Source: a virus. From it: 38,082 nt of DNA. The notes under the pieces are model-generated. The model was not told the origin of the DNA. It worked only from the letters and a program-made list of their open reading frames with translations, and made no database searches. Positions 1 to 38,082 of the stretch are shown piece after piece (position 1 is the stretch's first letter; each line of letters opens with the position of its first letter). The stretch lies in the IMG/VR virus record IMGVR_UViG_3300044730_000332, positions 1 through 38,082 of that record. One strand, given 5' to 3'. The position numbers and the translations under genes are program-made.

Positions 1-1
1 G

Positions 2-397
2 TCGGCTGCTATTGGCTTCCTTCCTGCTCTACGTGACTCAGCTCACTATGTCAAGAAACTGCACGAAAAACACGGTTATCAATTCCGAGTGATCACCAGT
101 CTAAGTCTAGATAAAAACGCACAGAAGCTTAGAGAAAAGAATCTACGCAAGTTGTTTGGTAACGCTATTGAAACAGTGATCTGTTTAGACACTGGTGCAG
201 ACAAAGATGATGCACTTGCACCTTATAAAGATAGTGATCTGTATTGGATTGAAGACAAGCCTGCCAATGCCGATGTTGGCTATAACTTAGGATTACAATC
301 TATTCTTATCGAACACGGACATAACATGCATCACAAATGTTCTTATCCAGTTGTAAAGAATTGGAAAGAGATCTATGGTATTATTGTAGGTCGCTGA
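2..397 (+). CDS. HAD-fold 5'-nucleotidase-like phosphatase, C-terminal part (5' partial)
   Basis: The frame is open from the left edge, so the true start lies upstream; 131 residues are visible. Seen: a hydrophobic strand ending VITSLS (HAD motif II Ser/Thr) and a late strand WIEDKPANA followed by a Gly/Asn loop, the order found in NT5C-like 5'(3')-deoxyribonucleotidases. Enzymes of this family remove phosphate from (deoxy)nucleotides in the cytoplasm and are common in large phages. The N-terminal DxD nucleophile motif would lie outside the window, so activity cannot be judged. The gene converges on the next one and their 3' ends overlap by 17 bp. The family call is by pattern recognition; another HAD phosphatase is possible. 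Confidence 0.6.
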   Translation, partial: SAAIGFLPALRDSAHYVKKLHEKHGYQFRVITSLSLDKNAQKLREKNLRKLFGNAIETVICLDTGADKDDALAPYKDSDLYWIEDKPANADVGYNLGLQSILIEHGHNMHHKCSYPVVKNWKEIYGIIVGR

Positions 398-1016
398 CAA
401 AATCCAACAGCAGTTCATGATGTCGCCCACCGTGATAGTGAGGCTTCATCCAGCTATGATATTCGTTGTACCAACTGAGTTGACTCTCTGGGTGACATCC
501 AATTAGCCCTATGTTGTTTTGTATTACGGCCATAGCATCACCATTGGCATAGGTAGCAACAGTTTTAAATTTTGTAGTATCACCTACTAAAGCACATCCA
601 TCGTAGAAATACATTCGTTCTTGTTGCCCTTGCCAAGTTATAGGTAATGCTTTGGCATGCGGTCTACGTGTGTCTGTGCCAGGGCGGGTGATGTATTGCA
701 CAGCCTCTATGCCATCTACGATATCAAAATAGTCTTCCGCAGCCCAGTATGCTCCCATACATATGCCAAGATACCTTCCGCCTCGACCAACAAAGTCCCT
801 GACTCGATCTCCGTTGTGTGCCAGCAGGTGATCAAAACTATCGGCATCACCAATACCTCCTGGTACAGCTATCATGTCAACATCATCAAAGAAGTCAGCA
901 TCAACGTGCCAGCGTGTGAATATTTTAAAACTGTGGTATGGTTGTAGTGCTTGGAGGATGCCGTTGCCGGACTCTACTGAACATTTAGGCTGATGCAAGA
1001 ACAATGCTATCTTCAT
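381..1016 (-). CDS. Class I glutamine amidotransferase-like (BPL_N-type) protein
   Basis: 211 residues from the chosen ATG. Seen: PGG near residue 52, the nucleophile elbow GICMGAY with Cys86, and GCHPES with His175 and Glu177, i.e. the Cys-His-Glu set of the class I amidotransferase (flavodoxin-like) fold. The overall pattern is closest to the BPL_N group (N-terminal domain of eukaryotic biotin-protein ligases and bacterial relatives), whose substrate is not established. An in-frame ATG 54 nt upstream is possible, but the start at 1016 lies 4 nt after TATAAAGA, a one-base variant of the late box, at the spacing seen for other genes here. It is the last gene of the minus-strand block and overlaps the HAD gene tail to tail. 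Confidence 0.7.
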   Translation of the reverse strand: MKIALFLHQPKCSVESGNGILQALQPYHSFKIFTRWHVDADFFDDVDMIAVPGGIGDADSFDHLLAHNGDRVRDFVGRGGRYLGICMGAYWAAEDYFDIVDGIEAVQYITRPGTDTRRPHAKALPITWQGQQERMYFYDGCALVGDTTKFKTVATYANGDAMAVIQNNIGLIGCHPESQLSWYNEYHSWMKPHYHGGRHHELLLDFVSDLQ

Positions 1017-1133
1017 ACAGTCTTTATAAAAGTGCTCACTTAGAACGCCATTCCGGGGCACGACTCCCATAACGTTCTGCCCAGCAGCCGGGCAACCCTG
1101 AAGTAACGCTAACGTTCCTAAGGTAGGGTGTTC

Positions 1134-2246
1134 TTATTCTTGTGCTTTCTCGATGGTATAGTCTGCTTCTGTGCTATCTGGATATCGAGCTGTTAACTTG
1201 GCAATGATGTCTTGGCGGCTTTCACCTTGGATACGAGCAGTCCTACCTGATGCAGTCTGTGTTACTACATACGTTCCAGGACCGTCATTGGCATCTGGTT
1301 CAGGCGCTGCTGGCTTTTCTTCGCCTGAAGCATAACTTAACGGGAATCGTTTTTTCAAATCTGCTATAGCAGCCGGAATATCATACCCGCCACGGGCCAC
1401 ATCTTCGCTGGCTGTTTTTAGTTCTGCTGCCTTGCTTTGGATACCTGCGACAATGCGCTTCATCAGTCCAGGAAACAGTTCTGAGAACTTCTCGTCTGAT
1501 CGTATGCTTTGATTGCCGTTGTTGATTTGATTAGTAGGAGCATGTATCTGCCATTTGCCATTAACATCATCTGAATTTTCTTTGTCAAACACAGATATCA
1601 CAGGACCGTCTGGAGCATAGGTTTTAAACCAGCGTTCACCTGAGCTTGATCCTGTGCAGAAGCTGGCTTGGAAACCTGCGGAGTTGTTGAATGTGTAGCA
1701 TGAACCGTAGTTCATAGGAACTACGATAAGGAATCGTTCATCATCTACGATGGTGATTTCTTTGCGATCACGTTTGTGTTTTTCAATGACTTCAGCATCT
1801 TTGATACGGTTAAGTTCATCGCGATAATTGCGCTGCTGAATGATAGATTGTATTTGACGTAGATTTTTAAACTTGTTGAAGTCTTGATCTTTTTCTGCTA
1901 GTTTGCCACGTATGCTCAGGGCCTTCCAAGCACCTAGAGCGTCGCCACCTTCGCCGTTGATGTCTTCAAAGTCGGCCACGCCATTGATATACATGCGAGT
2001 CAACCATTCGTCAAACTTGCCATCAGTGGAGATGTTGCCATAGTCTGTGCTGCTGAGACTGAGGTCTAGGAGATCACTCCATAGTTTAACTATCTCGTCA
2101 TCTGAGGGTTTAGGTCCTAGTTTGGCCACACGATCTTTGGGCAATGTGCCATCATGGCGCATGGCTATGCTCAACATCTTGACCATCTTGGGATCTTTGA
2201 GTTTGGCTGCTATGTTGGCTTCGAGAACTATTTGATTGAGTTTCAT
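1134..2246 (-). CDS. Conserved phage protein of unknown function (370 aa)
   Basis: No firm family assignment. The protein has a charged helical N-terminal half and a central beta-rich stretch (about residues 170-235) with YGSCYTFNNSAGF, a FCTGSS motif and then GPVISVFDKEN and GKWQIHAP. This order (CT motif, then a strand like PVISVFDK, then a strand like KWQIHA) resembles a phage domain I know from hypothetical proteins with a WCTA...YFIID...KYAL pattern, so I infer the same fold. A Pro/Ala-rich linker near residue 310 leads to a small C-terminal domain (GTYVVTQTASGRTARIQGESRQD). Its ATG overlaps the stop of the upstream gene (ATGA), so the two are probably co-translated. Possibly a virion or head-associated protein, from position only. 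Confidence 0.7.
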   Translation of the reverse strand: MKLNQIVLEANIAAKLKDPKMVKMLSIAMRHDGTLPKDRVAKLGPKPSDDEIVKLWSDLLDLSLSSTDYGNISTDGKFDEWLTRMYINGVADFEDINGEGGDALGAWKALSIRGKLAEKDQDFNKFKNLRQIQSIIQQRNYRDELNRIKDAEVIEKHKRDRKEITIVDDERFLIVVPMNYGSCYTFNNSAGFQASFCTGSSSGERWFKTYAPDGPVISVFDKENSDDVNGKWQIHAPTNQINNGNQSIRSDEKFSELFPGLMKRIVAGIQSKAAELKTASEDVARGGYDIPAAIADLKKRFPLSYASGEEKPAAPEPDANDGPGTYVVTQTASGRTARIQGESRQDIIAKLTARYPDSTEADYTIEKAQE

Positions 2247-3115
2247 CCTGAAATCAAACTCCTTTTAAAGAATGTCAGCACTGTGCCTAATTTCTTTTGA
2301 TCGCCGCCTGCGATGTCTTTCATCAGTTGGCTACCGCCCTCAGATCGCTGTGCATTATAGCCGTCGCGATAGCCGCTGCGACTTATAGCGCCAGTCTGTT
2401 CGGGGTAGTGATGACTGGCTGCCATTAACACAGCAACATTAATAGCAGCTCTGACTGAGTTAGGTGTGTCAGAATCTGTTTCCAACGACTCAATGGCTTG
2501 TTGCAGTCGTTTCACATGTTCTAGTTTTTTGGCAGCTTTGTCAAAGGCATCGTTCTTGATCTGATTGGCGATATGTCCTTTGACGTCTGCGATAGCAGCA
2601 GTAATTGCTTTGGCCCACAGTGGCTTGAATTTTTTAGTCAGGGTGTCTACACTGACCATCGAAGTGTCAGTGCCAGCCTGTTGATCTTTACGTTTCTTTC
2701 GTTTGTCATTCACTGTAGAAGTATTGTTTCCCACATAGAACTTGTTTAGTTTGCCTATTTTTGATTTCAAAAAATCAATGACGTTGCCGCCTCGGCCATC
2801 TGCAAAACTGTCTACTTCTCCACCTGAGCTAGCAGTGGCTTCATAACTACCGCTAGTGGTAGCACGGATGGCTCCTGTGCCTGTGGTGCCTTTGATTATG
2901 ACCCAAGCACCTCTTCTGGCGTCTTTGAGTTCACTCCATGATATCTTTTCTACTTGTCGATAATCCTGATCATGTGCAAGGCCCATGTCTGTGTGAAGGA
3001 ATTTAACTACTTGTTTGCCACCAGGATTGTCTAGTATCAAGTTGAGACTGGTGCTGGCTTCGTTGAGATAGCCTTCAAGCAGTTGTGAAAATAATTGATA
3101 AGATTCTGTGCGCAT
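2243..3115 (-). CDS. Hypothetical phage protein (290 aa), late promoter, leaderless start
   Basis: Function not recognised. The middle is Gly/Ser/Thr-rich and very basic (KRKKRKDQQ near residue 140), followed by a helical, Lys/Ala-rich region and a conserved-looking tail (GYRDGYNAQRSEGG). A longer frame reaches 3163 but would run into the nuclease gene; the ATG at 3115 lies just past the nuclease stop and 4 nt after a minus-strand TAAATA box (3120-3125), with the same TATC spacer as the HNH gene at 11491, which decides the start. There is no Shine-Dalgarno sequence. It is coupled to the following 370-aa gene by an ATGA overlap, suggesting that the two products act together. Confidence 0.65.
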   Translation of the reverse strand: MRTESYQLFSQLLEGYLNEASTSLNLILDNPGGKQVVKFLHTDMGLAHDQDYRQVEKISWSELKDARRGAWVIIKGTTGTGAIRATTSGSYEATASSGGEVDSFADGRGGNVIDFLKSKIGKLNKFYVGNNTSTVNDKRKKRKDQQAGTDTSMVSVDTLTKKFKPLWAKAITAAIADVKGHIANQIKNDAFDKAAKKLEHVKRLQQAIESLETDSDTPNSVRAAINVAVLMAASHHYPEQTGAISRSGYRDGYNAQRSEGGSQLMKDIAGGDQKKLGTVLTFFKRSLISG

Positions 3116-3119
3116 GATA

Positions 3120-3125
3120 TATTTA
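3120..3125 (-). promoter_or_regulatory. Late-type box TAAATA for the 290-aa gene
   Basis: TAAATA on the minus strand, 4 nt (TATC) before the ATG at 3115. It also overlaps the stop codon of the nuclease gene. No -35 element is visible. Confidence 0.6.
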
Positions 3126-3566
3126 TTGGCACCAGCTTTGTTTAGCATCGCCATAGTATTCACGAGCTAGGCCGTTGCTGATAAGTCCCTGACGAATGCT
3201 TTGTCCGTTTACCAGGATGTCTCCCAATATACGGCCACCAAACTTATCCCATCCGTAGATAATAACTTGGTGCTTCGGGTGGGATTGTAAGGCTTGAGTT
3301 GTAAATTTACTCGCCAATTGCGCTCGCTGGTCTTCTTGTGGACATTGAGCTCTGTGTCCTTTTTCTGGCGTGTCGACTCCGTAGATCCTAACAGCAAGTT
3401 CGGGCTTGAGTGGTAAGGGGAGAAAGGGAGCGGCGATCACAATTGTGTCGCCGTCACTCACTCTAATAACTTGTGCATCGTAGGTTGCTGACTTTGCAGG
3501 CATCTTGCCCTGCGCAAATGCTAACAGGGGCAATGTCGATAATAATAATAGTAGTAGTTTATTCAT
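3123..3566 (-). CDS. Secreted staphylococcal-nuclease-like (thermonuclease) protein
   Basis: 147 residues. A signal peptide is plain (Lys, a long Leu run, AFAQG near residue 20), so the product should be exported. The SNase fold signature follows: VSDGDTI (Asp38, Asp40, Thr41), Arg60, VDTPE (Asp65, Glu68) and GGRILGDI (Arg112). These match the calcium-binding aspartates and the catalytic Arg/Glu/Arg of the family, so it is probably an active calcium-dependent nuclease. Length is normal for a one-domain SNase. The leader has AAAGG about 10 nt before the ATG, and a TAAATA box lies 24 nt upstream. A periplasmic nuclease could degrade host or competitor DNA; that role is inference. Confidence 0.88.
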   Translation of the reverse strand: MNKLLLLLLSTLPLLAFAQGKMPAKSATYDAQVIRVSDGDTIVIAAPFLPLPLKPELAVRIYGVDTPEKGHRAQCPQEDQRAQLASKFTTQALQSHPKHQVIIYGWDKFGGRILGDILVNGQSIRQGLISNGLAREYYGDAKQSWCQ

Positions 3567-3589
3567 GGGGACCTTTTAAATCTTATAGC

Positions 3590-4201
3590 TTATTTATTCT
3601 CTACCCAGAAGCCCAGTCTATCTCCGGCAGTTGAGGGATACCATGTGGTATTGGAGGGTTGAGGTTTGAGATCATCGCACCAAACTGGGTATATTACATC
3701 GCTGCTATGGTTGGAGAAATCATCGTTCCAACGCAGATGCACTTCGATGATCTTGTCCCCAACGTATTCCACATTGACCCACGGTGTCAAATGCCATAGT
3801 TCACCTAATACTTTAGGAAAGCTGTATTTCTCATCAATACGCTGCCAGCGGCTGAATCTGTCTAGCCTATCAGGATCATCGCGAAATCCTTCCACTGCCA
3901 GGGTCTGTATGCCATAGTGAAAGTCCACAGAGATATGACGGCCCTCGAAACATTCACTCCAAAAGTATCCGTCAGGAACTAGGTCAGTGTCTTGGGGTGT
4001 TAGCCATTGTTTCGTAGCACCGCGACTCATCATGCGTATGTTGGTTATAGGACGAACAATGTAGTGTGCTGGTTTAGGCACTGGTATACCTGCGGGTGCT
4101 GCGATATGCCCACATTTCACAGCTAGAACAAGTTTATCGTAGACCCAGAGATAATCGATCGGACAACGACGCCATACATCCTTGTCGTCGATGTATTGCA
4201 T
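3590..4201 (-). CDS. Conserved phage protein, possible ATP-grasp-like fold (203 aa)
   Basis: The start is set at the ATG at 4201, which directly follows the stop of the upstream gene (TGA-T-ATG); a longer frame to 4231 would overlap that gene. The sequence is rich in Trp/Tyr/Asp, with GYFWSECFEGRHISVDFHYG in the middle and NVEYVGDKIIEVHLRWN near the C-terminus. The latter resembles the last strands of ATP-grasp enzymes, where Glu and Asn bind magnesium, but I see no clear upstream Lys/Gly loop, so this is weak inference. It sits in one operon with the 211-aa gene and the Cys-rich mini-protein. The stop codon overlaps the late box used by the nuclease gene. Confidence 0.65.
   Translation of the reverse strand: MQYIDDKDVWRRCPIDYLWVYDKLVLAVKCGHIAAPAGIPVPKPAHYIVRPITNIRMMSRGATKQWLTPQDTDLVPDGYFWSECFEGRHISVDFHYGIQTLAVEGFRDDPDRLDRFSRWQRIDEKYSFPKVLGELWHLTPWVNVEYVGDKIIEVHLRWNDDFSNHSSDVIYPVWCDDLKPQPSNTTWYPSTAGDRLGFWVENK
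3591..3596 (-). promoter_or_regulatory. Late-type box TAAATA upstream of the SNase gene
   Basis: TAAATA on the minus strand, 24 nt before the ATG at 3566. Unlike the tight boxes elsewhere it leaves room for a leader with a weak AAAGG ribosome site. Confidence 0.5.
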
Positions 4202-4202
4202 A

Positions 4203-4838
4203 TCACTCGTATGTAACAGTGTCTGAGTCACCTAAAGACCATTTAGGATTAGTTTCAACTACCCACTTCTTGGTAGCTACCTTGAAGTCTGGGAACAGCA
4301 TCTCTTTGGGATTACTAGCAGCATCTAAAAACAAGCAGCGATTGTTGGGCTGGGCAGCATACTGTCCGTTGTCCAGTTCAATGAAGTTAAAGCTCTTGTG
4401 ATCTTCAGGCCATTCTGAATAGGTGGTGTCTATGATGTTCATATCCGGCGCTGCATTATCCACTGTGAACAGATAGTTGCCTTGATAAAACTCTTTGTTC
4501 TTGGCATAGAATTTACAACTGAGATTGCGTAGGAATGCTTTCTGTATCACAGCAATGTCATAACTGAAACAGTCCCATATTTGTAGTGTATCTAAGGGTA
4601 AAAACTTTTCCGGTTCTAGATTGTCTGAACGGCTCACATAGGCATGCAGGGGCAGCTTGTCATAAAGCGCACCATAGCGTGGCAAGTAGGCTTCTATGCG
4701 AAATGCTTGACTGCGTAGGCTCTTGATTGAAACCCAGATGCAAGGTTCGTACTCACCGTGGCCACTTTTAAAATCGTATAAGAACTCTCGTCTTACGAAA
4801 CAATGTACTGGAGGAAGGTTGGCAACTAGAAAACTCAT
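4203..4838 (-). CDS. Conserved phage protein of unknown function (211 aa)
   Basis: No enzymatic motif is recognised. The N-terminus (FVRREFLYDF, then GHGEYEPCIWVS and YLPRYGALYDKLPLHAYV) looks like a family of uncharacterised proteins from T4-like marine and freshwater phages; this is from memory of the pattern, not a search. The C-terminal third has NNRCLFLDAASNPKEMLFPDFKV and ends in acidic residues. The ATG overlaps the stop of the Cys-rich gene upstream (ATGA) and the gene is followed without a gap by the 203-aa gene, so three small genes behind the tail fibre gene form one translational unit. Likely cytoplasmic; there is no signal peptide or membrane segment. Confidence 0.75.
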   Translation of the reverse strand: MSFLVANLPPVHCFVRREFLYDFKSGHGEYEPCIWVSIKSLRSQAFRIEAYLPRYGALYDKLPLHAYVSRSDNLEPEKFLPLDTLQIWDCFSYDIAVIQKAFLRNLSCKFYAKNKEFYQGNYLFTVDNAAPDMNIIDTTYSEWPEDHKSFNFIELDNGQYAAQPNNRCLFLDAASNPKEMLFPDFKVATKKWVVETNPKWSLGDSDTVTYE

Positions 4839-4984
4839 TCACATTCCTTTTTATCTATACAATCTAAACACGAACACTCGTTGCAATCGCAGTCGTCTGT
4901 CATACAACTGAATCCGCAGTGTGCGGTGCACCAGCAGGTGCATTTGGGTTTTAATCTTTGATAGCTTGTGTCATTGTTGTCCAT
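4835..4984 (-). CDS. Cys-rich mini-protein (49 aa), possibly metal-binding
   Basis: A very short gene with strong support: AAGGAG lies 7 nt before the ATG, it starts 10 nt after the fibre gene stops, and its TGA overlaps the ATG of the next gene (ATGA). The product has 11 cysteines in 49 residues, mostly as CxC and CxxC (CTCWC, then CDCNECSCLDC) plus one His, with a charged Cys-poor N-terminus. This is the look of a metallothionein-like or zinc/iron-cluster-binding peptide, but the spacing does not match a family that I can name. There is no signal peptide, so the cysteines are likely metal ligands in the cytoplasm or virion rather than disulfides. Confidence 0.75.
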   Translation of the reverse strand: MDNNDTSYQRLKPKCTCWCTAHCGFSCMTDDCDCNECSCLDCIDKKECE

Positions 4985-4994
4985 TGTTGTCTCC

Positions 4995-7900
4995 TTATAA
5001 TAATCTCTCTGCTATGATATTGAAGCCATCTGTAGCACCGTCATCACTACGCATAAATGTCACACGATAGATACGGCCCAATGCTTTATCCTGTAGTGTA
5101 ACTGTAACAGTATCGCCTGGACTATCTATACCAAGACTGGTATACAAACTAGTCCAGGCATTATTTGCTACTATCACCCCAGTGCTACCTGCTTGGTTTA
5201 TCGCACTGCCGGATCTTGCGGTTACCGCTGTCCAAGCAAGATTTTTTGAGTAACTGGCGTTGCTGATAACCTGCGGAAATACGCCTGCAAGCCCAGAATT
5301 TGTTATGCGGAAACGCATATCATTCACAGTAAGTTCAGTGCCCATTGCGGCATTGAACGCTGTTCTAGCAAGACTTGGTGTTCTTGCTGTTACTACTGCA
5401 TCCGTGTTAATATTAAACGCAGTGGTGTTCATGGTCAACACATTGGTAAACGCACTGCTACTACGGAACTGGAATTCTCCGTTAGTGGTTCCGCCATTGC
5501 TAACATCAAAGTATATTACACTGGCGCCGTTGGTACGATCACGGATAGCCGCATCTCTGGGCACAGACAATGCCACATTGCTGATAGCACTGTCGCCCGC
5601 ACTAAATGCTGTTGTGTGATTACTTGTGACAGTGGCAGTTGTGCCTATGGTCTTGCCACTGGCCATTGACAGGTTATTGTTGATAGTGGTAGTGCCTGTA
5701 GCTGCTCCAACACTTAAAGTGATAGCGGCTCCGGCAAAGTTTACAGTTGTAGCGGTAGTATTGATTAAATTAAAACTTGAGCTTGGTGTTGTCAGACTTG
5801 TGGTAATTGCTGGACTGGTCATTGCTGGCGTGGCACCAAAACTGGTTAGACTGCTCGCTGTTACACCGCTGGCTAATGTGTTACCAGTCAGTGTGCCTGC
5901 CGCGGCTGTAACTGTAATATCAGAACTGCCATTAAAGCTAACTCCATTGATGTTGCGAGCAGTGGTCAGCGTAGCGGCTGACCCATTCACTGACCCGGTG
6001 ATAGTGTTTGTAACTGATAGATTTGTTAAGGTACCTACGCTTGTAAGACTACTTGCTGTTACTCCTGATGCTAGAGTATTTCCAGTCAGTGTGCCAGCGG
6101 CTGCTGCACTCTGAGTGATAGTGATAGCACCTTCTGCATCTGAAGCTGTGGTGATACCACCTGCACCTACAAACTTGACTGTTTCTTCTGTACCGATTGT
6201 TCTTAAAGTGCTGTCATCTGCGGCTACATTGAATGTAAAAGTATTTGTAATAGCATTCCACGGAGTGCGTTTCCAAATAGTAGGCAATGGGTTGGCACTG
6301 GTAATCGTGAAACTGTCTCCGAGAGTAACTGTGCCGGTCCAACTGGAAGTAAGTATAAGGTCCCAAAAACCATTTGGATAGTTTTCGGACCAACTAGACA
6401 CACTCGATACTGTGCGGGTAATATTTCCGCCGCCGGGATTAAATGTCACAGTCCACCCGTAACCTGGTGTAAGTGCAAGTGGATTCCAATTGTTGCTGAT
6501 TCTAAGTTGATTGTAGTTAGAAGCACTTTCACTGTTTAAGAATGTACCAGTATAACTATTGCTTACATAGGCTGTGGTACAATAATAAATGTAGCTACTG
6601 TCAAAGGCCACATTGCCTACAGCATCTCCTACTGCACCTGTTAGTGAGCTTGGTGCGGCAACAATTTTTAATGTGTTGGTACCGTCTGTTAGTGTAGGTA
6701 TATTAATGGCTGCACTGCCGTCAAAGCCGACACCATTGATGTTTCGTGCCGTGGTTAGTGTTGCTGCTGAACCTGTGGTATTTTGATTTAGTGTAGGTAT
6801 GTCAGCGGCTACAATAGCACGGAATGTTGGAGCCCCATTAGATCCGTTTGGTGCGGCTAGGAAATGGTTGGCTGTCTTACTGGCATAAGGGTTCTGTGTA
6901 TCACCATAACCCGAAGCCAATGCGATGGTAACTGCTGAACCGCCCGTATAACTTGTACCACTCAATCCCGTGCCGATAGTCAAGGCGTTTGGATTAGCCG
7001 CTAAGATAGTAGCACTTGATCCTAAACTAATACTTGTGCCATTTACAGTTATTGAACTATTGGTTAGTTTGTTATTGGCTATTGACCCGGCTAACATTAT
7101 GTCTGTAACAGCACCTATACTATTTGTGTAAACGCCATTAGTCACTGTAGTAGCATTACCAATAAAGTTAGTTGCTGTTACAGAGTTTAATCCTGCTAGG
7201 TTAGCGGTTGTAGTGCCTAACGCTACGACTGTGCTACCAATAGTAACTGTGCTGTTCAACAACTTGGCATTGGCAATGTTGCCTTCTAACATAGCATTAG
7301 TGACTTTGTCTGTGTCGCTGGTTCTAACTACAGTACTATCAACAGCTATAGTTATAGCACCTTCGGCATTTGACGAAGTATCAATGCCAGTGCTACCAAT
7401 AAACTTGACTGTTTCTTCTGTGTCGATAGCAATCATAGTGCTATCGTCTGCGGCCACATTAAATGTAAATGTTGACGCAGGACCTTGCGGTCCAACAGGG
7501 CCTTGTTCTCCTTGTATGCCTTGTGGCCCAGTTGCTCCTGCAGCACCGGTTGACCCAGTATCACCTTGTATTCCTTGAGCACCTTGTGCGCCTGCGGGTC
7601 CTGTAGCGCCAGTTGCTCCTGTGGCCCCCGTGTCGCCTTTTAGTCCCTGTATACCTTGAGCACCTTGCAGTCCCTGTGGGCCAACTATCTGTCCAATATT
7701 ATCCCAACGGCTGTCTGTGACATTCCAGAAATATAAATCGCCGTTCTCTTGATTGATCCAAGCATCGCCTGCTGAAGGACTAACTACGGCTAATATTTCT
7801 GCTTCGTTATTTTTAGAACCTTTTAGAGTAACAGCAGCACCTTGTTCGCCGGTATCGCCCTTTACACCTTGTATTCCTTGTATGCCTTGTGCGCCTTGTG

Positions 7901-8174
7901 CGCCTGCAGGTCCTGTCGCACCCGTAGCTCCCTGTGGTCCTGTGGGTCCTGTCGCACCCGTAGCTCCCTGTGGTCCTGCGGGTCCTGTAGCGCCTGTAGG
8001 TCCAGTTGGCCCGGGAGATCCGCCCCCTCCACTGACAATAGTACCTCCGGGAGTAGAACCGTCACTCAAACGAAGTATACCAGTACTATTATCATAGAAT
8101 AATGTGCCGCGTCTGCCAATGAAGTTGTCTACAGAACTCTGTACCAGTCCTGCTTCTATTTTGCGAAATGCCAT
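4995..8174 (-). CDS. Tail fibre protein with collagen-like repeats
   Basis: 1059 residues. The N-terminus (about residues 1-50) has RRGTLFYDNSTGILRLSDG, a short motif frequent in T4-like aquatic phage structural proteins. Two long Gly-X-Y collagen-like stretches follow (roughly 52-110 and 165-232), separated by a small globular insert with GDAWINQENGDLYFW. The rest is low-complexity Thr/Ser/Ala/Asn beta-repeat. A block beginning FTFNVAADDST and running to EETVKF occurs twice (near residues 236 and 646), and NTLASGVTASSLTS also occurs twice. These features fit a trimeric, rod-like host-recognition fibre; the C-terminal tip (about the last 100 residues) is the likely receptor-binding part. A TAAATA box lies 19 nt upstream of the ATG. 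Confidence 0.9.
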   Translation of the reverse strand: MAFRKIEAGLVQSSVDNFIGRRGTLFYDNSTGILRLSDGSTPGGTIVSGGGGSPGPTGPTGATGPAGPQGATGATGPTGPQGATGATGPAGAQGAQGIQGIQGVKGDTGEQGAAVTLKGSKNNEAEILAVVSPSAGDAWINQENGDLYFWNVTDSRWDNIGQIVGPQGLQGAQGIQGLKGDTGATGATGATGPAGAQGAQGIQGDTGSTGAAGATGPQGIQGEQGPVGPQGPASTFTFNVAADDSTMIAIDTEETVKFIGSTGIDTSSNAEGAITIAVDSTVVRTSDTDKVTNAMLEGNIANAKLLNSTVTIGSTVVALGTTTANLAGLNSVTATNFIGNATTVTNGVYTNSIGAVTDIMLAGSIANNKLTNSSITVNGTSISLGSSATILAANPNALTIGTGLSGTSYTGGSAVTIALASGYGDTQNPYASKTANHFLAAPNGSNGAPTFRAIVAADIPTLNQNTTGSAATLTTARNINGVGFDGSAAINIPTLTDGTNTLKIVAAPSSLTGAVGDAVGNVAFDSSYIYYCTTAYVSNSYTGTFLNSESASNYNQLRISNNWNPLALTPGYGWTVTFNPGGGNITRTVSSVSSWSENYPNGFWDLILTSSWTGTVTLGDSFTITSANPLPTIWKRTPWNAITNTFTFNVAADDSTLRTIGTEETVKFVGAGGITTASDAEGAITITQSAAAAGTLTGNTLASGVTASSLTSVGTLTNLSVTNTITGSVNGSAATLTTARNINGVSFNGSSDITVTAAAGTLTGNTLASGVTASSLTSFGATPAMTSPAITTSLTTPSSSFNLINTTATTVNFAGAAITLSVGAATGTTTINNNLSMASGKTIGTTATVTSNHTTAFSAGDSAISNVALSVPRDAAIRDRTNGASVIYFDVSNGGTTNGEFQFRSSSAFTNVLTMNTTAFNINTDAVVTARTPSLARTAFNAAMGTELTVNDMRFRITNSGLAGVFPQVISNASYSKNLAWTAVTARSGSAINQAGSTGVIVANNAWTSLYTSLGIDSPGDTVTVTLQDKALGRIYRVTFMRSDDGATDGFNIIAERLL
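7909..7980 (-). repeat. Near-perfect 36-nt tandem repeat in the collagen-like region
   Basis: Two copies of a 36-nt unit stand head to tail (starts 7909 and 7945) and differ only near their ends. They encode 12 residues of Gly-X-Y repeat. Such repeats can expand or contract by slippage and so change fibre length. Confidence 0.75.
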
Positions 8175-8193
8175 CGAAATACCCTAGTTAGAG

Positions 8194-8199
8194 TATTTA
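8194..8199 (-). promoter_or_regulatory. Late-type box TAAATA for the tail fibre gene
   Basis: TAAATACT on the minus strand, 19 nt before the ATG at 8174. It overlaps the stop codon of the 81-aa gene upstream. Confidence 0.6.
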
Positions 8200-8442
8200 T
8201 CGGCTTCTGAAGATTGGATTGTTGGGATTGTGCTCAGTCTCGTCTTGAGTGAGTTTGCGGATGATTGGCGAATCTTTGCCCGCTTCAGCTTTGTCCAGTT
8301 CTAATTCTTGCTGTAACGGTGAAACCATTATGGGATTTGGGTCTTTTTCCTCTGGATTCTTTGGCTGGCTTTCACTAGACTCGTTGCCGTCTAGTTTTTC
8401 AATAATGTCGGCCAAGGCCCTCATGAATTCTGCTGCTCTCAT
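8197..8442 (-). CDS. Small acidic phage protein (81 aa)
   Basis: Function unknown. The N-terminal helix MRAAEFMRALADIIEKLD is followed by a long polar, Pro/Glu/Asp-rich tail (PKNPEEKDPNP) that looks disordered. Small proteins with a start like MRAAEFxRxLADII are common next to structural genes of T4-like phages. The ATG at 8442 lies 5 nt after a TAAATA box and has no Shine-Dalgarno sequence, so the message is probably leaderless. It sits between the fibre gene and the PA14-like gene, all on the minus strand and each with its own late box, so it is likely made late and may be a virion or assembly protein. Confidence 0.7.
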   Translation of the reverse strand: MRAAEFMRALADIIEKLDGNESSESQPKNPEEKDPNPIMVSPLQQELELDKAEAGKDSPIIRKLTQDETEHNPNNPIFRSR

Positions 8443-8447
8443 AGTGT

Positions 8448-8453
8448 TATTTA
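8448..8453 (-). promoter_or_regulatory. Late-type box TAAATA for the 81-aa gene
   Basis: TAAATA, then ACACT, then the ATG at 8442: a 5-nt gap, too short for a ribosome site. Confidence 0.6.
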
Positions 8454-9200
8454 TTAGAATCCGTTAGTGGCTGAGTTGTAGAACAGTTTACCGGACCAGT
8501 TTGATGTTTTAGCTTGTGTTCCGCTCGCCCAACTAACGGTCATTGTTCCTGGGCCTGTTAGGTTACCGAACATAACACGGAAGGGATAATAAATGTTTGC
8601 TATCATTGCAATGGTTCCGCTCACTTCTGTAACACCGTGAAGGCCGCCGTTCTGGACAACAGCATTGGTATGAGTATATCCTGTAATGGCATCTGGTCCA
8701 ATCCACATATAACTAGCATCGTCTGTGCTAGTGTAGAATGTATAGGTATCTGTAGTAGGTGCTAAGAAGTATCCTGTAAGCATAATACTACTATACTCTG
8801 GTAGACTAGATAAGTTTAAACTTGTGTAAACACCTTGAGAAGTAGCAGCATAGGTATCAAAGAATGTTAGATCGTCGTTTGCCGGGATAAAATCTACACC
8901 AAAATAGCCATTAGCATTTGTTGTGCCAGTTACTGTGCGATGATAAACTCCAGATGTAAATGTAATAGCTGCAACGTTGATCCACGGACGTCCTAATAAC
9001 AGTCCGTCAGGATTTGAATTATTCACTAATGTATTTCCAGAATACTTAGTAGGCAGATTATCTATATCGTAGGTATTATTTTCTCTATAGTATGGCGCAG
9101 TAGTATCGCCTGCTGCTTGTCGTCTTGTTTGTGCTAAATCTAGTTTGGCTTCTTGCTTTAACTGTTTAGTTGCTAGTTCTGATATACCGTTTGCGGCCAT
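8454..9200 (-). CDS. PA14/GLEYA-like adhesin or fibre-associated virion protein (248 aa)
   Basis: An N-terminal helix of about 35 residues (KQLKQEAKLDLAQTRRQ) is followed by a beta-rich domain. Residues about 130-240 show the PA14/GLEYA pattern: a strand like SIMLTGYFLAP, the segment TDTYTFYTSTDDASYMWIGPDA, and later YYPFRVMFGN and MTVSWASG. In yeasts and bacteria this fold binds sugars and often uses a calcium held by Asp residues; the paired Asp in STDDASYMWIG fits. The adjoining tail fibre gene suggests a role in adsorption to host surface glycans. The gene has GGGAG about 6 nt before the ATG and a TAAATA box 17 nt upstream. The fold is inferred from pattern only. Confidence 0.7.
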   Translation of the reverse strand: MAANGISELATKQLKQEAKLDLAQTRRQAAGDTTAPYYRENNTYDIDNLPTKYSGNTLVNNSNPDGLLLGRPWINVAAITFTSGVYHRTVTGTTNANGYFGVDFIPANDDLTFFDTYAATSQGVYTSLNLSSLPEYSSIMLTGYFLAPTTDTYTFYTSTDDASYMWIGPDAITGYTHTNAVVQNGGLHGVTEVSGTIAMIANIYYPFRVMFGNLTGPGTMTVSWASGTQAKTSNWSGKLFYNSATNGF

Positions 9201-9217
9201 TATTACTCCCAGTTTAA

Positions 9218-9223
9218 TATTTA
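9218..9223 (-). promoter_or_regulatory. Late-type box TAAATA for the PA14-like gene
   Basis: ATAAATA on the minus strand, 17 nt before the ATG at 9200. It stands back to back with the plus-strand box at 9226. Confidence 0.55.
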
Positions 9224-9225
9224 TG

Positions 9226-9231
9226 TAAATA
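9226..9231 (+). promoter_or_regulatory. Late-type box TAAATA for the ALA synthase gene
   Basis: TAAATA, then 7 nt to the ATG at 9239. Together with the box at 9218-9223 it forms a compact divergent promoter pair between the adhesin and ALA synthase genes. Confidence 0.5.
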
Positions 9232-9238
9232 GTTGACT

Positions 9239-10450
9239 ATGATCAATAAAGCTCCCTTTAATAATCTACTCAAAACACTCAAAGACACGGGCAAATACCG
9301 TGTGTTCAACGACATTATCCGCGAAAAGGGCAAGTTTCCTTCAGCCATGTGGTACGGACCCTACAACATCAAAAGCATCACAAACTGGTGCAGCAACGAC
9401 TATTTGGGCATGGGTCAGCACAAAGTTGTGTTAGATGCCATGCATACTGCTCTAGATCACACAGGCGCAGGATCAGGTGGCACACGTAATATTGCAGGAA
9501 CCAGTCACTATCACGTGGCCTTGGAATACGAGCTGGCCACTCTACACAACAAGGCACGAGCTCTGCTGTTCTCATCAGCCTATGTGGCCAACGAGTGGAC
9601 TTTGATTGCTCTAAGCAAGATCATACCCAACATACATTTTGTTTCGGACAGTGAGAACCACAACAGCCTAGTCATAGGCATGGTTCACAGCCGAGCACCT
9701 AAGACTGTATTTCGTCACAACGATCTCAATCACCTAGAAGACATATTAACCAGCATACAACTCACAGGCAACGTGCCCTGCATTGTATTTGAATCAGTTT
9801 ACTCAATGGATGGCGACGTAGGACACATCAAAGAAATCTGCGATCTAGCAGACAAATATGGTGCTATGACCTACATCGATGAAGTACATGCGGTAGGACT
9901 CTATGGACCCCACGGTGGTGGGAAAGTTGAAGAGCTAGGGCTACAATCCCGTGTTGACATAGTCAACGGTACATTAGGGAAAGCCTATGGGGTCCAAGGT
10001 GGCTATATAGCTGCCGATGCAGAGGTCATTGACGCCATCCGTTCTGTAGCTGCTGGATTTATCTTTACCACATCAATGAGCCCTGTGAGCTGTGCAGGTG
10101 CATTAGCTGCGGTCAAGTATCTAAAGGATCATCAAGAGCTGAGAGACAAGCATCAAGAACGCAGTCGTAAACTCAAACATAGATTGGCTGTGGCTGGCAT
10201 GCCTGCAATGGAATGCACCAGCACACACATTGTTCCTATCCTAGTTGGGGAAGCTGTGCGTTGCAAGGCCATCAGCGATGAACTACTCAACGAGCACAAC
10301 ATCTATATCCAGCCTATCAATAATCCCACTGTGGCAGTGGGCACAGAGCGGTTACGTCTAGCACCTACTCCGTTCCACGATGATGGTATGATTGAAGATC
10401 TAATTACTGCTCTGGCTGCTTCATTTGCGTGTCACCCGGCGCAAGTCTAA
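9239..10450 (+). CDS. hemA: 5-aminolevulinate synthase (ALAS)
   Basis: 403 residues, full length for the family. A PLP enzyme (fold type I, alpha-oxoamine synthase family) that condenses glycine with succinyl-CoA to 5-aminolevulinate, the first step of the Shemin route to haem. Seen: [15 protein letters not shown] (residues 79-92), the [10 protein letters not shown] strand, [17 protein letters not shown] with Asp214 and His217 around PLP, and GTLGKAYG with the PLP lysine Lys248. The wording of these motifs fits ALAS better than the relatives Kbl or BioF. The start is the ATG behind a late box; a TTG 6 nt upstream almost touches the box. It overlaps the convergent cupin gene by 47 bp. Phage-encoded ALAS has been reported from aquatic viromes; a metabolic aid to the infected cell is inference. 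Confidence 0.92.
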
Positions 10451-10787
10451 ATCGATCTTCAACGTAGTCCGAGGTGCTAACTTCAAAGATCACACTGTTG
10501 GCAACCAGTGCTTCGATTTGATGCGGACCAAGAGCTCCGAAATCTGCAGTTTTGCCTTCTTCTAGGATGGCTTCCTTGGCTTCACCTGTGCTAACATCAA
10601 TGTAGGTTACCTTGAATCTACCAGCATTGATAAACCAACTCTTGTATTTTTCTTTGTGAAACACCAAACTGGTTTTGGCTCCTGCACGTTCGAATACAAG
10701 GAGTTTTCCGCAGTATTTGTCGTTGTTGGCCCATACCAATTCAAATCCCCACCCTTTGTCTATTTTACCTAATGTTTGTAAGTTCAT
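10404..10787 (-). CDS. Cupin-fold protein (127 aa)
   Basis: A single small beta-barrel. Seen: [43 protein letters not shown], then [26 protein letters not shown], the strand order of cupins of the mannose-6-phosphate-isomerase/sugar-isomerase type. The His of FHKEKYKSW and of GPHQIEAL are possible metal ligands, but the set is thinner than in a classic metal cupin, so catalysis is uncertain. The ATG overlaps the stop of clpP (ATGA), so it is translated with clpP. Its 3' end overlaps ALA synthase tail to tail. Similar small cupins occur in T4-like aquatic phages; the substrate is unknown. Confidence 0.75.
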
Positions 10788-11371
10788 GGTCGTTTCTCGA
10801 TTATTTTATCTACTAGGCCATAGGCCAGTGCTTCTTCTGCTGACATGAAGGTGTCACGATCCATGTCACGCTCGAAGTCTTGATAGGTCTTGCCTGCGGT
10901 ATTGTGTTTAACATAAAGTTCAGTTAAGATTGTTTTCATCTTAGTGATCTCTTTGTATTGGATTTCAATGTCACTTTGCATACCGCGAGCGCCACCTGAA
11001 GGCTGATGTATCATGTGACGTGCATAGGGCAACATGTATCGTTTACCTTTGGCACCTGCTTGTGCTAGAAAGCTGCCCATTGAGCAGGCCTGCCCCATCA
11101 CATAGGTAGCAACAGGACAACGAATAAACTGCATGGTATCATAGATACTCATGCCGGCAGTGATAACACCACCTGGGCTGTTGATAAACATGCTGATTTC
11201 TTTATCTGGATTTTCGCTTTCTAAGAACAGCAATTGGGCCACAACCAGATTGGCCATGTGATCTTCTACAGGACCATTCAACATGATAATACGCTCTTTG
11301 AGCAAACGACTAAAGATGTCGTAGGCCCGCTCACCTTTTGATGTAGATTCAACTACCATTGGTACTAACAT
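10784..11371 (-). CDS. clpP: ATP-dependent Clp protease proteolytic subunit
   Basis: 195 residues, normal for mature ClpP. The catalytic triad is complete: Ser97 in GQACSMGSF, His122 in MIHQPSGG and Asp169 in [14 protein letters not shown] (oxyanion loop) and the axial NGPV segment are also present. ClpP forms a 14-mer barrel that degrades proteins fed by ClpA/ClpX; no unfoldase is in this window, so it would use the host's. The start at 11371 is chosen because AAAGGA lies 7 nt upstream; a TTG further up has no ribosome site. It has its own sigma70 promoter and is coupled to the cupin gene downstream. Likely an acquired host gene that reshapes host proteolysis during infection. Confidence 0.95.
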
Positions 11372-11395
11372 AGAATTCCTTTTGTGCAAAATTAA

Positions 11396-11424
11396 AGTAT
11401 AACGTGTCTAGTAATTATTGTCAA
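11396..11424 (-). promoter_or_regulatory. Sigma70-like promoter of clpP
   Basis: Minus strand: TTGACA, 17-bp spacer, TATACT, then a short leader with AAAGGA before the clpP ATG. Confidence 0.8.
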
Positions 11425-11429
11425 GGCTC

Positions 11430-11458
11430 TTGTTTTCTTTGTAATCTGAGCATATAAT
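11430..11458 (+). promoter_or_regulatory. Sigma70-like promoter upstream of the HNH gene
   Basis: TTGTTT, 17-bp spacer, TATAAT. The -35 is weak. It lies back to back with the clpP promoter and about 30 nt before the HNH start. Confidence 0.5.
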
Positions 11459-11480
11459 AGTCATGTAATCAACCCGCAGT

Positions 11481-11486
11481 TAAATA
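11481..11486 (+). promoter_or_regulatory. Late-type box TAAATA for the HNH gene
   Basis: TAAATA, then TATC, then the ATG at 11491. The box and spacer are identical to those of the minus-strand gene starting at 3115. Confidence 0.6.
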
Positions 11487-11490
11487 TATC

Positions 11491-12003
11491 ATGAGCACCC
11501 TTTTATTAAACGCAGACATGCAACCTGTAAGCCTTTTACCCTTGAGTGTGGTAGATTGGCAGGAAGCCATACGATACATGGTTCTGGACAAGGTCAAGGT
11601 CTTGGAATGGCATGACGATTGGATTGTCCACAGTGCCAGATGGCAGACTCGTGTGCCTGCTGTGATCATGTTGAACACATATCAAAAACCCAAACATACC
11701 ATGCGGTTGAGCAAACGCAACATATTCCTGCGTGATGCCTACACCTGTCAATACTGTGGCACAAATGTCACAGAAACCAACGCCACTTTGGATCACGTGC
11801 ATCCTGTGAGCCTGGGCGGCAAGACCACTTGGGAAAACTCGACCACAGCCTGCAAACATTGTAACTATCGCAAGGCAGCTCATGTGGGTAAAATGAAGCC
11901 AAAGATTGCTCCTTACAAGCCTACATTTTGGGATCTAGTTGCCAAACGCAGGGTTAGAGGCTATCACCTGGGCCATCCTAGCTGGGCGGACTATTTAGGA
12001 TAA
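11491..12003 (+). CDS. HNH endonuclease (McrA-like)
   Basis: 170 residues. The N-terminal domain (LLLNADMQPVSLLPLSVVDWQEAI) is the one found in a widespread bacterial and phage HNH group. The HNH module occupies residues 86-127: CQYCG (Cys86, Cys89), LDHVHP (Asp101, His102, His104), the ENSTTAC segment with Asn116, then CKHCN (Cys121, Cys124). The two CxxC pairs hold a structural zinc, and the His/Asn residues bind the catalytic metal. All key residues are present, so nicking or cutting activity is likely. Roles in such phages include homing, packaging or host DNA breakdown; the position before the ligase gene does not decide. It has no Shine-Dalgarno sequence and begins right behind a TAAATA box. 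Confidence 0.9.
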   Translation: MSTLLLNADMQPVSLLPLSVVDWQEAIRYMVLDKVKVLEWHDDWIVHSARWQTRVPAVIMLNTYQKPKHTMRLSKRNIFLRDAYTCQYCGTNVTETNATLDHVHPVSLGGKTTWENSTTACKHCNYRKAAHVGKMKPKIAPYKPTFWDLVAKRRVRGYHLGHPSWADYLG

Positions 12004-12020
12004 TCAATCCAAAATATCGC

Positions 12021-12049
12021 TTGACAACTCCACTGTTCGATGCTATAAT
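12021..12049 (+). promoter_or_regulatory. Sigma70-like promoter of the DNA ligase operon
   Basis: TTGACA, 17-bp spacer ending TGC, TATAAT: a near-consensus, extended -10 promoter, 30 nt before the ligase ATG. Confidence 0.85.
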
Positions 12050-12079
12050 ATTAGCATTGTAACAGTTTAGGAGCAGAAA

Positions 12080-13393
12080 ATGAGAACACAACCGCAAGCA
12101 GTTATTGCTCAACTTGAAGCAGACAACAGCCGTTTGGCCAAAGAAGCTATTCTTGCAGAAGCAATGACAGAAGGGCTAGATGAATTCTTCGAAGGAGTTC
12201 GCTGGTGTTTGGACAAACTGCATACCTTTGGAGTCAAGCAGGTTCCAGAGAGTGATGCAGATGGACAGGGCCTAAGCTGGGCCAACTTCAGTGAATTGGC
12301 AGATGCTCTGTATCGCAGAACACTCACAGGTCATGCCGCACGTGATGCCATCAAATTGGCCATGGATGTGGCCACCAAAGATCAATGGAATGGATTCTAT
12401 CGTAGGATCCTTATCAAAGACCTTCGCTGTGGTGTTTCAGAAAAGACAGTAAACACTGTGGCCAAGAAAAGCAAGAAGCCCGAATATGCTGTGCCTGTGT
12501 TTGAGTGCATGTTGGCGCACGATGGTGCCAATCACGAAGGCAAGATCACAGGCAAGAAATTGGTTGAGCCCAAACTGGATGGTGTGCGTGTGCTAACTGT
12601 GGTAGACTACGAAAGCCGCACAGTTGTGATGTATACTCGCAACGGCAAAGAACTAGTAAACTTTCCGCACATCGTCAAGGCCTTTGAAGACAACATGGAC
12701 AATTGGGGCCGCAGTTATGTGTTTGATGGAGAAGTGATTTCAAACTCATTCCAGGATCTCATGAAACAGGTGCACAGGAAATCGGATGTGCAGGCACAGG
12801 ATGCTAGACTCATGCTGTTTGACATCGTGCCTTTGGCAGAATTCAAAGCAGGAGCCAGTGTGATGGGCCAGAAGCGCCGTAGTGCTTTCCTGCGTGAAAA
12901 CTTCTCCAAACTGTTCGCAGACTCAGGTTGCATTGAAATCATCACACAACGAGAGTTTGATCTAGACGTGTTCACTGATGAAATTGAGTTTAAAGACTAC
13001 AACAAAGCTGCCGTGGCCGCAGGCTATGAAGGCATTATGATCAAAGATCCCAATGGCAAATGGGAGGGCAAGCGAAGTGTGGCTTGGCTCAAGCAAAAGC
13101 CCTTTATCGAAGTCAGCCTTGCTGTGATTGAAACAGAAGAAGGCACAGGCCGCAACGTGGGCAAGATGGGTGCCCTGGTATGTGAAGGCACAGAAGATGG
13201 CAAGCTGATCCGAGTAAACGTGGGTTCGGGCTTCTCAGACAAGGATCGTGATGAATTTTGGCAGTGCAAGGTAGACGGACAGGTCATTGAAGTCAGAGCT
13301 GATGCTATCACACAGAACCAAGACGGCACCTATAGTCTACGCTTTCCAAGGTTCATGCGCTTCCGTGGCTTCAAAGCAGGAGAAAAGATATGA
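12080..13393 (+). CDS. ATP-dependent DNA ligase
   Basis: 437 residues, somewhat shorter than T4 gp30 (487). It seals nicks in duplex DNA, with a covalent AMP on the motif I lysine. Seen: motif I EPKLDGVR with Lys165, motif III-type FDGEV, motif IV YEGIMIKDPN, motif V WLKQKP, and a C-terminal OB-fold region. About 150 N-terminal residues form a helical domain as in T4-type ligases. AGGAG stands 8 nt before the ATG, and the ATGA at its end couples it to the next small gene. It heads a plus-strand operon of four tightly overlapping genes plus the zinc-finger gene, and has an early-type promoter, as expected for a replication and repair gene. Confidence 0.93.
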   Translation: MRTQPQAVIAQLEADNSRLAKEAILAEAMTEGLDEFFEGVRWCLDKLHTFGVKQVPESDADGQGLSWANFSELADALYRRTLTGHAARDAIKLAMDVATKDQWNGFYRRILIKDLRCGVSEKTVNTVAKKSKKPEYAVPVFECMLAHDGANHEGKITGKKLVEPKLDGVRVLTVVDYESRTVVMYTRNGKELVNFPHIVKAFEDNMDNWGRSYVFDGEVISNSFQDLMKQVHRKSDVQAQDARLMLFDIVPLAEFKAGASVMGQKRRSAFLRENFSKLFADSGCIEIITQREFDLDVFTDEIEFKDYNKAAVAAGYEGIMIKDPNGKWEGKRSVAWLKQKPFIEVSLAVIETEEGTGRNVGKMGALVCEGTEDGKLIRVNVGSGFSDKDRDEFWQCKVDGQVIEVRADAITQNQDGTYSLRFPRFMRFRGFKAGEKI

Positions 13394-13596
13394 ACCAACG
13401 AATTCGAGAACTTGAGAAACAATGTTGGAGTCACCGTGTGGACGGAGTCCTAGTAGACGGACATTTACATTTTGATACACAAAAGTTTAACAACCTGATC
13501 ATCGAAGACTGTATTCGTACCTTGCGTAGCAATGGCTACGATGATGCGGCAAAATGCCTACAGGACATACACTTTGGAATTGAGAACCCAGTATGA
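13390..13596 (+). CDS. Small conserved phage protein (68 aa)
   Basis: Starts inside the ligase stop (ATGA) and ends inside the next start (ATGA), which makes it a convincing gene. The pattern MNQRIRELEKQ, then FDTQKFNNLIIEDCIRTL, then HFGIE at the end is a small family seen widely in T4-like and other large phages; I know it only as a conserved protein without assigned function. Mostly helical, no membrane segment or metal motif. It is translated together with DNA ligase, which may hint at replication or repair. Confidence 0.75.
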   Translation: MNQRIRELEKQCWSHRVDGVLVDGHLHFDTQKFNNLIIEDCIRTLRSNGYDDAAKCLQDIHFGIENPV

Positions 13597-13829
13597 GTGG
13601 CACACCAGCAAGCTCTAGCCCAGGCATATCAGGCTTTATTGAAATCTTCGAAGGTCGCTTGAATAAGATGAAGCTACACCTTAAAGAAGAATTAAGCAAA
13701 GCTAAAGGTGAACGAGACCGTAAATCCATACGCAGGATTATTGCTGATGCTAGAAAGCTCAACAAGACACTGAAAGGAATGCGTAATGCCAATACCAAAC
13801 TGTGTCCACATTGCGGAGAAAAGCTATGA
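13593..13829 (+). CDS. Small basic protein with a C-terminal CxxC knuckle (78 aa)
   Basis: Function unknown. A Ser/Pro/Gly-rich N-terminus is followed by a strongly basic helix (about residues 20-65, a Lys/Arg-rich coiled region) and ends LCPHCGEKL. One CxxC pair could hold zinc only as a dimer or together with His. The basic helix suggests nucleic acid binding. Both ends overlap neighbours by ATGA, so it is tightly coupled in the ligase operon. Confidence 0.65.
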   Translation: MSGTPASSSPGISGFIEIFEGRLNKMKLHLKEELSKAKGERDRKSIRRIIADARKLNKTLKGMRNANTKLCPHCGEKL

Positions 13830-14209
13830 GTGAATATACCCCAGATCGTTGGTGCGTGATACGCATACCCAGCCCCAAAGAAACTGTCTACAAGGTGTTT
13901 GCTTCGTGGTCGGGCAGTTACACTGGGGGAGACTCTTGGAAGCTGAACTCAGGTATCACCCAAGCTACATTAGTTGACGGGGCTTGGGAGTTTGAAGGCA
14001 CATCAGGCAGCGTGTATCGATGCAGGGCAGGCAGCTATGGGGCCAATGCCTATGGCCGTGCTGTGTTAGATGACATGATCCGCAGAACCCACGAGGGCGT
14101 AGGCATTGACATAGACATCCTAGATAAAGATACAGATTGGGCAGGCCTAGACTATGACCCTTTGCAACAATGGATTAGGCAGGGTGGTGATTTAACCCAA
14201 ACAGACTAA
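13826..14209 (+). CDS. Conserved phage protein (127 aa)
   Basis: The chosen ATG overlaps the previous stop (ATGA); a GTG 24 nt upstream in frame lacks that coupling. The middle carries FASWSGSYTGGDSWKLNSGIT and SGSVYRCRAGSYG, a pattern I recognise from uncharacterised proteins of many large phages. It looks like a compact beta-rich cytoplasmic protein with an acidic C-terminal half. Last tightly coupled gene of the ligase operon; function unknown. Confidence 0.75.
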   Translation: MSEYTPDRWCVIRIPSPKETVYKVFASWSGSYTGGDSWKLNSGITQATLVDGAWEFEGTSGSVYRCRAGSYGANAYGRAVLDDMIRRTHEGVGIDIDILDKDTDWAGLDYDPLQQWIRQGGDLTQTD

Positions 14210-14258
14210 GTAAAGAATCATTGCAACAAACCATTAACCACCATTGAGGAAGCAGTAT

Positions 14259-14540
14259 ATGAACAACGACCGAGAACAATTAGACGTCAGCGCCAGCGAA
14301 GAAGGCGAACAGGCACAGGCCATTGCTATGATACGTGATGCACAGGCTCTAGATGCTGTGCGTCAAAAGCTGGCCAAACAGCGCAGTCAGCCCAGCTTGA
14401 CAGAGTGTGATGCATGTGGGGAAGATATTCCCGAGGCTCGCAGACTAGCTGTGCCGGGTGTTACCATGTGTATCTATTGCCAATCAAAGTCAGAACGCTT
14501 TACAGCCAACTATCGACAGCCTGGTGACAGCTCAGAGTAA
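14259..14540 (+). CDS. DksA/TraR-type C4 zinc-finger protein (93 aa)
   Basis: The N-terminal half is an acidic and polar helix (residues 10-45); the C-terminal half has CDAC (Cys50, Cys53) and CIYC (Cys71, Cys74) around ARRLAVPGVTM, the standard DksA/TraR zinc finger. Short TraR-like proteins from phages and plasmids bind RNA polymerase through the secondary channel and change promoter use without ppGpp. The length fits TraR (about 73) more than DksA (151). GAGGAAG lies 8 nt before the ATG, which decides against an upstream TTG. The 3' end overlaps the convergent AlgH gene by 41 bp. A role in steering host transcription is plausible but inferred. Confidence 0.82.
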   Translation: MNNDREQLDVSASEEGEQAQAIAMIRDAQALDAVRQKLAKQRSQPSLTECDACGEDIPEARRLAVPGVTMCIYCQSKSERFTANYRQPGDSSE

Positions 14541-15063
14541 CCACTCCACCCCATAGGTCTTCCACAGGCTGTTCAAACAGCCACTCAGGGCCTAGATTTT
14601 GTGCGGTCAACCACGACTGCTCTTTGCGCCATACCCCCTGACCCTCAATCTCCTGATCCAGCTGCCCTGGGCCCCATGAAGCATAGCCCATGAACAGTCT
14701 AAAGTGGCGGGGCATGTCATGATCCATCATGCAATGAAACATTTCCAGTGAACTGGTCATGGCCCAGGCTGATGTAATCATCACGGTGTCACTGCATACC
14801 CAGTCTGAGCTGTGCAGCATCCATACACTTTGTGAGCCCATGGGCCCGCCCCAATACACAGGCATAGGGGGTAGCCCTGTGTGATCTATGTCGGCATGTT
14901 TGAGTATTTCATCTAGGGTGTGACCCAAGGGTCTATTCACACACAGGCCATGAGCACCTCGTTCATCGCTGTGGGTCAACATCAGCACTGAATCCCTGAA
15001 TCGGGGGTCAGGCATGTTTGGGGGTGCTATCAGCAGATCAGTGGGGTTTAGGGCCAGTGTCAT
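14500..15063 (-). CDS. YqgE/AlgH family protein (UPF0301)
   Basis: 187 residues, the normal size. Seen: LLIAPPNMPDPRFRDSVLMLTHSDERGAHGLCVNRPLG near the N-terminus, VYWGGPM, the LHSSDW strand and FRLFMGYASWGPGQLDQEIEG, all hallmarks of this bacterial family. Its biochemical role is unsettled; AlgH is named for an effect on alginate regulation in Pseudomonas, and structures show a fold of unclear activity. It is nearly always chromosomal, so a phage copy is notable. The ATG at 15063 overlaps the previous stop (ATGA) and is preferred over an upstream TTG. It is the last gene of a four-gene minus-strand operon. Confidence 0.9.
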   Translation of the reverse strand: MTLALNPTDLLIAPPNMPDPRFRDSVLMLTHSDERGAHGLCVNRPLGHTLDEILKHADIDHTGLPPMPVYWGGPMGSQSVWMLHSSDWVCSDTVMITSAWAMTSSLEMFHCMMDHDMPRHFRLFMGYASWGPGQLDQEIEGQGVWRKEQSWLTAQNLGPEWLFEQPVEDLWGGVVTLSCHQAVDSWL

Positions 15064-15545
15064 GACCAATCAGGTAAAGGTCCGCCGTATTTCTTGCCTT
15101 TGATCTTCTTGCCACGGACTTTGACTCGCTCTGAGCCCACTTTGTGACTCTTGCCGCCATCTCTGCTGCGATAGCCTTGACTCTTGCAGCTGGCAAGATT
15201 TGAAGCACCCAGGGCTGAGTCTGGCTTGCCGCTTTGGCACAGATCACGACTAGCAGGCTCTTCGCTGACTGCTGAATCCCCAGTGGTGATGCCCAAGATG
15301 TCATCGTTCAAAGGAAAGTTCAGTTCCTGGAAACGTTCTGGTAGTTCCTGTGTGTCTATGATAAACTCCAGCTCCTCGGAGCTGGGATGTTCCTTCATTA
15401 GAACCTGTGCAGCAGCATCGTGTGCTTCTGCGTTTGACCATATGTCCACATCATAGTGTTCTTTGTATAGACTGGCCACGGCATCCATGACCAATCTGTA
15501 GTCACAGGTGAATATGTTTTCTGTGACGATTTCACGTATTTTCAT
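15060..15545 (-). CDS. Conserved phage protein with basic C-terminal tail (161 aa)
   Basis: The N-terminal 85 residues are acidic and helical. The C-terminal 60 residues are highly basic with a pattern I know from T4-like phages: SALGASNLASCKSQGYRSRDG, then KVGSERVKVRGKKIKGKKYGGPLPDWS at the end. The closing GGPLPDWS is typical of this group, which has no assigned function. Two Cys (CQSGKP and SCKSQG) may bind metal. It overlaps both neighbours by ATGA. The acidic head and basic tail suggest a nucleic-acid-binding or capsid-linked protein, as inference. Confidence 0.7.
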   Translation of the reverse strand: MKIREIVTENIFTCDYRLVMDAVASLYKEHYDVDIWSNAEAHDAAAQVLMKEHPSSEELEFIIDTQELPERFQELNFPLNDDILGITTGDSAVSEEPASRDLCQSGKPDSALGASNLASCKSQGYRSRDGGKSHKVGSERVKVRGKKIKGKKYGGPLPDWS

Positions 15546-15772
15546 GCCAGTTTTGCTCCAATCATCACGCAGGATACCAATAGGTTCTTGATGTCTTGAT
15601 CATCTGCTTGTGCGTTGAGTTGATCTGATCTAACCAGATCCTGCATGAGCTCTTGATATTCTTCAAGACTGATACCCCCACCCTCATATTGCTGCATTAT
15701 GGCCAGAGCCATTTGAGCACGTTCACGAGCCCATGGTGGTCCCGATTGTGCTAGTTCATGTAGTTGTTGCAT
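15542..15772 (-). CDS. Small helical protein (76 aa)
   Basis: Function unknown. Mostly alpha-helical, with WARERAQMALAIMQQYEGGGISLEEYQELMQDLV and a short hydrophobic end (NLLVSCVMIGAKLA). The start is taken at 15772, where the ATG shares bases with the upstream stop (TAATG) and AGGGAG lies 6 nt upstream; an ATG two codons earlier sits directly on that ribosome site. It overlaps the downstream gene by ATGA, so it is co-translated in the AlgH operon. Confidence 0.65.
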   Translation of the reverse strand: MQQLHELAQSGPPWARERAQMALAIMQQYEGGGISLEEYQELMQDLVRSDQLNAQADDQDIKNLLVSCVMIGAKLA

Positions 15773-16161
15773 TACCATCTCCCTAGTATGCCCGCAGCTG
15801 CTCGCTGGGCCTGTTGTTGCATGACGGTTCGTTTGAGTTCACAGTAAGTGACACTGGCCTGGCCCTTGGATGTGCGTGTATACATGTCTTCCACAGTGGC
15901 CTGCATGGGTGCGATCAACCGGATCACATCTTTTTGTAGAGCACCTTTGCTAGCACTGTAGAGTTCAAACCAACGCAGGTCATCACGTATGCGAGTGATC
16001 TGAGCCAGTTGATCCCCAGCACAGTTGAGTCGATCTATGCCCAGTCTAACGTCTACAATGCGGGCACTTTGATTGTCGTCCCAGAATGAAGGTATCCATG
16101 TGCTCACAGTGGCACAACCCGATATCAGCACAGAGACTATGATAGTAAAGATGAGTTTCAT
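15772..16161 (-). CDS. Predicted lipoprotein (129 aa)
   Basis: Begins MKLIFTIIVSVLISGCATV: a short signal sequence with lipobox LISGC (lipidated Cys16), so the mature protein should be anchored in the membrane of a Gram-negative cell. The rest is helical with charged residues, and two Cys (CAGDQL and YCELKR) may form a disulfide in the periplasm. It is longer and less Pro-rich than an Rz1 spanin, so a lysis role is not shown. The ATG lies 5 nt after a TAAATA box with no ribosome site (leaderless), and the gene heads the AlgH operon. Superinfection exclusion or lysis are possible roles. Confidence 0.72.
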   Translation of the reverse strand: MKLIFTIIVSVLISGCATVSTWIPSFWDDNQSARIVDVRLGIDRLNCAGDQLAQITRIRDDLRWFELYSASKGALQKDVIRLIAPMQATVEDMYTRTSKGQASVTYCELKRTVMQQQAQRAAAGILGRW

Positions 16162-16166
16162 GTAGA

Positions 16167-16172
16167 TATTTA
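16167..16172 (-). promoter_or_regulatory. Late-type box TAAATA for the lipoprotein operon
   Basis: TAAATA, then TCTAC, then the ATG at 16161 on the minus strand: a 5-nt gap. Confidence 0.6.
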
Positions 16173-16175
16173 CCC

Positions 16176-16397
16176 TTATTCAGGCCAATCGCAGGCCACG
16201 ATCATGGCGCCCAAAGCTGCTTCTGCACGAGGGATACTGGGCTCATCAAAAGGTTGATCATAGACCGCCAGTTGATAGCGAACATTGGGTGCAGAACCCA
16301 CAGTGATGACCAAGCTGCGATTCTCAGGCACCGCAGCCCATGCTCGTATCGCAGCAAGATCTTCATGTCGGGGAATATCATAGAGTTGACGGTTCAT
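16176..16397 (-). CDS. Hypothetical small protein (73 aa)
   Basis: Function unknown. The ATG at 16397 is chosen because a TAAATA box lies 4 nt upstream (spacer CAAG, the same as at 35865); a longer frame starting at 16415 would begin upstream of the box. The sequence has an N-terminal helix (EDLAAIRAWAAVPENRS), two strands (LVITVGS, VRYQLAVYD) and a C-terminal helix, a compact alpha/beta protein. It ends 14 nt before the lipoprotein ATG and just after that gene's late box. No signal peptide. Confidence 0.6.
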   Translation of the reverse strand: MNRQLYDIPRHEDLAAIRAWAAVPENRSLVITVGSAPNVRYQLAVYDQPFDEPSIPRAEAALGAMIVACDWPE

Positions 16398-16401
16398 CTT
16401 G

Positions 16402-16407
16402 TATTTA
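16402..16407 (-). promoter_or_regulatory. Late-type box TAAATA for the 73-aa gene
   Basis: TAAATA, then CAAG, then the ATG at 16397 on the minus strand. Confidence 0.6.
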
Positions 16408-16468
16408 CACCACACAGGTTAATTTTGTAGCTGCGAAGCAGCAGCGCGAGATTGTTGTGCAGAAAATT

Positions 16469-16714
16469 TTACACATAATCCTCGCCAGGAACACGATGTA
16501 TGATATCCCAGTAGCGTAACACAAACTCTGACTCTAATGTGCTGTCAGTGGGTATCCAATATCTGCAACGATTCAGGTGCACTTCCATGGGCAGGTTATT
16601 GGCCTGTGCCCAAGACCAAGCGGAGTCACCGCCGTGATCCAAGTGTTCATTGAGTATGCCATAACAGCGCATGGGTGTTTGCACTGTGCGTTCTGCTGTG
16701 GTTAGTTTGCGCAT
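16469..16714 (-). CDS. Hypothetical small protein (81 aa)
   Basis: Function unknown. The open frame is longer, but the ATG at 16714 is selected by a TAAATA box 5 nt upstream (spacer CTTCC); the upstream part of the frame is antisense to the divergent 56-aa gene. The protein is rich in Trp/Tyr/His (DSAWSWAQANNLPMEVHLNRCRYWIPTDS) with an acidic C-terminus, and it looks like a genuine folded small protein. Divergent late boxes 43 bp apart serve this gene and the 56-aa gene at 16779. Confidence 0.6.
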   Translation of the reverse strand: MRKLTTAERTVQTPMRCYGILNEHLDHGGDSAWSWAQANNLPMEVHLNRCRYWIPTDSTLESEFVLRYWDIIHRVPGEDYV

Positions 16715-16719
16715 GGAAG

Positions 16720-16725
16720 TATTTA
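16720..16725 (-). promoter_or_regulatory. Late-type box TAAATA for the 81-aa gene at 16714
   Basis: TAAATA, then CTTCC, then the ATG at 16714 on the minus strand. Confidence 0.6.
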
Positions 16726-16767
16726 AGTTTTTACTGAGCGTAGAAGCCCATAAACAGGAAGGGCAAT

Positions 16768-16773
16768 TAAATA
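16768..16773 (+). promoter_or_regulatory. Late-type box TAAATA for the 56-aa gene
   Basis: TAAATA, then TTAAC, then the ATG at 16779. Confidence 0.6.
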
Positions 16774-16778
16774 TTAAC

Positions 16779-16949
16779 ATGAGCACAGAGTATAACATAC
16801 GCACAGATTGGGATGCACATGGTGAACGATACACTGTGCTGAAGAACAATCGTGTGGTGATCATCACTCGCTGTAGAAGCATTATCACGAAATGGTTTCC
16901 CTTGATGTGGATGGACACTAGTGGGATACCTGATGTGGTTGGGATCTAG
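16779..16949 (+). CDS. Hypothetical small protein (56 aa)
   Basis: Function unknown. The start is decided by the TAAATA box 5 nt upstream; the open frame goes further up but without a signal. The sequence begins MSTEYNIRTDWDAHGERYTVLKN and continues with a basic and hydrophobic stretch (VVIITRCRSIITKWFPLMWM), perhaps amphipathic. It may form a short operon with the two plus-strand mini-genes that follow. Confidence 0.55.
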   Translation: MSTEYNIRTDWDAHGERYTVLKNNRVVIITRCRSIITKWFPLMWMDTSGIPDVVGI

Positions 16950-16979
16950 CATAATTACAAGACAACATAAAGGACTGAC

Positions 16980-17147
16980 ATGACGATTTGGCTATTGGTA
17001 TTTTGGTTGCAGTATCCGGAAAATCACACAGTGTATACAGAGTATAAGACTGAACGAGAGTGTAGAGATGCAGAGCACTTATGGCAGCGCAGACTGAACA
17101 TAGTGGGTTCACAGCTGAGAGCGGAGTGCAGGGAGAAACGATTATGA
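16980..17147 (+). CDS. Small protein with hydrophobic N-terminus (55 aa)
   Basis: A short gene with good signals: AAAGGA lies 5 nt before the ATG, and its TGA overlaps the ATG of the next gene (ATGA). The N-terminus MTIWLLVFWLQYP is hydrophobic and may be an export signal or membrane anchor. The remainder has two Cys (ERECRDAE and RAECREK) separated by a helix, in the style of small exported phage proteins with a disulfide. Function unknown. Confidence 0.6.
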   Translation: MTIWLLVFWLQYPENHTVYTEYKTERECRDAEHLWQRRLNIVGSQLRAECREKRL

Positions 17148-17302
17148 AATGGCTGATCTTCCTGATATATTGGATCAGTCTAGTATATACAATGCGACAG
17201 GGCGATCTATGGATGTGGTTGATACTGATGCCTTCATTCTTGTTGCTGTGGATGTGGGCTGAGGAACAAGATCAGGACAATGGCCCCGCTGCAATGGATT
17301 AG
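17144..17302 (+). CDS. Small membrane protein (52 aa)
   Basis: Coupled by ATGA to the preceding gene. Two hydrophobic segments (WLIFLIYWISLVYTM and MWLILMPSFLLLWMW) are separated by the charged turn RQGDL, so it is likely a two-pass inner-membrane peptide with an acidic tail (EEQDQD). Small hydrophobic phage proteins can be holins, antiholins or superinfection-exclusion proteins; nothing here decides. Its last codons contain one copy of the GGCCCCGCTGC repeat. The non-coding region begins at its stop. Confidence 0.6.
   Translation: MKWLIFLIYWISLVYTMRQGDLWMWLILMPSFLLLWMWAEEQDQDNGPAAMD
17282..17292 (+). repeat. GGCCCCGCTGC short repeat, copy 1
   Basis: First of five exact plus-strand copies (17282, 17603, 17810, 25857, 30937). 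This one lies at the end of the 52-aa gene; the other four are between genes. Confidence 0.6.
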
Positions 17303-17306
17303 CGTA

Positions 17307-17360
17307 TATGCGTTTACACGCATAATTGCACAGTAAATGCAGAAAAGTGTGATTTACTGT
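17307..17360. repeat. Two adjacent inverted repeats (hairpins)
   Basis: A 7-bp stem with loop TTAC (17307-17324), then a perfect 9-bp pair ACAGTAAAT/ATTTACTGT with a 13-nt loop (17330-17360). They start 5 nt after the stop of the 52-aa gene. No U-tract follows. Confidence 0.6.
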
Positions 17361-17602
17361 TGGCCTGAATGCTTGTAGAGGCCGCTAAAGCAGCCGTGGG
17401 AGACCAAATGGTGTGGTTTAGTGTGACAAAGTGCAATAAAGTGTGGAATTGTGTGACCATTTGAGCATAGCCTCTCCAACCACCGGTCTTGACTCTTGTA
17501 ACACTATGGATTCTACCCTAGGATCAGTCTCGTTTGAACCGTTTGAACCATTCTTCCACCATGGAATCAGCGTTTTTAACTGGATACCGACTGGTATACA
17601 GT

Positions 17603-17613
17603 GGCCCCGCTGC
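17603..17613 (+). repeat. GGCCCCGCTGC short repeat, copy 2
   Basis: Followed at once by AGGGG, so CCCC can pair with GGGG around a small loop in the transcript. Confidence 0.6.
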
Positions 17614-17809
17614 AGGGGTTATGGTGTCATAGTGCTAGACACTAGCTTGTAGTATGTGTGTATGATGTCATATACAGCGGCGTGATCAACTCTGAGTCTA
17701 CGTGCTACCATATCTATACAGTGGTCTTGCTGCCAGCTTTCTCTTACACTGAGATAGAACAGTCTATTCATACGCCAATAACGCTTGAGCTAGGTGATCT
17801 GTTGGCATA

Positions 17810-17820
17810 GGCCCCGCTGC
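17810..17820 (+). repeat. GGCCCCGCTGC short repeat, copy 3
   Basis: Lies 27 nt before the promoter at 17848; no G-rich partner nearby. Confidence 0.6.
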
Positions 17821-17847
17821 TGTATATACTAGAATAGCCAAAAACCA

Positions 17848-17876
17848 TTGACACGCTGTTAAAAGTATCGTATAAT
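17848..17876 (+). promoter_or_regulatory. Sigma70-like promoter of the 93-aa gene and tRNAs
   Basis: TTGACA, 17-bp spacer, TATAAT. First promoter of the early array; probably also transcribes the two tRNA genes. Confidence 0.85.
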
Positions 17877-17918
17877 ATACACATGCTTAAGAAACGAGCA
17901 CTAGCTAGGAGCAGAGAA

Positions 17919-18200
17919 ATGACATTACCAGATGAAAGATATCGTGCAGTCAAGAATACCATGGAGTTTCTCATTAGGTTAAGTGCCGGAGAATACCCAC
18001 GTGTGCCCAAGGCAGTTCGTGAAGAAGCACGATCATTGCTGCGACACTATCCCAACACCTGGGACATGCAACGTGCAGCAGAGGGGGCACCAGAGATATT
18101 CCAGGAACGCATGGAGGATCTTCACAGGTTCGTAGCTGCGGGATCACGTCAAGCAGCAGACACCGAAGCGGAACTCTTGAGAGGATATCGAGAGTTGTAA
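17919..18200 (+). CDS. BPSL0761-like small protein (93 aa)
   Basis: Seen: MTLPDERYRAVKNTMEFLIRLS, then VPKAVREEARSLLRHYP, then a helical tail. The order DERxRAV...FL...P..VR..AR.LLRHYP is the signature of the BPSL0761 family, known from proteobacterial genomes without an assigned role. AGGAG lies 8 nt before the chosen ATG. A second ATG at 17883, only 6 nt after the -10 box, is in frame and would add 12 residues if the message is also read without a leader. It is followed after 8 nt by tRNA genes. Its presence hints at a proteobacterial host. Confidence 0.75.
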   Translation: MTLPDERYRAVKNTMEFLIRLSAGEYPRVPKAVREEARSLLRHYPNTWDMQRAAEGAPEIFQERMEDLHRFVAAGSRQAADTEAELLRGYREL

Positions 18201-18208
18201 CAAGTTTG

Positions 18209-18286
18209 GGGCCTCTAGCTCATGTTGGTTAGAGCAGTGGACTCATAATCCATTGGTGCCGAGTTCGACTCTCGGGGGGCCCACCA
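18209..18286 (+). tRNA. tRNA with CAT anticodon (Met or Ile2)
   Basis: A complete cloverleaf can be drawn: acceptor GGGCCTC pairs fully with GGGGCCC (one G-U), D-stem GCTC/GAGC, anticodon stem GTGGA/TCCAT with loop CTCATAA, T-stem CCGAG/CTCGG with TTCGACT, and an encoded CCA. The first pair is G-C, so it is not an initiator. CAT may read AUG, or AUA if the C is changed to lysidine; the sequence alone does not decide. Confidence 0.93.
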
Positions 18287-18291
18287 CACAG

Positions 18292-18368
18292 CAGCCCTTA
18301 GCTCAGTTGGATAGAGCAACAGCCTTCTAAGCTGTAGGTCAGAGGTTCGAATCCTCTAGGGCTGGCCA
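18292..18368 (+). tRNA. tRNA-Arg (TCT anticodon)
   Basis: Complete cloverleaf: acceptor CAGCCCT/AGGGCTG, D-stem GCTC/GAGC, anticodon stem ACAGC/GCTGT with loop CTTCTAA, T-stem AGAGG/CCTCT with TTCGAAT, discriminator G and encoded CCA. It reads AGA/AGG, codons often rare in the host but used by phages. Only 5 nt separate it from the CAT tRNA, so the two are one transcript. Confidence 0.95.
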
Positions 18369-18404
18369 CGTTAACAGCTGCGCAGCAGCAGAGAGAGTAG
18401 TAGC

Positions 18405-18551
18405 ATGTATCAGCATCCGAACCCCATGGATCCCTTTGATGGCGTCAAACGTTGGTATCGCACACTGTGGCCTGCGCAGCGTGTGGGAGTGTGGCTGTGC
18501 TGCGCTGTAGCTGTATACCTAGCATTCCAGTGGGTCACCATGAACCCTTAG
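18405..18551 (+). CDS. Small membrane protein (48 aa)
   Basis: A polar head (MYQHPNPMDPFDGVKRWYRTLWP) is followed by one hydrophobic segment (GVWLCCAVAVYLAFQWV), consistent with a single-pass inner-membrane peptide. The ribosome site is weak (GAGAG 8-10 nt upstream). It lies 36 nt behind the tRNA-Arg gene and probably shares that transcript. No family recognised; the composition looks like a real protein. Confidence 0.5.
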   Translation: MYQHPNPMDPFDGVKRWYRTLWPAQRVGVWLCCAVAVYLAFQWVTMNP

Positions 18552-18579
18552 ACCGCAGCGAGATACTGAGAAACCCAGG

Positions 18580-18604
18580 AACCCTTAGGGTTATAGGGTC
18601 TTTT
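18580..18604 (+). terminator. Possible weak terminator after the 48-aa gene
   Basis: Short stem AACCC/GGGTT (18580-18592) followed after 8 nt by TTTT. Weak; it sits just before the promoter at 18614. Confidence 0.3.
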
Positions 18605-18613
18605 GCCTTTTGG

Positions 18614-18642
18614 TTGACATTTTGGCTCTGTGGCTGTATACT
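18614..18642 (+). promoter_or_regulatory. Sigma70-like promoter of the 56-aa gene at 18667
   Basis: TTGACA, 17-bp spacer, TATACT. Confidence 0.8.
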
Positions 18643-18666
18643 ATGCTTTTACTGAGAGGAGCAGCT

Positions 18667-18837
18667 ATGCCAGACCTAGAGCAGAGAGTGCGACTGTTTG
18701 AACAGCAAGAACAATTCTTATCTTCCCTCACAGCAGCACAGAGACAGCAGCTGGCTGAGCTGCTCAGAGCAGACCTTGTGAAGTTTGATGCTGGCCGTGT
18801 TGAGCTCTACATCTACAACACAGAAGATTTTGGTTGA
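18667..18837 (+). CDS. Hypothetical helical protein (56 aa)
   Basis: GAGGAGC lies just before the ATG, which decides the start. The sequence (MPDLEQRVRLFEQQEQFLSSLTAAQRQQLAELLRADLV) is one long amphipathic helix rich in Gln/Glu/Leu, likely a coiled coil, with a short tail. The stop overlaps the -35 of the next promoter. Function unknown. Confidence 0.6.
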   Translation: MPDLEQRVRLFEQQEQFLSSLTAAQRQQLAELLRADLVKFDAGRVELYIYNTEDFG

Positions 18838-18862
18838 CACTTTGGTGAAAAGGTGCTATAAT
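18834..18862 (+). promoter_or_regulatory. Sigma70-like promoter of the GIY-YIG-like gene
   Basis: TTGACA, 17-bp spacer ending TGC, TATAAT. The ATG at 18869 follows only 6 nt after the -10, so the transcript should be leaderless. Confidence 0.85.
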
Positions 18863-18868
18863 TATAAC

Positions 18869-19207
18869 ATGAACTTAGAAAAGCCCACCCGCAAGAAACG
18901 TGTTGACCGCACTCATATCATCTATGAGCTACGTGTCAACGGAGACAACTACATAGGAGTCACTGCCAAAACAGAGACTACTATTAATAAGTCAGTTCTT
19001 GCTCGTGCAGCCAAGCACTTCTATCGTGCCAAACGTGAGAACAAGGACTGGCTGCTTTGCCGGGCCCTGCGTGGTCTCAACGACAAGAGCGAGATCGAAG
19101 TACTAGTTCACGAAACACTGCGAGGCAAGGCCGCTGCCCACAAGCGTGAGGTAGAACTACGTCGCGCAATTAACCCTACGCTGAACACGGATGTTCGTGG
19201 GGACTGA
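18869..19207 (+). CDS. GIY-YIG-like nuclease domain protein (112 aa)
   Basis: After a basic N-terminus the sequence reads IIYELRVNGDNYIGVTAKT, which matches the two strands of the GIY-YIG fold (IY at 18-19 in place of GIY, YIG at 28-30). Arg46, Glu95 in the EVELRRAINPTLN helix and Asn106 could be the usual Arg, metal-binding Glu and Asn. The full GIY triad is altered, so activity is uncertain. It may be a free-standing homing-type (Seg-like) nuclease or a domesticated relative. The start is set by the ATG 6 nt after the -10 box; no ribosome site exists. Confidence 0.55.
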   Translation: MNLEKPTRKKRVDRTHIIYELRVNGDNYIGVTAKTETTINKSVLARAAKHFYRAKRENKDWLLCRALRGLNDKSEIEVLVHETLRGKAAAHKREVELRRAINPTLNTDVRGD

Positions 19208-19236
19208 TTGACAGAGTGGCAAAACACTGCTATAAT
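19208..19236 (+). promoter_or_regulatory. Sigma70-like promoter of the 56-aa gene at 19261
   Basis: TTGACA, 17-bp spacer ending TGC, TATAAT, then the common leader with AAGGAGCGA. Confidence 0.88.
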
Positions 19237-19260
19237 ACACACATGTTAACAAGGAGCGAT

Positions 19261-19431
19261 ATGATTACAGAAGACATTAACGTTATCGAAGGCATCAAAG
19301 CCCGTTTGAATACAGGCATGCTGGAGACCATGATCTACATTGATGCTAACTCAGAAGAGTTCACCCTGGCAGAGCTTAGGGCCTACTTTAGAGTCAAAGC
19401 AGAATTCCAAAAATTGTTTGAACCAGCCTAA
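19261..19431 (+). CDS. Hypothetical small protein (56 aa)
   Basis: AAGGAGCGAT stands directly before the ATG. An upstream ATG at 19243, 6 nt after the -10 box, is in frame and could give a form 6 residues longer from a leaderless read. The protein is acidic and helical (MITEDINVIEGIKARLNTG, then FTLAELRAYFRVKAEFQKLF). It is followed after 11 nt by the 69-aa gene, so both share a transcript. Function unknown. Confidence 0.6.
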   Translation: MITEDINVIEGIKARLNTGMLETMIYIDANSEEFTLAELRAYFRVKAEFQKLFEPA

Positions 19432-19442
19432 GGAGACCCAGC

Positions 19443-19652
19443 ATGGCACAGGTAGAAGGCAGGACCGTCAAGGTTGGGGACTGGGTGGGCTTCAAGGCTG
19501 ATGTTGAACAATGTGGGCAGATCATAGAGATCAAGAGCAGCTACATGGGGCACGCTCTGGTCCTAGAGAACAAGGCAGGGTTCCACGGTGACTACATTGG
19601 TGGGCAAACAATAACCACAGAGCAGGCCAGGGATTGTTGGCTGGAAGGTTGA
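19443..19652 (+). CDS. Small SH3/KOW-like protein (69 aa)
   Basis: AAGGAG lies 8 nt before the ATG. The sequence has VKVGDWVGFKADVEQCGQIIEIKSS, a strand-turn-strand pattern like small SH3-type barrels (KOW, Hfq-like or plasmid-borne control proteins), then LVLENKAGF and a C-terminal helix. Such small barrels often bind nucleic acid or a protein partner; this is inference from pattern. The stop overlaps the next promoter. Confidence 0.55.
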   Translation: MAQVEGRTVKVGDWVGFKADVEQCGQIIEIKSSYMGHALVLENKAGFHGDYIGGQTITTEQARDCWLEG

Positions 19653-19677
19653 CAAAGCAGCAGCTTGATGCTATAAT
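19649..19677 (+). promoter_or_regulatory. Sigma70-like promoter of the 89-aa gene
   Basis: TTGACA, 17-bp spacer ending TGC, TATAAT, then a leader with AGGAGCGAA. Confidence 0.88.
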
Positions 19678-19710
19678 AGACACTTACACTAACAAACATA
19701 GGAGCGAACT

Positions 19711-19980
19711 ATGAAAGCATTAGAGAAGTTTATAGAGCAGAAGAATCACTGGAACTCATTCTTCCAGGGCGAGCAATACGAGATCGCTACACGCCAAGGG
19801 CGTCAACGTGTAGCGGACATGATTGACTCTGCACTAAGTCCAGAAAACCTAACATGCGACGGAGAGCTGCCTAGAGCAGAGGTACAACGCCGCTACAAGG
19901 AATTGATGACAGCTGCCAAGCAGTTGAAGAAGTTGGATCCGTCAGTTACATTCTACGAATATTCAGAGGAGATTGCATAA
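19711..19980 (+). CDS. Hypothetical helical protein (89 aa)
   Basis: The ATG is 3 nt after GGAGCGAA. The protein is helical, with a basic segment (TRQGRQRVADMID) and AEVQRRYKELMTAAKQLKKLDP near the C-terminus. No family recognised. Its stop shares bases with the next ATG (TAATG), so it is translated with the 144-aa gene. Confidence 0.6.
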   Translation: MKALEKFIEQKNHWNSFFQGEQYEIATRQGRQRVADMIDSALSPENLTCDGELPRAEVQRRYKELMTAAKQLKKLDPSVTFYEYSEEIA

Positions 19981-20414
19981 TGGGCACACGATCAAGAGTA
20001 GCAGTCATGCATGGCGATGTCTGCAAAAGCGTCTACTGTCACTATGATGGCTATCTAGACTACACAGGCCGCATCCTGCAGGCCCACTATGATTCCACAG
20101 CAGCAAATGAGTTGATTGCACGTGGGGACAATTCGGGCGTCAAAGAGACTCTAGCTGAGATGAACTTCTACGAGGATCGGGAAGCTGAGGGTGAGGACGT
20201 TGAAGAGTTTGTTAACAGCACTCCCTGGGCAGTGGCACACTCATTCGAAGAGTTCCTTGATCAGGTCCAGGGTTGCTATGGTGAATACTACTATGTCATG
20301 CGGGATGGAGTATGGTATGCGGGTTGCGTATACGACACTGAGGGCTTGATCAAGAACGGTTTGGTTGCACTCAAAGACGCAATTGCTGCGATAGAAGCAG
20401 CAGATGTGGCATAA
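19980..20414 (+). CDS. Conserved phage protein (144 aa)
   Basis: The opening MGTRSRVAVMHGDVCKSVYCHYDGYLDYTGRIL marks a family found in very many phages (and some prophage regions) with no assigned function; recognised by memory of the pattern. A variable acidic middle is followed by AHSFEEFLDQVQGCYGEYYYVMRDGVWYAG, also typical. Two Cys, His and Asp in the N-terminal motif could bind a metal. Co-translated with the 89-aa gene by TAATG. Confidence 0.8.
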   Translation: MGTRSRVAVMHGDVCKSVYCHYDGYLDYTGRILQAHYDSTAANELIARGDNSGVKETLAEMNFYEDREAEGEDVEEFVNSTPWAVAHSFEEFLDQVQGCYGEYYYVMRDGVWYAGCVYDTEGLIKNGLVALKDAIAAIEAADVA

Positions 20415-20437
20415 AAACAACAGGCCACAAACAGGGG

Positions 20438-20466
20438 TTGACAACTCCCCTGTTTGAGTGCATAAT
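20438..20466 (+). promoter_or_regulatory. Sigma70-like promoter of the AAA ATPase gene
   Basis: TTGACA, 17-bp spacer, CATAAT, then a leader with AGGAGCGAA. Confidence 0.82.
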
Positions 20467-20503
20467 AGAGACTATGTTAACAACACACACAGGAGCGAAA
20501 TCC

Positions 20504-21604
20504 ATGCGTATCACACTAAGCCAAGGCCAATACGGCGCCAAAAGCAATCAGATCTATCCCGGCATTGAACTGGATATGGTTGGGGACTTTGTCACAGAAG
20601 CCAACAACGGTTGGGAAGGCTACATCAAGGCTCGCTCAGGCTACAACATCAAGGGTGGCGGCGAGACCTGCAAGGTCTGGTGCAACCAAAGTGACATTGC
20701 TACCATGGCGGCTCCAGCAGGCGTTACCATGTTGCAGGCTCTGGCTAAACCCGCTAAGGCTGGCAAGAACGATGCTACTGTTACAGACTTTACGCAGGTC
20801 AAAGTGCCAGACTCTGCTGTCGCAGACGAAACTGATGAGCAGATCATCGAGCGCACTAGACTGCGCTTTGAGATCCTCAAGGACATGACCAAAGCAGTCA
20901 AGACTGGTGACGTTCGTGCTATGATCGTCACAGGCCCTCCAGGTGTGGGCAAGAGCTTTGGTGTTGAAGAAGTTCTAGCCAAAGATGACCTGTTCGATCT
21001 CATGGGACAGCGCAAGCCCAAGTATGAGATCGTCAAGGGTGCTATGAGTGCCATTGGCCTGTATAGCAAGCTCTACAAATACAGTGATCCCAAGAACATC
21101 ATTGTGTTCGATGACTGCGACTCAATCCTTTTGGACGACGTTGCACTTAACATTCTCAAGGCCGCTTTGGACACTTCAAAGAAGCGTACCATTTCGTGGA
21201 ACACTGACAGCCGTGTGCTACGCTCAGAAGGAGTGCCTGACAAGTTTGATTTCAAGGGCGGTGCTATCTTTATCACCAACTTGAAGTTTGAGAATGTTCG
21301 CTCTAAGAAACTGCAGGAGCACTTGGCGGCCCTAGAGTCACGCTGTCACTTCATCGATCTGCGCATGGACACAGACCGTGAGAAGGTTCTGCGTATCAAG
21401 CAGATCGTCAAAGACGGCATGTTGGACTCCTATGAGCTTGAGGATGTTGCCAAGGACGAGATCGTGGACTTCATCCTTGAGAACCGTAGCCATATGCGAG
21501 AGCTGAGCCTGCGAACTGTTTTGAAGTGTGCAGACTTGAAGAAGAGCTTCCCTACTAACTGGCAGAACATGGCCAAGGTCACTGTTATGAAGGGCATGGC
21601 CTAA
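20504..21604 (+). CDS. AAA-family ATPase (366 aa)
   Basis: Residues 1-95 form a separate beta-rich domain (ITLSQGQYGAKSNQIYPGIEL, with GYIKARSGY and CKVWCNQSDI). The ATPase core follows: Walker A GPPGVGKS (144-151), Walker B IIVFDDCD (Asp203, Asp204), sensor-1 Asn259 in FITNLKF and a possible arginine finger at Arg280 in ESRCHFID. Such single-AAA proteins recur in large phages next to other early genes and are thought to remodel protein or DNA complexes; the partner here is unknown. GGAGCGAA lies 9 nt before the ATG; another in-frame ATG at 20474, just behind the -10 box, would add 10 residues. Nearby MoxR and VWA genes make a chaperone role plausible. Confidence 0.85.
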   Translation: MRITLSQGQYGAKSNQIYPGIELDMVGDFVTEANNGWEGYIKARSGYNIKGGGETCKVWCNQSDIATMAAPAGVTMLQALAKPAKAGKNDATVTDFTQVKVPDSAVADETDEQIIERTRLRFEILKDMTKAVKTGDVRAMIVTGPPGVGKSFGVEEVLAKDDLFDLMGQRKPKYEIVKGAMSAIGLYSKLYKYSDPKNIIVFDDCDSILLDDVALNILKAALDTSKKRTISWNTDSRVLRSEGVPDKFDFKGGAIFITNLKFENVRSKKLQEHLAALESRCHFIDLRMDTDREKVLRIKQIVKDGMLDSYELEDVAKDEIVDFILENRSHMRELSLRTVLKCADLKKSFPTNWQNMAKVTVMKGMA

Positions 21605-21605
21605 T

Positions 21606-21821
21606 ATGAGTGAGTGCCAATACATAGGGTCAGAGCAACGACAGTGGCCCTACACCATGTGTGGACAAAAGAATCTTGAGGGCAAGAGCTATTGTGCAGA
21701 TCACTATTGGGTGGTCTACAAGAAAGGAAGCTCTAACCTCAAGAACAACACCAAGGCCATTGATGCAGAGATCGCAGAGCTGAAACGGCTACAAGAACTC
21801 GAGGAGATTGAAAATGTTTGA
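21606..21821 (+). CDS. GcrA-like zinc-knuckle protein (71 aa)
   Basis: Seen: Cys4, then PYTMCGQKNLEGKSYCADHYWVVY with Cys19, Cys30 and His33, then a charged coiled C-terminus. The pattern C...CG......G.SYC..H is that of the C-terminal part of GcrA-type cell-cycle regulators of Alphaproteobacteria and of small phage relatives; here the DNA-binding N-terminal helix-turn-helix is missing. It may bind sigma70 or RNA polymerase as GcrA does, but that is inference. It starts 1 nt after the AAA ATPase stop and overlaps the next gene by 8 nt. Confidence 0.6.
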   Translation: MSECQYIGSEQRQWPYTMCGQKNLEGKSYCADHYWVVYKKGSSNLKNNTKAIDAEIAELKRLQELEEIENV

Positions 21822-22014
21822 TAGTATCGTAAAGGTCACCGTGGCCATAGCACTGATCATCCTGCTATTGGCCATTGGACCCTGGTTGGTGATTTGGGCC
21901 CTGAATACTCTGTTCCCTGTGCTGGCTATCCAGTTCACATTTTGGACATGGTGTGCTGTGGTTATCTTGGGCACGTTCTTTCGAGCGAATGTGTCTGTAA
22001 AACGGAAGGATTGA
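21814..22014 (+). CDS. Small membrane protein (66 aa)
   Basis: GAGGAG lies 8 nt before the ATG, inside the end of the zinc-knuckle gene. Two hydrophobic segments (IVKVTVAIALIILLLAIGPWLVIWAL and LAIQFTFWTWCAVVILGTFF) and a short basic tail (VKRKD) point to a two-pass inner-membrane protein with the tail in the cytoplasm. No family recognised; a holin-like role cannot be excluded but the early-type promoter upstream argues against it. Confidence 0.65.
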   Translation: MFDSIVKVTVAIALIILLLAIGPWLVIWALNTLFPVLAIQFTFWTWCAVVILGTFFRANVSVKRKD

Positions 22015-22016
22015 GC

Positions 22017-22045
22017 TTGACCTTAGATCAGCGTTCTGTTATTAT
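22017..22045 (+). promoter_or_regulatory. Sigma70-like promoter of the HTH-like gene
   Basis: TTGACC, 17-bp spacer, TATTAT (a TATAAT lies 3 nt further on, at a 20-bp spacer). The -10 is enclosed by a perfect 9-bp palindrome, a likely operator. Confidence 0.65.
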
Positions 22046-22059
22046 AATAAAACGCTGAT
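22027..22059. promoter_or_regulatory. Perfect 9-bp inverted repeat around the -10 (operator candidate)
   Basis: ATCAGCGTT (22027-22035) and AACGCTGAT (22051-22059), arms 15 bp apart, centred on the -10. Arm centres are about 24 bp apart, just over two helical turns, as for a dimeric repressor. The gene it controls encodes an HTH-like protein, so self-regulation is possible. Confidence 0.6.
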
Positions 22060-22092
22060 GAAGTTCAGCTCAACAACAAAGGAAACTTAAAC

Positions 22093-22362
22093 ATGAAACG
22101 TTTCAATCCAGAAACAAAGACTTTCAAGGTCTTCAACGCACTCTACAATGGTGCAGCTCTTACAGCAGCTCAAGCTCGTAAAATGGGTGTAGGCAACCTG
22201 TCAGCAGAAGTCAGCCGCATCAAGCAGAATGGTTATGCTGTTTATGCTAACCAACGCACAGCAGGCAATGGCGTGACTGTCACAGAATACGTCATGGGCC
22301 AGCCAAGCCGTGAAATCGTTGCTCTAGGCTACAAGGCCAAGGCATTGGGCATCACTCTTTAA
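22093..22362 (+). CDS. Winged-helix/HTH-like small protein (89 aa)
   Basis: Seen: FKVFNALYNGAALTAAQARKMGVGNLSAEVSRIKQNGYAVYANQ, where a helix, TAAQARKMGVGNLSAEVSRIKQ (helix-turn-helix) and a hairpin wing follow in order. This is the layout of small phage winged-helix proteins that bind DNA. The leader (AAAGGAAAC) differs from the common GGAGCGA leader. The promoter has a strong palindrome, and the 3' UTR has the CCGATTCGCTCCCGG element and an excellent terminator. A regulator of early genes is a reasonable inference. Confidence 0.65.
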   Translation: MKRFNPETKTFKVFNALYNGAALTAAQARKMGVGNLSAEVSRIKQNGYAVYANQRTAGNGVTVTEYVMGQPSREIVALGYKAKALGITL

Positions 22363-22381
22363 TTAGGGTTTCAAAGACAAG

Positions 22382-22396
22382 CCGATTCGCTCCCGG
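22382..22396 (+). ncRNA. 3' UTR element CCGATTCGCTCCCGG, candidate sRNA seed
   Basis: Lies between the HTH-like gene and its terminator. GATTCGCTCC is the reverse complement of the leader motif GGAGCGAATC; 9 bases pair with the leader of the gene at 22653, and 7-8 with many others. A close copy (one change) stands at 29363. Seed plus terminator is the build of 3'-UTR-derived sRNAs. Confidence 0.4.
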
Positions 22397-22408
22397 GGCG
22401 TCTTTGGA

Positions 22409-22437
22409 GGGTGTTGTAGAAATACAACACCCTTTTT
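22409..22437 (+). terminator. Intrinsic terminator after the HTH-like gene
   Basis: Perfect 9-bp stem GGGTGTTGT/ACAACACCC followed by TTTTT. Confidence 0.92.
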
Positions 22438-22463
22438 CTTTGGCCGGCACTCTCCAAAAGAGG

Positions 22464-22492
22464 TTGACAGATTGGATACATAGTGCTATAAT
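22464..22492 (+). promoter_or_regulatory. Sigma70-like promoter of the 40-aa gene and the 209-aa gene
   Basis: TTGACA, 17-bp spacer ending TGC, TATAAT, then the common leader with AAGGAGCGA. Confidence 0.88.
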
Positions 22493-22520
22493 AGACACAT
22501 AGTAACAAGGAGCGACGCAA

Positions 22521-22643
22521 ATGGCATTTAATTACGAAAAATACTACGCAACACTTTTCCGTAAGCGTGGCTATTATCTAATCAACGGTGTTTGGTACTA
22601 CGATGCAGAAGGCAAGTACCAAGTATACGACACTTCACGCTAA
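22521..22643 (+). CDS. Tyr-rich mini-protein (40 aa)
   Basis: A very short gene with full signals: strong promoter, AAGGAGCGA 7 nt before the ATG, and a stop (TAAGGAGCGA) that overlaps the ribosome site of the next gene. The sequence MAFNYEKYYATLFRKRGYYLINGVWYYDAEGKYQVY has nine tyrosines and reads like one helix and two or three strands. Function unknown; it is likely translated with the 209-aa gene. Confidence 0.7.
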   Translation: MAFNYEKYYATLFRKRGYYLINGVWYYDAEGKYQVYDTSR

Positions 22644-22652
22644 GGAGCGAAT

Positions 22653-23282
22653 ATGCAATTCACAGCAGATCAAGTATGGGGTGCCGCGGTAGCTGCAGAT
22701 CGTATCAACGGGGGCTATCTCAAAGAGCCTGTATACGCTCAAAACCTAGATGTGATCGAGAAGCAGGCCAACAAGCAGATGGTCAAGGATTGGCTCCGCA
22801 GTAACACCTTCTCACTGATCACAGCTGCAGATATCGAAAGGGGTCGTGAGGTTCGCAACTACTTCAACGGCTTTCTACTCAAAGAGATCGCAGGCCAGAT
22901 CAACGACTTCGAACGTCAGGCCCTGAAGATCGCCCAAAAGGATGAGTTCACAGGGCGCGATATGTATGATTTCGCTGTGGTCTCATGCTTGCCAGCTGCT
23001 ATGCTGCGAGATCAATCCAAGAAAGAACTCACAACTGAGATCAGGTTCAGCACCCAGCTTGCTGCTGCTGTAGGTGATCGCATCCAGGGGGACATCGAAG
23101 TGGTCAAATGCTACTGGAACCAGAACTATGGCAAGTGGCGTGTCACGGCCCGTATGGGTGAGAGCTTTGTGGACTTTTGGGCTTCTGAGGAGTTCAAGGG
23201 CACAGTCAGCATCAAGGCCAAGGTCAAAGCCCAGCGTGGCGATAATACAACACAGTTGAATTATGTGAAAATCATAGGTTGA
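22653..23282 (+). CDS. Conserved phage protein (209 aa)
   Basis: GGAGCGAAT touches the ATG. The N-terminus is helical (MQFTADQVWGAAVAADRINGGYLKEP); the middle repeats charged helices (FNGFLLKEIAGQINDFERQALKIAQKDEFTGRDMYDFAVVS); the C-terminal part is beta-rich (VVKCYWNQNYGKWRVTARMGESFVDFWAS). It resembles an uncharacterised protein shared by large aquatic phages. No catalytic motif seen. The stop overlaps the next promoter. Confidence 0.72.
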   Translation: MQFTADQVWGAAVAADRINGGYLKEPVYAQNLDVIEKQANKQMVKDWLRSNTFSLITAADIERGREVRNYFNGFLLKEIAGQINDFERQALKIAQKDEFTGRDMYDFAVVSCLPAAMLRDQSKKELTTEIRFSTQLAAAVGDRIQGDIEVVKCYWNQNYGKWRVTARMGESFVDFWASEEFKGTVSIKAKVKAQRGDNTTQLNYVKIIG

Positions 23283-23307
23283 CAACTGAGCAGATTGGTG
23301 TTATACT
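23279..23307 (+). promoter_or_regulatory. Sigma70-like promoter of the MoxR gene
   Basis: TTGACA, 17-bp spacer ending TGT, TATACT. The leader, about 45 nt, is longer than usual here and lacks GGAGCGA. Confidence 0.85.
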
Positions 23308-23358
23308 TATGATACTGAGAGATTAATTGTTTTAACCGTTTTTAACTAGCGAGGTCTT

Positions 23359-24444
23359 ATGTCAAAGCAAACTGATATTTCCGTCCGTCAAGTAGGCCCT
23401 AAGGGTGCTATGAAGGCGATCCGTAAGGCGATTCAAACTCGTCGTCCTACATTCCTTTGGGGCCCTCCCGGTATTGGCAAGAGTGATGTTGTCAAGCAGA
23501 TCGGCGAGCAGGCAGGCCGTGAAGTGGTTGACGTTCGCCTAGCCCTGTGGGAACCCACAGACATCAAGGGTATCCCCTATTACAACGCTGATCAGGGCAA
23601 GATGGTCTGGGCTCCTCCCAGCGAACTGCCTACAGACCCAGAGTCTACTGCGATCATCTTCTTGGATGAGTTGAACTCTGCACCCCCAGCCGTGCAAGCC
23701 GCGGCCTATCAGTTGATCCTGAACCGTCGTGTAGGCACCTATGTATTGCCTAAGGGTGTTGACGTGGTCGCCGCTGGTAACCGCGAAGGTGACCGTGGTG
23801 TGACATATCGTATGCCAGCTCCGTTGGCTAACCGTTTCGTCCACTTGGAGATGAAGGTAGACTTTGATGACTTCCAAGACTGGGCTACGCTCAACAAGGT
23901 GCATCCAGAGGTCTTGGGTTATGTGGGTTTTGCCAAGCAAGACTTGTATGACTTTGATCCTAAGAGCCCTTCAAAGTCATTCGCAACTCCACGCTCTTGG
24001 GTGTTCGTCAGCGAACTCCTGCAGGACGATGACTGCGACAACGACACATTGGCTACCCTGATTGCGGGTGCCGTAGGCGATGGCTTGGCTACCAAGTTTA
24101 TGGCTCATCGTAAGATTGCAGGACGCTTGCCTAAGGCAGAGGACATCCTCAGCGGTAAGGTCAAGGACCTGCAGATCAAAGAAGTGTCAGCCATGTATTC
24201 ATTGACCGTGTCCTTGTGCTATGAGTTGAAAGACCAAGCAGAGAAGAAAGCCAAGGGCTGGGATGGTATGGCAGACTGCTTCTTCCGCTACATGATGGAC
24301 AATTTCCCAACTGAGTTGGTTGTGATGGGTGCCAAGACTGCACTTACCAATTATGACTTGCCTTTGGATGCAACGAAGATGAAATCCTTCGATGAGTTCC
24401 ACAAGCGTTTTGGTAAGTATGTTTTGAGTGCTATGGAGAATTAA
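23359..24444 (+). CDS. MoxR-type AAA ATPase (361 aa)
   Basis: Seen: Walker A GPPGIGKS (residues 35-42), the segment DVRLALWEPTDIKGIP with MVWAPPSELP typical of MoxR, Walker B IIFLDELN (Asp103, Glu104), sensor-1 VVAAGNREGD (Asn141) and MPAPLANRFVHLEM. MoxR ATPases work as hexameric chaperones with a VWA-domain partner, usually to insert metals or activate an enzyme. The next gene encodes just such a partner, so the two form a pair. The gene has GAGG before the ATG and is closed by a strong terminator. Length and motifs are complete; the target of the pair is unknown. Confidence 0.9.
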   Translation: MSKQTDISVRQVGPKGAMKAIRKAIQTRRPTFLWGPPGIGKSDVVKQIGEQAGREVVDVRLALWEPTDIKGIPYYNADQGKMVWAPPSELPTDPESTAIIFLDELNSAPPAVQAAAYQLILNRRVGTYVLPKGVDVVAAGNREGDRGVTYRMPAPLANRFVHLEMKVDFDDFQDWATLNKVHPEVLGYVGFAKQDLYDFDPKSPSKSFATPRSWVFVSELLQDDDCDNDTLATLIAGAVGDGLATKFMAHRKIAGRLPKAEDILSGKVKDLQIKEVSAMYSLTVSLCYELKDQAEKKAKGWDGMADCFFRYMMDNFPTELVVMGAKTALTNYDLPLDATKMKSFDEFHKRFGKYVLSAMEN

Positions 24445-24461
24445 GACCTCGCCCATAGCAA

Positions 24462-24499
24462 GGGCGGGAGCTTCTCAGAGTTGCCCGCCCACCTTTTTT
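24462..24499 (+). terminator. Intrinsic terminator after the MoxR gene
   Basis: Stem GGGCGGG/CCCGCCC (24462-24490) with a 15-nt loop, then TTTTTT. The pair is thus transcribed as two units, each with its own promoter. Confidence 0.85.
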
Positions 24500-24501
24500 G
24501 G

Positions 24502-24530
24502 TTGACAGGTGTGTAAATAGATGCTATAAT
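24502..24530 (+). promoter_or_regulatory. Sigma70-like promoter of the VWA/metallopeptidase gene
   Basis: TTGACA, 17-bp spacer ending TGC, TATAAT, then a leader with AAGGAGAGCGA. Confidence 0.9.
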
Positions 24531-24555
24531 ATACACATACTAAGGAGAGCGACAC

Positions 24556-25761
24556 ATGGACCCAATCGTAGAGAAACTAACAACTGCACGAGTAGGACTG
24601 CTACTCAAAGCGCCTTTCTTTGGCAACATGGCCACTCGTATGCGTTTGATCCAAAGCGACGACTGGTGCCCGACTGCGGCCACTAACGGTCGTGACTTTA
24701 TGTATAACACAGAGTTCGTTAAGAAGCTCAGTGTTAAGAAACTAGAGTTCCTCTTTGCACATGAGATCTGTCATGCTATCTTTGATCACTTTGGTCGTTG
24801 CGGTAGCAGAGATCGTATGCTGGCGAACATCGCACAAGACTACGCTGTCAACCAGATCCTTGTAGACGAACGCATTGGTGAGAAGATCACTGAAGTTAAG
24901 ATCTGCTATGATCCAAAGTATCGCGGCATGGCTTGGGAAGAGATCTACGATCAATTGTATGAGCAGGCAGAGAAGATCCCTATGGATCAATTGCTCAAGC
25001 AATTGGGCGATCTCTTAGACGAGCACATCAAAGAAGAAGAAGGTGCTGGTGCTGGCGGCGACAAGACCAAAGACGGCAAGGGCAAGCCTAGCCTTACCAA
25101 AGAAGAAGCAGAGAAGATCAAGCAAGAGGTCAAAGACGCAATGATCCAAAGTGCCGCGGCGGCAGGTGCAGGCAAGACTCCTGCAGGCATCATGCGTATG
25201 ATCAAGAACATGACTGAGCCCAAGATGGACTGGCGTCAGTTGGTGCAACAAGAGATCCAAAGCATTGTTCGCAACGACTACTCCTTCCAGCGTGTGAATC
25301 GCAAGAGTATGCACAGTGGTGCGGTGCTTCCGGGCATGAAAGAAGCAACTACCATTGACGTGGCTATCAGCATTGATATGTCAGGATCTATTGGTGACGA
25401 AGATGCAACTGCATTCTTGAGCGAGATCAAAGGCATCATGGATCAGTATGAGGACTTCCGCATTAACTTGTGGTGCTTTGACACAGACATCTACAACTGG
25501 AAGACCATCACACACGACGAAGGTCACGAGTTGGAAGAGTATGAGCCACAGGGTGGCGGTGGCACAGACTTTGAAGTCAATTGGACATTCATGGAAGAGA
25601 ACGGTATCCAGCCCAAGAAGTTCATTATGTTCACAGACGGCTACCCATGCGGTGGTTGGGGTGACGAGGACTACTGCGATACAATCTTTATCGTCAAAGG
25701 CAATACACAGGCCAACGCACCGTTTGGTCAGACTGTGATCTATGAGAAGGAGACTGCATGA
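24556..25761 (+). CDS. Metallopeptidase-like plus VWA domain protein (DUF2201 type, 401 aa)
   Basis: Residues 1-135: predicted metallopeptidase domain with HEICH (His69, Glu70, His73), the HExxH zinc motif. Residues 135-205: charged linker with a Gly/Lys-rich hinge. Residues 265-401: von Willebrand A domain with MIDAS motif DMSGS (Asp274, Ser276, Ser278), GGGTDF (Thr337, Asp338) and FTDGYP (Asp361). This two-domain layout is the VWA partner found beside MoxR ATPases in bacteria. All metal-binding residues are present. Together with the MoxR protein it may unfold, cut or activate a host or phage protein; no target is visible. It overlaps a 22-codon frame by ATGA. Confidence 0.9.
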   Translation: MDPIVEKLTTARVGLLLKAPFFGNMATRMRLIQSDDWCPTAATNGRDFMYNTEFVKKLSVKKLEFLFAHEICHAIFDHFGRCGSRDRMLANIAQDYAVNQILVDERIGEKITEVKICYDPKYRGMAWEEIYDQLYEQAEKIPMDQLLKQLGDLLDEHIKEEEGAGAGGDKTKDGKGKPSLTKEEAEKIKQEVKDAMIQSAAAAGAGKTPAGIMRMIKNMTEPKMDWRQLVQQEIQSIVRNDYSFQRVNRKSMHSGAVLPGMKEATTIDVAISIDMSGSIGDEDATAFLSEIKGIMDQYEDFRINLWCFDTDIYNWKTITHDEGHELEEYEPQGGGGTDFEVNWTFMEENGIQPKKFIMFTDGYPCGGWGDEDYCDTIFIVKGNTQANAPFGQTVIYEKETA

Positions 25762-25826
25762 GCCCTACCACACCTAGGTTCCCTAACGATCCTATGGACT
25801 ATGATCTACCACCACACTCAGACTGA
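25758..25826 (+). CDS. Possible 22-aa peptide
   Basis: ATG overlaps the VWA stop (ATGA) and reads MSPTTPRFPNDPMDYDLPPHSD. The only support is translational coupling and a plausible acidic, Pro-rich composition; it may be a chance frame. Confidence 0.3.
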   Translation: MSPTTPRFPNDPMDYDLPPHSD

Positions 25827-25856
25827 AGTGCCAGGGGTTGTGGCACAAATGCCACA

Positions 25857-25867
25857 GGCCCCGCTGC
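25857..25867 (+). repeat. GGCCCCGCTGC short repeat, copy 4
   Basis: Here the repeat forms the right side of a hairpin: GGGG, then TGGC/GCCA, then GCCCC (about 25834-25862). Confidence 0.6.
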
Positions 25868-25891
25868 TTACGTGTGCGTGTAATCTAGGTC

Positions 25892-25920
25892 TTGACATCT
25901 AGGCAGATTGGTGTTATAAT
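25892..25920 (+). promoter_or_regulatory. Sigma70-like promoter of the four-gene operon at 25950
   Basis: TTGACA, 17-bp spacer ending TGT, TATAAT, then a leader with AAGGAGCGG. Confidence 0.9.
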
Positions 25921-25949
25921 ATAGACATATTAACAAGGAAGGAGCGGTA

Positions 25950-26099
25950 ATGATAGAACTGTTGTTAGCTTTTATAGCAGGCATGATCGTAATGGACTTC
26001 ATGTATGCTTGGCGCATGGGGATTCCACAGATGTTGTGGTATCGTTTCAAACATCGCAATGATCCTAAACCTAACTTTCGTGAATGGAGAGAAGACTAA
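25950..26099 (+). CDS. Small membrane protein (49 aa)
   Basis: GGAGCGG lies 3 nt before the ATG. One hydrophobic segment (MIELLLAFIAGMIVMDFMYAW) is followed by a basic cytoplasmic-type tail (WYRFKHRNDPKPNFREWRED). Its stop shares bases with the next ATG (TAATG). The LLAFIAGM core resembles the start of the next product (ILAFIAGM), so the two may be related. Function unknown. Confidence 0.65.
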   Translation: MIELLLAFIAGMIVMDFMYAWRMGIPQMLWYRFKHRNDPKPNFREWRED

Positions 26100-26224
26100 T
26101 GAAAATCATTTTGGCATTCATCGCTGGTATGTTCGTGGCCACAGTGGGAATCTCTGGTGTAGCATCTGCTGTAGATAAGGCCGTTGGTAAAACTCAAGAA
26201 GTAATGAAGGAGACTGTTAAATGA
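26099..26224 (+). CDS. Small membrane-anchored protein (41 aa)
   Basis: MKIILAFIAGMFVATVGISGVAS is a membrane anchor or signal sequence, followed by a short charged helix (VDKAVGKTQEVMKETVK). It has TAATG with the gene before and ATGA with the gene after. Tiny proteins of this build are common in T4-like phages. Function unknown. Confidence 0.65.
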   Translation: MKIILAFIAGMFVATVGISGVASAVDKAVGKTQEVMKETVK

Positions 26225-26400
26225 GCGCAATGAGTAATCTGGATTACGATATCCAAGAACTATACATCGAAGGCCACAGTGCCAAGATGATCGCTGCTTT
26301 GTTAGAGTGCCCTGTAGAGCTAGTCTTAGGTGCACTTGAGACCATGGGGGTTAAGGATGTAGAGGACGAAGAGATCTATAGTCCCTACCAAGGAGCATGA
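26221..26400 (+). CDS. Small HTH-like protein (59 aa)
   Basis: NLDYDIQELYIEGHSAKMIAALLECPVELVLGALETMGV has the helix-turn-helix rhythm of small phage proteins with a YDIQELYIEG start (a resolvase-like HTH). It is bounded by ATGA overlaps on both sides. It could bind DNA, or serve as a small adaptor; not shown. Confidence 0.65.
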   Translation: MSAMSNLDYDIQELYIEGHSAKMIAALLECPVELVLGALETMGVKDVEDEEIYSPYQGA

Positions 26401-26720
26401 GTAGATTAGAATACCTAGCAAGGCCCTTAGTGGCCTTTGATCCTTACAACAAAGATCACAGACGATACTACGCAGAGTTCCTAGAAAGTGGCGGTTGGGG
26501 TTCATGCCCTGTGCGTTTTATCTGCCCCGAGGACTCGGGCAGTGACCTTACTGTTATGATCAAGAACAGCTTGATCTACTTTTACATTGAACGTGAGTTT
26601 GGTGGTGGGAAGCTGGCTAAAGCACGATCAGCTGACCTCAAGGAGCAGGCAGACCGCAGGTACAAGGAAGCGGGACAACTGCGCAAAGAGGCACAGGCTC
26701 TGATGAAACCCAGGCGCTAA
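26397..26720 (+). CDS. Conserved phage protein (107 aa)
   Basis: Starts within the previous stop (ATGA), with AAGGAG just upstream. The sequence LVAFDPYNKDHRRYYAEFLESGGWGSCPVRFICPE is followed by MIKNSLIYFYIEREFGG and a highly charged helical tail (KEQADRRYKEAGQLRKEAQALM). It looks like a cytoplasmic protein of a phage-only family; no function known to me. Last gene of the operon. Confidence 0.68.
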   Translation: MSRLEYLARPLVAFDPYNKDHRRYYAEFLESGGWGSCPVRFICPEDSGSDLTVMIKNSLIYFYIEREFGGGKLAKARSADLKEQADRRYKEAGQLRKEAQALMKPRR

Positions 26721-26739
26721 TAGGGTCTTTCCAAAGTGG

Positions 26740-26768
26740 TTGACAATGTGATAAATTCTTGTTATACT
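26740..26768 (+). promoter_or_regulatory. Sigma70-like promoter of the 185-aa gene
   Basis: TTGACA, 17-bp spacer ending TGT, TATACT; leader with TTAGGAA. Confidence 0.87.
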
Positions 26769-26797
26769 ATGTGCATAGTAAGAAATTAGGAACACAA

Positions 26798-27355
26798 ATG
26801 CACACACTGATCCAAGCTATCCAACAAGTCCTTCCTGCAGTAGTCAAAGAGATCAACGAGGTTAGGATTCCGGCGCTCGAAGCAGCATGGGGTAGGACAT
26901 TCCAGGCTGAGATGGCTAACGAGAACCAAGTGACCGTTGAGATCGCCAAGAACTATGCCCGTCCAGTTAACAACACCTTCCTACGTCACATTCAAGCAGT
27001 CCTACCTAGCTTCACTGAGCATACCACAGACGGTAGTGACTATGAGTTGAACGGTGTGTTGATTGAAGACAAGAACAGCTTCTCAGAGGGCAATGGTTGG
27101 GTAGGCAATGGCTTTCAAAAGACTCCTATGCACCTGCTGAAGAAGTTTAAGGTAGATGCTAACGGTCGTATCACTCATGCGTTCATTGCATTGGTAGACT
27201 TGAGCAAATGCCAAAGCGGCTGGTCAGCTAAGACAGTCAACACCAACCGCTCAGTGATTGCTTTTGAGTTGGCAGACGAAGCACACATCCAGATTGTGTG
27301 TGGCACATTGAAGAAGAACAAGAAGTATATTAAACCTATTATGAAGGCGGTATGA
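26798..27355 (+). CDS. Hypothetical protein, possible PD-(D/E)XK nuclease fold (185 aa)
   Basis: The start is set by TTAGGAACACAAATG; the frame upstream runs into the promoter. The N-terminal helices end in VNNTFLRHIQAVLPSF. Then SDYELNGVLIEDKNSFSEGNGWVGNGF shows a strand-Asp-strand-ExK arrangement (Asp of SDYE, then EDK), the core of PD-(D/E)XK nucleases, followed by HAFIALVDLSKCQSGW and FELADEAHIQIVCGTLKKNKK. Restriction-enzyme-like folds often look this way, so a nuclease is possible, but the match is short and no partner methylase is adjacent. Confidence 0.5.
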   Translation: MHTLIQAIQQVLPAVVKEINEVRIPALEAAWGRTFQAEMANENQVTVEIAKNYARPVNNTFLRHIQAVLPSFTEHTTDGSDYELNGVLIEDKNSFSEGNGWVGNGFQKTPMHLLKKFKVDANGRITHAFIALVDLSKCQSGWSAKTVNTNRSVIAFELADEAHIQIVCGTLKKNKKYIKPIMKAV

Positions 27356-27361
27356 TTTTGG

Positions 27362-27390
27362 TTGACAATTTAGTTGATTGATGTTATACT
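27362..27390 (+). promoter_or_regulatory. Sigma70-like promoter of the 88-aa gene
   Basis: TTGACA, 17-bp spacer ending TGT, TATACT, then a leader with AAGGAGCGAA. Confidence 0.9.
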
Positions 27391-27419
27391 ATAGGTATAG
27401 TGAATAACAAGGAGCGAAG

Positions 27420-27686
27420 ATGTATATCAAACTAGAGTCTGACACAGAACAAGAGCGTATCATAAAGATCCTCAAGGGGTGGCAATTCGATCGCAAGCAA
27501 CACGGTTGCCTGTTTGATCGTGGCAGTGCCGATTCCTACTACGGTCGATCACGTGATCCACACTACGGCGGTGTGGGAGGCGACTCAGGTCTGCGTGTTG
27601 ATCAGTTGTCTGAGGAAGAAGTAGCAGAGTATCAAAGAGGCTACACCCACAACGAACTCTACGGTGATAAGAAAGACTACCGATGA
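27420..27686 (+). CDS. Conserved phage protein (88 aa)
   Basis: GGAGCGAAG is directly before the ATG. The middle, GCLFDRGSADSYYGRSRDPHYGG, and the end, EEEVAEYQRGYTHNELYGDKKDY, form a pattern present in many large phages (RGSADSYYGR...DPHY...GDKKDY). It is a cytoplasmic, Tyr/Gly-rich small protein of unknown role. The next gene starts in its stop (ATGA). Confidence 0.78.
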   Translation: MYIKLESDTEQERIIKILKGWQFDRKQHGCLFDRGSADSYYGRSRDPHYGGVGGDSGLRVDQLSEEEVAEYQRGYTHNELYGDKKDYR

Positions 27687-27913
27687 AGAAGTTCACATTT
27701 TGGCGCAATGCCATCATATCGGAAATCTACGTGGTCGACGCAGCAACTGAAGAAGAAGCACGTGAGCAGCTTCAGGCAGGGGAAGTGGAAGTGTTCTCCG
27801 AAGAGTGGATGGATTGGGCCACAGACGATTTCGAGCTTGAGCACGTGGAGATCATCGATCCTTTGTACCGTATGGTTAAAGACTACGAATCGGTTGACAA
27901 ATTGAGCAACTGA
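27683..27913 (+). CDS. Small acidic protein (76 aa)
   Basis: Coupled by ATGA to the 88-aa gene. The sequence MKKFTFWRNAIISEIYVVDAATEEEAREQLQ is a strand-strand-helix start typical of small phage proteins with a ferredoxin-like half-fold; the rest is very acidic. Its 3' end contains the -35 of the next promoter. Function unknown. Confidence 0.68.
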   Translation: MKKFTFWRNAIISEIYVVDAATEEEAREQLQAGEVEVFSEEWMDWATDDFELEHVEIIDPLYRMVKDYESVDKLSN

Positions 27914-27922
27914 TGCTATAAT
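27894..27922 (+). promoter_or_regulatory. Sigma70-like promoter of the 69-aa gene and Api92-like gene
   Basis: TTGACA, 17-bp spacer ending TGC, TATAAT, then a leader with AAGGAGAGCGG. The -35 lies within the coding end of the 76-aa gene. Confidence 0.9.
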
Positions 27923-27945
27923 ATACACATACTAAGGAGAGCGGA

Positions 27946-28155
27946 ATGGGTTATAAGACATTTGAAGTTGATACAATGCGTGACAAGTATGGTCCTCGCC
28001 CAGGTCTCGAAGGCCCATTCAACTTCCTTGGTAGGGTTTTGTATTACGATCCCAAAGAGGGCAAGTATTGGGATCCCCGCACAGACTTCTATGTTGAGCA
28101 GAGTGAGATGGACACACTCAACCGGAACCTGCAGAATCTTTTAACAACATCTTAA
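27946..28155 (+). CDS. Hypothetical small protein (69 aa)
   Basis: GGAGAGCGGA lies at the ATG. The sequence MGYKTFEVDTMRDKYGPRPGLEGPFNFLGRVLYYDPKEGKYWDPRTDFYV suggests a strand-rich small domain with a C-terminal helix. No family recognised. It is followed after 9 nt by the Api92-like gene, with AAGGAGCGA between. Confidence 0.62.
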   Translation: MGYKTFEVDTMRDKYGPRPGLEGPFNFLGRVLYYDPKEGKYWDPRTDFYVEQSEMDTLNRNLQNLLTTS

Positions 28156-28164
28156 GGAGCGACG

Positions 28165-28785
28165 ATGCCTAATTGGTGCAATAACAATCTAACACTGGAA
28201 CACGAAGACCCAGCAATGATCACTCGTGCCGCGGATGCACTGTTGCGTGGGGAGTTCTTGAATGAGTTCATTCCAGTGCCAGCGGATCTGCAGATCGTTG
28301 CGGGACGCTTGGGTGACGGTGACGAGCAGAGAGAACTGGAACGCAAGACCGCTGAGAATCTAGAGAAATACGGTTATGGCAACTGGTATGACTTCTGCGT
28401 AGGCGAGTGGGGAACCAAATGGGATGTAGGCTGTGAAGGAAGCACTGATGTGCATCCAGATGGCAAGATGCTACACACCTACTTTGATTCAGCCTGGGCT
28501 CCCCCTGTGAATGCCTATGTGAAGTTGGAAGAGTTGGGCTTCAAGGTCAACGCCATGTATTACGAATCAGGCATGTGCTACGCTGGTGCCTACGGTGATG
28601 GCAATGATGAAGAGATCAGCCTCGAAGGCATGAGTGCCGATGATATCGAACAGCACTATCCAGAGATCAACGAGGCTTTTGGTATCGCAGAAAGCATCCG
28701 TGAATACGAGGCTGAGAACGAAGAAGAGCTCACTGCTTGGATCAAAGATGGCGCTGAGAAAAAAGCTCAGTTGATTGCAGAATGA
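28165..28785 (+). CDS. Api92-like ferredoxin-fold protein (206 aa)
   Basis: The opening MPNWCNNNLTLEH, the FLNEFIPVPADL segment and GNWYDFCVGEWGTKWDVGC form the signature of the Api92-like family (named for a gene of the aphid-symbiont phage APSE), with a ferredoxin-like domain. The N-terminal WCNN and later Trp/Cys residues are conserved in the family, whose role is unknown. The C-terminal third is acidic and helical. GGAGCGACG precedes the ATG, and the end overlaps the next gene by ATGA. Such proteins occur on phages and plasmids. Confidence 0.8.
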   Translation: MPNWCNNNLTLEHEDPAMITRAADALLRGEFLNEFIPVPADLQIVAGRLGDGDEQRELERKTAENLEKYGYGNWYDFCVGEWGTKWDVGCEGSTDVHPDGKMLHTYFDSAWAPPVNAYVKLEELGFKVNAMYYESGMCYAGAYGDGNDEEISLEGMSADDIEQHYPEINEAFGIAESIREYEAENEEELTAWIKDGAEKKAQLIAE

Positions 28786-28961
28786 GTCGAGAGTATAAGT
28801 TTATATTCAACGTGGTTTGTGCTGGGAACGGCACACCCGATATGGCTAGGGTCGAAGAAATGATCGACCTTAGCATGCAGGATCTGGTCTTTGACGATGA
28901 GTTCATCACCGCCCTTGACGAGAAAGAGAGTGTCACTATTCAGGTTAATTTGGTAAAATGA
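28782..28961 (+). CDS. Small acidic protein (59 aa)
   Basis: Starts in the stop of the Api92-like gene (ATGA). MSREYKFIFNVVCAGNGTPDMARVEEMIDLSMQDLVFDDEFITALDEKESVTIQVNLV reads as strand-helix-strand, a plausible small fold. The gene is too short to recognise; it is translationally coupled, which supports it. Confidence 0.65.
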   Translation: MSREYKFIFNVVCAGNGTPDMARVEEMIDLSMQDLVFDDEFITALDEKESVTIQVNLVK

Positions 28962-28965
28962 ATGG

Positions 28966-28994
28966 TTGACTGTTTGAATTTGGTATGCTATACT
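28966..28994 (+). promoter_or_regulatory. Sigma70-like promoter of the 103-aa gene
   Basis: TTGACT, 17-bp spacer ending TGC, TATACT. The leader is about 50 nt with AAAGAGG and lacks GGAGCGA. Confidence 0.85.
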
Positions 28995-29049
28995 AATAAC
29001 ATGCTGAATGATTGGCATATTTTTAACACACACAGAAAGAGGTAACATC

Positions 29050-29361
29050 ATGGCAACAGATAAAAAGTTTGCAGTAGCAGGCGTTTCAACATACGAAGGC
29101 AAGACCAAGGTTCGTTTCGCCAACGACACCATGCGTGTCAAGATCCTGGCCAAGAACGGTCACACAGACGTGCAGCTCGTGGATCTTCCACATGAGATGA
29201 CCAAAGCGGAGATCGGTCAGCACATGATCGCCACTGGCTTTGGCAAGGGCAACGCAGCTATCGAAGCTGCTGTAGCCTACGTAGTCAAGAAGAACCCTTC
29301 GGCCACAGCTGCCAAGGTAACTACAACTACTGTCGCGAAGGCAGAAGCTGTTGCTGAATAA
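29050..29361 (+). CDS. Conserved small phage protein (103 aa)
   Basis: AAAGAGG lies 9 nt before the ATG. The sequence MATDKKFAVAGVSTYEGKTKVRFANDTMRVKILAKNGHTDVQLVDLP is a beta-rich small domain seen in T4-like aquatic phages, followed by MTKAEIGQHMIATGF and an Ala/Thr/Lys-rich disordered tail. The codon choice is highly regular, as in strongly expressed genes. Its 3' UTR carries the second CCGATTCGCTCTCGG element and an excellent terminator, so this gene and the HTH-like gene share a tail layout. Function unknown; possibly an abundant early DNA- or polymerase-binding protein. Confidence 0.75.
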   Translation: MATDKKFAVAGVSTYEGKTKVRFANDTMRVKILAKNGHTDVQLVDLPHEMTKAEIGQHMIATGFGKGNAAIEAAVAYVVKKNPSATAAKVTTTTVAKAEAVAE

Positions 29362-29362
29362 C

Positions 29363-29377
29363 CCGATTCGCTCTCGG
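29363..29377 (+). ncRNA. 3' UTR element CCGATTCGCTCTCGG, candidate sRNA seed
   Basis: One change from the copy at 22382. CGCTCTC is complementary to the GAGAGCG leaders at 24546 and 27937, whereas the other copy fits GGAGCGA leaders. A strong terminator follows 18 nt later. Confidence 0.4.
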
Positions 29378-29395
29378 TAAGCAGCAACCTTGATA

Positions 29396-29428
29396 GAGAC
29401 CCTACTAACACTAGGGTCTCTTTTTTTT
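29396..29428 (+). terminator. Intrinsic terminator after the 103-aa gene
   Basis: Perfect 8-bp stem GAGACCCT/AGGGTCTC with a 9-nt loop, then eight T. Its last TC dinucleotides mark the left border of the YC-free island. Confidence 0.95.
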
Positions 29429-29430
29429 GG

Positions 29431-29459
29431 TTGACATTTTGGACAAAGTGCGTTATAAT
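29431..29459 (+). promoter_or_regulatory. Sigma70-like promoter of the 83-aa gene
   Basis: TTGACA, 17-bp spacer, TATAAT; leader with AAAGGACAC. It directly follows the terminator at 29396. Confidence 0.9.
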
Positions 29460-29488
29460 AACAACTTACACACACAAAAGGACACAAA

Positions 29489-29740
29489 ATGTTAACACAA
29501 TGCATAGCATACGCAAAGCTAGTTTACAACAAAAAACTTAACGCATACAAAATGCAAATTGCGTTTAACGTACACAAAGAGTTAGTAGGCACTAGCTATA
29601 AAATGCGCTTTCCTGTGCAAAGCAAATGCAACTACGTTAGTGGGGACTTACTTGCAGAAAATTTAGAAGCAGAAATGCAACGCACAATTATAACAGCAAG
29701 CAAGATGTTGCGCACAAACAACATTGTAGTAGTAGAGTAA
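29489..29740 (+). CDS. Hypothetical protein in the YC-free island (83 aa)
   Basis: MLTQCIAYAKLVYNKKLNAYKMQIAFNVHKELVGTSYKMRF reads as helix and strands, basic overall, followed by LLAENLEAEMQRTIITASKMLR and VVVE. It has one proline, encoded at the only TCC of the whole island. Ser codons are AGC/AGT, Phe TTT, Ile ATT/ATA. AAAGGACAC lies before the ATG. No family recognised. Confidence 0.7.
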   Translation: MLTQCIAYAKLVYNKKLNAYKMQIAFNVHKELVGTSYKMRFPVQSKCNYVSGDLLAENLEAEMQRTIITASKMLRTNNIVVVE

Positions 29741-29744
29741 AGCG

Positions 29745-29754
29745 TAGGGTTATT
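29745..29754 (+). other. Orphan right arm TAGGGTTATT, copy 1
   Basis: The same sequence is the right arm of the hairpin at 32885, but here no CCC-containing left arm exists. Similar pieces stand at 29974 and 30506. Confidence 0.4.
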
Positions 29755-29756
29755 AT

Positions 29757-29789
29757 AGCACACACTTGCATTTTGGACAAATGTGTGCT
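29757..29789. promoter_or_regulatory. Operator-like inverted repeat over the -35/-10 of the 47-aa gene
   Basis: AGCACACACTT (29757-29767) and AAATGTGTGCT (29779-29789) pair at 10 of 11 positions. The right arm ends on the first base of the -10 box. Confidence 0.6.
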
Positions 29790-29794
29790 ATAAT
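29766..29794 (+). promoter_or_regulatory. Promoter of the 47-aa gene
   Basis: TTGCAT, 17-bp spacer ending TGC, TATAAT; the -35 differs from the TTGACA of the other early promoters. Confidence 0.82.
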
Positions 29795-29817
29795 ATGTTT
29801 TTAACAGAAAGCAAACA

Positions 29818-29961
29818 ATGCAAAATACAAAAAGCAAATTAGACAGTTTAATGTTACAGTTACAAGCAGTGCTAGAAGAAGCAGAGCTAGACGAACACGT
29901 TGCAATACAAAACGCATTTAATGCGTTAGCATGTGCGCTAGACGACACAATTATAGCATAA
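29818..29961 (+). CDS. Hypothetical mini-protein in the YC-free island (47 aa)
   Basis: MQNTKSKLDSLMLQLQAVLEEAELDEHVAIQNAFNALACALDDTII is an acidic all-helical peptide, likely a coiled coil or dimer. It has no proline, and the gene holds no TC or CC. It has its own promoter with a palindrome and a modest ribosome site (AGAAAGC). No family recognised; the promoter and composition support it as real. Confidence 0.65.
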   Translation: MQNTKSKLDSLMLQLQAVLEEAELDEHVAIQNAFNALACALDDTIIA

Positions 29962-29984
29962 CACTACAGCGCATAGGGTTATTG

Positions 29985-30017
29985 CGCACACACTTGCATT
30001 TTGGACAAATGTGTGCT
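29985..30017. promoter_or_regulatory. Operator-like inverted repeat over the promoter of the 153-aa gene
   Basis: CGCACACACTT (29985-29995) and AAATGTGTGCT (30007-30017), 9 of 11 pairs, same place relative to the promoter as at 29757. Confidence 0.55.
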
Positions 30018-30022
30018 ATAAT
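29994..30022 (+). promoter_or_regulatory. Promoter of the 153-aa gene
   Basis: TTGCAT, 17-bp spacer ending TGC, TATAAT; nearly the same as the promoter at 29766 from the -35 through TATAATATGTTTTTAAC. Confidence 0.82.
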
Positions 30023-30044
30023 ATGTTTTTAACTAGGAGCAAAC

Positions 30045-30506
30045 ATGCAAAATACAACACAGTATATTACAGAAGCAGAAGGCGGCTACGAGCTGTGCAT
30101 TACACTTGACAACGAGCAGTGTGCGGGCGTTAACGTTGAGAGCATTACTATGTTTATTAGCAATGTAAACGACGCAGAAGACGGCGACGAAGCTTGCTAT
30201 TACGATGGGGACTTAGCTGTTAACTACAACATAGACACTTTGCAAAACGATGAGACAGCGCAGACAATGGGAACGCTGTTAGTGCGCAACATACACAGCG
30301 AAGACGAAGTTACTGCTGTTATGGGACAGTTTTATTGGGAGGGAGCATTTACACAACGTTTAAATGCTATACTTGTGGAACACGGCTTTACTGCTAACAC
30401 AGTACACACTAGCGAGTGGGGCATGCAAGACGAGGGACGTGCAAGCTACGACGCTTGCGAGCTTGCGGACGAGATACGCAATATAATGCAAACTGCTACA
30501 GCGTAA
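30045..30506 (+). CDS. Proline-free acidic protein in the YC-free island (153 aa)
   Basis: TAGGAGC lies before the ATG. The N-terminal half is strand-rich and acidic (ITLDNEQCAGVNVESITMFISNVNDAEDGDEACYYDGDLAV). The C-terminal part, FTQRLNAILVEHGFTANTVHTSEWGMQDEGRASYD, aligns with the end of the 112-aa product at 30583 (shared GF.A..V..SE.GMQ....S.D), so the two are paralogues. It contains no proline; the gene has no TC or CC in 462 nt. Function unknown. Separate promoters with a common operator suggest joint control of the family. Confidence 0.78.
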   Translation: MQNTTQYITEAEGGYELCITLDNEQCAGVNVESITMFISNVNDAEDGDEACYYDGDLAVNYNIDTLQNDETAQTMGTLLVRNIHSEDEVTAVMGQFYWEGAFTQRLNAILVEHGFTANTVHTSEWGMQDEGRASYDACELADEIRNIMQTATA

Positions 30507-30519
30507 AGGGTTATTATAT

Positions 30520-30550
30520 AGCACACTTGCAATTTGGACGCAAGTGTGCT
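30520..30550. promoter_or_regulatory. Perfect 11-bp inverted repeat over the promoter of the 112-aa gene
   Basis: AGCACACTTGC (30520-30530) and GCAAGTGTGCT (30540-30550). Compared with the repeats at 29757 and 29985 both arms have changed together, keeping the symmetry. Confidence 0.65.
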
Positions 30551-30555
30551 ATAAT
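30527..30555 (+). promoter_or_regulatory. Promoter of the 112-aa gene
   Basis: TTGCAA, 17-bp spacer ending TGC, TATAAT. Confidence 0.82.
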
Positions 30556-30582
30556 ACATTTTTAAGCAACAAAGGAAACACA

Positions 30583-30921
30583 ATGTATAAAATTAACGCA
30601 ACACTAAACACAAATGGCAACGGCTATTGGAGCAGCACTAAAGCGGCTGTAGAGATTACAGCATTGCAACTTGCATACACAAACGACGAGCTGGACTTTG
30701 GCGAACTACGTGTGCGCTTTAACACAGCAACTTGGGACACAAGCAAGCTGGGGCTTATATACACAGACAAACAGTTTATGCGAGAGCTTAAAGAGCTGTT
30801 AACTGCTAAGGGCTTTGACGCTAGCGATGTAAGCTACAGCGAGCAGGGCATGCAAGGGGACACTTATGTTAGCTGTGACGTGGGACAATGTTTTATTAAC
30901 ACGTTTATGCAACACGCATAA
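30583..30921 (+). CDS. Proline-free paralogue in the YC-free island (112 aa)
   Basis: AAAGGAAAC precedes the ATG; the frame upstream crosses the promoter. The sequence has MYKINATLNTNGNGYWSSTKAAVEITALQLAYTND, a beta-rich start, and ends FMRELKELLTAKGFDASDVSYSEQGMQGDTYVSCDVG, matching the C-terminus of the 153-aa product. No proline, no TC or CC. The SEQGMQ motif occurs, as far as I recall, in scattered phage hypothetical proteins. Last gene of the island; the border follows 17 nt after its stop. Confidence 0.75.
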   Translation: MYKINATLNTNGNGYWSSTKAAVEITALQLAYTNDELDFGELRVRFNTATWDTSKLGLIYTDKQFMRELKELLTAKGFDASDVSYSEQGMQGDTYVSCDVGQCFINTFMQHA

Positions 30922-30936
30922 CAGCACAGGGGCGGT

Positions 30937-30947
30937 GGCCCCGCTGC
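30937..30947 (+). repeat. GGCCCCGCTGC short repeat, copy 5
   Basis: Forms a hairpin with the upstream GGGGC (30929-30945 region), and its CC marks the right border of the YC-free island. Confidence 0.6.
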
Positions 30948-30955
30948 TGTAGGGG

Positions 30956-30984
30956 TTGACACTTTCTTCGTTTGGTTGTATAAT
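30956..30984 (+). promoter_or_regulatory. Sigma70-like promoter of the 129-aa gene, overlapping a T4-type octamer
   Basis: TTGACA, 17-bp spacer, TATAAT. The next bases read TATAAATA (30984-30991), the full T4 late octamer, running into the ATG at 30991. The early message would be leaderless. Confidence 0.85.
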
Positions 30985-30990
30985 ATAAAT

Positions 30991-31380
30991 ATGAACATGA
31001 CAGAACTATTCATCGCAACTCTCCTAGGGATCTTGATAGGATGGCAGGCTGCCAAGCGTGTGCATCTACAGGGATTCCGTGACCTACTACGAGCCTTGAA
31101 GGTCACGGAAGAGGATCTACTCCGAGCCATGATCAAGGTCCAATCAGGTGAATGGCAGCCGGATGAAGATGAGGGAGCCAAGGATGGCACAGTGGTTGAT
31201 GTCAAACTTGAGCAACAGGGCACAGAGATCTTCGCTTATCGCAAGAGTGATAACCAGTTCCTGGCACAGGGATCAAACGCAGACACGTTGATCGAGAGAT
31301 TGACCCAAAACCTCACACCCTGTAAGGTGGTTGTGGCCCAAGAGGACGGCGCTGATCTGTTGCAGAAAAGCCACACCTAA
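30991..31380 (+). CDS. Membrane-anchored protein (129 aa)
   Basis: The ATG is 6 nt after the -10 box; there is no ribosome site (a second ATG is two codons on). An N-terminal membrane segment (ELFIATLLGILIGWQAA) is followed by a helical, charged cytoplasmic region (GFRDLLRALKVTEEDLLRAMIKV), then a small alpha/beta domain (VVDVKLEQQGTEIFAYRKSDNQFLAQGSNADTLIERL) resembling phage proteins with a FAYR..DN.FLAQG pattern. Function unknown. Confidence 0.68.
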   Translation: MNMTELFIATLLGILIGWQAAKRVHLQGFRDLLRALKVTEEDLLRAMIKVQSGEWQPDEDEGAKDGTVVDVKLEQQGTEIFAYRKSDNQFLAQGSNADTLIERLTQNLTPCKVVVAQEDGADLLQKSHT

Positions 31381-31385
31381 TTTGG

Positions 31386-31414
31386 TTGACAATCTGGCTC
31401 ATCAGTGTTATAAT
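31386..31414 (+). promoter_or_regulatory. Sigma70-like promoter of the 76-aa gene
   Basis: TTGACA, 17-bp spacer ending TGT, TATAAT. The ATG at 31421 is 6 nt after the -10, so the message should be leaderless. Confidence 0.88.
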
Positions 31415-31420
31415 ACACAC

Positions 31421-31651
31421 ATGAACAGAACAAATGACATCTTACAGTGGACCGGAGCAGCGGCCATTATCGCCATGCATGTGCTCAACGCCATGGGTCC
31501 TGAAGCATATCCCTGGAACATCATCGCAGCATTCATAGGCACAGTGGCATTCCTTGCATGGACCGTGCGTGTGCGTAACTTACCTCAGTTCACTGTCAAC
31601 GTGGTAGCACTGCTGATAGGCTTTGTGGGACTATACAAGGCATTTGGATAA
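31421..31651 (+). CDS. Small membrane protein (76 aa)
   Basis: Three hydrophobic stretches (LQWTGAAAIIAMHVLNAMG, NIIAAFIGTVAFLAWTV and FTVNVVALLIGFVGLY) indicate a three-pass inner-membrane protein with short loops. The start is fixed by the -10 box 6 nt upstream; no Shine-Dalgarno sequence. The next gene follows after 16 nt. Similar small three-pass proteins occur in many large phages without known role. Confidence 0.68.
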   Translation: MNRTNDILQWTGAAAIIAMHVLNAMGPEAYPWNIIAAFIGTVAFLAWTVRVRNLPQFTVNVVALLIGFVGLYKAFG

Positions 31652-31667
31652 CAACAAGGAGCAGATC

Positions 31668-31922
31668 ATGAACAAATTCTTGGAATTCACTGTGCTGACC
31701 GCAGACGAACAAGCAATGATACAACAATATCGCAGTCCTGTCAACGAACTCAGCGTGGTCAAACAGGTTCCTATAGCTGAGGCTGAATACTTCAGGGCCT
31801 TGGTCAAACGAGCCAGTCCCGGGCAGCGTGTTCGTGTGCGCTATCGTGGACCTAGATACGATCACATGCGCCAGACCACACTTCGCAGCAACGCGGTTCA
31901 CGTTTCTATCTATGCGGACTAA
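31668..31922 (+). CDS. Hypothetical protein (84 aa)
   Basis: CAAGGAGCAG lies 5 nt before the ATG. The N-terminal part (MNKFLEFTVLTADEQAMIQQYRSP) is helical; the C-terminal part is basic and beta-like (SPGQRVRVRYRGPRYDHMRQTTLRSNAVHVSIYAD), perhaps nucleic-acid binding. Downstream lies the methyltransferase with its own late box. Function unknown. Confidence 0.62.
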   Translation: MNKFLEFTVLTADEQAMIQQYRSPVNELSVVKQVPIAEAEYFRALVKRASPGQRVRVRYRGPRYDHMRQTTLRSNAVHVSIYAD

Positions 31923-31929
31923 CCCCACG

Positions 31930-31935
31930 TAAATA
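31930..31935 (+). promoter_or_regulatory. Late-type box TAAATA for the DNA methyltransferase
   Basis: TAAATA, then TCAC, then the ATG at 31940. Confidence 0.6.
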
Positions 31936-31939
31936 TCAC

Positions 31940-32887
31940 ATGCAGACCAACATCATTCACCTACAAGACTGCGTGGCCGGCATGCTGTCCCTGCCCGCAG
32001 CCAGTGTGGACATGGTCACAACTTCCCCGCCCTACAACCTAGGCATTGACTACAGCACCTATCAGGACAACAAACCCAGACAGGAATACCTAGAATGGTT
32101 GGACGGGGTGTTTGCTGCCGTCAAGCACTGCCTCAAAGACACAGGCCACTTTTGGTTGAACATGGGCTACAGCAACATCGATCCCTGGGTGGGCATGGAT
32201 GTGGCCATGATCGCTCGCAGACATTTCGTCCTGCAGAACAACTTTGCCTGGGTCAAAAGCATCGCAGTCAATGACGTGACTTCTGGGCATTTCAAACCCA
32301 TCAACAGCACACGATTCGCTAATCCCACGTGGGAACATCTGTTTCACTTCACCAAAACCGGCGCTGTGGTCTGTGACAAGTTGGCGGTTGGAGTGCCTTA
32401 CATGTGGGACTGCAACATTGACAACTCCGGTCGCGTTCGCGGGCGCTTGGCCAAGAAGATGGGATTCACAGACATCAAAGACTTCAATCGTCGAGCCACT
32501 GCTGCTGAACAGGCCAAACTCGCAGCTGATCTAGCACAGAAGATGGCTGCTCAGAAACCACGTCCAGATGTGCGATGCCGGGGCAACAGCTGGTATGTGC
32601 CCTATGATACCATAGCCAATCGAGAGCTACACAGGGGCAGTCATCCCGCCACGTTCCCCGTGGCCCTAATCGAACAGTGCATACGGTTCAGCGGAGTCAA
32701 GTCGGGAGTGTTGGTGGATCCATTCATGGGATCAGGAACCAGTGCTGTGGCCGCGCAGCGTCAGGGCTTGGACTACATTGGATTTGACATTGATGCAGAC
32801 TACATCCAGTTTGCTGAAGATAGGATCCGTGATCAAGCCCAGGGATCTGCGCCATTGAATCCCCTGTTTTTCGAAGCTACGGAATAA
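31940..32887 (+). CDS. Site-specific DNA methyltransferase (beta class)
   Basis: 315 residues. Catalytic motif TTSPPYNLGIDY with SPPY at 29-32 comes first, and the AdoMet-binding motif VLVDPFMGSGTSAVAA near residues 257-272 comes last: this IV-before-I order defines the beta class (N4-cytosine or N6-adenine). The central region (NSWYVPYDTIANRELHRGSHPATFPVALIEQCIR) is typical. All core motifs look intact. There is no neighbouring restriction gene, so it is probably an orphan enzyme that protects phage DNA. It is the only recognised enzyme in the early region with a leaderless TAAATA start, so it may be made late. Confidence 0.92.
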   Translation: MQTNIIHLQDCVAGMLSLPAASVDMVTTSPPYNLGIDYSTYQDNKPRQEYLEWLDGVFAAVKHCLKDTGHFWLNMGYSNIDPWVGMDVAMIARRHFVLQNNFAWVKSIAVNDVTSGHFKPINSTRFANPTWEHLFHFTKTGAVVCDKLAVGVPYMWDCNIDNSGRVRGRLAKKMGFTDIKDFNRRATAAEQAKLAADLAQKMAAQKPRPDVRCRGNSWYVPYDTIANRELHRGSHPATFPVALIEQCIRFSGVKSGVLVDPFMGSGTSAVAAQRQGLDYIGFDIDADYIQFAEDRIRDQAQGSAPLNPLFFEATE

Positions 32888-32910
32888 CCCTACTCGATCT
32901 AGGGTTATAT
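32885..32910 (+). terminator. Terminator-like hairpin after the methyltransferase
   Basis: Perfect 8-bp stem TAACCCTA/TAGGGTTA with a 7-nt loop, followed by TATTTG; a weak U-tract. Confidence 0.55.
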
Positions 32911-32920
32911 TTGAATTTGG

Positions 32921-32949
32921 TTGACAACCCAGCCAATCTGTCATATAAT
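32921..32949 (+). promoter_or_regulatory. Sigma70-like promoter of the 68-aa gene
   Basis: TTGACA, 17-bp spacer, TATAAT, then the common leader with AAGGAGCGA. Confidence 0.9.
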
Positions 32950-32987
32950 AGACACATAGCAACAAAGAAACACAGAAGGAGCGATAT

Positions 32988-33194
32988 ATGACAATAACAG
33001 TAGCACAGATGATCCAGGCATTGCAGGCATTGCCTCAGGACGCAGAGTTGGTAGTAACCGAGAGTGGTTATTACTGCTATGGCGAGTTTGCAACTATCAT
33101 GTTGCCAGAAGCCTACACAGTAGAAGGTGAAGACGAAGACGTTGCCCGGGGCACACAAGTCTACCGCATTGGTCACAGTCACCAAAGCTACTAA
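32988..33194 (+). CDS. Small acidic protein (68 aa)
   Basis: AAGGAGCGAT lies just before the ATG. MTITVAQMIQALQALPQDAELVVTESGYYCYGEFATIML has the layout of small phage proteins with a VxEMIxxLxxLPQDAEV start, known from many phages but of unknown function; the rest is acidic. It may be a regulator or an inhibitor by its size and expression, but nothing shows this. Confidence 0.65.
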   Translation: MTITVAQMIQALQALPQDAELVVTESGYYCYGEFATIMLPEAYTVEGEDEDVARGTQVYRIGHSHQSY

Positions 33195-33206
33195 TAACCT
33201 GAGTGG

Positions 33207-33235
33207 TTGACAGGTTATCCAAAAGGTGTTATAAT
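33207..33235 (+). promoter_or_regulatory. Sigma70-like promoter of the 130-aa gene
   Basis: TTGACA, 17-bp spacer ending TGT, TATAAT, then a leader with AGGAGCGAA. AACCTG/CAGGTT forms a small inverted repeat over the -35. Confidence 0.9.
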
Positions 33236-33270
33236 ACACACATAGTAACAAAGCAATAGGAGCGAACCAA

Positions 33271-33663
33271 ATGGCTAAAGTAAATTATGACAACTTCGCC
33301 TCGTTTGATATCAACGAGTGCTGTGACCACTTTGACTCAGAGAAGCCCAGCAACTGGAAGAAGATCGGTAAGTTCATCGTAGCAGACGGACAGGACTACT
33401 TGCAGGTCCTGGAAGAGGGTTTTGACTACGATAGAGAAGACATTGGTGATGGCGAGTATGCGGCCTTTGACGCAGGCGTCAAGTATGCGCTGACAAAGAT
33501 GAACATTGCCTTTGAAGCAGCCGGTTTGGACCTTCAGATCTGCTCTGTGGACCTGGTAGAAAGCATGGGATTCGTGTTAGTGCGCACTGACGATGAGCCC
33601 GAGGATTTCGTCAAGCGTGTGCTGAAAAAGCCCGTGATGATGGTAGAAAGCTGGGTGGACTAA
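33271..33663 (+). CDS. Hypothetical acidic protein (130 aa)
   Basis: GGAGCGAACCAA precedes the ATG. The protein is acidic and Asp/Glu-rich (NECCDHFDSEKPSNWKKIGKF, then FDYDREDIGDGEYAAFDAGVKYALTKMN) and ends VKRVLKKPVMMVESWVD. No family recognised. Followed by a spacer with a strong inverted repeat (33672-33728). Confidence 0.65.
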   Translation: MAKVNYDNFASFDINECCDHFDSEKPSNWKKIGKFIVADGQDYLQVLEEGFDYDREDIGDGEYAAFDAGVKYALTKMNIAFEAAGLDLQICSVDLVESMGFVLVRTDDEPEDFVKRVLKKPVMMVESWVD

Positions 33664-33671
33664 TTGCCAAA

Positions 33672-33728
33672 GTGTCAACCCTACCACTAGACCCTGCAAC
33701 TCGCCTGGGCACTTCGTGGGGTTGACAC
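33672..33728. repeat. Perfect 10-bp inverted repeat whose right arm holds a -35 box
   Basis: GTGTCAACCC (33672-33681) and GGGTTGACAC (33719-33728), 37 nt apart. The right arm contains the TTGACA of the next promoter. It could be a looped terminator for the upstream gene, or a paired operator. Confidence 0.6.
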
Positions 33729-33750
33729 AGAGGCTTTTTGGTTGTATAAT
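33722..33750 (+). promoter_or_regulatory. Sigma70-like promoter of the 67-aa gene
   Basis: TTGACA, 17-bp spacer, TATAAT, then a leader with AAAGGAGCGG. Confidence 0.88.
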
Positions 33751-33776
33751 CAACACATAGCAACAAAGGAGCGGCA

Positions 33777-33980
33777 ATGATCAAGAACAAAGAATTAGCG
33801 TTTGAACTGTTTCTAAAAGACATGGAGCAACCTGTGTTTCAATTTGCCATCTATCGCAGTTTCAAAAGATGGGCAGACCTTAGAGATCAATTGGTAAAAG
33901 TCTATGTGGACAAGACCGGGATCCCTGCTAATGAGTTCCACTCTCAAATAGCCCTAAAGAACGCAGGGTTATTGGGTTGA
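33777..33980 (+). CDS. Hypothetical helical protein (67 aa)
   Basis: AAAGGAGCGGCAATG fixes the start. MIKNKELAFELFLKDMEQPVFQFAIYRSFKRWADLRDQLVKVYVDKTG is a run of amphipathic helices with basic patches. No family recognised. Its stop lies in the -35 of the next promoter. Confidence 0.62.
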   Translation: MIKNKELAFELFLKDMEQPVFQFAIYRSFKRWADLRDQLVKVYVDKTGIPANEFHSQIALKNAGLLG

Positions 33981-34005
33981 CAAATTGGCTGCTTGATCGT
34001 ATAAT
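33977..34005 (+). promoter_or_regulatory. Sigma70-like promoter of the 115-aa gene
   Basis: TTGACA, 17-bp spacer, TATAAT, then a leader with AAAGGAGCA. Confidence 0.9.
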
Positions 34006-34033
34006 AAACACATACACACACAAAGGAGCAACA

Positions 34034-34381
34034 ATGACTATCACAGCAACCCCAGAGCAGATCCCCATGATCGTAGCCGAAGCTGAATTCGCTGCCCACG
34101 CCGCAGCTGATCAATACTTTCGCCAAGAGCTGGGCGGCAGGGATCAATTCGCATGCGGCTTTGCCTGGGTGAAGATCTACGGTGTCAAGGGCAACACCAA
34201 GTTGGGCCGGGCCTTGAAGGCCACCGGGATCCGTCCTTCATACTCAGGCGGCTTAGAGATGTGGAATCCATCCAAGTTTGGATGCCAGAACGTGGACACG
34301 CTGGAAGCAGGCGCCCGTGCCGCAGCCGGTGTGTTTGAGAAGTATGGCTTTGAGGCCTATGCGGGCAGCAGACTTGATTAA
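34034..34381 (+). CDS. Conserved phage protein (115 aa)
   Basis: AAAGGAGCAACA precedes the ATG. Seen: IVAEAEFAAHAAADQYFRQELGGRDQFACGFAWVKIYGVKGNTKLGRALKATGI, then GLEMWNPSKFGCQNVDTLEAGARAAAGVFEKYGF. The stretch CGFAWVxIxGVKGNTKLGR is a pattern I recognise from a family spread over many phages. Function unknown; a compact alpha/beta cytoplasmic protein by its rhythm. Confidence 0.78.
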   Translation: MTITATPEQIPMIVAEAEFAAHAAADQYFRQELGGRDQFACGFAWVKIYGVKGNTKLGRALKATGIRPSYSGGLEMWNPSKFGCQNVDTLEAGARAAAGVFEKYGFEAYAGSRLD

Positions 34382-34386
34382 CCCTA

Positions 34387-34403
34387 GACCCTGGAGGGTC
34401 TTT
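34387..34403 (+). terminator. Short terminator-like hairpin
   Basis: GACCCT/AGGGTC with a 2-nt loop and then only TTT; it stands just before the promoter at 34406. Weak. Confidence 0.4.
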
Positions 34404-34405
34404 GG

Positions 34406-34434
34406 TTGACAGTTTGGCTAATCGGCGTTATAAT
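34406..34434 (+). promoter_or_regulatory. Sigma70-like promoter of the 61-aa gene
   Basis: TTGACA, 17-bp spacer, TATAAT; leader starts ACACATA and has GAAAGA instead of GGAG. Confidence 0.88.
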
Positions 34435-34468
34435 TAACACATACACAAACACTTACAGAAAGACACAA

Positions 34469-34654
34469 ATGACAACTAATCAAGCAATGTTCGTATTCAT
34501 AGCAGGACTGCTTCTCACACTGGGTGCAGTAGGTGGTGTAGAGGCCAGCGTAGATGCAGAGCAACTCACAGGTTCGTTGTTGTTGGCAGTGTTGGGCCTG
34601 TTAGGCATGTATGCGGGCACATTGGGTTTCCGTAACGCACACTACTTCGACTAA
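34469..34654 (+). CDS. Small membrane protein (61 aa)
   Basis: Two hydrophobic segments (AMFVFIAGLLLTLGAVGGV and LTGSLLLAVLGLLGMYAGTLGF) joined by an acidic loop (EASVDAEQ), with a polar end. This is a two-pass inner-membrane protein of a kind frequent among phage early genes. The next gene starts 1 nt after its stop. Function unknown. Confidence 0.68.
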   Translation: MTTNQAMFVFIAGLLLTLGAVGGVEASVDAEQLTGSLLLAVLGLLGMYAGTLGFRNAHYFD

Positions 34655-34655
34655 C

Positions 34656-34970
34656 ATGGAAGCACTGAGAGAGATCACAGGGGGCCAGTTCCCCGCCCAC
34701 ATATACCTTGTAGATGGCACGAATCTAGTATCGTATATCAAACAGGGCGAAACCGAAGCCTTCTACTTCAAGAATCCCATCAAAGGATTTGACAAGAGAG
34801 GCCGTAAGTTTGAACCAGTAAAACCCAATCCATTCACAACGAAGAAAGAAACAAATGCAAAAACAGTCATTGGTAGTAGTGGGCAAGTATACACAGTCAC
34901 AGAAGACTCGTGTAGCTGTCCCGGCTTCACGTATAGAGGTTCCTGCAAACACTTGGGCCAACATGATTGA
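34656..34970 (+). CDS. SWIM-type zinc-finger protein (104 aa)
   Basis: The C-terminus has VYTVTEDSCSCPGFTYRGSCKHLG: Cys86, Cys88, Cys97 and His99 in CxCx8CxH, the SWIM zinc finger, which binds DNA or protein. The N-terminal 60 residues (ALREITGGQFPAHIYLVDGTNLVSYIKQG) form a separate small beta domain, and a Lys/Pro-rich linker joins the two. Small SWIM proteins are seen in several large phages. The start follows the previous stop with no clear ribosome site, so re-initiation is likely. Confidence 0.82.
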   Translation: MEALREITGGQFPAHIYLVDGTNLVSYIKQGETEAFYFKNPIKGFDKRGRKFEPVKPNPFTTKKETNAKTVIGSSGQVYTVTEDSCSCPGFTYRGSCKHLGQHD

Positions 34971-34988
34971 ATACCTTAGAGGTGTGGC

Positions 34989-35213
34989 ATGATTCGGTTG
35001 GAAGGCTTATCCAAACAAGACGTGCAGATCTGCACACTGTTGTGGAACTGTGACACAGTAGAAGCAGTAGAGGTATTGGTCAACGCCATGCCCGCCGCAT
35101 ATAAACAACGTGCTGTTACCATGCGTGAGCTAATGACAGCAGCACAACTAGATACCATAGAGGACATTGATGAAAACATCACTGCTTATCTGCAGCATAT
35201 TAGTAGCCGCTAG
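34989..35213 (+). CDS. Conserved small phage protein (74 aa)
   Basis: MIRLEGLSKQDVQICTLLWNCDTVEAVEVLVNAMP with MRELMTAAQLDTIEDIDE is a pattern I know from T4-like aquatic phages, where it is a small conserved helical protein without known role. AGAGGTG lies 8 nt before the ATG. It overlaps the following lipoprotein gene by 44 nt in another frame. Confidence 0.75.
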   Translation: MIRLEGLSKQDVQICTLLWNCDTVEAVEVLVNAMPAAYKQRAVTMRELMTAAQLDTIEDIDENITAYLQHISSR

Positions 35214-35382
35214 CACAGTAACGGGCTGCGCTACACACGATCGTAGAGACACTGCATATGATCCCAACCTGAGGCGGGGTCAGAGCCTGTTCGATCAGAT
35301 CCCCAATTGGGAAGACTCAGCACAGAAGATATGTTGCGGACATCTTCGAAGCTGTGGTCCGGGACAATCGCCGAGGTGTTGA
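35170..35382 (+). CDS. Predicted small lipoprotein (70 aa)
   Basis: MKTSLLICSILVAASTVTGCATH is a lipoprotein signal with lipobox TVTGC (Cys20). The rest is short, charged and ends with four Cys (KICCGHLRSCGPGQSPRC). GAGG stands 8 nt before the ATG, inside the previous gene. An outer-membrane or periplasmic lipoprotein made early could act in superinfection exclusion; that is inference only. The Cys-rich end might reflect a frameshift, which I cannot test. Confidence 0.6.
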   Translation: MKTSLLICSILVAASTVTGCATHDRRDTAYDPNLRRGQSLFDQIPNWEDSAQKICCGHLRSCGPGQSPRC

Positions 35383-35539
35383 GAGGTCAGGTGGTGGCCA
35401 TGGTGGGGTGGCCGGTTATGCATGTAGTGTTGTATAATAGCAACAGTAGTGGTAGCAAATCACCACCCTGAAATGATAAGTAACTCACCCAAATTTTTTA
35501 CGCAGCTGGTTTTTTTCAACTTCAAACTCTTTTTCTACT
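35383..35539. other. Intergenic stretch with a -10-like box and small hairpin
   Basis: Contains TTGTATAATAG near 35431 without a good -35, a GTGGT/ACCAC hairpin near 35450-35467, and T-runs near 35494 and 35510. No gene seen. Confidence 0.35.
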
Positions 35540-35809
35540 ATGAATCATACCTTACAACACAGAGACCTTGCAGGAGCCAATCTCTCACCCGGAGATCATT
35601 GCCTAGTCACTGAACACAATAGAATCATCCTAGCCCGTGTCTTAAAACTCTATGATGCCAGCAATCAACTACAGTTACAGCCATTAAGCAGTGATGCAGG
35701 TGGCCGTAGAAGCCGACCCAGTCAAAAACCCATTAGGCGAGAGTGCTACAATGTGTATAAGATCGCTGACACAGAAATCACCATGAGCATACTACGAGGG
35801 GCCATTTAA
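35540..35809 (+). CDS. Hypothetical protein (89 aa)
   Basis: MNHTLQHRDLAGANLSPGDHCLVTEHNRIILARVLKLYD reads like a small SH3-like barrel (LSPGDHCLVTEHNRIILARVLKL), followed by a basic Arg/Ser/Pro-rich loop (GGRRSRPSQKPIRREC) and two more strands. No ribosome site and no TAAATA box are visible, so the start is uncertain. Composition and length support a real protein. Confidence 0.5.
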   Translation: MNHTLQHRDLAGANLSPGDHCLVTEHNRIILARVLKLYDASNQLQLQPLSSDAGGRRSRPSQKPIRRECYNVYKIADTEITMSILRGAI

Positions 35810-35854
35810 AAAACTGCGCCCAAAATTTTTAGGTGCATAGACCCATTTCAGCTG

Positions 35855-35860
35855 TAAATA
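35855..35860 (+). promoter_or_regulatory. Late-type box TAAATA for the 64-aa gene
   Basis: TAAATA, then CAAG, then the ATG at 35865; box and spacer identical to the minus-strand gene at 16397. Confidence 0.6.
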
Positions 35861-35864
35861 CAAG

Positions 35865-36059
35865 ATGCCTAACATCTATCACTTTCTATCACTGTCACCA
35901 GCTCCCTTGTTCTTGCTAGGGTTTATATACAGCATCTTCAATCCCATGCACATATGCAGTTCTTGGCCATATGAAATGAGTCTAATGTGGTTCGTAATGT
36001 TTCTAGCCCACTTAACACCGTGGTTCATATGGTTTCAACAACGCAACTCGACCAGGTAA
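35865..36059 (+). CDS. Small membrane protein (64 aa)
   Basis: Two hydrophobic segments (FLSLSPAPLFLLGFIYSIF and MSLMWFVMFLAHLTPWFIWF) with a Cys in the loop and a short basic tail. The ATG is 4 nt behind a TAAATA box, so the message is probably leaderless and late, which would suit a holin-like protein, though no family match is seen. It overlaps a possible minus-strand gene at its 3' end. Confidence 0.6.
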   Translation: MPNIYHFLSLSPAPLFLLGFIYSIFNPMHICSSWPYEMSLMWFVMFLAHLTPWFIWFQQRNSTR

Positions 36060-36239
36060 ACTAAAACAGCAGTGATAAGCACCTTGTAGCACTGCGTAAC
36101 TTTCCCAGTAGTAGATCTCCAGGATATCCGGTCTATTTGAAGGACACCATACAAGATCGTGTATTTCAATCACACCCATGGGACCTTCAATGGTCACTGT
36201 GGTGTTGTATTCACCTGTGCTGGTCAACAGTCTAAGCAT
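36012..36239 (-). CDS. Possible small protein (75 aa)
   Basis: Protein-like sequence: TTVTIEGPMGVIEIHDLVWCPSNRPDILEIYYWESYAVLQGAYHCCF has a clear strand rhythm. But it overlaps the convergent 64-aa gene by 48 bp, lacks a ribosome site, and no TAAATA lies at its start. It fills an otherwise empty 190-bp gap, which supports it. Confidence 0.4.
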   Translation of the reverse strand: MLRLLTSTGEYNTTVTIEGPMGVIEIHDLVWCPSNRPDILEIYYWESYAVLQGAYHCCFSLPGRVALLKPYEPRC

Positions 36240-36240
36240 G

Positions 36241-36246
36241 TAAATA
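36241..36246 (+). promoter_or_regulatory. Late-type box TAAATA for the GTG-start 74-aa gene
   Basis: TAAATA, then CTTAT, then GTG at 36252: the 5-nt gap of the class. Confidence 0.5.
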
Positions 36247-36251
36247 CTTAT

Positions 36252-36476
36252 GTGCTGATAGTGTATCTACAACCATTTCACACACCGCAGACTGATCTGT
36301 TGATCACGTGGCGGCATGCAGTTTCCTATTGGCCCAGATCATATGCACACACAGAACTGTTCAATGCTGCCATACCCATGGATTGGTGGCTGCTGTTTTC
36401 AAACCCTGTATACGCTGACATATGGTTGATCAAGTATCCTGAACACAGTCGTATTATACGCACTTTATTCGACTGA
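36252..36476 (+). CDS. Hypothetical protein with GTG start (74 aa)
   Basis: The start is inferred from the TAAATA box 5 nt upstream; the ATG at 36250 in another frame stops at once. The sequence has a strand (LIVYLQPF) and many Trp/Tyr/His (LLITWRHAVSYWPRSYAHTELF, then WWLLFSNPVYADIWLIKYPEHSRII). No family recognised. A GTG behind a late box suggests that the box, not a ribosome site, places initiation. Confidence 0.5.
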   Translation: MLIVYLQPFHTPQTDLLITWRHAVSYWPRSYAHTELFNAAIPMDWWLLFSNPVYADIWLIKYPEHSRIIRTLFD

Positions 36477-36550
36477 AAAAATCTTGCGCTGTGTGCTTTG
36501 CACAAAAAATTTTGCGCTGCGCTTCGCCAGGAATAATCTCCTTGCCCACA

Positions 36551-36556
36551 TAAATA
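36551..36556 (+). promoter_or_regulatory. Late-type box TAAATA for the 69-aa gene
   Basis: TAAATA, then CTTGC, then the ATG at 36562. Confidence 0.6.
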
Positions 36557-36561
36557 CTTGC

Positions 36562-36771
36562 ATGAACCAACAATTCCTATTACCCATGGCCCGTAATATG
36601 ATCACAGGGCAAACAGTGAAAACCCAGGATCTCACTGGATCTAGATTCGCTCTGAATCAACGTAAACTAGCTGAAGACATGGCACAGCAATTGGCTGATA
36701 AAATGACAGCTCGCACTAGCCAAACATGGCAGGGCTTTGTGCAAACATACATGCCCAGCACACGACTCTAA
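36562..36771 (+). CDS. Conserved small phage protein (69 aa)
   Basis: Start set by the TAAATA box 5 nt upstream. MNQQFLLPMARNMITGQTVKTQDLTGSRFALNQRKLAEDMAQQLADKMTARTSQTWQGFV has a Thr/Arg-rich start and a helical second half with LAEDMAQQLADKMTARTS. I recall similar short proteins in T4-like phages with a TGQ...DLTG.RF...QR pattern; no function is known. The segment before it (36477-36550) is non-coding with a repeated TTGCGCTG. Confidence 0.6.
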   Translation: MNQQFLLPMARNMITGQTVKTQDLTGSRFALNQRKLAEDMAQQLADKMTARTSQTWQGFVQTYMPSTRL

Positions 36772-36809
36772 CTCCAGTCAAGAAACACCAGCATACCTGC
36801 TGTGGGTTT

Positions 36810-36815
36810 TAAATA
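36810..36815 (+). promoter_or_regulatory. Late-type box TAAATA without a clear gene
   Basis: TAAATA, then CTAGG and an ATG at 36821 that opens only 10 codons. Either a relic promoter or one for antisense RNA into the GNAT-like gene. Confidence 0.3.
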
Positions 36816-36837
36816 CTAGGATGAAAAATACCAGTGA

Positions 36838-37275
36838 TTATCTATACAGATAGTTCACGGTATCAGCGTTTTCTCTAAAAACTTCTGCACCATTTTTCAA
36901 GTGAAATCTACGAGCCATTTCGGTCTTGGGACTCAGAGTCACATAGGTATTGATCTCAGGCTGTTCACGTTGGATTTCACGCTGTGCTTCTTCAATCAAT
37001 CTACGTCCTGCACCTGCAGCATATGACCATATGGTGTAAAACACTGCGGTATTGGTGTTCACTGCAAGATCTGCCAGTTCCGTGACATCCTGTGGAATCT
37101 CACTGAGAAACTTCACGCAGGTCACTGCTAGGGGTTGTTGTGTTTGATCATCCCTCAGCACAAAAATTCGAGAATTGTTGTTGACTCGAAACTCTGCAGG
37201 CAGTTCGGGTCTCACTGGATCGTCTTTGATTAGATCAAGCAGGTTGTCTCTAAGGTCTGTGATGATGTGTAGCAT
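36838..37275 (-). CDS. GNAT-fold acetyltransferase-like protein (145 aa)
   Basis: The C-terminal half AVFYTIWSYAAGAGRRLIEEAQREIQ is the acetyl-CoA-binding turn and helix of GNAT proteins (AAGAGRRL in place of Q/RxxGxG/A), followed by YVTLSPKTEMARRFHLKNGAEVFRENADTVNYLY, the last strands. The N-terminal half has the FVLRDDQTQQPLAVTCVKFL strand pair. This group is common in phages; its substrate is unknown. A TAAATA box lies 24 nt upstream, and AGGAA lies about 10 nt before the ATG. Confidence 0.72.
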   Translation of the reverse strand: MLHIITDLRDNLLDLIKDDPVRPELPAEFRVNNNSRIFVLRDDQTQQPLAVTCVKFLSEIPQDVTELADLAVNTNTAVFYTIWSYAAGAGRRLIEEAQREIQREQPEINTYVTLSPKTEMARRFHLKNGAEVFRENADTVNYLYR

Positions 37276-37299
37276 GATGGGTGGTTCCTATTATATGCG

Positions 37300-37305
37300 T
37301 ATTTA
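37300..37305 (-). promoter_or_regulatory. Late-type box TAAATA for the GNAT-like gene
   Basis: TAAATACG on the minus strand, 24 nt before the ATG at 37275. Confidence 0.5.
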
Positions 37306-37346
37306 TTGATATTGGTGTGATTTGGCGATTTTTGTCAAATCACGTG

Positions 37347-37375
37347 TTGACTGTTAGTATATTATACAGTATAAT
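37347..37375 (+). promoter_or_regulatory. Sigma70-like promoter of the Bax-inhibitor-1 gene
   Basis: TTGACT, 17-bp spacer, TATAAT. TAAATA follows directly (37376-37381), so early and late forms of polymerase might both start here. Confidence 0.85.
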
Positions 37376-37406
37376 TAAATATACAGCAACCACAAAGGAG
37401 TTCAAA

Positions 37407-38082
37407 ATGTTCGGAACAAATTACACAGGCGGGGACGTATTAAGTTACCGCTCAGCAGAACAAGTCAACGCAGCCATGGGCCGTGTCTACGGACACATGA
37501 GTCTAGCAGTCATAGTATCAATGTTGGTGAGTTTTTGGGTGGGCACCACACCTGAGCTGCTGGCATTCTTTTTCACAGGTGTGCTAAAATGGATCGTGAT
37601 CTTTGCACCCTTGGCCGCTATATTTGGCGTCAGCTATGTGCTAGGTAACAATCCCAGCAAAGGTGTAGCGCAGTTATGCCTACATGGCTTTGCAGCCTTG
37701 ATGGGCCTCAGCTTTGCAATGATTTTTGCAGTGTTTACCATGGGCAGCATTGTTAGTGCATTCATGGGAGCAGCTATCTTGTTTGCAGTAATGAGCGGTT
37801 ATGGATACTTTACCAAGCAGAATCTAGACAGCATGGGCAAGTTCATGTTTGTGGGTTTGATAGCCATTGTCATTGCCAGCATTGTTAATATCTTTATTGG
37901 TAGCACAGTCATGCAGATGGTGATCTCAGCATTGGCAATTGTCATCTTCCTTGGACTAACTGCCTACGACACACAAAAGATACGTGAAATGGTTTCAGTG
38001 GATACCAGTGATGCGGTAGAAGTATCGGGTGCATTGACCCTTTACATGGACTTTATCAACCTGTTCCTAAATCTCTTGCAGT
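37407..38082 (+). CDS. Bax-inhibitor-1 (TMBIM/YccA-YbhL) family membrane protein, 3' partial
   Basis: 225 codons are visible and the gene runs off the right edge. AAAGGAG lies 7 nt before the ATG. After a polar start (FGTNYTGGDVLSYRSAEQVNAAMGRVYGHMS) come six to seven membrane segments, with AMIFAVFTMGSIVSAFMGAAILFAVMSGYGYFTK, AYDTQKIREM and TLYMDFINLFLNLLQ near the end, all hallmarks of the bacterial BI-1 family (YbhL/YccA, pH-gated calcium-leak relatives; YccA binds FtsH). The order and length match the full family, so only a few residues should be missing. A phage copy may protect the membrane or inhibit FtsH; that is inference. Confidence 0.9.
   Translation, partial: MFGTNYTGGDVLSYRSAEQVNAAMGRVYGHMSLAVIVSMLVSFWVGTTPELLAFFFTGVLKWIVIFAPLAAIFGVSYVLGNNPSKGVAQLCLHGFAALMGLSFAMIFAVFTMGSIVSAFMGAAILFAVMSGYGYFTKQNLDSMGKFMFVGLIAIVIASIVNIFIGSTVMQMVISALAIVIFLGLTAYDTQKIREMVSVDTSDAVEVSGALTLYMDFINLFLNLLQ

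Follow-up and report, generated by a model that had tools for sequence, protein, structure and literature searches.

In a 38-kb genome fragment from an uncultivated phage (38,082 nucleotides; hereafter the window), four consecutive genes lie in an island whose coding strand almost completely lacks the dinucleotides TC and CC (together YC, where Y is a pyrimidine). This ban recurs in related phages and is restricted to certain protein families and to one promoter class, and comparisons among the genes concerned indicate that it is kept up by selection and not by mutation. The explanation that we favor is that these genes are probably a co-regulated set, immunized against a YC-reading factor that acts during transcription or on the transcript itself.

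The YC ban is far beyond chance

Positions 29421–30938 of the plus strand (1518 nt) contain one TC and one CC, both within a single TCC at 29611–29613; an exact recount agreed with the original prediction of a YC-poor island at this place. The unbroken YC-free run extends from 29613 to 30939, up to a CC at the island end. Base composition predicts ~122 YC for the island and the window's own 9.6% rate ~146, and the observed/expected ratio (o/e) is 0.016. Under independence, the probability of a YC-free run of island length is ~10^-54, and the longest such run elsewhere is 119 nt. In the windows adjoining the island YC o/e is normal (0.85–1.0), bearing out the statement that neighboring genes are unlike it.

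Codon shuffling had been raised as a possible source of the run. We recoded each island gene at random 200 times, keeping the proteins identical and using the codon usage of neighboring genes. Expected YC counts for genes 1–4 were 16.3, 9.7, 28.3, and 19.2, and the genes carry 2, 0, 0, and 0. For every gene the observed count lay below all 200 recodings; the closest case was gene 2, of only 47 amino acids, with a minimum of 2 versus 0 found. Three of the four island proteins lack proline, as had been noted from the sequence. Two other IMG/VR contigs carry identical islands, and many contigs carry diverged ones, which rules out sequencing error as the source of the pattern.

Organization of the island and its surroundings

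The island is a block that starts at the T tract of a terminator and ends at a G+C hairpin, and all its genes are on the plus strand. The terminator at its start is an intact intrinsic one (AGAGACCCTA..TAGGGTCTCT plus T tract, 29395–29421) belonging to the preceding normal gene. Directly downstream of the island start lies a perfect sigma-70-type promoter (TTGACA-17-TATAAT, 29431–29459) for gene 1 (29489–29740, 83 aa, family F3), which carries the sole TCC. A terminator relic without a CCC arm (GTAGGGTTATT, 29738–29761) follows and overlaps a palindromic promoter (29752–29794), of which the plus half is TTGCAT-17-TATAAT (29766–29794) and the minus half TTGTCC-17-TATAAT (29780–29752). Since both strands carry TATAAT, this element could also drive antisense transcription. 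Gene 2 (29818–29961, 47 aa, F4) is followed by a second relic, CACTACAGCGCATAGGGTTATTG (29962–29984), whose intact counterpart elsewhere is CCCTACAGCGCATAGGGTC-like. Gene 3 (30045–30506, 153 aa) has the promoter TTGCAT-17-TATAAT (29994–30022) and belongs to F2, a diverged paralogue of F1. Gene 4 (30583–30921, 112 aa) is the F1 member itself, with the motifs FGELRVxF and SYSEQGMQ; its promoter, TTGCAA-17-TATAAT (30527–30555), lies inside an inverted repeat. Genes 2, 3, and 4 are without YC and without proline. The island ends in the G+C hairpin CAGCACAGGGGC..GCCCCGCTGCTG (30922–30949), the 3' arm of which restores the first CCs, and the following promoter is at 30956, past this hairpin. The plus half of the palindromic promoter, the gene 3 promoter, and the end hairpin were read from the sequence, and the relic after gene 1 from the sequence together with the survey of related loci.

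The arm that bears the island (window 14001–38082, and related arms) is G+C-rich (46–48%), with many small co-directional genes, many of which have their own sigma-70-type promoter; it is joined to a remainder that in related genomes (IMG/VR contigs) is mostly 34–43% G+C. Some 1 kb beyond the 3' end of the island, 31940–32887 encodes an N6_N4_Mtase DNA methylase (Pfam PF01555, E = 1.5e-42). Tandem tRNA-Met(cat) and tRNA-Arg(tct) genes occupy 18209–18368. By eye, 9233–10450 resembles a 5-aminolevulinate synthase-type PLP acyltransferase, here phage-borne, and 10784–11371 a ClpP-like protease gene with 11 family members in related loci. The small protein of 18866–19204 (HIIYELRV..YIGVTAK), which has 35 family members in related loci, is by eye possibly GIY-YIG-like; it had no Pfam or PHROGs match, and a DenA-like reading of it was dropped for want of significant similarity to T4 DenA.

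Islands recur in related phages and follow gene families

Locus searches with the island proteins as degenerate patterns, independent of YC, returned 80, 6, 11, 9, and 20 loci. The relatives are nearly all metagenomic, and their whole genomes may be incomplete. Two-state segmentation called YC-poor segments in some 40 loci of searches 1 and 2 and in most loci of the later searches, the longest being 1846 nt. With copies removed, this corresponds to ~30 or more distinct islands in related freshwater phage contigs, an approximate count because some contigs are near-copies. The strictest comprise 1028 nt with 0 YC (locus L150), 1309 nt with 1 (L151), 1766 nt with 2 (L008), and 1652 nt with 4 (L146). 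Every island is on the coding strand; the only opposite-strand YC-poor segments are two weak ones, one over a gene for a coiled-coil protein and the other over a repetitive gene. The island DNA had no match among the isolates of the phage collection.

YC depletion is a trait of ~13 families of small acidic proteins. In families collected starting from the island of this window, 13 family clusters of the arms contain nearly all depleted genes, some without exception, and ~30 large clusters beside them in the same arms have a pooled YC o/e of 0.64–1.04. The median net charge of the depleted-gene proteins is −13.7 per 100 aa, versus −1.4 for other small arm proteins (P = 1.6e-12). Strong acidity is a feature of many phage inhibitors.

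Relatives of the island genes had been proposed as a check on the pattern, and in these YC-poor islands do recur, with F1 found in all grades from 0 YC to normal. Normal F1 genes are mostly in lower-G+C phages. On the F1 tree the zero-YC state is scattered (6 changes for 6 rows), and the F1 gene of L046 has 10 YC and is flanked by YC-free neighbors. The sole isolate relative of F1 in the phage collection is a distant one with normal YC, in Xanthomonas phage X1, and F1 was absent from the host genomes searched. F1, F2, and one further island family share the motif E[QW]GMQ. Searches of the island proteins against Pfam, PHROGs, and PDB gave no significant match, and an Rfam search gave none. The structure predicted for F1 (30583–30921) is confident (pLDDT 93.6); its fold has no relative among solved structures, and the model resembles predicted viral proteins (BFVD entries M1HTR4 and A0A1J0F9Z3, TM 0.74–0.79).

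Selection, not mutation, maintains the ban

Pairwise comparison of YC-free genes gave dS values of 0.4–1.6 and dN/dS of about 0.1–0.4. That these genes have accumulated many synonymous differences and are still YC-free indicates that selection is ongoing. Their YC total is 18, versus 603 expected for the same proteins. A residue of ~3% implies only moderate selection at each site; assuming roughly symmetric mutation, we put the scaled selection coefficient at ~3.5 per site, which is strong yet not lethal for any one site.

We aligned homologues to see which bases replace YC, using present-day sequences only. At positions of synonymous YC in a homologue, the base found in the YC-free gene is T in 53% of cases, A in 31%, and C in 13%. 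A third-position Y before C is replaced by a purine in 50%, versus 3% before other bases. Serine TCN is exchanged for AGY, a two-base change, proline falls from 3.2% to 0.1%, and A-ending codons are favored over T-ending ones. Every route out of YC is in use (C to T, C to A, Y to R), mostly synonymously, so the contrast that had been suggested between T-rich replacement and silent choice comes out on the side of selection. The mixture of replacements also leads us to reject deamination of the coding strand as the mutational cause, one of the explanations originally offered: the YC-to-YT footprint of a deaminase was not found, although the context of such an enzyme (TC or CC with A at +1, and a bias to the non-template strand) was. 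The strand symmetry of restriction avoidance was likewise not seen, with the coding strand at ~3% of expected YC and the GR total (R, purine) near normal.

Depletion coincides with the transcription unit

The YC-poor stretch opens downstream of the −35 element but before the transcription start, and it closes with the stop codon. Around genes that open islands (n = 18 first genes), YC density per kb is 97–119 before position −42, drops to 35 within the promoter spacer, and reaches 14 from 0 to +20; from +20 onward it is 0–3 per kb, versus 54–102 in normal genes. After the last stop codon (n = 9 last genes), it is back at 44–78 per kb.

The depleted genes possess their own promoter class, with the consensus TTGACAtTTTGG.caaagTGcGcTATAAT; that of other genes is GGTTGACAg.ttgg.caaatggTg.TATAATA. 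A GTGTGC/GTGCGC-type box occurs with 36% of depleted genes versus 0.5% of normal genes, and inverted repeats of at least 8 across the spacer with 28% of strongly depleted versus 4% of normal promoters. Terminator stems of the form CCC..GGG[CT] are found ahead of 12 of the 19 first genes, whereas just 6 of the 32 inner genes have one, and relics like the one behind gene 2 are present at nine inner genes. The intrinsic terminators of strict islands are wrecked (CCCTA..TAGGGTC versus CACTA..TAGGGTTA), which suggests that working terminators were stripped of YC through substitutions such as C to A.

The template strand has a partial YC deficit as well

The original prediction held that only one strand is affected and that GA and GG are normal. 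The coding strand is indeed dominant, but a codon-controlled test revealed partial YC avoidance on the template strand; GA and GG are roughly normal, with a drop of GR o/e to 0.69 around 29001–30500. Template-strand avoidance occurs in YC-free and in partly depleted genes and is strongest before A. In several contexts YC before A or G is down to 0.1–0.6, and the template-strand words ATCA, TTCA, and ACCA (plus-strand TGAT, TGAA, and TGGT) stand at 0.13, 0.21, and 0.30 of expected. G as third base goes from 0.60 down to 0.21–0.28 when A follows and changes little before C or T; T as third base goes from 0.32 down to 0.10 when GA follows, with no change before GC or GT. The residual YC of the plus strand is likewise scarcest before A (CCA 0.07, TTCA 0.05). 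Because both strands share this preference for a 3' A, a single reader with a taste for YC(A) that reaches the strands unequally is possible. Alternatively, antisense transcripts from palindromic promoters (29752–29794) could be the source of the template-strand effect.

A proposed mechanism and its rivals

A force that is confined to transcription units, is stronger on the coding strand, and acts on one regulon fits a factor working on transcripts or on elongating polymerase at the stage of infection when the regulon is in use. We propose that the islands are a phage regulon of small acidic proteins with its own sigma-70-type promoter class, and that selection has purged TC and CC from each transcription unit, from promoter to stop codon, and continues to do so. 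The island genes, which may be early genes, would have to be transcribed and translated while a YC-reading factor is active; this factor would recognize YC either in the RNA as it emerges or within the transcribing complex, with the result that the transcript is aborted or cut. Since YC is tolerated by the other arm genes and elsewhere in the genome, such a reader should be limited in time or to a promoter class. If it were a host nuclease countered by the acidic proteins, only the genes for these proteins would need immunity. Tentatively, the YC-less regulon alone might be expressed under an antiviral or shut-off YC reader, which its acidic products would oppose. The depletion of the template strand counts against part of this reading, in that it does not follow from a reader that acts solely on the sense RNA.

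Escape from Rho or another YC-reading factor had been put forward from the start. As a class this accounts best for the promoter start, the stop-codon end, the coding-strand bias, and the selection; Rho alone does not account for the template-strand depletion. We consider it rather unlikely that host Rho by itself would end these transcripts early and that all UC/CC contacts were removed for this reason. The islands still contain C>G bubbles, by which rut sites are usually recognized (14.5% of 78-nt island windows versus 29.8%, with a maximum of +12.8 points), and neither the template-strand depletion nor the YCA preference agrees with Rho. Moreover, adjoining genes are not depleted, most of the phage tolerates YC, and no Rho of their own was found in the phages. 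On the other hand, Rho is the best-known and most economical of the known readers, depletion is limited to the extent of the transcript, and rut-like YC ladders (9–13 nt spacing) number 0 versus 32.9 per kb in neighbors. The dinucleotides match those of E. coli Rho exactly, which reads CC or UC (PMC13323073). Rho sites are described as C-rich/G-poor stretches with several spaced YC (PMC9160355), unlike the isolated YCs in translated frames that have also been removed here.

That YC is read by an endoribonuclease of phage or host, or by a termination factor resembling T4 Alc, and that the island genes are expressed while this reader is active seems to us quite possible, if short of probable; were it a host defense, the acidic island proteins would be antagonists of that reader. 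Selection against each single YC up to the stop codon, and less in the terminator stem, would suit such an enzyme, as would the promoter class and the small, strongly acidic proteins. We know of no enzyme of this kind with YC specificity, however, and YC is tolerated in the remaining phage genome, which is transcribed in the same cell. No gene constantly neighbors the islands, and no candidate reader gene keeps company with them; a search of the phages for a phage-encoded multi-subunit RNAP found none. A reader acting at elongation could detect C in either DNA strand; T4 Alc is a precedent in that it senses unmodified C (PMC2988021).

An attack at YC(A) on the displaced coding strand of these genes, which would be highly transcribed, by a single-stranded DNA cytosine deaminase or endonuclease (APOBEC-like, or like T4 endonuclease IV/DenB), with the damage exerting selection, is improbable. 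APOBEC3A/B and T4 EndoIV prefer TCA, in line with the strongest context seen here, and the coding strand is affected far above the template strand. However, replicating DNA would be exposed everywhere, and the lack of a C-to-T bias together with the preference for A-ending codons excludes mutation pressure and leaves only damage-avoiding selection. A search for denB (phrog_1360) was negative in all 15 related records, which are possibly fragments, and recovered the T4 control at 3.5e-99. A donor element whose base composition or mutational habit was frozen after transfer, as had also been suggested, is very hard to credit. Genes do shift between positions and genomes, but maintenance of the YC-free state to dS 1.6 contradicts a frozen habit, as does its scatter on the F1 tree; the families are resident ones of every YC grade, with the promoter and ribosome-binding-site style of the arm and the regulatory signals of resident genes. 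Low RNA structure was dismissed as the goal (islands, −24.7 kcal/mol per 120 nt; neighbors, −28.4; shuffled, −21.8), as was CRISPR PAM avoidance, by the reasoning that it would be strand-symmetric.

Overall, a ban on two dinucleotides that is all but absolute, spans up to 1.8 kb, concerns certain genes of one regulon, and persists at high synonymous divergence is a natural experiment, pointing to a strong force in infected cells that reads sequence. Should Rho be the reader, the island genes display a Rho-proof design and phages meet Rho as a barrier. If it is not, the islands would point to an undiscovered nuclease, terminator, or defense, and the acidic proteins would be candidate inhibitors. 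Should the more tentative reading be true, in which the acidic products oppose an antiviral or shut-off YC reader, that reader would represent a new kind of host defense or of phage takeover.

Comparison with known systems

The closest parallels lie in systems that also read cytosine or short words. In Bacilli, genes have a Rho-driven purine bias (PMC13323073); there, as in the islands, the coding strand avoids a UC/CC reader of nascent RNA and codon choice is bent accordingly. The Bacilli bias is mild, genome-wide, and one of purines, whereas the islands combine a near-absolute YC ban with close to normal C content, are limited to one regulon, and have a template-strand component. Avoidance of restriction sites or toxin cleavage motifs by phages similarly concerns a short word that an antiviral enzyme recognizes, but restriction avoidance is strand-symmetric and genome-wide, and the island ban is strand-biased, two letters long, and regulon-limited. 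T4 endonuclease IV (DenB) offers a likeness in its C-dependent attack on single-stranded DNA, and differs in having no homologue in the related records. T4 Alc ends host RNAP transcription on unmodified-cytosine DNA at many discrete C-dependent sites (PMC2988021), which silences the host; a phage needs an immunity of its own against such a factor. T4 obtains that immunity by modifying all of its C; in the islands, immunity would instead be written into the sequence, and only for some genes.
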